Source: Triparma columacea (lineage: Eukaryota > Sar > Bolidophyceae > Parmales > Triparmaceae). From it: a stretch of 64,000 bases of DNA. Positions 1 through 64,000 of this stretch are shown here, in pieces; positions within the stretch are counted from its first letter, which is position 1; each line of letters starts with the position of its first letter. The translations under genes and the position numbers were made by a program. The stretch is taken from contig BRYA01000173.1 of the NCBI GenBank assembly GCA_030267965.1, positions 1-64,000 on the forward strand, in the 5' to 3' direction. Under the pieces are notes generated by a model. The model was not told the origin of the DNA, made no database searches, and worked only from the letters and a program-made list of their open reading frames with translations.

Positions 1-6
1 ACTCAC

Positions 7-1614
7 CTCGTCTAGCATCCTTGTGAGAGCTTTTAGAGACTGCGAAGGGTACAACATTGTTGTAAAAGTGAGGAAAAAATACAAAGTTTCAACGCGTCCT
101 CCTTCGACTCTCCCGCTCTCCCCTAGAGTATTAAATTGTCCTTTCTCTCTTCCGGCTCTCAACGCACAACTCACCTTGTCCGGCGTCCTCGTGGCCGTTT
201 TTAGAGTCTGCGGTAACGGCGGTTATGGTGTTTGTTAGTCAACATGAAGAGATTTCAACGCGTGCACCTCATTTCTGTGTAGCATATCAAGCGCCCCACA
301 CGCAGTCACCGGAGACGGAACCCATGTGGTCGCCGCAGAAGCGCCCCATGCGGTCGCTGCAGACGAAACCCATGGGGTCGCCGGAGACGGATCCGATGCG
401 GTCGCCGGAGACGGATCCGATGCGGTTGCCGCAGACGGAACCCTAGCGGTCGCCGGAGATGGATCCCATGCGGTCACCGCAGACCGGCGCGCGCGCGCAT
501 GCGCCGCGGCCGTTGCCCGTCGAGCTCGACGCTGAGGGCCAGGCCCTCCGCGAACGGCTCCGCGCATCCCACACACAAGCGGTGAGAAAAAACTACATAG
601 TTTCAACGCGCCCTCCCGCGACTATTGCGCTCTCTCCTAGAATATCAAAATGTATTTTTCTTTTCTGGCTCTCAACGCACAACTCACCTCGGCCCGCGTC
701 CTCGTGGCCGTTTTTAGAGTCTGCGGTTATGGCGATTATGGTGTTTGTTAGTCAACATGAAGAGATATCAACGCATGCTCCTCGTTTCTGTGTAGCATAT
801 CAAGCGCTCCACACGCGGTCGCCGGAGATTGAACCCATGCAGTCCAAGTAGAAGCACCCCATGCGGTCGCCAGAGACGGAACCCATGCGGTCGCCGCAGA
901 AGCGTCCCATGCGGTCGCCGCAGACGGAACCCACGCGGTCGCTGGAGATGGATCCCATGCGGTCGCCGCAGACCGGCGCGCGCGCACGTGCGCCGTGGCC
1001 GCCGCCCGTCGAGCTCGACGCCGAGGGCCAGGCCCTCCGCGAACAGCTCCGCGCGTTAAAACGCATTTTTCCTTATCTGGTGCTCAACTCACAACTCACC
1101 TCGTCCGGCGTCCTCATGAGACATTTCAGATGCTGCAGAGGAAACGACAAATACAGTGGAGGGGAAAAGTGAGCAAAAGTGGCAAACTTCATCTTGTCCT
1201 CCGACACATCTCCGGCCCTCTACTGAAGTATAAAAATGCTCTTTTCCTCCTCGAGCGCCCGACGCTTACTCACCTCGTATGGCTTCCCCATGATCATTTT
1301 CAGAGTCTGGGGTGTTGGCGATTATGATGTTTTTTTGAGATTTTCGGTAATATTTCAACACGCTCCTCAACCATCTCTCCTTCGTTCACTGATACATATG
1401 ATTGGCGCTCTTCCAACTTCACCCCCGACGCGAACTCACCTTGTCCAGCGTCTTCATGAGGCCTATCAACACCCGATGTTGAGATAATTGTCCTCTCACA
1501 TCCTATATTAGGTTCGCTGAGACGATTCTCAGACACCGAGGCACTGACTTGTGGCATATTAGTCTCCTCTACGCCCTCTTCGCTCCCCCCTCGGTGTTCG
1601 TTCTCCACGTCCAT
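7..1614 (-). CDS. Repeated mini-exon gene, 3' part missing (runs off left edge)
   Basis: I do not recognise the product. Read on the minus strand, a longer exon (from about 1614, first ATG MDVENEHRGG, down to 1440) ends RPHEDAGQ and is followed by five exons of exactly 33 nt: 1274-1306, 1100-1132, 688-720, 175-207 and 7-39. Each has an AG acceptor and a GTGAG donor, and each starts and ends in phase 1. The 11-residue products are DSENDHGEAIR, ASEMSHEDAGR, DSKNGHEDAGR, DSKNGHEDAGQ and VSKSSHKDARR. Introns are 133, 141, 379, 480 and 135 nt. The frame is open across all junctions. The 5' exon is tentative: upstream exons before 1614 are possible, since the frame is open to about 1764. The array appears to continue to the left of position 1. 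Splicing is inferred from sequence only. Confidence 0.5.
302..487. repeat. 24-nt tandem array, about 8 units
   Basis: Units of 24 nt of the form gcggtcgccggagacggatc plus four bases follow one another with a few substitutions. The period of 24 means each frame reads as an 8-residue repeat (for example PSPATASD on the minus strand). It lies inside the 480-nt intron of the mini-exon gene. There are no spacers, so it is not a CRISPR array. Confidence 0.85.
814..975. repeat. 24-nt tandem array, about 7 units (second copy)
   Basis: This is the same 24-nt unit family as the array at 302-487, inside the 379-nt intron of the mini-exon gene. One unit (about 838-861) is degenerate. Both arrays are followed on the plus strand by a conserved stretch reading VELDAEGQALRE, so the whole block was duplicated together. 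Confidence 0.8.
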
Positions 1615-2186
1615 GTGCGGTTGCTCAACTCGTGTTGTATCGGAATCTGAGCGGTGGGTGTACGGATCGGTGAAGGTTAGAAGAGTGTATAAGCTTGTCA
1701 ATTTCGAAAGCCAATACGAAAAGGACAGGCCCGGCGTGAGACCACCATTGGGACGTTCGACCAACTTAAGTCATTGGGCAGAGTGTCGGAGTGTAGAGAC
1801 CATGGGAAATCTCTCGGCTCCCTGGTCATTTTGGTGACGTCTTGTGACCGCCCCGTCATCCCATGTAGTTAGATCCCGGAAATCTTGAAGTAAATCAACG
1901 TTGACGCCCAACAGGAGATGTCAGATTCCGATTTTGAAATCCAACTTCGGGAGCTAGGATCATTCATGAGGAAAATAGTTTGGGACTATCGCCAATTCTC
2001 TCCCATTTTTTGCGCTACTATCACCGTCAAGCCCATCCCTCGTACATGAATCGAGCTACTTACCCAGGGAAGCTCCGTGTGAGGTAAAAGGTCTATTTTT
2101 TTCTGACTTCCGAAAAGTCCGAAACCTGATATCCGATTCCACACTCTTTTCAGCTCTTTTCTGGCTCCCTCAAAAATTCTTATCTA
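1615..2186. other. Intergenic, divergent promoter region
   Basis: This gap lies between the mini-exon gene (minus) and the ISD11-like gene (plus). A minus-strand frame stays open to about 1764, so upstream coding of the mini-exon gene could extend into it. I see no RNA gene or repeat. Confidence 0.4.
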
Positions 2187-2447
2187 ATGTCCTCATCAAA
2201 CGTCGTTTCACTCTATCGTTCCCTCCTACGTGAGGGTAAGCGGTTCCAAGACTACAATGTGTCCTCTTACGTCGTTCGGAGTGTGAGGAACCAATTTAGA
2301 GAGCCCGTGGAAACCGGGGAAGCCGAGGAAATAGCTCAGAGAATTTCGTTTGGGACCACACAGCTTGATTTGTTAAAGAGACAAACTACGTTGAGCACCT
2401 TCTTCCCTAGTGGTTCCAACGTAATGGAGAAAATAGGCAAGATATAG
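2187..2447 (+). CDS. ISD11: LYR-motif protein, ISD11/LYRM4-like
   Basis: This is a single-exon gene of 86 aa. The N-terminus VVSLYRSLLREGKRF followed by YNVSSYVVRSVRNQFRE matches the LYRM4/ISD11 pattern: the LYR tripeptide, R-RF, then Y..Y..R..R..FR. Length is typical of the family (about 90 aa). ISD11 binds and stabilises the cysteine desulfurase NFS1 together with acyl carrier protein in the mitochondrial matrix, for Fe-S cluster assembly. No separate presequence is visible, which is usual for this family. The start is the first ATG of the frame and leaves the normal short leader before the LYR motif. Another LYRM subfamily is possible but a weaker fit. Confidence 0.85.
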   Translation: MSSSNVVSLYRSLLREGKRFQDYNVSSYVVRSVRNQFREPVETGEAEEIAQRISFGTTQLDLLKRQTTLSTFFPSGSNVMEKIGKI

Positions 2448-2636
2448 GAGGAGAATTGACCAACCGAGAATTGACCACCGAACCCAATATGATTTGCAAT
2501 GTAGCGTGAAGATTCCGTATAATATACGGTAAAACTATTCGTGTAAAATGTGATTTCATTTGTTTTGTTATTTCGCCAATCCTGTTGGTCCCTCGTATCC
2601 TATCCTATCCCCCCCCGCTTATCTCCCACACTTCGT

Positions 2637-5600
2637 TCAGAGCAGACTCTCCAATTCTGCGATCTTGGCCTTGATCCTCGTTTTCTTCATCTGGAGGATT
2701 TTGTCGTCGATGGCGGCTCCGGCGCTCTCACACCACGCCAGGAACTCCTTGTCGTCCTCAAAGTCCTTCCCCTTGTACATTCCGCGCATGATCCCCATGG
2801 CCGCCTCGGCGTCAAGGGAATCGTCTGCAGACTTGAACTGCTTTACGAGGTCATCCTGAAGAATTCTCCTCTTGATCCTGTAGTGGAAGTACTCCCTGCT
2901 TGTGCTCCAGCTGACGACGTCCCTGATCACGCCCTTTGCCTTCATCCTGCCACTTCGGTCGTGGAGGTCGGCGAACTCGTGGGCGACCTGCATGTAGAGG
3001 GGGAGGAGCATGGTCTCCCTCTCCTTGATCTTCTGCTTGAGCTGGATGGCGTCGCTGTCAAACTCACAAGCGTCGAGCTCCTGGTCAAGGATCTGCAGCT
3101 CCTGGTCGGTCCTGTGCATGGCGGCGAGCTGGTCCTGCTTCCTGAATTTCACCTCGCAGATTCCGGGGGGCTCGAGAATTCCTCCCCTGCTCTCCTCGTC
3201 GGCGTACATTTCCATCTTCTCCAGGTTGATGGTAGGGTCGACGACGACCCAACTTCCTCCCCTGAGCTCTCCATGGGGAGGGATGTAGATAAAGGCGGGG
3301 TGCTTGTACTCCCTGAGGGCGTCAACGATCATAGCACCAAACTTGAGAATCTCCCCGGCCATGTCCCTGGTTCCTCCGCTGAAGCCCCTCCAGTTGGCGA
3401 AGATCATGAGGGGTAGGTTTTCGCTATTTCCAAAGTCCCTAATTGCCTGAGCAGTCTTGTGGGAGGAGTCAGGGAACCAAACCTGTCCGGCTTGGGGAAG
3501 GATCGCCTCCCTGCTGTCCGGGTTTGCGGGGTCCGCGGGGATTCTCTGCTCGACCATTCTGGTCTCGACTGCGATGGCACCGACAGGGATTCCTCCGAGC
3601 CTGTGATGAGGGGAGCGAATCGTGAAAGGGGTTAGGATCGCTGTGTGGTGCGTTATAGTCAAATATTTTTCCGCGACTCGCTTCGTCCGCTGCCAATGCG
3701 CCCCCAACCCCCCCCCCACTCCACTCCTTACCTGGCCCTTCCAGTAACGACACTCTTTCCCCATCCGCCCAAGTACTCTGTGAAACTTCCCTTGTCAAAG
3801 AAACCCAAGGCATCCCCATCTCCCCCGAGCATGTGCCTGGGGTCGTAGGGGGTCTTAGTAGGTTGGAACTCGACCTTCCTGTCAACGGGGTCGGCGTTCT
3901 CCCTGACCGCGGGCAAAGCCGTGGCGTCCTTGGCGACGTAACTGAGCCACCTGATGATGGCGCCAACTCCAGCCTGGTCGTTGTCGACGACCTCGTGGGT
4001 CACTCCGTTAGGGTACATAACCTGAGGTCCTCCGAGCTGGTCCTGACTGGTGTAAACCTCCTTCCCGAGCAACTTGTTGAGGGCGGAGAAACCAGTCAGG
4101 ATCATGGGTCCCTGCTTCATCTGAATGACCCTCTGGCCCAGCCTGACAATATAGGCGCCAATTCCGACGCTCCTTCCGGTCACGTACGAGAGAGTGAAGA
4201 TCTCGTCGTATGCTCTGCTCGTCTCTCCGGCAATCATTCCACTGCCCCTTAGGTTCTCAACTCCAATGCCGTTCTTGGTGCCGATGATGTCGATAATCTT
4301 CCAACCCTCTGGGCACTTCTCGGCCTTGACGGTTCCCTCCGCAAGATTCTCGTAGTCTGCGTCGGTCAAGTAGAGGTAGTCAAAACCCTTGGAGGGGTTG
4401 GCGGGGTCGGTAAGCTTCACTTGGAACAAAGGTTTGAGCTCCTCCACGAGGCCAATCCTCGCGCCTGCGTTACAAGCGATAAAGACCCTGGGGATCTTGA
4501 GCTTCCTCGCGTACTCGCTTGCGGCAAAGTAAAAGTCGTCTTCGTCGACCCCGAAACTTCCACTCTGAACAGTAACATCGTTGGCAATGAAGACGACCTC
4601 CCTACCCTCGGGGTACTCGGGCGTCTTCATGGTCACGTGCCAAGCCAACATGCCGATCTTATTGGTTCCAATCTCCCTGGAACCCTTCATAAAGTTCTTG
4701 TCGGCGTCGAAAATAAGCTCCTGGGATTCAAAGAGCCTTCCAGGCATGGCATCGTTCGACCTCGAAAGGTCTCCGGTGGCAATATCCTTGAGATGGCGAT
4801 CCCATTCGTCGACGAGGCCGACCTCGAGAAGCCCGAGGAAGTCGTAGGCGTAAGTGGATCCAACGCGACGGGCGATAGCCCTCTTGGTCTGGACAACGTT
4901 GCTGGTGCCGTAGGGGTCGAAGGTGCAGAGCTCTTCGTCGTCTCCAAGCCTGCGATGAAGAAGAGGTGGGCAGGGAGTTAATATCAGACGTGAAATTATT
5001 GGCGGAGTGCGTTTTGGAACTAGTCCAATCCTGCATCGTTTCGTTCTTTGTCTCGCTTTGCTCCGTCTCGCTTCGCTCCTCGTCTCTCCTCACCTGCAAA
5101 ACTCCTGGGTGACTCCCGTGATCTTATCAGGGAACTCGTTGTAGGCGGAAACCTTCAGCCACTCCCCACTCATGGAGGAGGCAATGAGACGCACAGGCTT
5201 GATGACATCCTTGCCATTCTCCTTGACCCTAACCCTGAGCTTGACCTCGATCTCGTCGACACGGAGCTTGAGGAGGCGGGTGGCGAACGTGGACTTCAGC
5301 TTATCCATGATCTCCTTGAAGTTCTCGACGATCTCCTCGGGAGTAGTGTCGAGCTCGGGGAGACTGTGAAGAAAAATTCTAGAGGAAGAGGTTTCGCTGA
5401 CCCTAGAGTCGGACTGAGCGCGCTCGAGCTCGTCGAGACCCTGAAGGAGGGCGCGGCGGGCACCTTCGGAGGACGCGACATCAACAGAGTGAGAAAGAGC
5501 ACGCACAAAGAGGACCTGTGGAGGGGGTCCGCGGATGGGACGGGTAGTCTGTTCGGTTCCGAGGTACACTTGCGCGTTCTTGCCGACGGCGTTCATGCGC

Positions 5601-8600
5601 ACGAGTGCGTGGTTGGAAGTCAACCTGGCAAGCTCCAAGAGGTGGTGGAAGGTGGGCCTCATGTTCCTCCTCAGGGTGTCCTCCTTGAATCCGTCGCAGT
5701 GGGGGAAGCTGAAGTACCTGGGGTTTTTGGGTGTAGCCGCGATTAGGACGTTAGCGGAGCGGACCTGAAGCTTGTGGAGGACAGCGGCCTTGGACGTCAA
5801 GGTCTCACTCCACTTGGAAGAGATAGTGTCGTCGGAGTCCGCCGACTTGTCGGTCAAAGCGACGTGGAAAACGTTGACAATCTCGTCGCCAGACTCAGCA
5901 CCGATATTACTTTCCATATTGGAAAGCATGGAATCCAGGTTGGAGATGGCAGCAGCCTCATTGGCGACAACAGAGATGTGTCCGTTGCGAATCGGGCTCT
6001 CCTCGGCGGGGGTGTCTGCGAATTGGAACTTCCAGTTTGCTGTCAGCCTTCCATCGACAGTGGCAACGTCGATTGAAAGAATGGAGTGAGCACGGTAGAC
6101 GCGTCTGACATATACTTCAAGAGCAGCAGCGCGAATCTTCTCGTCGGAGTCGTCAAAGAGGGCCGAAAGGAGGTCGACGCCAGCAGAGAGAGTCGTGGAC
6201 CTGGCGAGATTAGACTTGTCCTCGCTCATGAGGGCGGACCTTAGCTCGTCCTTCCTAATCGCGAAGGAAGGGATCTCACTCTCCCTAATGATGGAGGAGG
6301 AAGAGAGGACGATCTCGCCGTACTGCTTGGACTGTAACTTCGTGAGCGAAGTGAGGGCATCAAGCATTTGGGATGGAATGGCAGTCATTTCGAAGCGGTC
6401 AGGGAAGGTCTCGACCTGGCGAAGGATGGCGAGGATGAGCTTGTTCCTCATTCCGAGTTGCTGGTGGGCCATAGAGGTCTCAATGACGGCGTCAAGGCTG
6501 TCCTTGTTGTCCTTGATCAGGCCGAGGACGACGTCGTCGAGCAGCTTGGAGTCAAACTTGCTCTCAGTCTCGAGATAAGAGTTGACGGTGGTAGAGACGA
6601 ACTCGGCGGCAGACTCGATGTCCTTGAAACCCTCCATGGCGGAGACGGCAACGCTCTCTACGTCCTGTGAGTATCCGGCAAGAGCGAAGGCGACTCCCTC
6701 AGAGGAGGAGATATCAAGCAAAACGTCGTCAATGTCGAGTTTTCCAGAGTGGGTGACAATCTTCTTGACCTTAGAAGGGTCCTTGAGCTTGAGGGTGGCC
6801 AAGAGGTCGCCAGCGCTGATGATGGAGCCCGGGCTCATAGTGTGGCTGACGGTCCCGCTCTCTGTGGCCTTGATGGGCATGATCATCTTCATGGCCTCGA
6901 CCTCAACATAAGGCTCCCCGGCCTTGACTTCCTTGCCGGGCTCCTGAAGGTAGCGGACGACCTTACCAGTGACATCCGTGCGAAGTTCGGAGGGGTCAAA
7001 GATGGTGGGCATGAGAGTAGTGACGCCGTCGACAGAGAGACGGAGACCGAGAGGCTCGTCCAGTCCAAGGATTCTGTGGGGAGCGCCACCGAAGTTGGCA
7101 ACAAGGGCTCCCTCGGGGGTCTGCCTAACCTTGACGTCGATCTGCTGGTCGTTGATGGAGAGACGGATGGTGTCGGGGGAGGTGCGGGAGACAGTGAAAA
7201 TGTACTTGACGTCCTCGTAAGCAATCTCGATCGGGAAGTTGTTCATATTGTTGATGCCGGAGAGGGAGGTCTGTCCCTTGGCGAGGCTGGCTTTGATCTC
7301 GTCCTTGACCTCGTTGATGTGGTTTATGGCCTTGTAGACAGCAGCAGAAGTGACAACAAGGTGAGGAGGCTGGCTAACAGAAACAGACTGCGAGATCGGG
7401 AGAGGGGTCATGTAAGTGGACAAACGCGATCATTTTTCTTTTGTTCTTAGTCCGTCCTTACCTTCTCCTTGAGGATTCCGTCCAACCAAGACGTGTCGAT
7501 CGTGTTCTGCTTGAACTCCTCAGTCTCGAGGAGCTCGACTAGATACTCCACTGTGGTCCTGATTTCGCCCCTGACCTCAATCTCCTTGAGGGCTAGGACA
7601 AGAGACTTGCGGGCGTGCTCTCTAGTAGGACCCTTGGCGAAGAGATGACCGAACTGGGAGTCGGCGAACTCATGGATGCCGCCATTAGGCCCGACTGAGA
7701 AATATCCCCAGACGTTGGAGGTGGACTGGAACTTGATGCGCTCGATGGTACCAGACGTGGGCTTGAAACCCTCGTCGGGATTCTCGGCGGTGATACGGGC
7801 GGCGATGACATGGGAGTCGATGGTTTTATAGTCCTCCTCGAGGAAATCGATCTTGTCGTCTCCGTAAATGTCTGGCTTGCCATAGAACTTGCGAACTTCG
7901 GGTATGCGGTAGAGGGGGATGCCCATCGCAACCTGGAGCTGCGTTGCGGGGAGGTTCACAAGGGAGATACCCTCAGTAACAGGATGCTCGACCTGAAGAC
8001 GAGGGTTGAGCTCGAGAAAGAAGAACTTTCCGGTGTCGGCGTTGAAGAGGTACTCGACGGTTCCTGCTCCGACGTAGCCTATAGACTGAGTGAGACGCTG
8101 AGCGGCACGCTCCATCTCCTTGAAGGTCTCGGGGGGGGCAATGACGGGGGGTCCCTGCGAAGGGGAGGGTAGATGGGCGGAAGGTTTCGTAGGTGTTAAT
8201 ATGGTGTACAATCGATGTGCTAGAGTTGTATCGTCCTCGGCGTTTTGTTCTCCCGTTCTCTCCTTCTCACCTCCTCGAAGATCTTCTGGAAGCGACGCTG
8301 GGTACTGCAGTCGCGGCCATTCAAGGCCACGGCGTTGCCGTGCTCGTCGCCCACGATCTGGACCTCCAGGTGGCGGGCGTTTTTGCAGAGCTGCATCATA
8401 AAGATAGGGGAGCCCACGACCTCGTTGGAGACCTGGATGTAGGCGTTGCGGAGGTCCTCCTCGTTGTCGACGAAACGGATTCCCTTTCCCCCTCCTCCCT
8501 CACTAGCCTTGATCATCAGGCCATTCTCGTACCCAATCCTGGCTCCGGCCTCGACAGCCTCCTCGACGTTGCGACAGGTCGCCATCTCGAAAACATCGTC

Positions 8601-9867
8601 GGGGATAGTGCCCTCGGAAGTGAGAGAGGCCTCGAGAGGCCCGTCCCCGGGTCCGCCCCAGCTGCCGCTCCAGGGGATGGAGGGCACCTTGGCGGTTTGA
8701 GCGAGGATGTTGGCGGCAATCTTGTCGCCCAAAACGGACATGACGGGGCCGGTCGGTCCAATGAACTTGATCCCCATTTCCTTGAGGGTGTTAGGGAGCT
8801 TGGGGTTCTCTGATGCGTGGCCCCATCCAGGCCACACGGCGTCGACTCCCTGCTCCTTCGCGATCTTCGTAATGACGTCAACGTTGGCGTAATTGTTGCT
8901 GTTCTTTCCTGCCGGAACCTCAACGAAGGAGTCTGCGAGACGGACGAATTCGGCATTGGCCTGGGGTGGGTGGGGGTGGAGGTGGGGGAGGTGGGGGAGG
9001 AGGGAAGGGGGGAGGTCAGACGAAGAAAAAAACAGAGCAGCCGAACCGATGCGGACCACGCAGCATAGATACCGAAAACTTCCATCAGATATGGTCCAAG
9101 ACTTACCTTCAAATCCTCAGGGGTTGCCATTGCCACAAATTTGATAGCACTCTCGTCCCCGAGCTCCATGTAGGCCCACTGCCGCATGGAGAGAATGCTC
9201 TTTGTCGCAGCCATCCCGTTGTTGGCAATTAGAATCTTCTTGATTGGCAAATTTCCCCCCCTCGCAGCAACATAGTCTTCAAGTGCAGTCTTGCTAGAGA
9301 TGCTATCATCAATCGTAGCAGCCATGTTCAAAACGGAAGAAGATGAATGTAAGAAAGCGGGAGATACAACCTTCACATCCATAGCAGGCGTCACAACCTT
9401 CTTGGTGGAAGGAGCAACACCGAACCCTGGTGGCGTCAAGCAAAAATTGTGTGGTTTGTGGGTTAGAACGAAGTAAACTTGAAGAAACACGTATATCTAA
9501 ACTTTATAAGACAAGATAATGCCAAAGAAATTCACTAAAGCGTCGGAGAAAAGCAAAAAGCTGGCAATAAACCCAGTTGTCGGCGTGATTCCCTGTAAAG
9601 AGAAAAAATAAAATCACAAAAAGATATAGCGCAAATTCAGACTACCAGATTCGACGCTGAAAGTAACATCACAACAGAACAATGCAATAAAGGCGCAGTG
9701 TGTCGTAACATTGTGCAGAAAAACCAATCAAGAGCCCTTGCGAATTAACCACACGGGTCACCACAAAATCCTGTTGTGAGTAATAGTTCGACACATAATC
9801 ACTCACCAGGAATTGTGAAACAGTCAGTAGCTGCTGCAAGCAGCGCTAGACCAACTAGGAACCTCAT
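2637..9867 (-). CDS. ACC1: Acetyl-CoA carboxylase, multidomain, plastid-targeted
   Basis: It carboxylates acetyl-CoA to malonyl-CoA, the committed step of fatty acid synthesis. Exons (minus): 9807-9867, 9107-9426, 8271-8960, 7462-8154, 5094-7387, 3732-4949, 2637-3600; the sum is 6240 nt, or 2079 aa, normal for homomeric ACCase. Order: signal peptide MRFLVGLALLAAATDC then F, a plastid bipartite-type start; biotin carboxylase (about 60-590, with EGGGGKGIR and LNPRLQVEHPVTE); biotin carrier domain with VEAMKMIMP (biotin Lys near 755); a long central region; carboxyltransferase beta then alpha parts (NDVTVQSGSFG, IACNAGARIG, FANWRGFSGGTRDM). The tiny first exon was found by splice matching: CCTG|gtgagt joined to ccag|GGTTCGG. 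Signal peptide and Phe argue for the plastid rather than the cytosolic isoform. Intron 5 and intron 6 carry the CGAAGCGAG motif. Confidence 0.95.
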
Positions 9868-10094
9868 TAGGTCTGTTCAATTTTACAGGGGTTTGGTTCT
9901 CAAAGACGGACGTGGTGTTTAGCTAGGGAAAGCTTCAAGACCAAAAAAATATTGAAGTGAACAATCAATAAATTAGATTCGTACAATGGTACAATGGTAC
10001 ACATGACCTCTCCCCGCTACATCCATCCTCAGCCCCCCCCGCTATTGTTCCATCTCCTACCCTCCCCTCCCCTCCCCTCCTCCTCCTCCCCCTC

Positions 10095-13000
10095 TCAGCG
10101 TCCCCTTCCACCCCTCCCCCCTCCCACCCCTCTCGCCCCGCCTCCTCTTGGGGCAATTGGAACCTTTACGCCCATAAAGTCTTTGAGGTCCTGGTCGCAA
10201 AGGACGCACATTGGGAGGTGCTGCTCAGCCATCATTTGGGGGGGAACACTTCCCTGTTTCCAGACAAATTTGAGCTTCCTGGCAATTCCTGCGACCCCCC
10301 CCTCTCCGCAATTGCACGTGTATTGCTCTTCACAAACTTCGATCTTGGTGGCCGACTTTGGCATCCACATGGAGAATGCGTTTTCGTTCCCTGGGACGTT
10401 GCAGGTGTTGCATGAGAGGAGGTACCCACTGCTGAAATTTGGCTTCTTGAGTCTAATCAAGCCCTCGGGGCAACGCGGGCACTTGAAGACTGAGGAGGGA
10501 GGGGGGGCGAGGTTGACAGGTGAGGAGAAAGGGCGTTGTGGGCGAGGTTGGCGTGGCGTCTTGGACAAGGGACTCGGGACTCACCAGTAACACTGCTTTC
10601 CACACGGTTGTTCATACAGTTCGGGCATATCTTCTTATCCCTCCCCTCGTACCCGTCTCCCTGCTTTTGAATTACGACCTGCATGTCGCATTCTGGGCAC
10701 GCCTCCTCGGCAGGTTCAAACTTCCCAGTGTTAGGCAGGGAAAAGGATTCCTTACAAGGGTCGCAGTAAAGAACCTTCTGCCCGCTTCGCCCTCCCGCCC
10801 TCCCACCGTTTCCGTTTTGGACAGGTAGCTCCTTCAGGTCCATGCTGCGACGAGCGAAAAGACAAGCGAAGCAAGTCGTGGAAAGGAGTGTCTTAGTGGA
10901 TAGGAGTGGATGTCATTGAAAGGTGCCTTGGGCGATGTGTCGTTACGTTGCTGCCCGTCTCACCTCCTCCCGCACTTGCACTCAGAGAATGCCCTCTTTA
11001 CCAAGACTGCTTGGTCAACGACTGAGCTGAAGTGCCTTGCAAAAGCAGCGTCGAGTTTGTTCACTTCTCCTTCGACCTTGATGAAACATTCCTTCATCTC
11101 TCTGAGGACATCAGCGATGACATTGGTCTTTGTCAGGTTTCCGCTGAGACGAGCGAAGCAATAGAAAAAATGGGAATGTTGTCGGTTAGATGTTTTGGCA
11201 ATTTCGACGTTCTTGGTTGATTCTCACCTTGCAATCTGGTTGCATTGCCTTTCCATCTTGGCCCTCAAGTGGGGCTTGTTGAGTTGGTAGCCCATGCTGT
11301 TGTACCCCTCGACAAGGGCGATTCCTAGCTTAGTAGGCTTGAAGTGCTGCCCCTCCTTGACCACATACTCGCGGTCTTGAATGGTCTTGATGTGAGAGGC
11401 AATCGTGGCGTCTGTTCCTATTTTGTTCTTGTCCATCTGCGACGAGCGTTGGTGAGTTTGTTGAGTTCAAATTGTCGTGTTATTAGCTCTTACACGAATT
11501 GATAATAACAACATTAAAAAAATGATAATAATAGTAAACTCACCTCGCTGATCAATTCGACCTCGCTCATAAAGCTGGGGGGTGCTGTCGAGCCGCTTTC
11601 AAAAATCAATGAGGCGGGCTCAAACTCCGTTCCTGTTCCCATATTCGGGAGAATTCCCTGGCCGGCAGACCAGCGCTCGTAGGGTTTGTAAATTTCCAAC
11701 CAATTGTACTCGGTGACCATGAGCCCTTTGGCAGTGAACTACGTAAGGGGGGGGGAGGGGCGACGATCGAAGGGTTTAACATTTAGTTGATTAAAGCCCG
11801 CCAACATCGTGGCTTCGCTCTTCCTTGCCTCGCTCACCTCTTCAGTTCCCATCTTGACGCTCAGCACGGTTTGTTGCCCCTTCGCGTCCATTGAGCAGCA
11901 GGCAAGAAAGTGCTTAGTAACGAGCTCGTAAACTTGCCTCTGGGCGACATCCGGAAGCTCCGCAGGATCCACGGATTTCACGGGGATGATGGGAGGGTGC
12001 GCGTTGTCGTCATTCCTGCCGTTCCTAGGTTGTTGGAACTTTCCGTTGTCCAGCAAGGTCCGCGCGTACCCACCCCAGAGGTTGTTGTTCCTGAAGACTT
12101 CCACTGCGCCTCTAACGTCAAACTCTGGCTTGAATATCTCAGTCTCAGTTCTTGGGTACGAGATGTAACCAGCTTGGTAAAGCTGCGACGAACGAAACGG
12201 GGGGGGAGCGAAGCGACGAACGAGGGAGTGCGTTGGCTTTTTGAATTATGTGACGAAGCCCTCGGCCTAGCATTATACTTTAAGAATTATCGTGTTCTTG
12301 TCGCTCTTTGTCAGTTCTCACCTTCTCCGCCGCATCCATGGTAACCTCTGAGGCAAGGCGGTGATATTTGGAAGCCCTCTTCTGAAGCTCCACGGTTGCT
12401 AGAGGCGTTGGACGCCATTTGTTTTGGTTCCTCCCATCTGTGCCCAAAACCCTCGCCTTTCGAGCTTGTAGCGTCGACCTGTACAGGGCGAGAGCGCAGA
12501 CGTGATCGAAGAGTCGGTTGCGCTTCCACTGAAAGCTGATTTCTCGATTCGGGGAATCAGGGTCCTGCGATAAGCGAGCGAACAGGGCGAAGCGAACGAC
12601 AAAAGAGGGTAAATTCGTGTGGTGGCATTCGCGGGGGCGGATGCGACGAGTCTGTGTCCCATTACATCCCCGATTGTGCAAACCTTCCGCGACTCGCTTC
12701 ACTTGCCGCGCGTCGTCCCACTCCTTGTCTCATCTCACCTTCATTCCGAACTTTATCGTGAAAAATTGCTCAGGGATGAACGTCTCTATGCGAGCCCAAC
12801 GTTCAACGACGAAACCTAGGGTTGGGAATTGGCACGGACCGTAGGAGATCACTGAGGGGAGCCCGTACTTTTTTTGGTACCTCTTCGTCTGAAACCTCGT
12901 GAAGGCCGCCCCGATCCTCAGGTCAATCTCCTGCCTCGCGTTGACTGCGTCCACCTGTTTCATATCTAGCCTCCCTAGGTTATTGAGCGCCCTCCTTATT

Positions 13001-13807
13001 TCCCCTTGGAGCACCGTGGAGAATTTGGCGCGGAACACGTGGGGTTTCAATCGGCGGTTCGCACTGCAGCAGATCTCTTGGACCTCCTCGGCGATGGCCT
13101 CACCCTCGCGGTCGCAATCCAGCCAGAGGACGAGGATCTCAGCTGGTGAGGAGGAGCGAAGCGACGAACAAATAGTCAGAAATAGTTGGGTGTGGGTGTG
13201 TAGAGGGGGAGAGGTCGATTCTGATTCTCACCTTTCTTTGCCTGCTCCTCGAGTTGGCGCTTCAAATCCAAGAATAATGGGTTCACGGTTCTGGATTTGT
13301 GTCGTTTGAGTCTTTGCGTGAGCCTCAGTTTTCAAGCCCTGCCCCACCACCCTCCCTCTCCAACTCACCTCTCGAGTGGGGCCGTAAACAAATCAGAGTC
13401 CAGGCACGCGCTCCACTTGTTGTTCGGGGCCTTGAAATCGATACCCGAGATGTGCCCCGCCACGGACGTCATGACCATCTTCATGTGCTGAGGTTGTGAG
13501 TTCCGCTGCCTGGGGTCAGGAATGTTGACGTTGTTTACGGTAAATATTCGATTGTATGTGGACCTTCCAGCTGTAAGATGCAAAAGAGGGGGGTGGGGGG
13601 GGCGTTAGGGAGTGAAAGGAGCGGAGGGACGGAGAAGAGAAGAAAGGTCTCGGCGGCAAACTTCGCTCCAAACCATAAATGAGGTACTATATACACTATC
13701 TACCACATACCATCATTCTGTACATGTGAATTAGATATTTCGCTGAATACCTGGCTGAGGGCCTTGGCAACGGAGGGCTTTTCAGCGACATTTAGGATGT
13801 GCACCAT
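10095..13807 (-). CDS. TOP3A: DNA topoisomerase III (alpha type, type IA)
   Basis: Exons (minus): 13711-13807, 13369-13570, 13232-13290, 13143... more exactly 12739-13142, 12322-12564, 11838-12182, 11544-11738, 11228-11436, 10964-11143, 10585-10844, 10095-10489; the sum is 2589 nt, or 862 aa. The TOPRIM region starts LNVAEKPSVAKAL and contains LWLDCDREGEAIAEE. IDLRIGAAFTRFQT and SYGPCQFPTLGFV are closest to the alpha type. The catalytic Tyr is in GYISYPRTET (about residue 344). The C-terminus has several Cys pairs (CKCG, CDPC, CPEC, CPNC, CPRC, CNTC), i.e. topoisomerase zinc fingers, and a short Gly/Arg-rich tail. It relaxes single-stranded crossovers with RecQ helicases in recombination. Nine of ten introns start GTGAG. 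Four have 3' ends reading TCGTCGCAG. Confidence 0.93.
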
Positions 13808-14047
13808 GGCTCTCCCTTTGTGGAAGGTTTTGCTTGGATCTTGAAGGGGGGATGAGGGAACGTGATTTTGACGAACTTTACTTGTTTGGCTGGTTGTTGG
13901 GTGTGAGGCAAGAGGAGGGAGTGATGGGGGGGGGGGGGGGGAGAGAGGGGGGGTGGGGGGAGAATGAATAAAATTTGGAAGGAACGAAGGAACCAACTAA
14001 CAAGGTAAGTATATTCTGAAACTTGTTACAAACATTTTCTTTCTGCG

Positions 14048-14987
14048 TTACTTCTTGTTGACCTTGTGCCTCCCATCCAAGATTGCCAAAATCTGCTGTC
14101 TACTGAATCTATGTCCCTTCTCCCCAGCCTTGTACAGCAGTTCTGTTGCCCTCCCTAAATCTGACCCCCTCTCAATGAGCATGTCCGCGAGCATGAACTC
14201 AGAGCACGTATGCCCCCTTTTTGCCGCCTTTTCAAATAAACTCATGGCCTCATCCTCGTCCTCAGGTATATAAGGTTCCGCAGCACCAGTGTAGTAGAGA
14301 GAGGCCAGCTCAAAAATTCCCTGGTTGTTATCGGCGGCAGCCGCTGCCTTGATGTATTTGGAACCCTTCTCCAAATCAACGTTCCCGTTATTGAAACCCT
14401 CCACCAAGACAATACCCGCCGCCGTGCTGCAATGAGTGAAAGCGATGTGATGAGCAGATGAGGTTGGTGGGGAGTGAAGGTTAGGATCCATGGTACGGGA
14501 TATTACGCCATGAGCCGTGCGGATCATCATCTTCGTGTTACTTTGTTATGCTGATCTACAATTTCTCCTCATTTCCCCTCTATTCTCACCTACTATTGTC
14601 ACATCCGTTCGCCGCATTGTCTTCGTATATCTTAAAACCTTCATCCACGTCCAGGTTGTTAAATACCAGGCACGTGGCAAGGGCGAATTTTACATCCTTG
14701 CATGTGCGGCTTTTAGGGGAGGCGCAAACTACGGATACACTTCTTCGTAGCTCAGATTCCTCGTCGACTCCAGGCTGGTTCTCGGGCCAAGCACGGGCGG
14801 GAAGCTTCCTCCAATTATCTTCGTCCTTCTCCCACCTATTCCTCAAATCTTTGTCTGATCTTATGAGCGCTATAACATCCTCCAAGCTTCTACCTTCGCA
14901 TCTGGCCGTCGGCGATTTCGTCGAGGTGAGGGGAAAGGGATATGTTGCCAGGAGAGCGCCGGCGAGAGGAAGGGTTTTTCGAAGCAT
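14048..14987 (-). CDS. Sel1-repeat protein with N-terminal hydrophobic leader
   Basis: There are two exons (14590-14987, 14048-14426), 777 nt, 258 aa. The leader MLRKTLPLAGALLATYPF could be a signal or mitochondrial presequence. The middle is unclassified. The C-terminal half has Sel1-like units: ANDNQGIF-type helices such as LASLYYTGA, then AMSLFEKAAKRGHTCSEFML and ATELLYKAGEKGHRFS. These repeats form alpha/alpha solenoids used as adaptors, for example in ER-associated degradation or mitochondrial assembly factors (COA7-like). The spacing of Cys residues in the first exon (CEG, CAS, CKD, CLVF, CDN) would fit an intermembrane-space or lumenal protein, but this is inference. Precise function is unknown. 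Confidence 0.7.
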
Positions 14988-15324
14988 GGTGTTTCTTTGT
15001 GATATACGGTGTCCCGATAATCAACTCACGGAATAATAACGAAACCTCACGGAATAATTGAGGGAACAAAATTGCCAAAGAATGACCAGATGCAATTCGG
15101 GCAAGAACCGTGGAAATCGTGACTGTATTTTGCTCCCCATCCTTGCTCTTTCTACTGAACGTAATACGCGTCATTCACAGATAATTCTCGCTCCCCAGTC
15201 TCAAAATATTCAAAAGCGCCCCCTCCTTCGTTCAACGTCGTACAACAAGCCCCTTTCAAAGTTTTCGTGTCTCATCAGCGCCTGACTCCGCGAGAAGTCA
15301 ACCCAATTTTTCTTCCCAATAAAT
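14988..15324. other. Divergent intergenic region
   Basis: This is shared upstream sequence of the Sel1-repeat gene (minus) and the prenyl synthase gene (plus). I recognise no RNA gene, repeat or motif in it. Confidence 0.4.
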
Positions 15325-17130
<1,806 letters not shown>

Positions 17131-17552
17131 ATTAGACTTGACTTGAACATGGGAGTATTTTGGGTCGGTGTGTTTGAGATATGGGAGGGGTTGAAGGGGT
17201 GGGGGTTAAGTAACTTTATTTGGTTGCTGAACGGTTGGTTTTCTTACCTTGGTACGACGTTTTAAAAGGGGTCACGAAGGCACCACCCGACCCACATCCC
17301 AAACTCCGACCTTGATTTCACGTTTTCATCCAAAATGAAAAAATTCCTTCAAACACCAAAATCTGAACATTTCTTTTTCATCCTCTCACCACAGCCTGCC
17401 TGTTCTCTTCGGTTGGGGCTCGGGTGCCAGATAATTGGATCAAGTTGCTAGTTACACGCTTAAATACCACCACATTCATTGTGCTGTGGACTCTCCCGTG
17501 AACTAAGAACCCACCGGCACACTCCAAGGACCATATCTATTCCAAGAACATA
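17131..17552. other. Intergenic, tandem genes
   Basis: This region holds the 3' flank of the prenyl synthase and the upstream region of the exchanger gene. I see no further gene. Confidence 0.4.
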
Positions 17553-19917
17553 ATGTCCCCTCGTCCCAACAGCCCTCGTCTTCCCCTGACCTATAACAGG
17601 GATTCTGCTAGGAGGGCACGAGCCGGTGTCCGAAAAAAGTACGAGACGAGGGCATTGTTTCGATCCGTGTCGTTTATCGCTCTGGTGTCCGTATACTTTG
17701 TCTATTCCTTTATCTCAACAGCTTCCACCCCCCCACCCTCGGCCGACCTTCCCTTTGCTGATGATGGTGGTGCTCGTCTCCTGACCTCGCCAACGGGGAA
17801 TGCCACGGAGAATGCCACCTCTACCGCCTCGTGCGTCGTGGCTGATCCCCCCGTCCTTCTCGTCGCTTACATTGGCGGTGTAATCTACATGTTCCTTGCT
17901 CTCGCCATTGTCTGTGACGAGTTCTTTGTCCCTGCTCTGGAGGAGATGGCAAATGAGGACCACATGAATCTTTCCATGGATGTTGCTGGGGCTACGCTCA
18001 TGGCTGCGGGTGGCTCCGCCCCGGAACTCTTCACTAGTATGATTGGAACCTTCAAGGAGAGTGATGTTGGGTTCGGTACAATTGTTGGTTCCGCCGTCTT
18101 CAACGTGCTCTTCGTTATCGGCATGTGCGCCATGTTCAGTAAGGTGAGAATGGGGTAGATGAGGGGAGCAACGCTTGTATAAGTGGCCTCCTTCCCTCCT
18201 TCCTTCGCTCATCGCTTCGTTTTTCACTCCCTAACGCAACCCTTTCCGCGGCTTGATTCGCTCGCACGCTCGCTGCCTCACAGGAAATTCTCACTCTCAC
18301 GTGGTGGCCTCTTTTCAGGGACTGCTCGTACTACATTGTCGGTCTCCTGACCCTTTTCATCTTTTTCTCCCAGTGGACGCCTGGGGAGATTCACATTGTC
18401 GAGGCCGTCATCCTCTTCTGTATGTACTTCGGGTACGTCATCTTGATGGCCTACAACCAGGACCTGTACAAGTTCCTCATGCACAAGGCCGGGAAGAAGC
18501 TCCCTGAGGAAGAGGAAAAGCCTGCAATCGGTGCCAACGTTAGTTTCGTCAAGCCTTCAACCTTTCGCGCTGGAATTTTGAAGCTACTCATGAAGGATGG
18601 CTCCATAGCCGACACTGCCGGTGTTGGCATCGTCTCCAAGCTCACCGGGAATGTTCAGGAGGTTTTCAACCAGATTGATGAGAGCGGGAATGGGCTGATT
18701 GACAGCAAGGAGCTTGGCAGGCTCTTTGAGATGCTGGATTGCGATGTCAGTGAAGCAGAGCTCGGGTCCGCCATGAAGGAACTGGACGAGAACGGCGACG
18801 GAGTCATCGACTTCGCGGAATTCACGAAGTGGTACATCAAATCTGAGAGCAGGTGAGAGAGTGGGACAGACAAATATCAAGATTGGCCACGACGACAGTT
18901 TTGTGCTTTGGGAGCTTCGCGAGACACCTCGTGTGATGTCTGCCTTCCTAAATTTTGCCCTAACAACCCCTCTCACGACACTTCACTACCCACGCTCGTC
19001 TTTGCAGGATCAAGGCTCAGACTCATACAGCGTTCAACAAGGTCGACGTGAACAGCACTGGGTTCATTGAAAAGAATGAACTGAAGAGGCTCCTTCTCTC
19101 CTTGGGCGACAAACCCACTGACGTTGATATCGAGGCGGCCCTCAAGGAGATGTACCAGAGCGGCAAGCCCGACCAGATCACCTTCGATGAGTTTGAGGCT
19201 TGGTACGAGCAGAGTATGTTCTGGACTGACCACGTCAAGGAGGCTGAGGAGGCCGGGGAGGTCGCCGAAGGCGTTTGGTCTCCTTACCCTAAGGGTGCTG
19301 GCGTGCTTGAGAAAATTCAGTGGCTCCTCTTTGTTCCGCTTCTTGGCTCCCTCTGCCTAACCGTGCCTGACGTCAGGCAGCCGGGGAAGCAGAAGTGGTG
19401 CTACTATGCCTTCTTCGCCTCCATCTGCTGGATCGGCGTTTACTCCTTTTTCATGGTATCGTGGGCGGAGGTCATAGGAAACACTCTCACCATCCCCACC
19501 GTTGTCATGGGCGTCACCTTCTTGGCCGCGGGGACCTCAGTCCCCGACCTGCTCTCCTCCGTGATTGTGGCGAGGATGGGTGAGGGCGACATGGCAGTTA
19601 GCAGCTCTATCGGGTCCAACATCTTCGACATCCTCGTTGGGCTACCATTCCCTTGGCTCGTCTACATGGTCTATCTTCACACCGGGGACTACCAGTTCGA
19701 AGACGACGGGACTGTGAGGCGCTACGTTAAGGTCGGCGCCGAAGGAATCGAGATCGACATCCTTATCCTCCTCCTCATGCTCTCCGCCATTGTGTGTATT
19801 ATACACTTGAGCGGGTGGAAAATGACCAAGACATTAGGCCTCAGCATGTTCTTCTTGTACTTTGGTTTCGTCTTTCAGAGCGTCTTCCGCAAACTCCCCT
19901 TCGAAGACGAGTGCTGA
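17553..19917 (+). CDS. K+-dependent Na+/Ca2+ exchanger (NCKX type) with EF-hands in the central loop
   Basis: Exons: 17553-18143, 18284-18852, 19008-19917; 2070 nt, 689 aa. The alpha-1 repeat (about 145-185) reads [17 protein letters not shown] and [14 protein letters not shown]. The alpha-2 repeat near the C-terminus reads [17 protein letters not shown] and [15 protein letters not shown]. These define the SLC24/NCKX cation exchanger fold. The cytosolic loop between the halves holds three clear EF-hand loops: [12 protein letters not shown] (about 329), [12 protein letters not shown] (about 365) and [12 protein letters not shown] (about 400); a fourth, degenerate, is around [11 protein letters not shown]. 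So Ca2+ export is probably regulated directly by cytosolic Ca2+. Animal NCKX proteins lack these EF-hands. An N-terminal hydrophobic segment (about 37-57) may be a signal anchor. Intron 1 carries repeated TTCGCTC motifs. Confidence 0.9.
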
Positions 19918-20793
19918 CGATGCAAGGAGTGGAGGAAATGAAATATTATTTGTAACGATTAGCAAGCAAGGGGAAACAGCAACAAAAACAATTTTTTAAC
20001 AGCAAAAACGCCAAACCCTTTTTCCCATTTCATCTGTTACCTCTTTAAGGAAGTCCGAGAATCCCCGTCCAAGAAGCTGCATCAACTTGGTGTTCTCCTC
20101 CTTTCAACTTGCAAGCGTCTCAGATGATTTGATCTCTTTGGTCCCTTTCCCCAGATACTGTGTAGTGTAGTACAATATCTTTGAACTGTGAATATGTGAA
20201 CAATCCACTATCTTGAATGATGCCTTCTTACCTTAGCGGTATCTACGACAGAAAATGTCATTGACAAAAATCGGCAAAATGAAATTGATTAAATGAGACT
20301 CTAAAAATATTTCAAACTCTACTGTATCATATCAAAACATAAATTTGCATTTTTGCTTAACCTAAATATGAATTTGATAAACAGTGAAAATATTTTTTCA
20401 AAGGTTTCAAATCAGTATAAATAAATTTAATATATGACAACAAACAATTTGAACATATTGATATCAAAATCGATTTATAAATATGCAAAATGTTTTCACA
20501 GATACGTAATCTAATTTTCATTACTGATTCTATTTCATTTGTAAATCTTTAAGGGTATATAACATACATAAATTAGATCATATATGTATATAAAATTGTA
20601 CTGATAAGTATTTTACTGCTCTTCAATTTTTTATTTTGAAAGCGCGTCCATACGCATCTTGTCGTCTTACATTGCACTCCTAAACCTACAGTGTAACAGT
20701 TTATAAGTAAAAGAAGCTCCTTTTGTCCCGCTTTACGTCAAACGCCACCCCTCCATCTTCATCCTTATTAAAAAACAACAACAAAAAGTCCCC
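19918..20793. other. AT-rich intergenic region
   Basis: This gap of 876 bp is much richer in A and T than its surroundings, especially 20270-20640, with many short A/T runs and no open frame of note. It probably holds the 3' end of the exchanger transcript and the promoter of the ZnF-UBP gene. I recognise no RNA gene. Confidence 0.5.
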
Positions 20794-21424
20794 ATGAGCG
20801 ACTTTGCTTCCGCGCGCGGGGATATAACTGTCGAAGAGCTACTTGCAGCGCAGGAGGGGGGTGGTTTTCAGATCGAACCTCTTACTGAGTCTCCCAATGT
20901 TCCCGGGTCCGTGGATCCTTCTCCTCTACCTCCTGAGTTTGGTGAGATGGTGCTGCAATCCTGACAATCACACTAAGGAGGACCTCGTCACTTTCGGACC
21001 AGCCAGGACAAACCCTACTAACCCCTTCCCCCCCATCATCCCCTGCGCAGGTGCCACCATTCTTCACGAACCTTGCAGTAGTTGCGGCGATATCGGGGAA
21101 AATTGGGTTTGTCTTAAGACGAGGAAGACCTATTGCAGTCGTTATCGTAAGGGTTGTGCTGTGAAGCATTTTGAGGCGAACCCTGCCTCTCATTGCATCC
21201 ATCTATCCTTATCTGATCTTTCTGTGTGGGACCACAATCTTGACGCCTACCTCGACGTTTTCAATATTCCTGCCCTCCAGCCTGCGTTTGCTGCTGTGCA
21301 TCTTGCAAAATTCGGAGAGCCTGCATCATTTCCCACGCCCTCCTCCTCTTTCACCATCAATCTTTCAGAAACAAATGACGATGACGAAGAGAAGCCAGCA
21401 GCAGCAGCAGCGAAGGGTACGTAA
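20794..21424 (+). CDS. ZnF-UBP domain protein
   Basis: There are two exons, 20794-20941 and 21051-21424 (522 nt, 173 aa), joined in phase 1. The region EPCSSCGDIGENWVCL followed by YCSRYRKGCAVKHFE and HCIHLSLSDLSVWDH is a classic UBP zinc finger, as in HDAC6, BRAP2 and many USPs. In those, the pocket binds the free C-terminal Gly-Gly of ubiquitin. The domain is alone here apart from a short acidic N-terminus and a C-terminal tail ending in an alanine run. No peptidase, deacetylase or RING part is present. It may act as a ubiquitin-binding adaptor (inference). The first ATG at 20794 was chosen because the spliced frame is open from there. Confidence 0.82.
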
Positions 21425-21494
21425 AAAAATCCTCCATTGTATTCTTTTGTGTTGACGTAACTTGTCGTAATGTCTATTAATTTTGGACGACGGC

Positions 21495-24400
21495 CTACAT
21501 CATCATCGTGCGCATCCCAATTCCTTTTTCCTCCACCACCTCCCCCCCACCGCTGCACTTTGTGTCCTTGACTGCCGCGACAAAATGTTCATACCTAATG
21601 ACGACTTTTCTCTCCCCCTCGTCAACCCCCTTCCCCTTCCCCTCCTGCCCTGACCCCTCCTTCTCCTCATCTATGATCTCATGAACTGCCTTCAAGTAGG
21701 CTGTTGTAGCTATCGCCGATATGTCGGCTCCGTTGTAAACCTTCCCGTGCTCCCCTCTCTGTTCCAGAAGCTTGCTTTTTGCCACTTTGTCCAGCACTCC
21801 ATTACCCACCTCCATCTTGTTCTTCCTGACAGTCTTCCTCAAAATATCCTCCCTCTCCTCCTTCCCCGGCAGCCCGACCTCGATCTTAAGGTCGAGCCTC
21901 CCAGGTCTCAGTAGCGCCGCGTCTATCATGTCGAGTCTGCTGGTCGCTGCGAGAACGAATACCATCCCCTCGCTGACCTCAACGCCGTCAAGGAATGTTA
22001 GCAGTTGGTTGACCACCCTGTCCCCCACCCCCGTTGTGTCCTTTCCTCTCTTCCCCCCCACACTCTCGAACTCGTCGAAAAAGACGAGGCAGGGGCTTGC
22101 GACTTCGGCCCTCTTGAAAACGTCCCTTATGGCAGCCTCGCTTGCTCCAATGTACTTGTCGAGTATCTCAGGGCCCTTGACGCTGATGAAGTTGAGCCCG
22201 CAGGCTGCCGCTATAGAAGATCCAATCAAGGTCTTCCCGCACCCAGTGGGGCCGTACAGAATTCCTCCCCTCGGCTGCTTAATGGGGGAGTTTTGGTAAA
22301 TCCTGTTGAAAAGAGGTGGTGAAAGAGAGGGGATGAGAAGCAGCAAAGGGCGAGAGACATGAGGTTATTGACGCGAGGTCATCGATTCTTCCGAATAATA
22401 CCCCCCCCCCNNNNNNNNNNNNNNTTGACCTTCGCGCCTTTGAGCCCCTCTGCCCTGAAACCCTTCATAGCCCTCTCCACGTCCTCCCACCTAACCTCAC
22501 CCTCCCCCCCTGTCCCCCCCCCCCCCCCCACCCCCACCCCAAACCTCCCCAAAACCCTCAACTTCCCCATAACCCTTGCCCCCTCAACCAACCTACAAAG
22601 GTCACCAGCTCCGCACCCCTCTGTGCCCCTCACGAACTCCCTCTCCTTAACGTCCCCCTCGATCCCCTCGGACTTCATAATCTGCTTAAACACTGCTACC
22701 CTATCCCCCCCTTCCCCCAGTCCCGTCCTGACCGTCCACCCCACCCTCCCCTCCGCTGTGAGTCCTTTCCATACCCCCCCCCTCCCTACCCCCACCACGC
22801 TCACCCCCCTCCCCCTCATCCCCTCGACGATCCACAGGAGGTGCTCCCCAACGACTCCCCCCTGCTCCACGACCCCGCTGAGGTTCATGAGCTGCTTGTC
22901 GCCCTCGTCGACCTCGGGGGCGAGGAGGTCAACGCCGTCCCAGACGACGACGCAGGGCGCAACGCTCGCCGCGACGCGGGCCAGCCGGGTGAGCTCACCG
23001 AGGAGGGCGTTGAGATTCTGTTGTTGTTGTTTTTGGTTGGACAGGATAAAAGAGATTGATTGTGTTAGTGGAAAGGCAGAAGGGGGGGGAGGGATGTTAT
23101 TGCTCATGCTCATGTGTAAAAGTCTCGTTGCATTACACCACGTGTCTCCGCTGCTGCACTTACCTGGAACCTCAACTGAAGCTCCTGAAAGTCTACCCTG
23201 AACCCTGCCCAATCCCCCTCAATCCTGAGCTTGACGAGGGCGTTCTCTACCAAAAATGTCTTCCCCGTCCCCTTCTTCCCCTCCACCATCCCGAACCCTC
23301 CCTTCTTGATCCCCTTGACGATCTCCTTCAGGGTCTCCTTCTGCGCCTTCCCGACGACCCCCCCCTTCCTCCTCGGCGTCCACCCCGCCACCGCCTTCTC
23401 CAACTTCGGCGCGTAGTCCTCCGCCTTCCTCCCCCCCCCCCTCGCTCCCTCTATTGTCCCCTTCCCGTTCCCCACGTTCCACGCCGGTGGAAGGCAGATG
23501 CTCCCGTCCTTATAGTCAACCCCCCACTCCTCTTCCTCCTCTTCCCCCCCTCCCCCCGAGGCCGCCTTGACCTGGACGACCTCCCCCCCCTCTTCCCAGA
23601 ACAGCCCCCCCTCCGTCCCCCACGCCCCCCACCCCCCCTTCCACTTTACCTCCCCGTTCCCCTTCCACCCCCTAACCTCCCCCATCTCAACCACCCTCTC
23701 CCTTTCTTCCTCAGTCAGCACCTTCACGCAAACGCTCTCGTAAAGTCCCACCCCCAGCCCGTACCTGACTTGTCTGGTCGTAACCCCCTCTCCCTTCCTG
23801 ACTCGTTCGTCTCCCTGTACCCTTACATACGCCACCTTCCCCCTCCCAACCTTTCCCCATCCCTTCTCCATCTCTTGGACCTCTGCCTCGCTCTTGCACT
23901 TCCATACCGCCGCCATACCCCCCTCAACCCCCCCCCCCTCCAAGGTCTCCTGATTAACAAGCAGTAAACAGGTCTCTCTCAACGCTTCAACCACACCCCC
24001 CACCCCGTATTCCTTCACCCATATCTTGTCCCCCCCCTTGTAAACCGTCTCCACACCAGCGTAGTCGTCCATGCTAGGGACCAGCCTAACCGGTCCGAAT
24101 GGTCTGTTAGTCCCCTCCCTCCCATCTCTAACATTAGGTTCAACCACGATTTCCGTGTCCTTGTTAATCCTTACACAGCACTCCCCTTCCTCCCCCTCCC
24201 ACCCTACCACGGCGAGGTTGACGGTTACGTTGGACCCGACACCGACGGATACGACCTGGCCTTTGAACATGACGCTGTAGAGTTGGAGCATGCCTTCCTC
24301 CACTGCGTCTACGTTCATCTCTACGGCCTCCCAGTCCGCGGGGGTTAAGGGGCGGAGGGTTAAGGAAAGGGTTGATTGGACGGATGGGAGGGGAGTTATC

Positions 24401-24920
24401 TTTACGGTTGAGGAGGGGGGGAGGGAGGGGAGTTGGGAGAGGTAGGTTGAAGGGATTTGACAGCTTGGTTGAGCTGGGTGGAAGGATTTGGGTGAGAATG
24501 GATGTGATTTTACAGAGGTAGAGTACAAGTATCACCGCAATAGCACTGCAATAGCAGCACAACACCCCTCACAACTCCAACACCTACGCCCCTCTCATCC
24601 CTCTCACTCCTCTCACCTATTGATGATGATGGTGATTTGTTTGATTGAATAATTCCACCGTTGAAGCTAGTATAGTATATGTATGGTGTAGTGTTGGTAT
24701 CTATGGTGCTGTTTTGACGTTTTGGATCAAATTGAAGGGATTGAAGGGGTTGAAGGTCCAATTTGAGTACCATAAAGTCTCTTGGTGACGTCCCTTTGTT
24801 TATTTTTAGGCCATTATTTCCCTTCTTAATACGTAATATTGATAAACAACGTTCAAATGCTGACTCATTTAAACGAACAAACGGAGAACACTCATTATTA
24901 AGCACGATTGTACACTCCAT
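21495..24920 (-). CDS. PEX1: Peroxisome biogenesis AAA ATPase PEX1 (interrupted by an assembly gap)
   Basis: Exons (minus): 24617-24920, 23164-24473, about 22425-23017, then 21495-22302. The N-domain includes LRPLTPADWEAVE, the second-barrel signature of PEX1. D1 has a Walker A GKKGTGKT, but the Walker B position reads VVVWDGVD, lacking the DE pair. D2 has GPTGCGKT, FFDEFESVGGKRG and DRVVNQLLTFLDG, diagnostic of PEX1. With PEX6 it extracts ubiquitinated PEX5 from the peroxisomal membrane. The N run at 22411-22424 falls where the D2 entry (normally an Asp-Ile-Gly-Gly-Leu region) should be coded, so roughly 70-100 nt of coding sequence and a donor site are missing from the assembly. The first ATG (MECTIVLNNECSPFVRL) gives the expected N-terminal barrel, and phase 1 joins to phase 1 across intron 1. 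Confidence 0.88.
22411..22424. other. Assembly gap (14 N)
   Basis: Fourteen N follow a run of ten C. The gap interrupts PEX1 between its two ATPase domains. The real missing length is unknown. The region around is very rich in C runs, which likely caused the break. Confidence 0.95.
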
Positions 24921-25332
24921 GAGATATTAGTGGCCCAAATATATCTCCATTTATTCTGGCCTCCATTTCTGTCTTTACTTTCACTCAATTCCAACAAAAC
25001 GAAGAATAAAACGTAAAAAGAAAACACCAAACACAACTACACACCACCCTGCACCTCCGCAACATTTACTTTTAGCGCTAAAGCGGCAGACAGGCAAAAA
25101 GGATAAAAGGAGAATGAAATAAATCCGAATGATCCTCAATTTGGAGAGATCAAGAAATTCTCCCTAACCTCAGCAACTACGAACTCTCCAACGCTTCAAC
25201 CTCCCATATTACTACACCATAAGTGCACCCTCCAAAAATATCACATAAAATAGCCTCACAAGGGCGCAAAACTCAAACCCCCTCCCGCCCCTCCTCAACA
25301 AAATACCCACTCATCACCCATTACCTCCCAAT
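24921..25332. other. Divergent intergenic region
   Basis: This is shared upstream sequence of PEX1 (minus) and dynactin (plus). It is A/C-rich towards the dynactin start. No further gene was seen. Confidence 0.4.
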
Positions 25333-28300
25333 ATGTCTATCAATCACCTCTCCCTCCCCCTCCTTACCCCCGTATCGATAGCTCTCCCAAACCAAACCTA
25401 CCTTCACGGTGTAATTGCCCACCTTGGTCCTGTAAAGTTCTCAGACAAGACAGACTGGGTAGGAGTCCGTCTCACCACCCCCTCACTGAACCAGGGGAAG
25501 AACAACGGCACCGTCAAGGGAACCTTCTACTTCGACGCCGGTGGTGAGACCAACGGTTGCTTCGTAAGGGCGCAGCAGATTGCAAAGAGGGAGGGCATGA
25601 CAAGGCTTGAGGAGCTCAAGCTCAAGAGGGAGATCGCGCAGTTCAAGGCGACCATCAACAAGGACCCGGGCGCGGCGGCGTCCGCCGCACCGGCCGCGGC
25701 GCAGGCAGCGACCAAGCCTGAAGCCACGCCGTCAGGCTCTCCGAAAAGAGCATCCTCACCAGTCCGTCCAAAGCCTCCCCCTCCCTCCTCCTCCTCCTCC
25801 TCCACCCCCGCCACCCCCTCTTCTTCCACCACCTCTACAGCCGCCAAGACGCGTTTGGAGATCCTCAAGGAGAAGCGCGCCGCCCTAGCAGAGAAACAAA
25901 CAAGGGGAAGGTCCAAGTCACCAACGCCGGCGCCAACGACAACAAGGACAACCAAGACCCCACCAGCACCCCCACCTGCACATGCACCAGCACCAGCACC
26001 CTCACCCGCACCTGCTCCCGCCCCTACCCCCGCACCTGCTTCCAACCCCGCCCCCGCTTCCACCCCCGCCCCCCCGAACCCCGCCCCCTCCGACCCCGAC
26101 CTCCAAGCCAAGTACGCCTCCCTCCTCGCGCTGCACACTTCCACCCAGGCCTCTCTCTCTTCCCTCCAGGAGTCCGCCTCGTCCCAAAGGTCCCAGATAG
26201 CCTCGTTAAACTCCACCATATCCGCCCTCCGTTCCTCCCCCCCCCCCCCCCCCTCACCCTCCCCTGAGGTCTCCTCCGAGCTGTCCAGCGCGCTCGAAAA
26301 GATAGAATCACTAGAGAAGACAATCTCCACCATGAAGGACCTTCGAATCAAGCACACTACAAACGAGGCAAAGCACGCGGCATCCTTAAACGCGGAGCTA
26401 ACAACGCTCAAAAGACAACTGGAGGATAGCAACAAGGAGAAAGATACAGCAGAGGAAGGGATGGAAAAACTCGCCCTAGAACTAACTGAGGTTAAGGGGG
26501 AGAAGGAAGCACTTGAAGATAAAGTGGAGGAACTCAAACTAGACCTCGAGACTCTGGAACTCGAACTCGAAGAGGTTAAGGAGGGTTACCAGGACGCCTC
26601 TGGTGGGGGTGGGGAAGACGATGCTACCGACTCTAGTAAAGGACAAGCGGAACAACTGTTGAAGGTACAGAAGGAGAACGCTGACATGAGAGGAGCACTT
26701 AGGAAAGTCAGGGAGGAAATGAGGAAGTGGGAGAGGAGGAGGGAGGAGGAGATTGGGAGAATTGAGAAGGAGAGGGAGACGGAAAGGAAGGAATGGAAGA
26801 GGGAGGTGAGACGGCGGCTTTGAAGGAAGGAAGGAAAAGGAAGGGGGGGAGAAAATATATAAAATACAAAGGGGACATTCACTCACGCCCACACCCCCCC
26901 CCTCCCCACCCACCCACGCGCACACAAACGAAGATCTCGGAGATGCACGCGCAGGTAGACGGTCGATCTGCCTCTGACGCCATGTTCGAGGGTCTTACAA
27001 ACAGGAACCTCACCCTCGAGGATACAATTGAAACCCTTACCCTCGCTCAGAGGGAGCTGGAGGAGAGGGTCGAGGTTGGGGAGGAGATGGAGGAGGTTAT
27101 GGGGGAAGAGATTAAGGTTCTTAAGAAAGAGATTGAGGGGTGGGAGACTAAGGCTAGCAACCTCGAGGAGGCCGTTAGGAGGCAGAGGGGTAGGGAGTTG
27201 GAGGGTGAGAAGGTCGTCGGGAAGTACAAGGAGCTAGTGAGGAAGTTGAGGGAGGATTTGGGAAGGATGGAGGATGAGAGGAGGGGGGAGGAGGGGGGGG
27301 AGGTTAGGAGGATTGACAGGGAGAGGAAGGCGAGGGATGAGGTTAACAAGTGGAGGAAGAGGGAAATTGAGAGGGAAGGACTTGTCAAGGAGGTGAGGGA
27401 AACGAAACAAAGCAAGGGACGGGAAAGGAAAGAAAAGACAACGAAACGCCCCCCCCCCCCGTAAAAACGCTCTAATAAAACCACAAACCCCCTTTCTGTC
27501 GATACTCGTTTCGCTTCGTTCGCAGCTGTGGGAAGGCCGGATCGAAGCCGCTGGTATGAAGGTTGAGGGTGCCTCAAAGTTCTCGTGGGTCCCTCTTACC
27601 GTCGCCGCCATGGAGCACTCCGCTGTATCGGGGGACAAGGCACTGGCAAGGACGGCCGCCGCACTCGCATACGGACTCGCTAAGATCGAAGGAGAACTCG
27701 TACGGGAGGGGGGGGAAGAAGACGGAGAGGTGAGGGGGGGGGGGATGGGAAAGTTTGAGAGGGACGTGGAGCTCGCGGGGGCGCTGGTCGACGCGCACGC
27801 GGAGTGCACGAGGACCATCGTGGCGGTGGGAATGGGGATGGGGGGGGGGGAGGATTCGATGGAGGTATCCGCGGCATCGGCTCACGCGTTCGGGGAGGTT
27901 TATAGACTGGCAATTTCGGCTGTGGACAAGGTCGGGGAGGGGGAGAGCACGGCAAAGGGGGAGCTGAAACTACTGAAGGAGGCGGTGAAACACGCGAGGG
28001 AGGCAATCAACGGGGACAAGGACAGCAACCCAATGGTGGAGGACGAATGGAACCCGGAGGGATGGAAACAGGTCAGACAGGCAACGAAGGCGGATTGGCT
28101 CTGCAAGGCGTTAGAGGGAAACTTCGAGGGCACGCCAGAGATCAAGAAGCTAAGGGCCGAATCCAGCAGGCTCGTCGAGGCGCTGTCGCAGACCGCGATG
28201 TTCTCAGCTGGAGAAGGAGACGAACTCGAGGATGCATGCAACGGACTCATCCAAGCAATCACGTCAAGGTGAGAATAGACGGCTAAGTGAAAAGACCCAC

Positions 28301-29660
28301 CAAGGGGAACGATAGCGATGCTACACTCTGAACCCTGAACTCAAACTTCTTCGCCCGTCGCGCTCGTCGCGCTTTGCCTCCTTGCAGCACCGTCGCCGAG
28401 GCTGGGACTGAAATCGAAAGCCTAATGACCGCGCTTTCCAAGTGCCTCGCCTCCCTCCCCAAATCTCCCCCCCCCGCCGAAGCGCACCCTCTGCTACCTT
28501 CCAACCTCGACGCCTTCGCATCCTGCGTCAAGTACGTCGACTCATTGTCCAACGGAGGCAACGCGTGGGCTCGAAGGAGGGAGAAGATAAAGGCGAGGAT
28601 CCTCGAGGGCGATGAGTGCAGGTCCAAGGTCGCCTCGGTCGCCGTAGAGCTCTCCGAAACCCAAAAGGCGCTCAAGGGGAAGGAAAAGGAAGCCGCGCGG
28701 CTGGGGAAGAAGATCTCGCAGCTCGAGGGGCTCCTGAGCGAGGACAAAGGGAGCAAGGTGGAGGAGGGGGGGGAGGGGGAGACGACGGAGAAACTTAGGA
28801 AGGAGATCGCCATGCTCACAGAGGCCATGGATGTCCTGCACACACAGGTGGACGAGTACGAGACCGAGATCAGGACAATGAAGGGGGGGAGGGGAAGGTG
28901 AGAACGGGGCCGGAGACCTCATCGGGACGAGCTGTAACCCTAACAGTGTCATAAACCACTAACGTAACCCCCTTCCCCTTTGCCTCCGCCGCACTCGCTT
29001 TGCTTGCCCCCCGCCAGGGATAAGAGCCCCAAGAAGGGCAAGGGCGGCTCGGCCGCAGCCGACGGGGACAGGGACGCCATCGCCCGGGCCGCGGATGCAA
29101 CCCGACCCGTCCTCAGGGCCGCCTTAACCGATGCTAGGGCGTGGAGGAGCAGGGCCACCAAGGCCATGGTGAAGGAGCTAAAGCCCCTGGGGAGGAGGGG
29201 GAGGACCACGGGGACGACGGCGGCGCAACCCCAGGGGGGGGACATGCTGGAGGTTAGGAGGGCGGAGGGAGAGGGGGGGAGGAACTTGAGGGAGATGCTG
29301 GTGAAGGCCTGCTGCGACGCGAGGATTGCCAAGGCTAAATGTAAGGTAATCGAGCTGGGCAAGGGGGGAAAGAGCGTGGCGGAGATGGTCAAGGATGCGG
29401 GGAAAGAGTGCAAGGAGGCGGAGCAGATGGTCGAGAAGGCGGTGGAGGAGTGCAAGTGGGCACTGAGGAAGGGGATCCGGTTCAAGCCGATGGAAGGGAA
29501 GAAGAAAGAAGGAGGGGGGGAGGGTGAGGTACTCAGGGCGAGGGTGAGAATTCAAAAGAAGGAAGCACCCAAATCAATTGTCACACGGAAGCATCTGCTT
29601 GGGGGAGAGCGAGACCTGGAAAAGTTGTTGGCTTGGACCCAGACGGCACTCATGGTGTAG
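25333..29660 (+). CDS. DCTN1: Dynactin subunit 1 (p150-Glued)
   Basis: Exons: 25333-26805, 26934-27392, 27526-28268, 28388-28897, 29018-29660; 3828 nt, 1275 aa, close to the usual p150 length. An N-terminal CAP-Gly domain (about 10-80; KTDWVGVRL and GKNNGTVKGTFYF) binds microtubule ends and EB proteins. A basic, Ser/Pro/Ala-rich linker follows (about 110-250), then coiled coil (about 250-640) containing TNRNLTLEDTIETL, the p150 coiled-coil signature. The C-terminal half fits the dynactin p150 domain. It links dynein to cargo and microtubules. Intron 3 (28269-28387) is nearly identical to the only intron of the convergent neighbour. The dynactin stop is only 51 bp from that gene's stop. Confidence 0.9.
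28269..28387 (+). repeat. Introner-like intron, copy A (dynactin intron 3)
   Basis: This is a 119-nt intron from GTGAG to TTGCAG. It matches the reverse complement of 30630-30739 over its whole length, with about 6 substitutions in 110 aligned bases plus one 9-nt indel, which is a tandem duplication of a gtcgcgct-type unit. Flanking exons are unrelated, so the match starts and ends at the splice sites. Confidence 0.9.
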
Positions 29661-29711
29661 GGGTTTCAAAATAGAGAACAACTTTATTGAAACCTACTTT
29701 GTCCTATTTTA

Positions 29712-31012
29712 TCAAATTATTGATTGCGACCTCTTGAAGCGGCCGTACTTGCTTTTGCTTTTCTCCCCCAATTCCTCATCTTTAGCGTGTTCGATGGCGT
29801 GCCCCACGGCGCCCCAGCTCATGCCGGCCTTGGCGACGCCCCCGCTCCAGTCGTACTCCGCCATCATCGTGATAACGGGGTGGGCGTGGCCGTCATCGGC
29901 CCCCGAAGCTTCGGCCGACTGGGAGATGGATGAGAGAATGATGTTGTGAACCTCGTCGCGCTTCTTGCCCACCAACTCCAAGTCTAAGCCGTGAATCTTT
30001 TGCTCCCCCTCCGTGCCGGGCATGGAACTTCGAGGCTGCTTTGGCTTCGCAGCCTTGTTGTCCGATTCCCTCTCCTCCGTCTTCTCGTCGTCGCTCAGCA
30101 TGTCTGACGAGGCTTTCTTGCTGGCGTAATTATGAGCCCTAATCATGGCTTTCCTAGCCGAGGCCCAGTTGTAGATATCTGAGTGGCCCATCCCAGCAAT
30201 TGTCGACCGACTAGAGTTGTCCACGTTGACCCCGTCAGAGGACAGCGGAAGAGGCAGTTCCAGCTTCTTAACGCACTTCCATTCTGTGTGAAGCCCCTCC
30301 GTTTTCCACAGCTGGAGGTTTCCAAAGTGGAACTTCTTACCTATCACGTCAATGGCGAGATCAGCCATGGCCTTCCCCTTAGTATCAACGTCCAAGTCTC
30401 CGTAGATTAGCGACAGGTGCGGCATGTATTCTGAATCATAGCCGCACCCATTTCCATCCCTTTCAAATACTTCGCAGGCAACCTTGTTGAGGCCAGTGAT
30501 ACTCTTTGTGAGAACAGGATGCGCGTAAACGCACTGAAAGAAGAGATCGCGGGCGCCGAGGCCGTGGAGCGCGAGGTGAGGGGTAAAAATGTCATCAAAA
30601 TTGTGGGCAAGGCGCTTCTCCAACATATCCTGCAAGGAGGCAAAGCGCGACGGGCGAAGAATTTTGAGTTAAGGGTTCAGCGTGTAGCATCGCAATCGTT
30701 CCCCTTAGTGGGTCTTTTCACTTTGCCGTCTATTCTCACCATTTTGTCAAACAACCATTGTTCGCTCCTGTCCGTCATCCCGGCAAGCACCGAGAGGTGG
30801 GGAAGGAAAGCGTCCGTCCCGAGCTCCGCGGCAGTATGGGATATCACAGATTTCATGTACTCCAGATCTGTCCCAGCCGAAGGCAGAAGCCAAAGGGAGT
30901 ACCCATGGAATACAGGGGATGAGTACAACGAGGCTCCCTCCTCGACATGCTGAGCGGCATGAGCCGGGAGAGTCACGGGGTTGATAAGCACCGTGTTACG
31001 TCGAGTCGCCAT
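29712..31012 (-). CDS. 2H-family phosphoesterase (plant-type cyclic phosphodiesterase-like) with C-terminal extension
   Basis: There are two exons, 30740-31012 and 29712-30629 (1191 nt, 396 aa). Two HxS motifs, LPHLSVLAG (exon 1) and MPHLSLIYG (exon 2), sit the right distance apart for a 2H phosphoesterase like plant CPDase, which opens ADP-ribose 1'',2''-cyclic phosphate and 2',3'-cyclic nucleotides. The N-terminal part (YSLWLLPS) fits the fold. The last ~200 aa are a polar, charged extension with no domain I recognise (YNWASARKAMIRAHNYASKK, then a Lys/Glu-rich stretch). It may work after tRNA splicing or RNA repair (inference). Its single intron is the second copy of the introner pair. Confidence 0.78.
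30630..30739 (-). repeat. Introner-like intron, copy B (phosphodiesterase intron)
   Basis: This is a 110-nt intron read on the minus strand, near-identical to dynactin intron 3 from donor to acceptor. Because the host genes are convergent, the two copies form an inverted repeat about 2.2 kb apart on the chromosome. Confidence 0.9.
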
Positions 31013-31309
31013 GGAAAAGGCTTGATTCTTTTGAAGCTAGCCAAGGCAATTAATTCGGCAGTTTAGCGAAAGGTTCCAAAGTCTTGGTAATTAGGACTCC
31101 ATTTTGGCGACAAGGATTTACGCAATTTTGGTAAGTAGTAGGAATAATCTGCGCAGAGAACGTGGTTGATTGGGTAGCTTTCAGACGGGCGGTCATAAAA
31201 AATATAGAAATTCAAAACTTCTTAAAACTTAATACTGCTCCTGTCATCGTTTCGACGCAGCGCGCTTACGAACTGACCCACTATATCAGCCAGTAACATT
31301 GTTTGAATC

Positions 31310-33203
31310 ATGAGGGTTGCCTTCCTCCATCAAGATCTTGGTATTGGCGGGGCGGAGGCTTTGATAGGTGAGACAAATCTCATTACCATGACGTATAAAG
31401 CAGTATTTATGGGTACCATGTTCACAAAGGGGTCACACATACTGTTTCAAAAGCCCCAAAAGGACAAAACGCCATATATTGGATAATAACTGAGCATCTC
31501 CTCATCTCGCACTCGAGGCCTCTTGTCAGCTGAAGACTTTGCTTGTAGCTAAAGACTCTGACATTCACGACGTTCAATGATTCCGAGTCAAACCCCTCCC
31601 TTCCCCTCCTCTCTTCCTCAAACTTACCCCCTCCCAGTATCAATGGCCTCCAGTCTGATAGAAGATGGAACCCATCCCTCCAGTCACATTTCAATCTTCA
31701 CAACCCGCTGCGATCAATCTCACTGTTTCTCTCAAGTAAAGCGCGGCGGCTGCCTCGATGGCTGCGTCAAAAAGCGTGGAACCTTCATCCCAAGTTCTCT
31801 ATTTGGGATCGGCACCGTGCTGTTCTCTAATTTGAGGGTCCTCTACCTGGGGTTGTGCATCGCATACGAAATACTGGGGAACGGGAGAAAATACGACGTT
31901 GTCGTAGTCGAGTGAGTCTTAGTCATGAACTTGACACCCTGTCTTTTTCACAGCTCGTCACCTCACAAACTCCATCCTCACCCCCCATCCCCACAACTCC
32001 CCCCCCATCCCCACAACTCCCCCCAGCGTTCTCCCCATAGCCATGCCAATCCTAAAGTTCCTTACCCCCAGAATGCCAATCTGTTTCTACTGTCACTTTC
32101 CCGACAAGTACCTCGTCCGCAATACCGTAAACGGCGTTCAAATAACCGCTCCCTCCCTCCTTCGTCGCATGTACAGGTATCCGATGGACGCCGTCGAGGA
32201 GCTAGCTATGGGAAGCGCCGACGTCGTGGGGGTCAACTCCAAGTTTACTGGTAAGGTATTTAGGGAGGCCTTCCCGAAGCTTAGGAACGTGTCGACAGAG
32301 GTTCTGTACCCGGCCATTAATCTGGATGACTTCATCCCTCCGTTAGAGGTGGGGGAGAAGAAAGGGAAGGGAAAAGGGAAGATTAGGCTGCTAAGCATGA
32401 ATAGGTTCGAGAGGAAGAAGAACATAGACCTTGCCATTAAAATGATGGGTGTGCTGAAGGAGGAGTTGAAGAAAGAGGTATTTGAGAGGTTGGAGCTCGT
32501 GGTCGCGGGAGGTTACGACGAGAGGAACAAGGAGAACGTGGAGCACATGTCGGAGCTCAAAGCTCTGGCTCAACGCACCTCCGTATCCTCTCAGGTAACC
32601 TTCATGCCGTCCGTATCTGACGCTGTCCGCGCGACCCTCCTCCAGACTTCCTTGTGTGTGCTCTACACGCCAGATAGGGAGCACTTCGGGATTGTGCCGC
32701 TCGAGGCCATGTATGCGGGGACGCCCGTTATAGCAGTGGCGAGTGGGGGTCCGCTCGAGACGGTCAAGGACGGCAAGACCGGGTTTCTGTGCGACAACAC
32801 ACCAGAAGCTTTCGCAGGTGCGACCGTGAAGTTACTGCAGGACGACTTTGAGGCCTCCGCAATGGGGAAGGCCGGACACGAGCACGTCAAGTCCAACTTC
32901 GGACTTGACACCTTCAAGGTCTCCTTCGAGCGCCTGCTGACAAAGGCCATCAAAAAGGGAGAGGTGAGAAAGGGCCAGAGGGAGTCAAAAGAGCGTCGGA
33001 AGGTACCTCATCTTATCCATTAACGCGACTCTCCCCGCTCGCCACAGGTCGTCAAGCCGGGAGGATGGGAGACGGACCTCGCTTTCTTTTTGATTTTCGC
33101 TGTGACTGTTTTCGTGATGGGGAGATTCCAACTTTGGGCGAGTAATGTGCTTAGATCGTCGGGAGCAAACAAGTGGACCCTGGAGAATATGTTCTTTAAC
33201 TAG
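31310..33203 (+). CDS. ALG2: Alpha-1,3/1,6-mannosyltransferase ALG2
   Basis: Exons: 31310-31367, 31638-31911, 32027-32963, 33048-33203; 1425 nt, 474 aa. It adds the second and third mannoses to the dolichol-linked oligosaccharide on the cytosolic side of the ER. Support: the start FLHQDLGIGGAEALI, the family hallmark; ICFYCHFPDKYLV; NSKFTGKVFREAFP with VLYPAIN; and the GT4 EX7E region EHFGIVPLEAMYAG. The last exon adds a hydrophobic segment (LAFFLIFAVTVFVMG), a probable C-terminal membrane anchor. The short first exon was identified by splice matching, and frame and length agree. Acceptor 3 follows a duplicated C-rich 17-mer. Confidence 0.93.
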
Positions 33204-33352
33204 TATGTTTGTCCCCTAGACCGATGCCTATTGTTATGTTATCTACTGACGAACGCCTCGACTTCATGATTTCAAAGCTCCCAAGTCTTCCCCCAAAAAT
33301 GGTTCCAGTGTTCCAGTAGTCATTTCCGCAGGCAACATTTCTCTCTTTGGAA

Positions 33353-36300
33353 ATGCATTTACCGCTCCATCTACACCCCTTGATCCTTACCACCGCCTTT
33401 CTCCTTCCGTCAGCTATATCTTCCTCGTCATCAACCACTTCAAACCCCAATGCTGTTCCCCCTTCCCCGAACTCTCCAATTTACCAGGAGAATATTATGA
33501 TAGGGGGCACATCTATCGGCGAAATGGTAATCTACCCTGGCGAGGAACCCGCCGATGTCGCCTATAACTTCGTTGTCTCGCACGGTCTTGACGATTCCTA
33601 CAAAGACTCCATCCTCACCCAAGCCTGCGTCAATCTTCCCTGCTCAAGGACAAGGGCTTTACTCTTCGACAGCCCCGTCCTCTCCGAAAGCGGTGCATTG
33701 ATCGGAAATATAGAAATATTCGAGGGAGACGAGCCCGCTGACGTCGCGTTTGAGTTTTCCAACCTGCACAATCTCACAGAGGATTACTTTGACGCCATCC
33801 TCGCGGATGCTTGCGACAACGTGGAGTGCACGAGGGTGGAGCCGGTGATATTTAGGCTCCCAGTGGACTTGGGAGAAGGGGAGGAGGTAGAACTCACGAT
33901 ATTTGACGGCGAGGACCCCATCGAGGCAGTGGCTGAATTCTGCTCCGAGCACGAACTGGACGAAGAGGCCATGGAAGCGCTGCTTGCCGAGGCGGACGAG
34001 AACCCCTTGATACAGATTAACTGGGACATCGTTACTCGCCTTCTTTCAGGGGAAGAGGGAATCTCTGAGAATCCTGGCGAGGGGGCCTTGTTGTATAGTG
34101 TCCCAGTGCAAGATGAGGAAGGGGAACTGATCGGGGTGGTTGACTTTTACGATCACCAGGAGCCGGCGGACGTGGTCTACAATTTCTGCCAGAATTTTGG
34201 ACTAAACGAACAATACAGGAACGCCATTCTGGCGAATGCCTGCGAAGTCATTGAGTGTCATAGGGTCGAGGCTGCCATCTTCTCTTTACCCGTAAATGTG
34301 GCCGAAAACGAGATCGTGTCCTTCGTGGTGCTGGAAGGCGAGCACCCGAGGGAATCAATCAAAGAGTTCTGCATGGAGAGTGGGTTGGGAGAAGAATGCA
34401 GGAAAGTGTTGACCCAGAAAGTCGCAGAGCAAATTGAATTCGATCACGAGGCGCCTATAGTGTGGGACCAAGAAGTCAGAATCGACGAGGAGACGACCCT
34501 GGGCCGCATCCATCTCTACGAGGGAGACGAACCCGCTGATGGCATCTACGACTTTCTTCACGACAAGGAGCTCTCGGATGACATGTACATACGCGTCAGG
34601 GACTTCCTGACTGACGTCATATGCAAACGCTTGATTTGTAACAGGAGAAGAGCGGTCGTGTGGTCCGAGTCTATCGCAACAGAGGATGGGGAGTATATTG
34701 GGGACGTACAGGTCTTAGAGGTGAGAATGGGATTATACTGTCAGGAAGTCCTGAAATTAAAGCACTTCGCTAACGTAGCACCTTTTCGCTGATCGTCGCA
34801 GGGGGTCGAGCCGATCGACGCCATACATGCTTTTACCACTCATTACAACTTGGACCTCGGTTACCGGCAATCTATCCTTGCGGCGTGCTGTGAAGAAATC
34901 GAGTGCACAAGGGACAAGAGAGTTGTCTTTCAACACGATGTCAACACGGCGCAGGGGCCTCTCGGAAAGCTGGAAATTACCGAGGGTGAGGAGGTGGTGG
35001 ATGCAGTGGTGAAGTTTATCTACGACTATCAGGCCGACGTGGACATAATTTCCTTCAAGAACTACTTTTTTGAGCAGGCCTGTGATAGAGGACTTGACCT
35101 GCTCTGCACCAGGAACATCGCCGTTTTGGTAAATATCGGACTCGTTGACGACGACGGAAAGTCTCTGGGACAGCTGGTCGTACGCGAGGGCCAGGACCCT
35201 GTCGAAGAACTTTGGATCCACTTGAGCAAGATCATCGAGGACGAAAAGAGTCGGATAGACAGCTTTGCTGGCCTCAAGCCAAAAGTTTGCCGGATGCCAT
35301 ATGCATTTTGCAAGTCAAAGGGCATTATTATCTTCCAGCAAGCCATCAGTGGGCCTGGAGGTACGACGGTGGGCGTATTGGAAGTTTTTGCTGGCGAGGA
35401 GCCCGTCGACGCAACTTATAGGTTCTTTGCCAAGAACGGGCTTTTCGAAAAAGACTGGGACTTCAAGGCCGTTTTCAAGCAGGTCTGCGAGCTGGAGGGT
35501 TTGAAGGGTAAATGCATAAGGCAGGAGGCGATAAAGTTCCTAGAGGAGAACAAAGTGATTGACGGCATTAAGATAGGCCACCTTGTGGTCTGGGAACACG
35601 AAGAGGTGATTGACGTTCTTTACCGGAAACGGATCGAGTACGGGCTAACAATAAAGCAGCAGATGGCCCTCTTCAACGAAATTTGCAGCAGCGAAGAAGT
35701 CTACTGTAAGATGACGAGAGCAGCCGTCTACAGGCGCTCTGTGAACAAGTTGGACTACGACACAAACACGACGATGGTTTACGGGAACGCAACTTGCGAT
35801 AGAAAGTATATGGGATGGAGGTTTATTTCTGGTTGGGATGAGGCCGGACTCCAGTTCAACGAGACTTGGGTGGGGCCTTTCAAGCAGAGGTTGTCGAGGT
35901 GGGGAATGACTGATGACGGAAAAGTGAAGATTCGGCCAATGAAGAAAATCGTGAACATGCTGAACGACGGGTACGCAGTCAGCATTTGCGGCGAACCGAC
36001 CTTCATCTTGTACTATATTGCGGGGTGGTATGTGTTGGCAAGGCTCATCTGTTGGCGGGTGGGGGTGAGAATGGGCTGGGGAGGCCGTTTCTTTGGATGG
36101 AGGAGAATAGGATTGGTCAGCAATGCTCTGCTCTTTGTTACCTCCGTGTTATCGGCAAGCTTCTTTTACGTGTGGGGCATCGAACCCGACCCGAACATTG
36201 ACATGGCGATGCACAATTTCATGGGGAAGCTCCCTGACTTGGAGATCCTCGAGGGGCAGTACGTCGCAGACGCAGTGTGGAAGTGGGCTAAGGATGGCGA

Positions 36301-37032
36301 GAAGAAACACCACCCGTTGTTGAGGCAGCCAGTGCACTGGGGCCTCATTGACGAAATCTGCAACGACGAGAATTTGCAAAAGGATCTGATTGACAAATGT
36401 ACAAGGAGGAAGGCGCACATCGCCATTGACATGGGTGCCATCACCACGTGGGGCCTAAAGCACGATATTATATACTGGAAGAGCCCCAACAAAACCTTTG
36501 CGGAGGAGCTCGAAGAGGGGATAGTGGAAAGTGCAGCAATCGAGATGTGCGACAGGATTGTGCCGTCAATGAACAACTGCTACGCCGACATTAACAAGCA
36601 CATTAACGATCAATACGAGCACTACGAATCGATTAGGTGAGGGATGATGCGACGAGCGACTAACATGACTTGTAACAACTAACCCGTAACTCTTCTCTTA
36701 GGTTCGACAAAAAGAACATGTACACCCTTCTGGGAGTTCAAGGTGACGCCTCCACGGATGAAGTTTGGCGTGCAGCCAGGAAGTCGTTGAATTATTTGGG
36801 AGACAACTTCCCTCCCTTTTCCAGGATCGACAACGGCACCAAGGTTGAACACTCTTGGAGCGCAAGGACCCATCAAGGCTACGCCATCAAGGACAAGTTA
36901 GAGGAACTTCTGGACGCGGAGAAGAGGGAGTGGTACGATAAGCCTTGTGAGCCAGTCTTCGGCGGTGCAATGTGCGCCAAGAAAGACGCCGGCGGAAACA
37001 TGATGATTGAGATGGGAGCTGGCGAAGAGTAA
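33353..37032 (+). CDS. Unrecognised secretory-pathway protein with ~12 EPxD repeats and a J-like C-terminus
   Basis: Exons: 33353-34720, 34802-36636, 36702-37032; 3534 nt, 1177 aa. I do not know this family. It begins with a signal peptide (LILTTAFLLPSAIS) and then carries about 12 repeats of roughly 60-75 aa. Each has IG-hydrophobic strand-EGDEPADV-F, a helix, then C-x4-5-C-xR and a short strand. Good examples are IGNIEIFEGDEPADVAFEF with CDNVECTR, and IGVVDFYDHQEPADVVYNF with CEVIECHR. Units 3 and 5 lack the Cys pair. Between units 11 and 12 there are two hydrophobic segments (about YYIAGWYVLARLICW and LLFVTSVLSASFFYVW), so the chain is probably membrane-anchored. The last exon has MYTLLGVQGDASTDEVWRAA, like the start of a J domain, but without HPD. 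The Cys pairs suggest disulfides in the ER lumen or outside the cell (inference). Confidence 0.7.
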
Positions 37033-37267
37033 CAAATTGCTTAAGCGAAGATGAAATGTATGATATTTTGCAAAAACAGAATTCAGTTTTGATGCGTACG
37101 ACCTGGAGACTTCATATGTTAAAGATGGCGGCTTATGTATGTGGTTGAAAAATAAACAAAGCTCCTCAAATACAAATAATACTTCTTCAACACTCTTCTT
37201 ACTGGCACACACCCCACTGTAGATAACAAACAAATACCCAGCCGCCGTCGCCGTTGCCGCCACAGCA

Positions 37268-38445
37268 TTACAGACCCTTCGTACTTGCAATGTCGAACTT
37301 TGTGAAACCAAGATTCTCCCCCCTTGGAACTGTTGGGGAGGCAAAGTTGTAACCGGCCTTGTTAATGACCCTGACAATGTCCCCGGGAGATTCCTTGGTA
37401 AAACTCCCGGTGTCGGACCACATATCCCTCCCCTCGGCCTCGTTGTATTCCCACTTTCCGCTATGTGAGTAGACCCTGTATTTCTGTGAGGGCTCCTTGG
37501 CGAGGCGGTTGTGTGTGGGGAAAAGGGGCTCGTCCTCCAACTTTCCGGTCATGATGAATTTAGACATGTCGGCGCCGGATTTTTTAATCTCGCGCAGCCT
37601 CTCCCGCTTCATCGCCTCCCTCTCAACCACGGAAACGTAGTTCTTGAGCTTGGCGTTTTTATTCTTACTGTTTTTCTTGGAACCCTCCATTATGCGGTTG
37701 AGGTTGGAGCGGAGCTCGTGCGCCAGAGGGACGGTGGACTGGGCCCACCGGATCTTGTCCTGGAGCTTCGGGTTCACCGGCATCTCTTCCGTCCTCTTGG
37801 CCTTGCCACTGAGGACGGGATCCGAGGCTTTCTCCGCCAATATGTCAGCCTTCTGGGCCTCGCTCATTGTCTCAGTCTTGAAGCGGTGGCTCTTATTAAC
37901 GTGAACGGGCTGCTTCGGAGGGAGGACTTCTGCCCTGTAGTTGTATCGGTACATGTTGCTCCTGTCAAACTCGCTGTTGACCCTGCTCCTCTTGGAATAG
38001 ACCTCCATAGCCCCGGTTGTCTTGGTGTTCCAGTCAGGTCGGCCGACCAAATTCTCTGGGTGGAGGAATTTCTTCACTCGCACCTTGTTCTCGCGCTTGT
38101 TGGAAGGCACATCATCAGGGTGAAAGACTGTTTCGCTGAAAGGGAAGTTTTGGGGACCTTGGGGGGGGGAGGTGGAGGGAGTTAGGGGGGAGGATCGAGG
38201 AACAGATGATGGGTAGAGGGGGCACAAAGGGGTAAAGTCACAGCCGACAGGAGCGGGAAGCCTTCTGGAAGGAAATACACCATCAACTTTGATGCACCAG
38301 ACCGAGGAGGAGTTGGAGGGGGGTCACCAATCTCACCTTTGCAACTACCAACACGGAACTTTGACTTCAGGAACGCGTGTTTTGTCGTCATGGAAGGACC
38401 GGAGATGGTCGAAGCCTCGCCCAAAATTGTTTCAGGGGTCGACAT
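37268..38445 (-). CDS. Unrecognised basic protein
   Basis: There are two exons, 38337-38445 and 37268-38157 (999 nt, 332 aa), joined in phase 1. I do not recognise it. It is rich in Lys, Arg and Asn with no signal peptide, membrane segment or zinc pattern. A Lys-rich helix (about 190-230, KKNSKNKNAKLKNYVSVVER) may be coiled. The C-terminus, WSDTGSFTKESPGDIVRVIN, looks like an ordered short motif. The start at 38445 is the first ATG of the spliced frame. It shares a 750-bp upstream region with alpha-tubulin. A cytoskeletal or axonemal protein is a guess only. Confidence 0.65.
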
Positions 38446-39198
38446 TGAGGGCGTTACAAGTGTGAGAAGTTGAGTAGTGGAGGAAAGATTGAGCAATTTT
38501 TTCTCCAATATTAACGACGAATGTTGACGGTAAAAATTGACCACAATGGGGAACGTACAGTATAGTACTCAACGACATGCCAAATCTATTTCGTTGAGCC
38601 AATCTTTTCTAGAATCTAATGAGCTAACACCTTAAAACGATCTTGAACCCCGCCTGAATCTTTCAATGGCAACGTACAAGTGTAATGACGGATATCATCT
38701 CCCAAACAATCAAATTTTGTTACGGAACGGTCGCATTCCACACACAAATTGAAATTATATTTTATCTGACTGGAACCTTTACGGCAATATTGATCTTTTA
38801 TTTTTCGTTCCTTCTATCACCACGTATTAATTAACGGGGATACGCAAGAATTTGCTCGTTCGTTCACGGTCAACATATTTTTCTTCTCATGAGAGAGAAA
38901 ATCACAAGGTCATTTTTCCGTCGTACAGGGAGGAATGACGTTTAAAACTTGTATAAAACTTTCCCCTTTCATGATCGTAGCGTGAGGATGTTTTTGAGGC
39001 TAGCCCTAATGGCTATGGACACAACAATACTACTATTTACGAGCGAACGTCACGTCTTCTATTCTTTAATCTCAACCAAAACCAAAATCCCAGAAAAACC
39101 CATCTTAACGCCTTTTGGGATTTTGCTCCAGAGTTGTTTGAGTTCATTCTTAATCAAAAAGAAAAAACCCCCCACCCCCCTTTTTTAACTACTTAATC
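38446..39198. other. Divergent intergenic region upstream of alpha-tubulin
   Basis: About 750 bp, richer in A/T than the genes. It lies between the minus-strand unknown gene and alpha-tubulin and probably holds both promoters. No RNA gene or repeat was recognised. Confidence 0.45.
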
Positions 39199-40893
39199 AT
39201 GCGTGGTAAGTCTTTCTCACATAGTAACCCCCTTTGAGACGATTTTTGTATCCGCTGCTCTACTTGAAGGGGCATTTTTTTCAAAACCTTTGATACGTCG
39301 TTAACGATGAACCTTGATTGTCTTTTATTGGCTCCCCTTGCCCCCAGAATGCTCTCTCGCACCCCCTCAACACTGTAAATACACCATTAACCTCGGTTGA
39401 GTGGAGCCTCGACCCTGGAGGACGCGAGTGACTGCCTCAAAACTGCTGTGTTTGCCTGTCGGGTCGTTTTGAAAAAAAACTGAAATGAAATCCTCACACT
39501 CTGCCCCCCTTCCTCCCTCCCTTCTCCTCCGCCCCCAGAGTGTATCTCCATCCATATGGGACAGGCCGGTATCCAGACCGGAAACGGCTGCTGGGAGCTT
39601 TACTGCCTCGAGCACGGCATCCAGCCTGACGGCCAGATGCCCTCCGACAAGACCGTCGGAGGAGGTGACGATGCCTTCAACACCTTCTTCTCCGAGACCG
39701 GAGCCGGAAAGCACGTCCCCCGTGCCGTCTACGTCGACCTTGAGCCCACCGTCTGTGACGAGGTCAGGTCCGGCACCTACAGGCAGCTCTACCACCCTGA
39801 GCAGATCATCTCCGGAAAGGAGGATGCCGCCAACAACTACGCCCGTGGACACTACACCATCGGAAAGGAGATCGTTGACCTCGTCCTCGACCGCATCAGG
39901 AAGCTCGCCGACAACTGTACCGGCCTTCAGGGATTCCTTGTCTTCCACGCCACCGGAGGAGGAACCGGATCCGGTCTCGGATCCCTTCTCCTTGAGAGGC
40001 TTTCCGTTGACTACGGCCGCAAGTCCAAGCTCTCCTTCGCCATCTCCCCTTCTCCTCAGGTTTCCACCGCCGTCGTTGAGCCCTACAACAGTGTGCTCTC
40101 CACCCACTCCCTCCTCGAGCACACCGACTGCACCTTCTGCATGGATAACGAGGCCCTCTACGACGTCTGCCGCAGGAACCTCGACATCGAGAGGCCTACC
40201 TACACCAACCTCAACAGGCTTATCGCCCAGGTCATCTCCTCCCTTACCGCTTCCCTCAGGTTCGATGGAGCCCTCAACGTCGACATCACCGAGTTCCAGA
40301 CCAACCTTGTCCCTTACCCTCGTATTCACTTCATGCTTACGTCCTACGCTCCCGTCATCTCCGCCGAGAAGGCCTACCACGAGCAGCTTTCCGTGAGTGA
40401 GATCACCAACTCCGTCTTCGAGCCTGCCGGCATGATGACCAAGTGCGACCCCAGGCACGGAAAGTACATGGCGTGCTGCCTCATGTACCGCGGAGATGTC
40501 GTCCCCAAGGACGTCAACGCCGCCGTCGCCACCATCAAGACCAAGAGGACCATCCAGTTCGTCGACTGGTGCCCTACCGGATTCAAGTGCGGTATCAACT
40601 ACCAGCCCCCTACCGTCGTCCCCGGAGGAGACCTCGCCCGCGTCCAGCGTGCCGTGTGCATGGTTGCCAACACCACCGCCATCGCCGAGGCTCTTTCCCG
40701 CATCGACCACAAGTTCGATCTTATGTACGCCAAGCGTGCCTTCGTCCACTGGTACGTCGGAGAGGGTATGGAGGAGGGAGAGTTCTCCGAGGCCCGTGAG
40801 GATCTTGCCGCCCTCGAGAAGGACTACGAGGAGGTCGGAGCTGAGTCTGCTGAGGGAGAGGGTGAGGAGGAGGACTTCGGAGAGGAGTACTAA
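39199..40893 (+). CDS. TUA: Alpha-tubulin
   Basis: There are two exons, 39199-39205 (only 7 nt: ATG CGT G) and 39539-40893; 1362 nt, 453 aa. It starts [20 protein letters not shown], has [18 protein letters not shown], the GTP-binding GGGTGSG loop, and an acidic tail ending EEDFGEEY, so it keeps the C-terminal Tyr for detyrosination. Lys40 (MPSDKT) is present, so acetylation is possible. The codon choice is strongly biased to C-ending and GGA-type codons, unlike most neighbours, consistent with high expression. The 333-nt intron after the second codon is a position used by alpha-tubulins in other lineages. Confidence 0.97.
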
Positions 40894-41257
40894 GCACCTT
40901 CATGTGAGATGTTGATCTCTTGATCGACTCTCGCACCCCCACGAAGCGTTTTGCTCTCTAAACTGTTGTTAAGATTTCAATGCACATGTCGTGAAACATA
41001 AAAACAAACCATATTTTTACCTTACCCCGTACCCACTGGCTGCATGCATTGCATCAAGCGTTGATCAAATGACGAATGACTGATCATAAAAAATTCCCTG
41101 TTACCTCCGCCTGGTGTCTCATTGTCAACGGTTTTGCGCAACCGAACAAGAAGGGGCCGTAACTAACATGAGCGCCCATCCGCTAACGAAAAGCAACCTC
41201 GAATATGAATGGAACAACAATGATATTATTGCACAAAGCCCCCGTCCTTCCCTCCCC
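40894..41257. other. Convergent intergenic region
   Basis: These are the 3' flanks of alpha-tubulin and the WD40-bromodomain gene. No further feature was recognised. Confidence 0.4.
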
Positions 41258-44200
41258 TCAAATTAACTTCTCCTGTTCAAGAACCTCCCTGAACGTCGCC
41301 CTCACCACCGAGTCTAGCATTTCCGTTGCATAATCGTATATCTGTTTGAAGTTGACTTCGTTGTACTTTTGAGCGTTCACGAATATTAGAAGCACGTCGT
41401 TGTACATGTTGTACAGGCTGTGGTAGGATTTGGATTTTAGTTTCTCGTCAATCCTCGCGTACCACATGGGCTTCTTGACGACTTGCGTGTACTCTGGGTA
41501 GCCTGTAGGATCGCTCTCGAACGCCCTCCTGATCTCTCTCGGAGTATTTCTCGAGCCCCGTCTCAATTTGGTCAGGATCTTCTTCCCGAGCTTTTCCATG
41601 TCAGCCTTCTTCCTCACTGTCTTGAGAAAGGCAATCAGTCCCTCCTCGTTGTCACTCTCCTCCTCCTGCTCATCATACTCCTCCTCCTCCTCCTCAACTT
41701 TCCCTCTCGTGCTTCTTCTCGCTTTCTTCGGGGGACTCTCTCTCTCCGCCCCCCCCCTTCCCCTCTTTGGGCGCTTTTTCGGCGATTCAATTACACTCTC
41801 CTCCTCTTCATCGAAAGCTTCTTCTTCTTCGCTAGAAACCATCTCCTCCTCCTCCTCCTCTTCCTCCTCGTCATCAAACTCCTCCTCATCAATATCCCTC
41901 AAATTCTTCTTACTTGACCCTCTCCTCCCACTCCTGCGTTTCTTCATCGGGGAAACTTTCATCTTTGCTTTTCTCGACGGTCTCTTGACTGGGGTGTCAT
42001 CCTTGTCACTCTCCTCTTCCTCCCAATTCTCCTCTTCCTCTTCCTCCCAATTCTCCTCTTCCTCCTCCTCGTCGTCGTCGAGAATCTTTCTCTTTCCCCT
42101 CCCTCCCCTCGTTCCCTCCTCCACAACTTCCACCCCGAAGCCCCTCTCGATCTCTTTGCTTCTCTCCTTCAGCCTCTTAACCAGCTTCAAGTTAGCCTTA
42201 TCAATCTCGCTTTTATCGACGTTGTAAGCCCTGGAATTTTTCCTGATAAGTTCAACGTCGAACATGTACGACTTGAACCCGCTGTAGTACCCGCTCTTGA
42301 GCCTCCTCTGGATCCTTAGGAGGTTCATCTGAACCACGACAATGCACTCGTAGTCGTTACAGATGTTCACGTCTACGTCGTCGACGAAATCCTTGTTCTC
42401 CTCGTTCTCTATTTCCGAAGCGACGACTTCTCCCAGCTTCTCCCTTAATCCTACATCCATCCCTTGAATGTCCGCCCCCCCGATGTCAATATCATCCGCA
42501 AACCTTTCGTCCGTGATTTCAACGCTCCAAGGCGCTAGCGTTCCACTCTCATCCGCGTTGGGTGGAGGGTAGGTTACCTCGACGCCCCCCGCCCCGCTCC
42601 CGTCCAGGTGGCCCCTGAGCTTCTTCTCGGCGTCCGCGAGGGTGAGGCTGTTGACCAGGGTCTTCCAGGTATCGAGACCCGGGTCTGCGACCTCGGGCCT
42701 CATGTTTTTTTCCGGCATCCAATAGCTTTGTGCCACAATGGGACCCTCGACTCTGTCTAGCTCGTTCATGCAGGCCTCGAGGTCAGAGACCCTCTTCGTG
42801 AAGACCTCCGTCTTCACCAGGAAGTCCCCCACGTACTCTCTGCTGAGGTACCAGTGTACCTCGAAGGTCTTGTCCCCCCTCCTCCCCCCGATCCCTTCCG
42901 TGGAGTCTTCGAACTCAGGCCTTGGCCACAAGAACTGGATCCGACCCCCCCCGACCCCCCTGCTGTTTTGGGACCTCCTGCCGAGCTCCGGCCTCTCCTT
43001 CGGAATCCCTGTAACCTTCAGCTTCACGACGACTACGGGGGACGTGCTTTGGGAGAACTGTCTATTGAACTTATAATCCATTCCGACAATCTCACACCTA
43101 ACGACCGGAAACTTCCTTCCGTCCCTCCCCGCGCTGATCTCTTCCCACGCCGGGTTGCTATGTATGGTGTTGGTGGTCCCCTCGAAGAAGTCGTAGTGAG
43201 CCCTTGGCACATACACCACGCTCTCCCCGACCTGGGGGCAGTAGAACCTCCTGGGGTCGTACGCGGTGTCCCGGGTGAGCCAGCCCCTGTCGGTGTACTC
43301 CCCCATGCCGATGAAGTCCCTGTATTCCTTGAAGTCGTCAAGGATTAGCATCTCCCCAGGCTTGGGCGGGAGCATGGCGTTTAGCGCTTCGTCGTCTGAA
43401 TCGAGGTCGTCCATGTACGTCCGTTCACCCCGGGGCCGAGAGCTCGTCCTGACGGGTTCGGCGAACCTGAACCTTCTCAGCCCCCTCCCGTATTCATCTT
43501 CATCTTCATCGTCTGAATCATCGAAAACGTCCTCGACGTCATCTTCATCACTTTCGCTTGCCTCAGCTGCCTGTCTAACTACGAAGTTACCATCCTCCTC
43601 GTCATCGTCCTCCTCATCGTCGTCATCGTCGTCGCTATCCCCATGCCAGATATAGTTTGGATTGAGTTGCCTCGGCGCGCTCCTGTTCGACCCTCCACCT
43701 CCGCCTCCCCCCCTCCCAGTCCTCGTGCTCGAAAGTGTGGATATCGACGTCCTCCCCCCCCCCCCCCTCGCGCTCCTCTGTTGCCCGCTCCTTGGTCCGA
43801 ATCCTGCTTCCCCATTGTCAGTAACTCTCCCCTTAGCCTTAGCCCTCTCTGATTCAAAGTTAGTCCTGATGCCCTTCCCGACTTCTAGGTCCTTTATTCT
43901 TACGTCCTTCCCGACCTCCTTAACGCCTTGGAACTTCTGTTCGCATAGGTACCTCCCAACATCCCTGCGAAGAAACGAGTGCGAGTAGTGTTAAACAGTT
44001 GTTGGTCGTGCTTCCTCCATGGGCTTCCAAGAATGCCAGGCGTTCCCTCTTCCCCCCTCCCCCTCCCCAGGTTTCTCACCTCCTCATTCTTCTTGTCTCC
44101 ATTCTCTCTCTCCCCGCATCCTCTTCCAATTTCCATCTCGGTCCCTTCAAGTTTTTGAATCTCTCCTCCACATCCTGTTCCACCCCATCCTGTTCAACTA

Positions 44201-47073
44201 ACATTAAATGGTTCGTCCTCCCTCCCCTCGGTGCCACATGTGGTGGCATACCTGACGCTGTATCGACTGCGTAACCAGATGGGTCGTATGATAGGTCGTT
44301 ATAGTCCGTTGAGAAGTACTGTTCCTTCATCCACTTTGGTGCGTCGTACCCCGCCACGTCGTCGATCCTAGTGCTGGAGATTTCGGAGGTTAGGGTCCCC
44401 TCCCGCGCCTTCTTGTCCCGGGCCTCGCTCTGCCGTTTCGCGACGTCCCTCTCTTGGAAGCAGTCAATGACAGTGAACCTCCCTGCGTGGTCCCCCACCA
44501 CCACTCCCCTCCCGTCTTCGCTCCAGTCTCCCTCCGAGTACTGCACAACGACGTCCTCCCCGTGCTCCTTGTACCTCTCCCCAGGCACGTTGTTAACCAT
44601 GCCGTGTTTGAAGCTGTTCTTATGTTCAAACACAGGGTTATCCTCCCTACCTATCCCCGTATCCCATACGAACAAGTGTCCGTCAAGTCCCGCAGTTAGG
44701 AATACCCCCTTTGCCTTGGGGTGTGGTAGTATCTTAGCAACCTTGTCGGTGTGCGCGTGTACGCAAGCCAGCATATCACCGGTGAAAGAGTCCCAGACTC
44801 TAACGAACTGGTTGAACCTGTCAGCTTGGTTACGACCCGCACCGTCCTCCCTGTCAAGGTCCTTCCTTAGTCCCGTGCTCTGAGCCGTAATGATCCTGGA
44901 GTCGTCGCATGTCCATGCAACGCAGTTAACCTCAGTCTTGTACTTATGGCTCCTCCCCCCCGCCGTGTTTGCCGCTTTAGTGTATGGGTCAAGTACCCAT
45001 ATAACGACCCTAGCTACGTTTGCAAAGTCAGGTTCCGTCCCTCCCCCCTGCGCTTCCCTGTACCCCCAGCTCCATATGTTAACCTTGCACTCCGCCCCCC
45101 CGGAGGATAGCATCCTGTCCCCCTTGTTTGAGTACGCTAGGTCGAAGAGCTGGCGTTGCTGGTTCTGCGGTCCCTGCAGTGTCTCGTGACCCCTGAGGCT
45201 ACCTAGGAGCTTGAGGTTTGTACCACACCTTCGACCCTTCCTCTTTGGGCTGCTCGTCGTACCGGGGTTGGCTCCCTGGTCAAGCCCGGGAACAGTGTCG
45301 TCCATGAACCTCGCCATGTCGTGCCTTTTTAGAGCCGGGTCGTCGCCCATCTCGAATACCCTGATTACACCGTCCTCCCCGAAGACCGCGAAGCTACCAC
45401 CTAGGGGGCACATGCAGAGCTCTTCGATCCCGTTGTTGTTGTTGTTGTTGTTGTTGTTGTTGCCGTTATCTCCCCCCCTCCCTCTTCCCCTTCCTCTTAC
45501 ATCATATCCCGCCCCCGCGTCTTTGAAAGTCCACAAAACGTTAACCCCATCATCCAGCTGGTCGTTTGCCCTGAACGCTCCCTCCACCTCATTCGCCCCA
45601 CCTCCTCCTCCAGCCCCAGGTGGTGGTGGTAGAGGTGGGAGTTCGACCTCCTGAGACTCATGGTTCTCTCCCTCCTCCTCCTCTTCCTCCTTTTCCTCCT
45701 CCTGTTCCTGTCTGTCGTTTCCCTCTCCCTCATTCATTCTTCCTACACCCTCCTCCTCTTCCTCATCTTCTTCCCAAGTTTCCTTAAATTCCTCTCTTAC
45801 ACCCCCACCTCCTCTCCTTTCAACCGCATCCTTAAAGCTCCACCCTCTAACAACCCCATCCATCCCCGCGCTAACAACCCTCCATATTTCCCCCTCCACA
45901 AACCTCGCTCTAATGCATCCTTTCCCATGTCCTCTAAGTACCGCGACCGGGTTCCCTCCTCTCGCTCCCCATATTCTAACGTCCCCGTCTAGACTCGCGG
46001 TGCTTATTAGAGAGCAGTCATGGTTGTAACTAACGTCTGTAATAACGTCATTATGTCCTCTCAAAGTAGCAACAAGTACAGCCCCACCTTCAAACCCCCT
46101 TCCCTTCACCGTGAATTCACTCGTAGTACCAGACGATCCTAACACAGTGTTCCCAGGTAACGCAAGTCTCCCACCGTTACCCCTATACCATACCTTCGCA
46201 AGATGGTCGTCGGCAGCGGTGACGAAGTAGTCTCCTGTTCCCCTGCCTTTTGGTAGGTGGGCGCAGCAGTATACAGGGCAGCATAAGTGTGCGTTTGTTG
46301 TGACCGTGTGTGTTAGACGGACTCGGAGTGTTAGGGGGAGGAGGGTTGAAGGGAGGGGGGGATTTATACGACGGGTGATGTGGAGGAGGGAGATATTACG
46401 GGAGGGAGGAAGGGAGAGGTAACCGGTTGGGGTTGAGGTTAGGATTAAGGAAGTTGAGTGGGACTTTGATGACTGGTGATGGGACTTGAGGGTGGACAGC
46501 TTTTCCAAGAGGGTGTTGAGGTGAGCGTCGTTGCTGAGTAGTGTGTCTTGGTCTTCCTGGGAGTGATGAGTACTTTTATCTACCCCGACCTTCTTCCTAA
46601 GGGACCTTTGAATTTCTCCCTTGACAATGTTGGTCCTGATGACAATGGCCCTTTCGGTGTCCATCACGTCCTGTTTGGCTGACCAAGTGTCCCTGTTTGA
46701 GGACCAGACGCGAAGTCTAGAGGAGCGAGTGGTGGTAATGGGTAGGGATGAGAGGAGGATTGTGTTATCGTCGTCTGATGTGTTGTGTGTGTTGGGGTTG
46801 TGGGGGGTATTGTTGTTGTTGTCGTCGTCGTAGGTACTGGTGTTGTTGGGGTTGTCTTGTTGTTTATTAGTTGTCGTCTTTGTATTTGCTTTTATTGTGT
46901 TTAGTCCAATTCTTACAATCCTTTCAAGTTGAAGGGGTGATTGTAGATTTGAGAGGGCATCATGGAAGGTTCCTTTGCGTAGTAGATTGGTTGGATGTGT
47001 TTGATTGGTTGGATTTTCTGTACTTGTTGTTGTTGTTGTGGAGGAGGAGGAGGAGCTGATTCCAAGGGGATCC

Positions 47074-47105
<32 letters not shown>

Positions 47106-47918
47106 GGTGAGTGAGTGAGTGGGTGAGTGTGTGTGTGTACTTGTGTGTGTGTTGTGTGTGTGTTGTGTGTGTCTACTTGCGTGTGTGTCTACTTTGTGTG
47201 TGTTTGTGTATAATTTGGTGCACTCTTTGCAGAAATGCTGGGGGTTCCTCCTTGATAGCCCTGACTGAGGATGCCATGACTGAAGATGCCATGACTGAAG
47301 GTATTATGATTGAAGATGGCATTGTGGATGATGGGGTTGTTCGATGGGGTTGTTGGATGTGTTGTTGGATGCGTTCTGAGTAGAGACTGAGTAGAGACGC
47401 TTGCAATATTTGACAATTTGAGGCAAAGCTTTGGTCGGAGGCATACTTTGGTTGGAGGCATGTGTGTATCTACTCATATATCCACATACACACTCATATA
47501 CGTCTCACGAAGGAATATCAGTAGCCAAATAGTCCTAAACGCGCGTATGAATCTCCAAATGTCACAAAAAGGTGAATATAGCAGCATGATATGGCTACGA
47601 TGGTCGAACATGGCTGGCTGAATGTGTGTAATATATCTCTGTATGTGTATGTATATGTATGTATGTGTACGTTGACCAAATCTTTATCCATATATAACCC
47701 CCAATAACCCTCAATAATCCTCAATAACGTAATACAGTGTTATATTGTCCACTTACTTTGAGGACATCCCCGAACCATCCTCGTTTCTCAGCCTCATTTG
47801 CAACATCTGATAGCTTAGCGAGCATTACGTCATCACTATCATCCACATTATCACCACTTATAACACGAAACAGATACGATAAAGCTAATATGCGTACGGA
47901 TGGGGAGATATCATCCAT
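41258..47918 (-). CDS. WD40-repeat and bromodomain protein (BRWD/PHIP-like)
   Basis: Exons (minus): 47757-47918, 44080-47072, 41258-43964; 5862 nt, 1953 aa. Order: a short helical N-terminus (VRILALSYLFRVISGD); WD40 repeats, for example SRLRVWSS, VATLRGHNDVITDVSYNHD, VAVLRGHGKG and NQFVRVWDS; an acidic stretch; a crypto-Tudor-like part (FYCPQVGESVVYVPRAHYDF) typical of BRWD proteins; long acidic and basic low-complexity; and a C-terminal bromodomain (YPEYTQVVKKPMWYARIDEK ... NAQKYNEVNF, with the acetyl-lysine Asn). It is probably a chromatin reader or DDB1-CUL4 adaptor. An Asn run (about 45433-45463) lies in the WD region. The join of exon 1 to exon 2 was chosen because phase, open frame and total length agree. 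The acceptor directly follows a long CA/GT repeat. Confidence 0.85.
47073..47756. repeat. Microsatellite-rich intron of the BRWD-like gene
   Basis: This intron of 684 nt holds GT/GTGTGTGG tracts (about 47074-47220) and a short imperfect repeat of gatgccatgactgaa at 47267-47300. On the coding (minus) strand the CA run ends directly in the acceptor CACACACACAG. Confidence 0.75.
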
Positions 47919-48099
47919 GATGAAGTGTCCCTCCTTTTTGCCCCTCCTCCGACCTCGACTCTTGGACTTTCACCTTATTTTGCCCTTTTTGTTATAACCT
48001 GACTTCAACAACACAACCCAACCTCCAGCACCGACTACATCCCCCCCGCCACTCCCGGCAACCCCTAAACCCCCCCCCCTCCCCAAAATCCACCCACAC

Positions 48100-49314
48100 A
48101 TGCCCAATCCCTATGGTTCCTTCTCCCCTCCAACAACGACAAACTCCACTCTACCTCCCTCCTCCTCCGGCGTCCTCCCCTCCAACCCCCCTTCAGCTCT
48201 TCGTCGTTTGAAGAACCGCTTAAAAAAATGCACCAGCCTGTTATCTTCCACATCGTCCTTACGTCGTAATCTCCCCCCCCTAACCAAGCCCCAAATTGGT
48301 CTTTCTATATTCTACCTCTCCATCTCGTCATTAGTCCTGGTTTCGATATTCCTCCCCTCCCTTGGTTGTCCTCTCCCACCTTCAACCCGTCCCTCTCTAA
48401 CGTTCTCCCTCCTCTCTCATTTTTTAACCCTCTATGTATTCTACACAGCCCCCTTCTCATTAGAAGATTCCTACTACTACCTAGTAAGCAGTCGTGGTAC
48501 CCACGGGCTAACTAAAAGCTGGGGTAAAACAAACGCCTTATCAATTATCCTCTCCTTAATCGCAGCCCCTCTAACGACATACGTATCAACAAAGTCCATC
48601 TCAAAATGCCCTTTATCCCCACCCTCAATAATCCTCCCAATATCCTCAACAGTATCCTACATAACCCTCCTCACAATAACAATCTCCCTCCTCCGTGCCT
48701 ACGTAATCTCCGTAGACTCAGTATACGGTTCCGAGGGTTCCGTGATATTACGTTGGTCCCGATGTTCATGTTGTCCCCGTCCTTTAAAAAAAACCGTCAC
48801 AATCACACCGTTAATCGCAGCTTCTTTAACTGGGGTTGTAGGTACAGTAAGGTACTGGGATTATAAATGCGATAAACCGTTACATGAGTTAACTATATTA
48901 GCAACTGTAAACTTAACCATCTACGCAATCCTAGGGATCGCGTTGGCAGTACAGAGGGGTAGGTCTTTATCTAAGTTTGTTAAATACACGCTTCTCATAA
49001 CGGTTATTTCAGGTTACTGTGTTAGTATATTAGGTGCAATTGAGTTGAAGGGTTCGACGGATTGTGCGTTAAACACACCGGAACTTTACTACACGTGCGC
49101 GACTTTAAAAGGGCTGCTTTTTACAACCACGATTGTTGTAAGCGCGTTTGGGTGTTGCTGTAAGGTGGAAACTTGCTTTAGTATTGATGATAGGAACTTA
49201 ACACCGATTGGGAGGATTTGGGAAAGTAGGTTTAAGGGGATTAGGAGAGGGGGGAATAGGGAGGAGGAGGGAGGGAGGAGGGAGGAATTGAAGGAACATA
49301 TGGAGAGACTTTAA
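48100..49314 (+). CDS. Unrecognised multi-pass membrane protein
   Basis: Single exon, 404 aa. I do not recognise the family. About eight hydrophobic segments are visible (for example LSIFYLSISSLVLVSIFL, LTFSLLSHFLTLYVFY, TLLITVISGYCVSILGA, LLFTTTIVVSAFGCCC). The N-terminus is Ser/Pro-rich and cytosolic-looking, and the C-terminus is charged (REEEGGRREELKEHMERL). Conserved-looking loop residues include SLEDSYYYLVSSRGTHG. Codon use (many TTA, CTA, ATA and GTA codons) is clearly A/T-richer at third positions than in its neighbours, which may mean low expression or a different origin. It is divergent from the BRWD-like gene, with 181 bp between starts. Confidence 0.7.
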   Translation: MPNPYGSFSPPTTTNSTLPPSSSGVLPSNPPSALRRLKNRLKKCTSLLSSTSSLRRNLPPLTKPQIGLSIFYLSISSLVLVSIFLPSLGCPLPPSTRPSLTFSLLSHFLTLYVFYTAPFSLEDSYYYLVSSRGTHGLTKSWGKTNALSIILSLIAAPLTTYVSTKSISKCPLSPPSIILPISSTVSYITLLTITISLLRAYVISVDSVYGSEGSVILRWSRCSCCPRPLKKTVTITPLIAASLTGVVGTVRYWDYKCDKPLHELTILATVNLTIYAILGIALAVQRGRSLSKFVKYTLLITVISGYCVSILGAIELKGSTDCALNTPELYYTCATLKGLLFTTTIVVSAFGCCCKVETCFSIDDRNLTPIGRIWESRFKGIRRGGNREEEGGRREELKEHMERL

Positions 49315-49535
49315 ATACATTTTTTAGAAAAAAGGGGGGAAAGAGAAAGGGAGGGAAAAGGGAAAGTAGAGGCACTTTCATCAAGATGACGGTAACGAGG
49401 ACTTGTGGTAGCAAGGAGGCGTCGTTTTTGTTTGTTGTTTTCGTGTGTTGTATTTGTGTTGTGTGTAAACAATAACCCTTATCATCATAAAAAAGCTCCC
49501 CCCTTCTTCCTTTGCCTTTTTCTCGTTCCCTCTCA

Positions 49536-51201
49536 TCACCCCCTACCTCTCCCCCTCCCCCTACCAGCCCCGGCACCTCTACCTCTACCCCTCCCCCTCC
49601 CCGCCCCAACTTTAACCCTACCACCCCTACTAGCCATACCTAATCTATTCATATGTTCCCTCTGTTTCTTCTCGTGTTCCTCCCTCTCCCTTTTCTCCGT
49701 CAAAAACTTATCCCTCTCCTCAGGTGTTAGTTTTGCGATTCTCTCAGACTCGAGTGCGGCGGCGGTTGATGCGGAAGCCTTTTGAGATGCGAAGAATAAG
49801 GCCTCCCTAGATGAAGGGGTTGATGAGGGGGGAGAAGTTGAGGGATGGACAGCTGCAGGACCGGCGGCGGCAGACGGATCTGATGACGCCGAAGGCTCTG
49901 ATGCAACCGCAACCTCTGCTGACGCCGCCGGAGCTGGTGTCGTCGTCATTTGTTCCGTTGGTTTTATAAAGTTAGGTCTCGGTGGCGGTGGTGGTGTCAC
50001 CGGTTGTTCAAGTGGTTGCTGCCTTGTCTTCAAATTCGTCCCCTTCTCTTGACCTTCCCTTCTCATAACCCCAGCCGCGCTCTTCCTCTTCTCAACCTTA
50101 GCCGTTGCCCCCCCCCTACTTGTCCCCCCCCTACCCCTACCTCGACCGCGCCCACGACCTGAGACCTTTACGTGACCACCGCGACCTGCCATACCTAACC
50201 TATTCATGTGAGCCTTCTGCTTCTTCTCATGCTGCGTTCGGGGGGCGCAAAAACATTGGGGGGGGATCAAGATGTTAGCTGAGACTTAACCCAAGTGCCT
50301 CACCATACACCCTCAAACCCCCACACCCTTCCTATGACCAGCGCCCTGTTCTCACCTCTTCCTTAACCCTTTTCTCCTCCATAGCCTTCTCCCTCTGCTC
50401 GGGTGATAGTCTCCTCAACCTCTCCGCCTCCTTTTTCTCCTCAGCCCTAGCTTCAGCCTTCTGTTTGTTGAAGAATTCAGCCTCGCGTCCACGGGAAGGA
50501 GGGGAGGCAGCAACTGAAACGGCTACCTTGGACGACTGGGAACCCGAAGGCGGGGGCGAAGACGGGGAAGCCGTAGACGAGGATGGGCCGCCCGTATCGA
50601 CAACGTCAACCGAAGGTTCAACAACGACGCCAGTTGTCCTCTTGTGAATCGGGCTCCCAATATCAGCGTCAGTATCAGTATCCTTGACCACCGTCTCTTT
50701 GCTCGGACTCTCCCGCACGGTCGCCATACCCATTACACCCTGTTTCCTACCCGGGCTAACCCCACTTACCCAAACCGGTCCCCCCCCCCTCGGGTCCTGC
50801 ATCGCCGTCGCGCTCCCCCTGCTCCCAGCAGAGTACCTGCCATAATTTTGACCCCTAGGTGGACCTGAGGGACCCCAATCCTCGTCGTATTGAGTCAACC
50901 TCCTGTTCCGTGTCGTGGTTCTCTTAACAAAGCAGGAGAGTACGAATCCTAGGATGGATAGGAGTAGGAAGAGGACGCATAGAACGCCGACAAAGGTTAG
51001 ATTTACCTTTGAGGGGAAGTAAGGTGACGTTGGTACGTAGTCGTTTGCGTCGGTGGTATTCCATGTCTCTCTGAACGACGTTGATTCTTCGCTCAAGGTA
51101 CGGGGTTGGTGGGGTAAGGAAGGGTGAGGGGAAACGGGAGGCGGGGGGGTGGGGGGAAGGGGACCTCGAAGGAAGGGAGGAGGGGGGGGGGGAGGGGACA
51201 T
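49536..51201 (-). CDS. Single-pass membrane protein with a duplicated basic-helix plus RGG module
   Basis: Two exons, 50356-51201 and 49536-50231 (1542 nt, 513 aa). The N-terminus is Pro-rich; one transmembrane helix follows (about 70-95, LTFVGVLCVLFLLLSILGFV), so the rest is probably cytosolic. Then come two copies of a module: a charged helix (EAEFFNKQKAEARAEEKKEA / EALFFASQKAS..., then RLSPEQREK / KLTPEERDK), HMNRLGMAGRGG / HMNRLGMASRGG, and an RG-repeat tail. RG repeats usually bind RNA and are methylated by PRMTs. The single intron falls inside the first module. The annotated start is the first true ATG; an in-frame TTG lies upstream. No known family. Confidence 0.7.
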
Positions 51202-51344
51202 AGGGGGCAAGGAAGGAATGAAGGAGGGACGGGGGGACAGGGAAGGGATATAAATGGAGGGGGGCGTGTGGAAGGGCTTTGGGGAGTTGGGAAGTTACTT
51301 GGCCTTTCTTCTCTTCGATCTTTGTTTGCCCTTTTTTTCCACGC

Positions 51345-53453
51345 ATGAGTTCTGAACTTGTGTACAGTGCAATCAGAAGATTCTTGGGGGTTGGCCAGCC
51401 GAGGGGGGCGTCCACTGACCCGCTAGACATCATGTCCAAAACTGCTGTGGCTCCAAGCTCCTCATTGCCATCCCAAGAAGCGCCCAGCGCTCTGCGTTCT
51501 CCAATTTCCAACTATTTACCGATCGGAGGTACCTCTGGTCCTGGCCCCTCCCTAACTGCCCCTTCCTCCTCCGAAACCTCTTCACTCTCCGAACGAACCG
51601 ACGCGGAGACAATACACAATTGGACCGCTCTCCTCGACACCTCTGCCAAGGGGTGGATCTCGAAGAAGGACGTGGTAGACGCCGCTTTCATGGTGGGCCT
51701 GGACATAACACCGAGCGAGATGTCTTCGGTCTGCAACCTCGGAACCTCTGACCTGCGGGCTTCAGCCAGCCTGCAGCTCTTCACGCGCCTTGGGTGCCCT
51801 TTCGACGTGTCCGAGGAGCTCATTAAGTACTACCGGCAGCACAAGCACCAGCCTCGCCCTGACGGATTTAAGTACATGGAGGAACGAGCTTACTTTTGGG
51901 CCAGGCTCGTCGGGTACCTGGTCCCGTTCGCCGCGCTCTACTATCAGCCCAGCATGGTGCCAGGCCAGAACGGGACGCCGTACGAGCAGGGCAGCTACCG
52001 CCTGACCACTGCCCTTGGTTACGTTACGGCAGCCATCGCCATCGCCATGCTGGCTCAGTTCGGAATCATCGGAGCAGGTATCACAACAGATGCGGTTTCC
52101 ATTTTCGAGATACTGACCATTCACTCGGCGTTGGTCGGGCTTGTTTGGGCAACTCAGTGCAGCCGAGAGGTGTGCAAGTGCAAGGCGGGAATCGCGAACG
52201 AGGAGAGGATGCGGAAGAGCATAGCAGCGTTGCGGGCCACCACGCTCAAGCTAACGAACGGCAAGGTCATAAAGGGGTTCAACGTGCTCCTCATCCTCGC
52301 CAAGGCTGCCCCCGGATTCGAGAAAACTAGCTGGGCGTTCCTGTTCATGATTACGCAGCCCACGTGCCTCTCGTACTTCAACAGCAAGAAGAATGCGGCT
52401 GGGGGCGGGAGAAGACGGTCGTCAATGATTGACGAAGTTAAGGCGCTCAGGGGAGAGGATGCAAACGAGAAAGCAGCGGAGCACCACGAGCGAAGAAACC
52501 TCTGCAGTGGGAGCGCGAGTAATATTTTCCCGTATGCCGTCGCACTCATGGTTGCCTCGGTGGGTACGGCGATGAAGGAGCTCAAGGGCGAGCCGAGTGT
52601 GGTGAGTACCGAAGCTTCGCGTACTCGTACGGCATAGAGGTACAGAATTCAGTGGGGCCCATCACTTACTCACTTTTTATCCGCACAGCTCGGCGCAGGC
52701 GCAAACTCAGCCGACGTGACAGTGGAGGTACTGTCGATGTGCATCATCCTGCTGAGCATGGCCTTCGTGGTACACGTCATCCTGCGGGAGGCGCTCAACG
52801 ACATGATGATATGCAACTCTTGGGCGAGATTCATGCACGGGTCGCTTGCTTACGGTAGCAACCTCGTGAACGCTGCTAACGAGACACTCGACTTCCACCT
52901 CAGGCTTGACACGGAGGAAGCGGTGGAAAGTATGGGAGTTCTGTACGACTGCATCTGGTACACGACGGAGAACTTCAGTGAGTACCATCTCAAGCCGTTT
53001 GAGATCCTGTCCGTGGTGTCCGTCATGTCGACCGCCAGCGTCTTCGTCTCCAGCATCCTCGATTACGAGATCAGCGTGCCGGTCGTCCACCTGCTCCTCC
53101 TGGGAACAGCGACGCTGTCATGCTTACTCTTCGTCCTGTACCGCATCGTGGAAATGCACGGCCTTCTCAACATAAAAACGATCCAGATGCTCCGGCACCA
53201 GCGCCGGCTCAACTTGGAGGCATTGGCGCTTGACCGAAAAAGTGGGGAGCGGAACATGAGCGAGGCCAGAATGGAGGAGTTGCGGCTCGCGAACGAGGCG
53301 CTGCAGCAGATGTGGGAAAGAATCGAGGACACCCACAGACCTGTCAAGATGTTCCGATTGTTGCCGCTCACGAAGCTCAACCTGGCAAAGCTAGGGGCGG
53401 CGGTTGCAGCGGGGCTGTTCACGACAGTAATGCGAAGCGCAATAGATTTTTGA
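51345..53453 (+). CDS. Unrecognised multi-pass membrane protein with a degenerate EF-hand-like region
   Basis: Two exons, 51345-52601 and 52689-53453 (2022 nt, 673 aa). The N-terminal ~85 aa are Ser-rich and disordered. A helix-loop-helix (about DTSAKGWISKKD, 100-112) resembles an EF-hand with missing ligands. Hydrophobic segments follow, for example YFWARLVGYLVPFAALYY, LTTALGYVTAAIAIAMLAQF, ILTIHSALVGLVWA, then in exon 2 VEVLSMCIILLSMAFVVHVI, ILSVVSVMSTASVFVSSI and VVHLLLLGTATLSCLLFVLY. The C-terminus is helical and charged, perhaps coiled (LRLANEALQQMWERIED). I do not recognise it; a channel or exchanger cannot be inferred. Confidence 0.65.
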
Positions 53454-53627
53454 TAATTTTTGAGAAGAAAGTCGTCATCGATATTAGAGTTTTCCATTTT
53501 TGGGCTCCCCCCACAGCCCCAAAGCCCAGCAAACCTAAAAAAAGCAAGATCCTCCACCACACTGCAACCACACTTCAACCACACTTCAACCACACTCCCA
53601 ATCCCAACCTCAACTACCACGCGAACC

Positions 53628-54797
53628 ATGAACACGTACATCTTCTTAGTGTTGGTCGTATTCATCGCAATTATGGCGCAGCTTGATCTCGATGGTGGAT
53701 TTGCCGGTGTTGGCGCCATCATAGGTCTTGTCAAGGAGTGCTATGCTGGCACTCAGTGGTGTGACGCAAGCCTCCTGCCAAGATTGCCCAAGATCGCCGC
53801 TTCCATGGGTCTGGACAAGTTCAAACCCACTGCCATGTCAATTGCAGACAGTCTTGCACCGGGGAAACAATCGTTGGAAGGTAAAGTTGCTATTGTCACG
53901 GGTGCGTCGGCTGGGGTGGGTCAAGAAACGGCACGTGTCCTTCTCGCGCATGGATGCCACGTAATTCTCGCCGTCCGAAACGTTGACAAAGGGAAAAAAA
54001 CTCTTCAGCGCTTTGTGGAGGCCAACACTGTGACTGGTAAAGGGACCGTGCTAGAACTGGACCTCTCTAATTTGCGCTCGGTGGAAGAGTTCGCCGCGGA
54101 GTTTAAAAAACTCGAACTTCCGCTGCACATTCTGATCAACAACGCCGGAATCATGATGCCAGGTCTCGAAAAACAGAGAAGTGTCCAAGGACATGAACTT
54201 CAGTTCGCCGTGAATCATCTAGGGCACTTCCACTTGACCAGTTTACTGGAGGAAAAGATTCTCGCCTCTAACACCGTCAGTAATCCTGGCCGCGTGCTCT
54301 ACCTGACCAGCTCCGGGCTCGAGTTTTGGAATGGACCAGGAGAAGACGGGCTGAAAGCACAGATCCCCCCGGAGGCGAGAACATACAACTCGTTCTTTGG
54401 ATACATCCTGACCAAAGCGTTGAACACGCTGACGGCCAAGGAACAGCAACGACGCTGGCAGGGAAAGAGCGCCATCGCCATGAGTTTGAATCCTGGGCTG
54501 GTCGGTGGCATCGCGGGTGGTGGTGGCCCAACCATGCTCGACAAGGCAGGTCCCATGAGAGGTGCTTTTTACGGTTGGCCGTTCGCTCACGCTCAAAGGA
54601 GTGCAAAATTAGGTGCTGCCACGACCATACACACAGCGCTGGCAAAGGAGGTCGTGGATGAAGTACGGGCGGGTGCGACGTACTACAACAACTGTGAGGC
54701 CTTGGTCCCCGGTGCCATTTCGCAGCATCCGGAATGGTTTAGTGAGGAGGTGGCCAAGGAAGCCTGGGAGCGAACGACCAAGATTTTGACGGCGTGA
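53628..54797 (+). CDS. Short-chain dehydrogenase/reductase, membrane-anchored
   Basis: Single exon, 389 aa. An N-terminal hydrophobic segment (MNTYIFLVLVVFIAIMA) is a probable ER signal anchor. The Rossmann fold follows with the nucleotide-binding TGASAGVGQET, an NNAG motif, a catalytic Ser (LTSSG) and YILTK, the YxxxK pair. These are intact, so NAD(P)-dependent oxidoreductase activity is expected. The overall pattern is of the retinol dehydrogenase/WWOX/protochlorophyllide reductase-like branch, but the substrate cannot be told. The insertion after the active site (AQIPPEARTYNSFFG) is normal for this branch. Confidence 0.85.
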   Translation: MNTYIFLVLVVFIAIMAQLDLDGGFAGVGAIIGLVKECYAGTQWCDASLLPRLPKIAASMGLDKFKPTAMSIADSLAPGKQSLEGKVAIVTGASAGVGQETARVLLAHGCHVILAVRNVDKGKKTLQRFVEANTVTGKGTVLELDLSNLRSVEEFAAEFKKLELPLHILINNAGIMMPGLEKQRSVQGHELQFAVNHLGHFHLTSLLEEKILASNTVSNPGRVLYLTSSGLEFWNGPGEDGLKAQIPPEARTYNSFFGYILTKALNTLTAKEQQRRWQGKSAIAMSLNPGLVGGIAGGGGPTMLDKAGPMRGAFYGWPFAHAQRSAKLGAATTIHTALAKEVVDEVRAGATYYNNCEALVPGAISQHPEWFSEEVAKEAWERTTKILTA

Positions 54798-55004
54798 GTT
54801 TTAGTTAGCTCTTTTTTGAAAAGACACATAAAAAAGTTAGTTACGAATTAACGCGTATATATTTTTCTTCATTCGTCATCTTAATGAAAGTTAGAATATC
54901 ACTCTTTCTTCAAATGTTGAACTCATTTTTTCTTTTTTTCACGCACCCCCTTCTCTCTTTCTCCCCCCCTTACCCCCCCCCCCCTCCCCCGTTCTCTCCA
55001 CCCC

Positions 55005-57664
55005 TCATCTGGGCATCCTAATCTGTTCCCTCAGTCCTTCTAACTCCCTTCCCTCCGCCTCCTTAAGTTGTGCCCTTGCCATCTCCATTTTTGCTTGCCT
55101 TGCCCTCTGGCTCCTCGCCTTCCTCGCCTCGAACATCGCCCTCTGCCTGGCTCTGACCGTCGACTTAAGGTTAGGTGCCTTCTCCCCCAGGGATCCCGAG
55201 GCGTTGGGGTGAACGTTCTCGCTCGCGTCAGAGAGGTAGCTAACCGTGCCCTTCTTAATCACGACCTCGGGCGCAAGGGTCGTGGCCGGCATCGGCCGGG
55301 CCTTGAACGCGTTCGCCTGGCGCCTCTCCTCCTCCTCCTTTTCCTCTATCATTGTAATCTGCGCTTGAAGGCGGGCGTTGGAGGCGGAGCTTCCCCCGAC
55401 ATTGCGGTCGAAGGGGAGGGCGTTGAGGGCGGTGGGCTTGACGAAGTGCTTATCCTTGTTGTTGTTGTTGTTGTTGTTGGAGGACAAGCCGGACGCCGAG
55501 GTCAGGGAGGAGACAGTGGAGTTGGGGATGGAGAGCTGGGATGAGCAATGAGCACAGCGAAACGAAAGCGGTTAGTAAAGCGGATAGCAAAAGGGGTTGC
55601 ATTGATGAGTGAGCATGCCTCTTTCCTTCACAAAATCTCCTTAACTTTTGTTCCCCTCTTCTCACCTTTCCCTTTCCTGCTTCGCCAGCGTTCCTCACGA
55701 CCCCAAGCACTGGGGCCTTGGGCACCGTTGGTGGCCTCTTCGGTATCTTGGGAACCCCGAACTGCCCCCCGCTTCCGACGTCGCTGTTGCTGTTGGGAAG
55801 GGGACGGGCCTTGAAAGGCTTGTATGGGTCGATCCCGGAACGCTAGGAGGAAGGTAAGCGAGCGTGATGGGGATTGGGGGGGTGAGTACTCAGTTAGCGG
55901 CAGGAAGTTGTACAATGGAGCAATGGAAGCTGGCATCCGACCTGGAGTTTGACCTTAAACTACCCTCTTCGTCACTTTCGCTCTCACCTTGGTCCTCTTG
56001 GGTTGGTATGCAACCGCTGACGCAGCGGAGTACCTTGTCGCCTTCGCCGCCTCGGTGGCCTTCGTCGTGACTTTTGCGACGCGTGGGACGGGTCTGCTAC
56101 TGCTGCTGGTGGTCCTCGTGGTATTGTTGGTGGTTGTGGTGGACGAAGGGGGGAGGGACCTCTTGGTAGGACGGGGCTTGGGGTTAGGCTTGGAGGCCTT
56201 GGCGACAGACTTCTTCAGAGGCTGGTAAGGGGCGCCGTTCAACCTTAAGAAGTCGAAAGAACGGACGATCGAAGGGGGGTTAGGAAGGATGTCGGGGGGA
56301 TTGGGGGGGGGGAGTTTGGGCGCTTGGCGACTTTGCTCTCACCTCATGCTCTTCCTCCTCGCTCCCAGCATCGGTGACTTGGGTACAGTCGCCTGTCTCT
56401 TGTTAATCTTGGGTACCCCGAACTGTCCCCCCGCTCCCATATCTCCCGTGCTGTTCGGCAAGGGGCGGGCCTTGAACGGCTTCACCGTCATCTTGGGCCC
56501 TTTGGGGTTGCCGCCGGTGGAAAGGCGGGGGGCGGTGGACTTGAAGGAGGCGTTGACGGAGGTGTTGCCGAAGTTGGGGTATCCGGGGGAGGTTAGTACC
56601 AGGGAATTGGCGGCAAGGATGGTCTTCTCCTTGATGGAGTTGCGGCGGCGGGAGAGGTGGATCTGGGGGGGTGGGGGGGGGTGAGGGTTGAGTTGTTGGG
56701 TTCATCGTGCAGTTGGCCTGACTCTCTGCAGGCTTCAAGTTTAGCCTTTAGGTCCCTCTTACCTTCCTCTTCTCCGATATTCCAATAAGCCTCTCTGCCA
56801 GGCTCTTACTGCTTGCGTTGACAGCCTTCTTCGCCGAGTCGAGGTTCCTCATGATGTTGGCGGCCACGGAGGAGGTGGTGGGGGATTGGAGGAACGTGGT
56901 GGAGTCGTGGAAACGGACCTGGGAGGTGGAGTGGGGTGGTGGGGGAGGAGAAGGAGGGAGGGCAGCCTTCTTCTCGGCCTGGAGGGGAGAAGGGGGGGGG
57001 GGAGGGGGGAGCGAGGAGGAGTTTAGGGAATTTTGGTCTCTTTCGCTGGCTCAGGCTCTCCTGCTGTCAATTCGGTCTCCCAACTCACCTCTTCCTTCAT
57101 AACCCTCGCCCTCGCCTTCTTGATCTCCTTGGTAGTGTCTGGGCTGAAGAGCATCATGTAGACATTCTCGTCCTCTCCATTCCCCTCTTCGTCCTTATCT
57201 TCGACATTGGAAGAGGATGAGGCTGCCTCCGTAAGGGGCGCCACGGCGCAGCTGCGCTGCTTAAGGTGAGCGGTAACGACCGACGAGATGAGGGAGTTGT
57301 CCTCCTCAAGGTTGCTGTTGGAAGTTTCCTCAGCAGTGGGAGGGGGAGGGAGCTTGGAGGGGGTAGGATCGTCAGAGAGGGTTGGACCAGATAAAGAAGC
57401 ATCTAATACAGATGAATCGAGGGTGGAGGGCTCAGCGGTATCAGCAGTAGGATCAGCAGATGAAAAGCCTGCACCGGAAGCCCTGGAGCGAAGGCTCATT
57501 CCACTTGACCTACGGCCCGAAGCTACCGTAGAATCATCGTCCCTGAGTAAATGGAAGGGATTGTTACTCATGACGTTTTCTTCTGATCCCAACGATGAGT
57601 TAGAAGAGAGATCCCTTGGGATCTCTTCATCGACACTCGATGTGAGGTAATCTTTTAGATCCAT
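55005..57664 (-). CDS. TPX2-family microtubule-associated protein
   Basis: Exons (minus): 57089-57664, 56763-56978, 56343-56662, 55988-56243, 55666-55842, 55005-55535; 2076 nt, 691 aa. Three modules carry the TPX2 signature, a Phe-Lys-Ala-Arg-Pro element followed by basic/Pro-rich GVPKI..KR..TVPK: PFKARPLPNSTGDMG (exon 3), PFKARPLPNSNSDVG (exon 5) and AFKARPMPATT (exon 6). TPX2 proteins promote spindle microtubule nucleation and bind Aurora kinase and importin-alpha. The N-terminal ~190 aa are acidic and Ser-rich; the C-terminus is a charged helix (ARQRAMFEARKARSQRARQ). An Asn run (about 55457-55477) lies just upstream of the third module. The assignment rests on the repeated motif. Confidence 0.72.
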
Positions 57665-58004
57665 TTCAACACGTTGGTGAGAAATTTAACGTAATAAGGG
57701 GTAACAATATACAGATATGAGTCTGCAACGAGCGATATAGGGATTAATCAACTTCAGAGAAGAGAAAAACTATGGAAACAGAAAATAGTCGTTGCCTGGA
57801 AGCAAGGAAAAGGAGAAAAATGGAGATTTTGTGTTTTGGACCTCATTTATCACTCAAGCAACACGTAATTACGAAAAATAATACCGTTCACCATAGTAGT
57901 ACGTCATTTATTACTCGCAACTAATCCCTCCTCATTCACTCGTCCCCTTAACTTATCCCCTATGACTTTTTGTCTCCCCCTCCACCCCCACCCCCTTCCC
58001 CCCC
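57665..58004. other. Intergenic
   Basis: The upstream side of the TPX2-like gene and the 3' side of the YbaB gene; A/T-rich in its middle. No gene seen. Confidence 0.4.
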
Positions 58005-58538
58005 TCACTTCGGAGGTTCCGCCCCCGGCAACCCCAGCTCCCCGTAAAGCTTCTGCATTTCCCTCCCCATATTCTCCATGCTCTTCTCCTGCGCGATCCC
58101 AATGGCCTTCTCCACGTTCCTGCTTAGCTCCTCCGCGTCCCCCAATTCCTCAGGCAGAGTAACTCTCACCGGTTTCTGCTGCCCAGTGATAACGACCTCG
58201 ACGCCCCCAGCCTCGCCGACGATCTCCATCTTCCCGAGCTCGGTCTGGAGGTCCTGGGTCTTCTTGGCGATCTCCTGGGCCTTCTTCATCTGCTCCATCA
58301 TGTTGCCCATGCCTGCCATGGGGCCACCACCACCACCAGCGGATGACTTGTCCTTCTTACCACCGAAGAGGTTAAGGACCGTCCCCGGGGACCTGATAGC
58401 GGTATGTGCATTTGATGTAGGCGCATTTAATGTAGGAGCATTTGAGGTAGGTGAGAGGCTGCGGAAAGCAGGGGCTGTGTTGAATGCTGAGGTGCTAACA
58501 ATGAATATTAGGGATGATATTAAGTTGGTTAACTTCAT
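58005..58538 (-). CDS. YbaB/EbfC-family nucleoid-associated protein, plastid-targeted
   Basis: Single exon, 177 aa. The mature part (NMMEQMKKAQEIAKKTQDL, MEIVGEAGGVEVVITGQ, then a helix KAIGIAQEKSMENMGREM) matches the YbaB/EbfC family, a small dimeric DNA-binding protein of bacteria and plastids. The leader MKLTNLISSLIFIVSTSA followed by FNTAP is a textbook signal peptide plus ASAF-type plastid presequence. The middle (about 25-60) is Ser/Thr/Asn/Ala-rich, as in transit peptides. Probably a component of the plastid nucleoid. Confidence 0.85.
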   Translation of the reverse strand: MKLTNLISSLIFIVSTSAFNTAPAFRSLSPTSNAPTLNAPTSNAHTAIRSPGTVLNLFGGKKDKSSAGGGGGPMAGMGNMMEQMKKAQEIAKKTQDLQTELGKMEIVGEAGGVEVVITGQQKPVRVTLPEELGDAEELSRNVEKAIGIAQEKSMENMGREMQKLYGELGLPGAEPPK

Positions 58539-58948
58539 TATAGGGATCTGATGAGGGTGAAGTAAGGTGAGGAGGGTGAGTCATGAGGGTATTTGGTATC
58601 AAAGAGAAAGTGAAAGGCCTGATGTCACGGTGAAGAGAGGGAGTTTTAGAGATATAGAGGATAAGGAGAGAGGATGTAAGGGGAGAATTGATATTAAACA
58701 TACAATATATGCCAGGAAATATACTTGTTAAGTCATTAGAGCGTTCTTACAATTTTAACCTATTTTTGCGGAGGAGGAGGGGGGAGGAGGATTTCCGGTT
58801 TCCGGTTTACAACACAACTACAAATGCACCATCGCCATCCCCATCCTACTAATTCTTGAATATTTCGTAAATATTTCCGTCTTCAAAACACAGCTTTAGC
58901 CTTTAAACCTCCCCCCCCCCTCCCCCCCCTTTTCTTTCCGTGTTATCT
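58539..58948. other. Intergenic
   Basis: The upstream region of the YbaB gene and the 3' flank of the lysyl-tRNA synthetase. Contains poly-C tracts near 58911-58930. No further gene. Confidence 0.4.
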
Positions 58949-61191
58949 TCACTTCCAAGTCTCCCTAATCCTCTCGCTGAATTGCTGCACCCCGTTAAAG
59001 TACCCGTTAACGTTATCAAAGTACCCCACCGCATTCTTCGGCATGTTCATTAGCACCTTAACAAGTTCCCTGTCTGCCGCAGTGGGTTTCCCCCCCTCCA
59101 GGAACGTGCCCTCCTTCTCCCCAAGCCTGGCGTCTAGATCCTTCATCCCGCCCTCCGTACCTAGGTCGGTATTCTCCCACTTGGTGGGGGGGCAGGGGGG
59201 GAACTTCTTACCTCCTGAAGCTGCCAGGTCCTCCTTGGGTTTGTTGGCTGCGATGAGTGCCATCTCCTCTGCGTTTGGCTTCATTGCCGGGAAGAGTAGG
59301 ACCTCCTTGATGTTGTTCTTGTTGGAGAGGAACATGGTTAGGCGGTCTATGCCGAGGCCCCAGCCTCCGGTGGGGGGGAGACCGTGCTCGAGGGCGACGA
59401 CGAAACTCTCGTCGAGGCACATCGCCTCGTCGTCTCCGTCTGCGTTGAAGCTGAGGGGGCGGAAGGGGGTTAGCTAAAAAGAGATGAAAAGTTAAGTTGT
59501 CGAAAGCGCTGGCTTACAAACGCTCCCTCTCCTCCTCCCCTCCCTAGCCGGCGCCTTCCCTCCTCACCTGGCCTGCTCCAAGAACCTCTCCCTCTGAACC
59601 TTGGGGTTGTTGAGCTCAGTGTACGCGTTGCACAGCTCCCTCCCAGCCACAAAGAGCTCGAACCTCTCCGTCAGGAACTTCTTCGACCTGTGGTACTTGG
59701 CGAGGGGGGACATGATCTCCGGGTGCTCCATGATGAAGGTAGGGTTGACGATTGCCGACTCGAGGTATTCCCCCACGAGCTCGTCGAGGAGGCGGGCCGT
59801 GGTGTGGGGGGGGGCGCACTCGATGTCCCTCTCCTTGAGGATCGCGGCGAGCTTCTCCGGGCACTTGGGATCGTCGAGGGAGGGGAGCTTGATCTTCATG
59901 ACCTCCTCGAGGCCGGAGATCATTGAGATCCTCTTGAAGGGGGGGGTGAAGTCAACCTCAACCTCGGGCATGCCAGGCTTGGGGCTGAAGGCGATCTTGT
60001 AGGACCCGCACACGCTCAGGACCATCCCGCTGACCATATCCTCCGTCATCTTCATGAGGTCCTCGTAGTCTGCGTACGCCTGGTAGAACTCGCAAGTCGT
60101 GAACTCGGGGTTGTGGGTGAGGTCGATGCCCTCGTTACGGTAGTTTCGGCCGATCTCGTAGACGCGCTCGAGGCCGCCGATGATTAGCTTCTTGAGGGGG
60201 AGCTCGGGGGCGATGCGCATGTACATCTCCTGGTTGAGGTCGTTGTGGAAGGTCTTGAAGGGCTGCGGCGGGGATAAGGGGGTGGGAATGAGATGTTTGT
60301 GTGAATGAGATGATTGTGTAAGAATTTCGAAGCGCGTTCGCCGTCTCGTTCTCGTCGTCCCTTTCCCCATCGTCCTTCGTCTCGTCGTCTTACCTTGGCG
60401 GTCGCTCCTCCAGGGAGGAGGCATAGGGATGGGGTCTCTACCTCAAGGAAGTTGCGCTCGTCTAGGAACCTTCTAATGTAAGAGATTACCCTGGCCCTGA
60501 TCTCAAATGTCCTCCTGTTCTCGTTGTTACATATCAAGTCGAGGTACCTGTTCCTGTACCGGACCTCAGGGTCGGTGATGGCAGCCTTGTCTCCATGTGC
60601 CTTTGGCAGCATGTGAAGGCAAGGTGAAAGCAGGACGATCTTGGACGGGAAGATCGAGAGCTGGCCGGTCTTGGACTTCCCGGGGGTCCCCTCAACGCCG
60701 ACGATGTCACCGCGCTTCAGGGCGCGGTGGATGGCGTTGAAACCCTCCTCCGACTCGTAGGTCTTGAGGTCAGACATGATCTGGACGAAATCCCCATCGC
60801 CCTTGAGGTCGTAGAAGTAGAGCTTTCCCTGGCCACGGACGGAGTTGAGCCTTCCGGCGATGGATACGGTGGTCCCCTCCAGCCTCTCGCCGTCATTGGC
60901 TTTTGAGCTGAACTCCTGAATGAAGTCCGGGACCCTGTGGGAGACGTGGAACTTGTGAGGGTATGCATTACCGCCCTCTGCGTGCATCTTTTCGATGGCG
61001 GCGACGCGGTTAGAGTAGTACTGTGTGGGATCGAGGTCCCCATCGTCCCCTGCTACGAACTTCTTCTCCTTCTTGGGGTTGGCAGCTTCCTTAGCGGCCT
61101 TGGCTGCTTCCTTCTCTGCCTTCTTCTTTGCAGCGGCCTCAGCCTTGAGACGCTTCTTCATAGCATTCTTCGACTCTTTCTCTTCTGGCAT
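58949..61191 (-). CDS. KARS: Lysyl-tRNA synthetase (class II), cytosolic type
   Basis: Exons (minus): 60394-61191, 59568-60262, 58949-59450; 1995 nt, 664 aa. It charges tRNA-Lys. The N-terminus is a Lys/Ala-rich helix ([17 protein letters not shown]), the eukaryotic tRNA-binding extension; then the OB-fold anticodon domain; class II motif 1 ([16 protein letters not shown]), motif 2 ([20 protein letters not shown]) and motif 3 ([15 protein letters not shown]). There is no targeting peptide at this start, so it is the cytosolic enzyme, although alternative starts could serve organelles. The C-terminus is extended by about 110 aa beyond motif 3, with no domain I know. Confidence 0.95.
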
Positions 61192-61608
61192 ACTGTGTTG
61201 ATAGATTGATTGTGAGTGTTAGATAAACATGATAAGTGTCAAAATAAGTACAAATAAATGGATGGGGACGGGAGGGAAGGAGAATGAAAATGCTTAAATA
61301 AGCACGTTAGCGGTATTATAATAGCTGTGCGACATATATACAAATATATATTGACGAATTAATCCAAAATATGCGGGTCAATATTGGTACTTGGACTTAC
61401 TTTGCAAATTGTTGTGTGGGGCGGAGGGAAGGAAAAAGTCGAAAAAGTGGAAGAAGACCATATTCTCCTTTCTCCTTCATCCGCTCTACCTCTTCAGTTT
61501 CGTTTAAGCTTTTCCTTTATTGTCAAAGCGTCCCACAATCGTCGCCGATCACGCCCGTCAATCTCTATTTCTGGGGGAAAGATTTTCAGCCAGCTCAGCC
61601 TTTCGCGG
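61192..61608. other. Divergent intergenic region
   Basis: Shared upstream region of lysyl-tRNA synthetase and the GST-like gene. A/T-rich at 61300-61380. No further gene seen. Confidence 0.4.
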
Positions 61609-63096
61609 ATGCGCCTTCTTAGCGGTCCCATTTTTGGTCTAGCAAGCGCTGTCCTTTCTCCTACTAACCCTACTATCTCATTTTCTCCATCTACTGCCCT
61701 CATGATGTCAACGAACGCTAATAGCGTCGCAACAGCAGCTCCAAAAGAGTGGGAGGACCTTTCATCGTTCCTCATTCCAAAGCCAGACAAGGTAAATGGC
61801 CCCACCAACCCCCAGGCCACCCTCCGCCTCTTCGGCCACGACCCCAAAGACGTCCGCGTAACCCTCTACCGCGACCACCACGCCTGGTGCCCCTACTGCC
61901 AAAAGATCTGGCTCTACCTTGAAGAGCACAAAATTCCTTATGCCGTTAAAAAGGTCACCATGTTCTGCTACGGAGACAAGGAGTCGTGGTACAGGAAGGT
62001 CTGCCCGAGCGGGATGCTCCCCGCCCTCTCCATAGACGGTCAGCTCATAACCGAGAGCGACGTGATCCTCATCAATTTGGACGCCGTCTTCGGTCCTGTC
62101 CCCTCCTCCCCTGACCTCGACAGCGACGAAGTTTACCCTTACCGTCGCCTCGAGCGCAAGCTCTTCGGAGCGTGGTGCGACTGGCTATGCCGACGTCACG
62201 TTCCCCTAACAGGCGGTGAATCCCGTGCTGCCGAATCGTTCAAGTCAGTTGCTGCAGAAGTTGATTCAGCACTCGGTAAATCCAAGTCTCCCTTCTTCCT
62301 GGATTCAGGGTTCTCCATAGCCGACATCATCTTCACTCCGTACATCGAGAGAATGTCAGCTTCGTTGACGTATTACAAAGGCTTCTCCCTCCGAGCCTCT
62401 TATCCTAACATAAACGCTTGGTTCACAGAGATGGAAAAACGGCCAACGTATCTCGGTGAGAGTGATATTCGCTCCTCGTTCCGTCTCCGGCCGCTCTAGG
62501 ACTAGGAGCTACAGTATTCTAACGTCGTCGCTCCGCTCCTCATCTCGCTTCGCTACCACCCAGGCACCCAATCTGATTTCCACACACACTCTCACGACCT
62601 ACCCCCTCAAATGGGAATGTGCGTTTCCGACGGGACGAAAGAAACCAGAAAAATGATGGAATACATCGACGGGGGTTACGTTGATTCCCCCCATTATGAA
62701 TTCGAGACGTCTACTACTCCCAGTCCTGACGTAGCTCTTGAAGCGTTAACGAGAGTGTACCTTCATAAAGAGCAGCTTGTCGAGGTAAACCCGACTACTG
62801 ATAAGGGTAAGTTTGACGAGGCTTTGAGGTGTGTTTTGACGTATCTGGCGACTGGTGAGGTCGTAAAACCTCCTCAAGGGACAGCGGAAGGGATGAGGTA
62901 CTTGAGGGATAGGGTCAACGTGCCGAGGGACATGTCGTTGCATGCGGGTAGGAAGTTGAGGATCGCCCTGGAATTGACGGCGAAGCTTGACGGAGATGGG
63001 CAATGGCCGAGGATCCAGGAAAATAACAGGAGGGACCAGAACCCGGTCCCGTTTGTGGAGGCCAAGAGGAAGCGGGAGGAGGCGATGGTGGGATGA
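61609..63096 (+). CDS. Glutathione S-transferase-like protein with CPYC active site
   Basis: Two exons, 61609-62455 and 62564-63096 (1380 nt, 459 aa). A thioredoxin-fold domain has AWCPYCQKIWLYLEE, a glutaredoxin-like dithiol motif, then the cis-Pro loop (GMLPALSIDG) and E-S-D (ITESDVILI) used to bind glutathione. An all-alpha GST C-domain follows (DSGFSIADIIFTPYIERM, with the typical hydrophobic N-capping box). The last ~170 aa have no domain I recognise. The N-terminus (MRLLSGPIFGLASAVLS) may be a targeting leader. CPYC suggests deglutathionylation or reductase activity (omega- or DHAR-like) rather than conjugation. Confidence 0.78.
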
Positions 63097-63269
63097 GCAA
63101 TGAGAAAAGAAAACTTGAGTAGTTTATAGGGGGGAGGATTTGCAAGCGAAAACTTGAAAACACTCTTTTTTTCATTTTGCCTTCGTTCGACACTTTCTCC
63201 TTTCCTTCCGTTCCAGACCCCTCTGCGTCTCCTCGCCCTCCCCGCATCAGACTCGGCACTCTCAAACCC

Positions 63270-64000
63270 TCACAACATCACGTTCACCAACGCCTGTATG
63301 AACGCCACCCTAGCCTCCACAGAAAAGTGATTAACAGTATCACCATCCACCCCCACCCGATCGTCCCCCCACGATTTCGTCTCCATGATGGCCTCGAGAT
63401 CCAGCATTCTAACATTCTCCCCGACCTTCCCAAACTCCCTCCTCGCGTAACTATTCAACAGCCTGACCTTCTCGTTGGTCGGGTTTGCACTTTTTGGTTT
63501 GCCCCCCGCATACGGCGCCGTCCGCCACACGATGTCCATCTCCCCAAGCCTCTCGTTATTCGACAATAGATCAAAAACTCTGACGAGCCCCTCCTCAATC
63601 AATCCCTGTTCCATATGTACCGCGTCATGCACACCAATTCCTATTATAATGTCTGTGTAGTCGTTCCAGCCCTCCTCATTTTCCCCGATCATAATCAAAT
63701 AATTCTCCACATCAGTAACCGACGGTGCCCACTTAAAGGACAAACAGGGGATCGTCACGTTGTAGTTGTATTTGCTGTGAAATCCGGCAGAAAGGAGTTT
63801 GCCGTCGTTCAAATCTTTCCAGTGGACGTCGGTGTCGCTTGAGGAGTGCTGGGCTCCGAGAAATATCGAGAGAGTTGCCGCGAGACGGCGGGTGAGAGAG
63901 TCCCCAAGTAGGACCACGCATCTGCCGTCGAAGATGGAGGATATCTCGGGGGAGGAAAACATGCGACCCGTGGCAGGAACGTACGTGTTGCCAAGCCACT
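63270..64000 (-). CDS. PC-esterase/SGNH-type protein, N-terminus outside the window
   Basis: The coding frame is open from the right edge to the stop at 63270, so the gene is cut off by the window. The block I Ser is in CVVLLGDSLTRRLA. The final Asp-x-x-His pair is DTVNHFS, followed by a helix. This is the pattern of the PC-esterase (GDSL/SGNH, DUF231/CASD1-like) family, which moves or removes O-acetyl groups on polysaccharides. The WLGNTYVP segment at the edge also fits. An upstream exon or signal anchor is expected beyond 64000. Confidence 0.65.
   Translation of the reverse strand, partial: WLGNTYVPATGRMFSSPEISSIFDGRCVVLLGDSLTRRLAATLSIFLGAQHSSSDTDVHWKDLNDGKLLSAGFHSKYNYNVTIPCLSFKWAPSVTDVENYLIMIGENEEGWNDYTDIIIGIGVHDAVHMEQGLIEEGLVRVFDLLSNNERLGEMDIVWRTAPYAGGKPKSANPTNEKVRLLNSYARREFGKVGENVRMLDLEAIMETKSWGDDRVGVDGDTVNHFSVEARVAFIQALVNVML

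Follow-up and report, generated by a model that had tools for sequence, protein, structure and literature searches.

Two near-identical introns in adjacent convergent genes of Triparma columacea and a genome-wide class of introns with common ends

Two neighbouring, convergent genes of Triparma columacea carry introns, here called A and B, that are copies of a single sequence, end precisely at the splice sites and both lie in the sense orientation of their host genes (table 1). We think it probable that this pair arose when one intron was copied, in an introner-like and splice-precise manner, into the gene next to it. On this explanation, one of the two introns would have been copied from GT to AG, in sense, into an uninterrupted exon of the adjacent convergent gene, and the new copy would have been spliceable at once because it came with a donor, an acceptor and a probable branch site of its own. 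A and B would themselves be members of an introner-like class of degenerate introns with common ends. The stretch of DNA analysed, referred to as the window, covers 64 kb of contig C172 (72,325 bases) in an assembly of 37.85 Mb and 789 contigs. Introns were predicted with our own gene finder, run without RNA, which gave 75 in the window.

Table 1. Positions and properties of the introns, host genes and model matches in the window.
Feature	Position	Strand	Details
Host gene of intron A: CAP-Gly domain protein	25333..29660	+	four predicted introns; rough gene model
Intron A	28269..28387	+	119 nt; GTGAG...TTGCAG; phase 2; third of four predicted introns of the CAP-Gly gene
9-nt tandem duplication	28356..28373	+	CGTCGCGCT twice in A, single in B; from the alignment
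Match of 3′ model R1 in intron A	28327..28370	+	12.1 bits; E = 0.0081; sixth match of the window
Host gene of intron B: cyclic phosphodiesterase-like (CPDase), PF07823	29712..31012	-	396 aa spliced
Intron B	30739-30630	-	110 nt; GTGAG...TTGCAG; phase 0; sole predicted CPDase intron
Weak match of 3′ model R1 in intron B	30647..30680	-	4.8 bits; E = 1.6; alone not significant
Class intron, best 3′ model match in the window	10845..10963	-	26 bits; full-length partner not found
Class intron, second-best 3′ model match in the window	18144..18283	+	23.6 bits; full-length partner not found

Introns A and B are copies of a single sequence

The original prediction had described two near-identical introns with about six mismatches in 110 bases and a 9-nt duplication, with exon flanks that do not match and with the copies inverted about 2.2 kb apart, and direct measurement bears this description out. 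In a global alignment, 104 of the 110 ungapped columns are identical, leaving six mismatches and one 9-nt gap, which is due to the exact tandem duplication of CGTCGCGCT in A (28356-28364 and 28365-28373). When the window was searched by BLAST with a 220-nt query, the match between A and B had an E-value of 1e-39 and the next match one of 0.13. The similarity starts at the last G of the exon (AAG/GTGAG for A, ATG/GTGAG for B) and ends exactly at TTGCAG, while the flanking 30 nt of exon agree at just 8 positions on the 5′ side and 3 on the 3′ side. The host genes are convergent, so placed that the copies are inverted and 2,242 nt apart (28388-30629).

The label ‘dynactin’ for the host of A is based on a CAP-Gly domain (E = 5.9e-13); in our judgement the protein is dynactin p150-like, the rest of it having the appearance of coiled coil. 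The spliced CPDase product matches PF07823 (E = 5.3e-10) and aligns along its full length with the proteins of relatives. Among the named relatives are Triparma strigata (60%), a Bolidomonas-type transcriptome (68%), Tetraparma gracilis (42%) and Parmales sp. ‘scaly parma’ (38%), so that by protein similarity the genome has the look of a parmalean one. If the CPDase gene is left unspliced, its frame is broken within intron B. Neither intron has a length divisible by three and both shift the reading frame. Judged by these reading frames, A and B are probably both spliced.

Further genome copies of the pair, for which the original prediction had suggested a search, did not turn up. Intron A as a DNA query against the whole assembly found two places, A and B, in a type of search that can miss copies; a 4.4-kb query spanning both introns and their surroundings returned, beyond itself, just the mutual A/B match across the genome; and a 29-position internal pattern, allowing up to three mismatches, had two matches genome-wide and none in controls. 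A high-copy introner of the exact A/B sequence is ruled out by these whole-genome searches, and with just two copies found A and B do not form a proliferating family. For the literal sequence, the absence of other copies is an outcome that the original prediction had itself listed as counting against it. A 21-nt pattern from the start of A/B, again with up to three mismatches, matched 12 places as against one in the control. By eye, none of the ten matches outside A and B goes on like them, and these loci gave no match to A or B in a self-comparison; one of them, L008, has the 3′ end of the class described below. The self-comparison, which covered approximately 293 kb and looked for further intron pairs, was dominated by repeats at contig starts. 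Many of the stretches concerned (L016-L034, the first 10 kb of 19 contigs) have kilobase-scale repeats in common, at about 65-90% identity, a pattern that subtelomeres, or contigs broken off at repeats, might be expected to show.

The sites of A and B in relatives

The sites of the two introns in relatives were judged at the protein level from database ORFs, with their genomic origin inferred. At site A, the ORF P0016 (54% identity, on a contig of 14,083 bases) is continuous, and P0015 (98% identical) ends in ...AITSR, which is what would be expected from reading into the donor of intron A. At site B, the scaly-parma-like ORF P0009 is continuous; it is apparently unspliced genomic DNA, because downstream it runs from ...ISE into VSERSERAFWEK, a sequence missing from the annotated protein P0010. 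P0005 and P0008 are also continuous across site B, with a genomic origin less certain than that of P0009. P0001 (86% identical) is contiguous there too and is uninformative, since the DNA or RNA origin of its ORF is unlabelled. As a separate observation, VSERSERAFWEK in the C-terminal part of P0009 would fit an intron end motif like GAGCGAAGCGAG in that relative too.

Absence from related species had been proposed as a check on the prediction, and conserved ancient positions as grounds for abandoning it; in the relatives examined, both sites appear free of the intron. Since these ORFs are continuous at both sites, introns A and B are probably young and gained in this lineage. The same ORFs (P0016 for site A, P0009 for site B) argue against gene conversion having homogenised two older, unrelated introns. 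The closeness and inverted arrangement of A and B would suit such an event, but a conversion tract requires sequences that are already similar, and its two ends should not normally fall precisely on the splice junctions; we regard this explanation as highly improbable.

A genome-wide class of degenerate introns

The introns of the window are alike at their ends, and the likeness extends across the genome. A 15-mer from the 3′ end, CTTCGCTCGTCGCAG, occurs 78 times genome-wide compared with no occurrence of its reversed control. We examined 77 of the 78 places over 260 bases each and found a GTRAG donor 70-186 nt upstream in 68 of them; eight places, in addition to L103, had no such donor. Three places looked exonic (L070 and L096, both among the 68, and L103), and the 66 remaining are treated here as class introns. 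Their 5′ consensus is GTGAGAAtggacaa, and an identical consensus was obtained from the 57 loci with one possible donor. The initial choice of donor favoured some letters after GTRAG; the consensus was unchanged when that preference was removed. The sequence GTGAGAATGGACAAG occurred 35 times as against once for its control. Overall, the common ends of the class extend over roughly 15 nt at the 5′ side and roughly 50 nt at the 3′ side.

Profiles of both ends were built from the 66 class introns, with the window excluded, and scored against 500 shuffles. The score of intron A was reached by 7 of the 500 shuffles at the 5′ end and 6 at the 3′ end, that of intron B by 0 and 15, respectively. Among 48 window introns, picked by length and donor from the 75 predicted, 25 passed at the 3′ end (a pass being at most 25 of 500 shuffles), 11 at the 5′ end and nine at both. 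A second test used a 3′ model, R1, derived by sequence only from the last 60 nt of 51 loci, all on other contigs; of the 26 loci among the 77 that were omitted from it, three were the exonic ones and 23 were left unselected. Scanned across the window, R1 gave 22 matches at E ≤ 1, of which 20 fell in predicted introns (16 introns), which make up 19.5% of the window. Sixteen of these 20 were in sense; the four antisense matches all lay in the 5′ part of the intron. A and B are thus placed by their ends as diverged members of the class, B less clearly so by the R1 test. A joint search with several window introns as long queries returned only self-matches, in a format where short matches in long queries can escape. 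Most sampled members of the class are diverged and few have a recognisable sister copy; that no partner was found for the two window introns with the best 3′ model matches speaks against a simple picture.

Such sister copies do exist. L107 and L108 are identical at 101 of 111 columns (91%) over their full length, with unrelated flanks, and the L107 intron as a query found two places genome-wide, on contigs C643 and C655. L078 and L102 are 74% identical over their full length. These values can be read against the full set of 2,145 pairs formed by the 66 class introns and against controls with shuffled interiors (300 trials); the maximum among these controls was 64%. The median identity was 0.53 for real and 0.50 for shuffled pairs, and because these medians are so close, most class introns are alike at little beyond their ends. 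A piece of the L056 intron had 46 matches genome-wide, itself included and many of them partial.

Selection on extended splice signals could account for part of the likeness at the ends. A stronger form of this idea would take the whole genome-wide likeness as an unusual extended splice consensus and A/B as an isolated duplication. The likeness is indeed strongest at the ends, where splicing signals reside, and the medians given above fit; yet the 3′ model is 60 positions long, at 0.76 bits per position, the L107/L108 and L078/L102 pairs are alike along their whole length and above the shuffled maximum, and a single intron piece has dozens of matches. We consider the stronger form quite unlikely.

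Several loci showed repeated structures. Internally repeated modules were frequent in sixteen stretches, mostly of the L056 group. The introns L128, L133 and L123 have several tandem modules of about 18 nt (GCATCAGAGGAGCGCAAG) ahead of the common 3′ module. In L125 (C106:8760-9200), copies of an intron-like unit, GTAAGCAACAAGC...TCGTCGCAG, follow one another head to tail. In L135 (C105:47560-48010), a class-like element stands between direct repeats of about 28 nt (GATGCTACGAACTTGCTTGCTGTCGTTG); each of the three forward frames of that stretch contains stops. L007 and L014 contain long tandem repeats with the appearance of coding arrays, putatively of zinc fingers of the C2H2 type.

Mode of copying and known systems

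An intron pair of this kind could have been left by a classical DNA-transposon introner, MITE-like with terminal inverted repeats (TIRs) and a target-site duplication (TSD), that made a local hop. TSDs had been named as something to look for, and at the flanks of A (AAG/.../CAC) and B (ATG/.../GAT) no duplication of 3-9 bp is visible beyond the exon-junction G or GG. The complementarity between the ends of A was reached by 99 of 100 shuffles and that of B by 25 of 100, and the fold z values were 0.52 and −0.14; on these tests a TIR or hairpin in A/B is ruled out. Elsewhere in the class there are traces that would suit a transposon. Inverted ends are found in a few members, for example in L061 (GTGCGACGAGCGAAGCGAGTCGCGG...CGCTTCGCTCGTCGCAG) and in L060, which has a fold z of −2.16; a 5′ arm motif, GAGCGAAGCG, occurs with up to two mismatches in 15 of the 66 class introns compared with a shuffle maximum of seven; and the four antisense R1 matches in the window all lie in the 5′ part of introns. 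These traces do not extend far, however. L107 and L050, two of three other class introns folded, have no hairpin; the end-complementarity test at the 5% level was passed by just 8 of the 66 class introns and, in the window, by 1 of the 48 introns tested; GAGCGAAGCG is not enriched in window introns (4 of 48, with a shuffle mean of 2.6 and maximum of seven); and an antisense match at E ≤ 0.5 was seen in just 1 of 66 class loci. We regard the transposon as unlikely and favour whole-intron copying over it because of the precise ends, the sense orientation, the absence of TSD and TIR and the weak general results of the inverted-end tests.

A whole intron might also be copied locally at the DNA level, if a break were repaired using the neighbour's intron as template, by template switching or ectopic gap repair, and selection kept the splice-precise copies. 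The inverted arrangement at a distance of 2,242 nt speaks for such a route, as do the tandem and flanking duplications at the class-like elements L125 and L135, and simple arithmetic gives a random second site that near in 37.85 Mb a chance of about 1e-4. On the other hand, the pair was found through both copies lying in one window, and much of the weight of their closeness is thereby lost: within a single 64-kb window, a distance of 2.2 kb or less has a chance of about 7%, again by arithmetic. Ends that are exact at both splice sites are unexpected for repair tracts, and L107 and L108 lie on different contigs. Local repair seems to us rather unlikely as the explanation, though somewhat less so than the transposon.

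For the splice-precise, introner-like copying that we prefer, RNA-mediated intron transposition or an introner-like element carrying its splice sites is slightly ahead of copying by DNA repair. Compared by eye with the class consensus, the differences between A and B are mixed as to which copy is the source. A broader proposal, which we put forward tentatively and with more doubt than belief, is that ordinary introns in this genome are copied singly, from splice site to splice site, by a low-level and probably RNA-mediated transposition whose products are mostly pairs of two copies, A/B and L107/L108 among them, and which would have filled the genome with the degenerate class. The introner signature originally proposed is partly supported: the copied sequence, the splice-precise ends, the apparently intron-free sites in relatives and the existence of a related class speak for it, while no high-copy family, TIR or TSD was found for A and B.

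How introns are gained remains a matter of dispute, and to our knowledge clean recent gains with a known source are few. With exact ends, relatives that are apparently intron-free at both sites and many related introns in the same genome, A and B provide a testable system for intron gain and may show how new introns originate. In the literature covered, with supplements and most subscription journals lying outside it, no link between introners and Parmales, Triparma or Bolido- names was found.

A survey of introners (Gozashti et al. 2022, PMC9860276) set four introns as the lower limit for a family and reported that a family has from 5 to more than 2,000 copies in a genome; its main text contains no Bolid- or Triparma names. 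Like the introners described there, A and B are highly similar introns whose genes and positions are unrelated, and their sites are empty in relatives at the protein level, with the genomic origin of the ORFs inferred. They differ from those families in having two copies rather than at least four and in lacking TIR and TSD, although some of the surveyed families carry both splice sites and some are without TSD and TIR. Pairs of two copies fall below the four-intron threshold of that survey and so would have been missed by it.

Intron transposition by reverse splicing, as defined in PMC3443670, predicts a splice-precise copy in sense without target duplication, as seen in A and B, each bounded by its donor and acceptor; taken alone, it does not predict copies only 2.2 kb apart. 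The fungal introner-like elements treated in the same paper are co-linear with transcription, are not canonical transposons and, according to that paper, quickly degenerate into ordinary introns. The degenerate class of this alga, in a different lineage, fits that quick decay.
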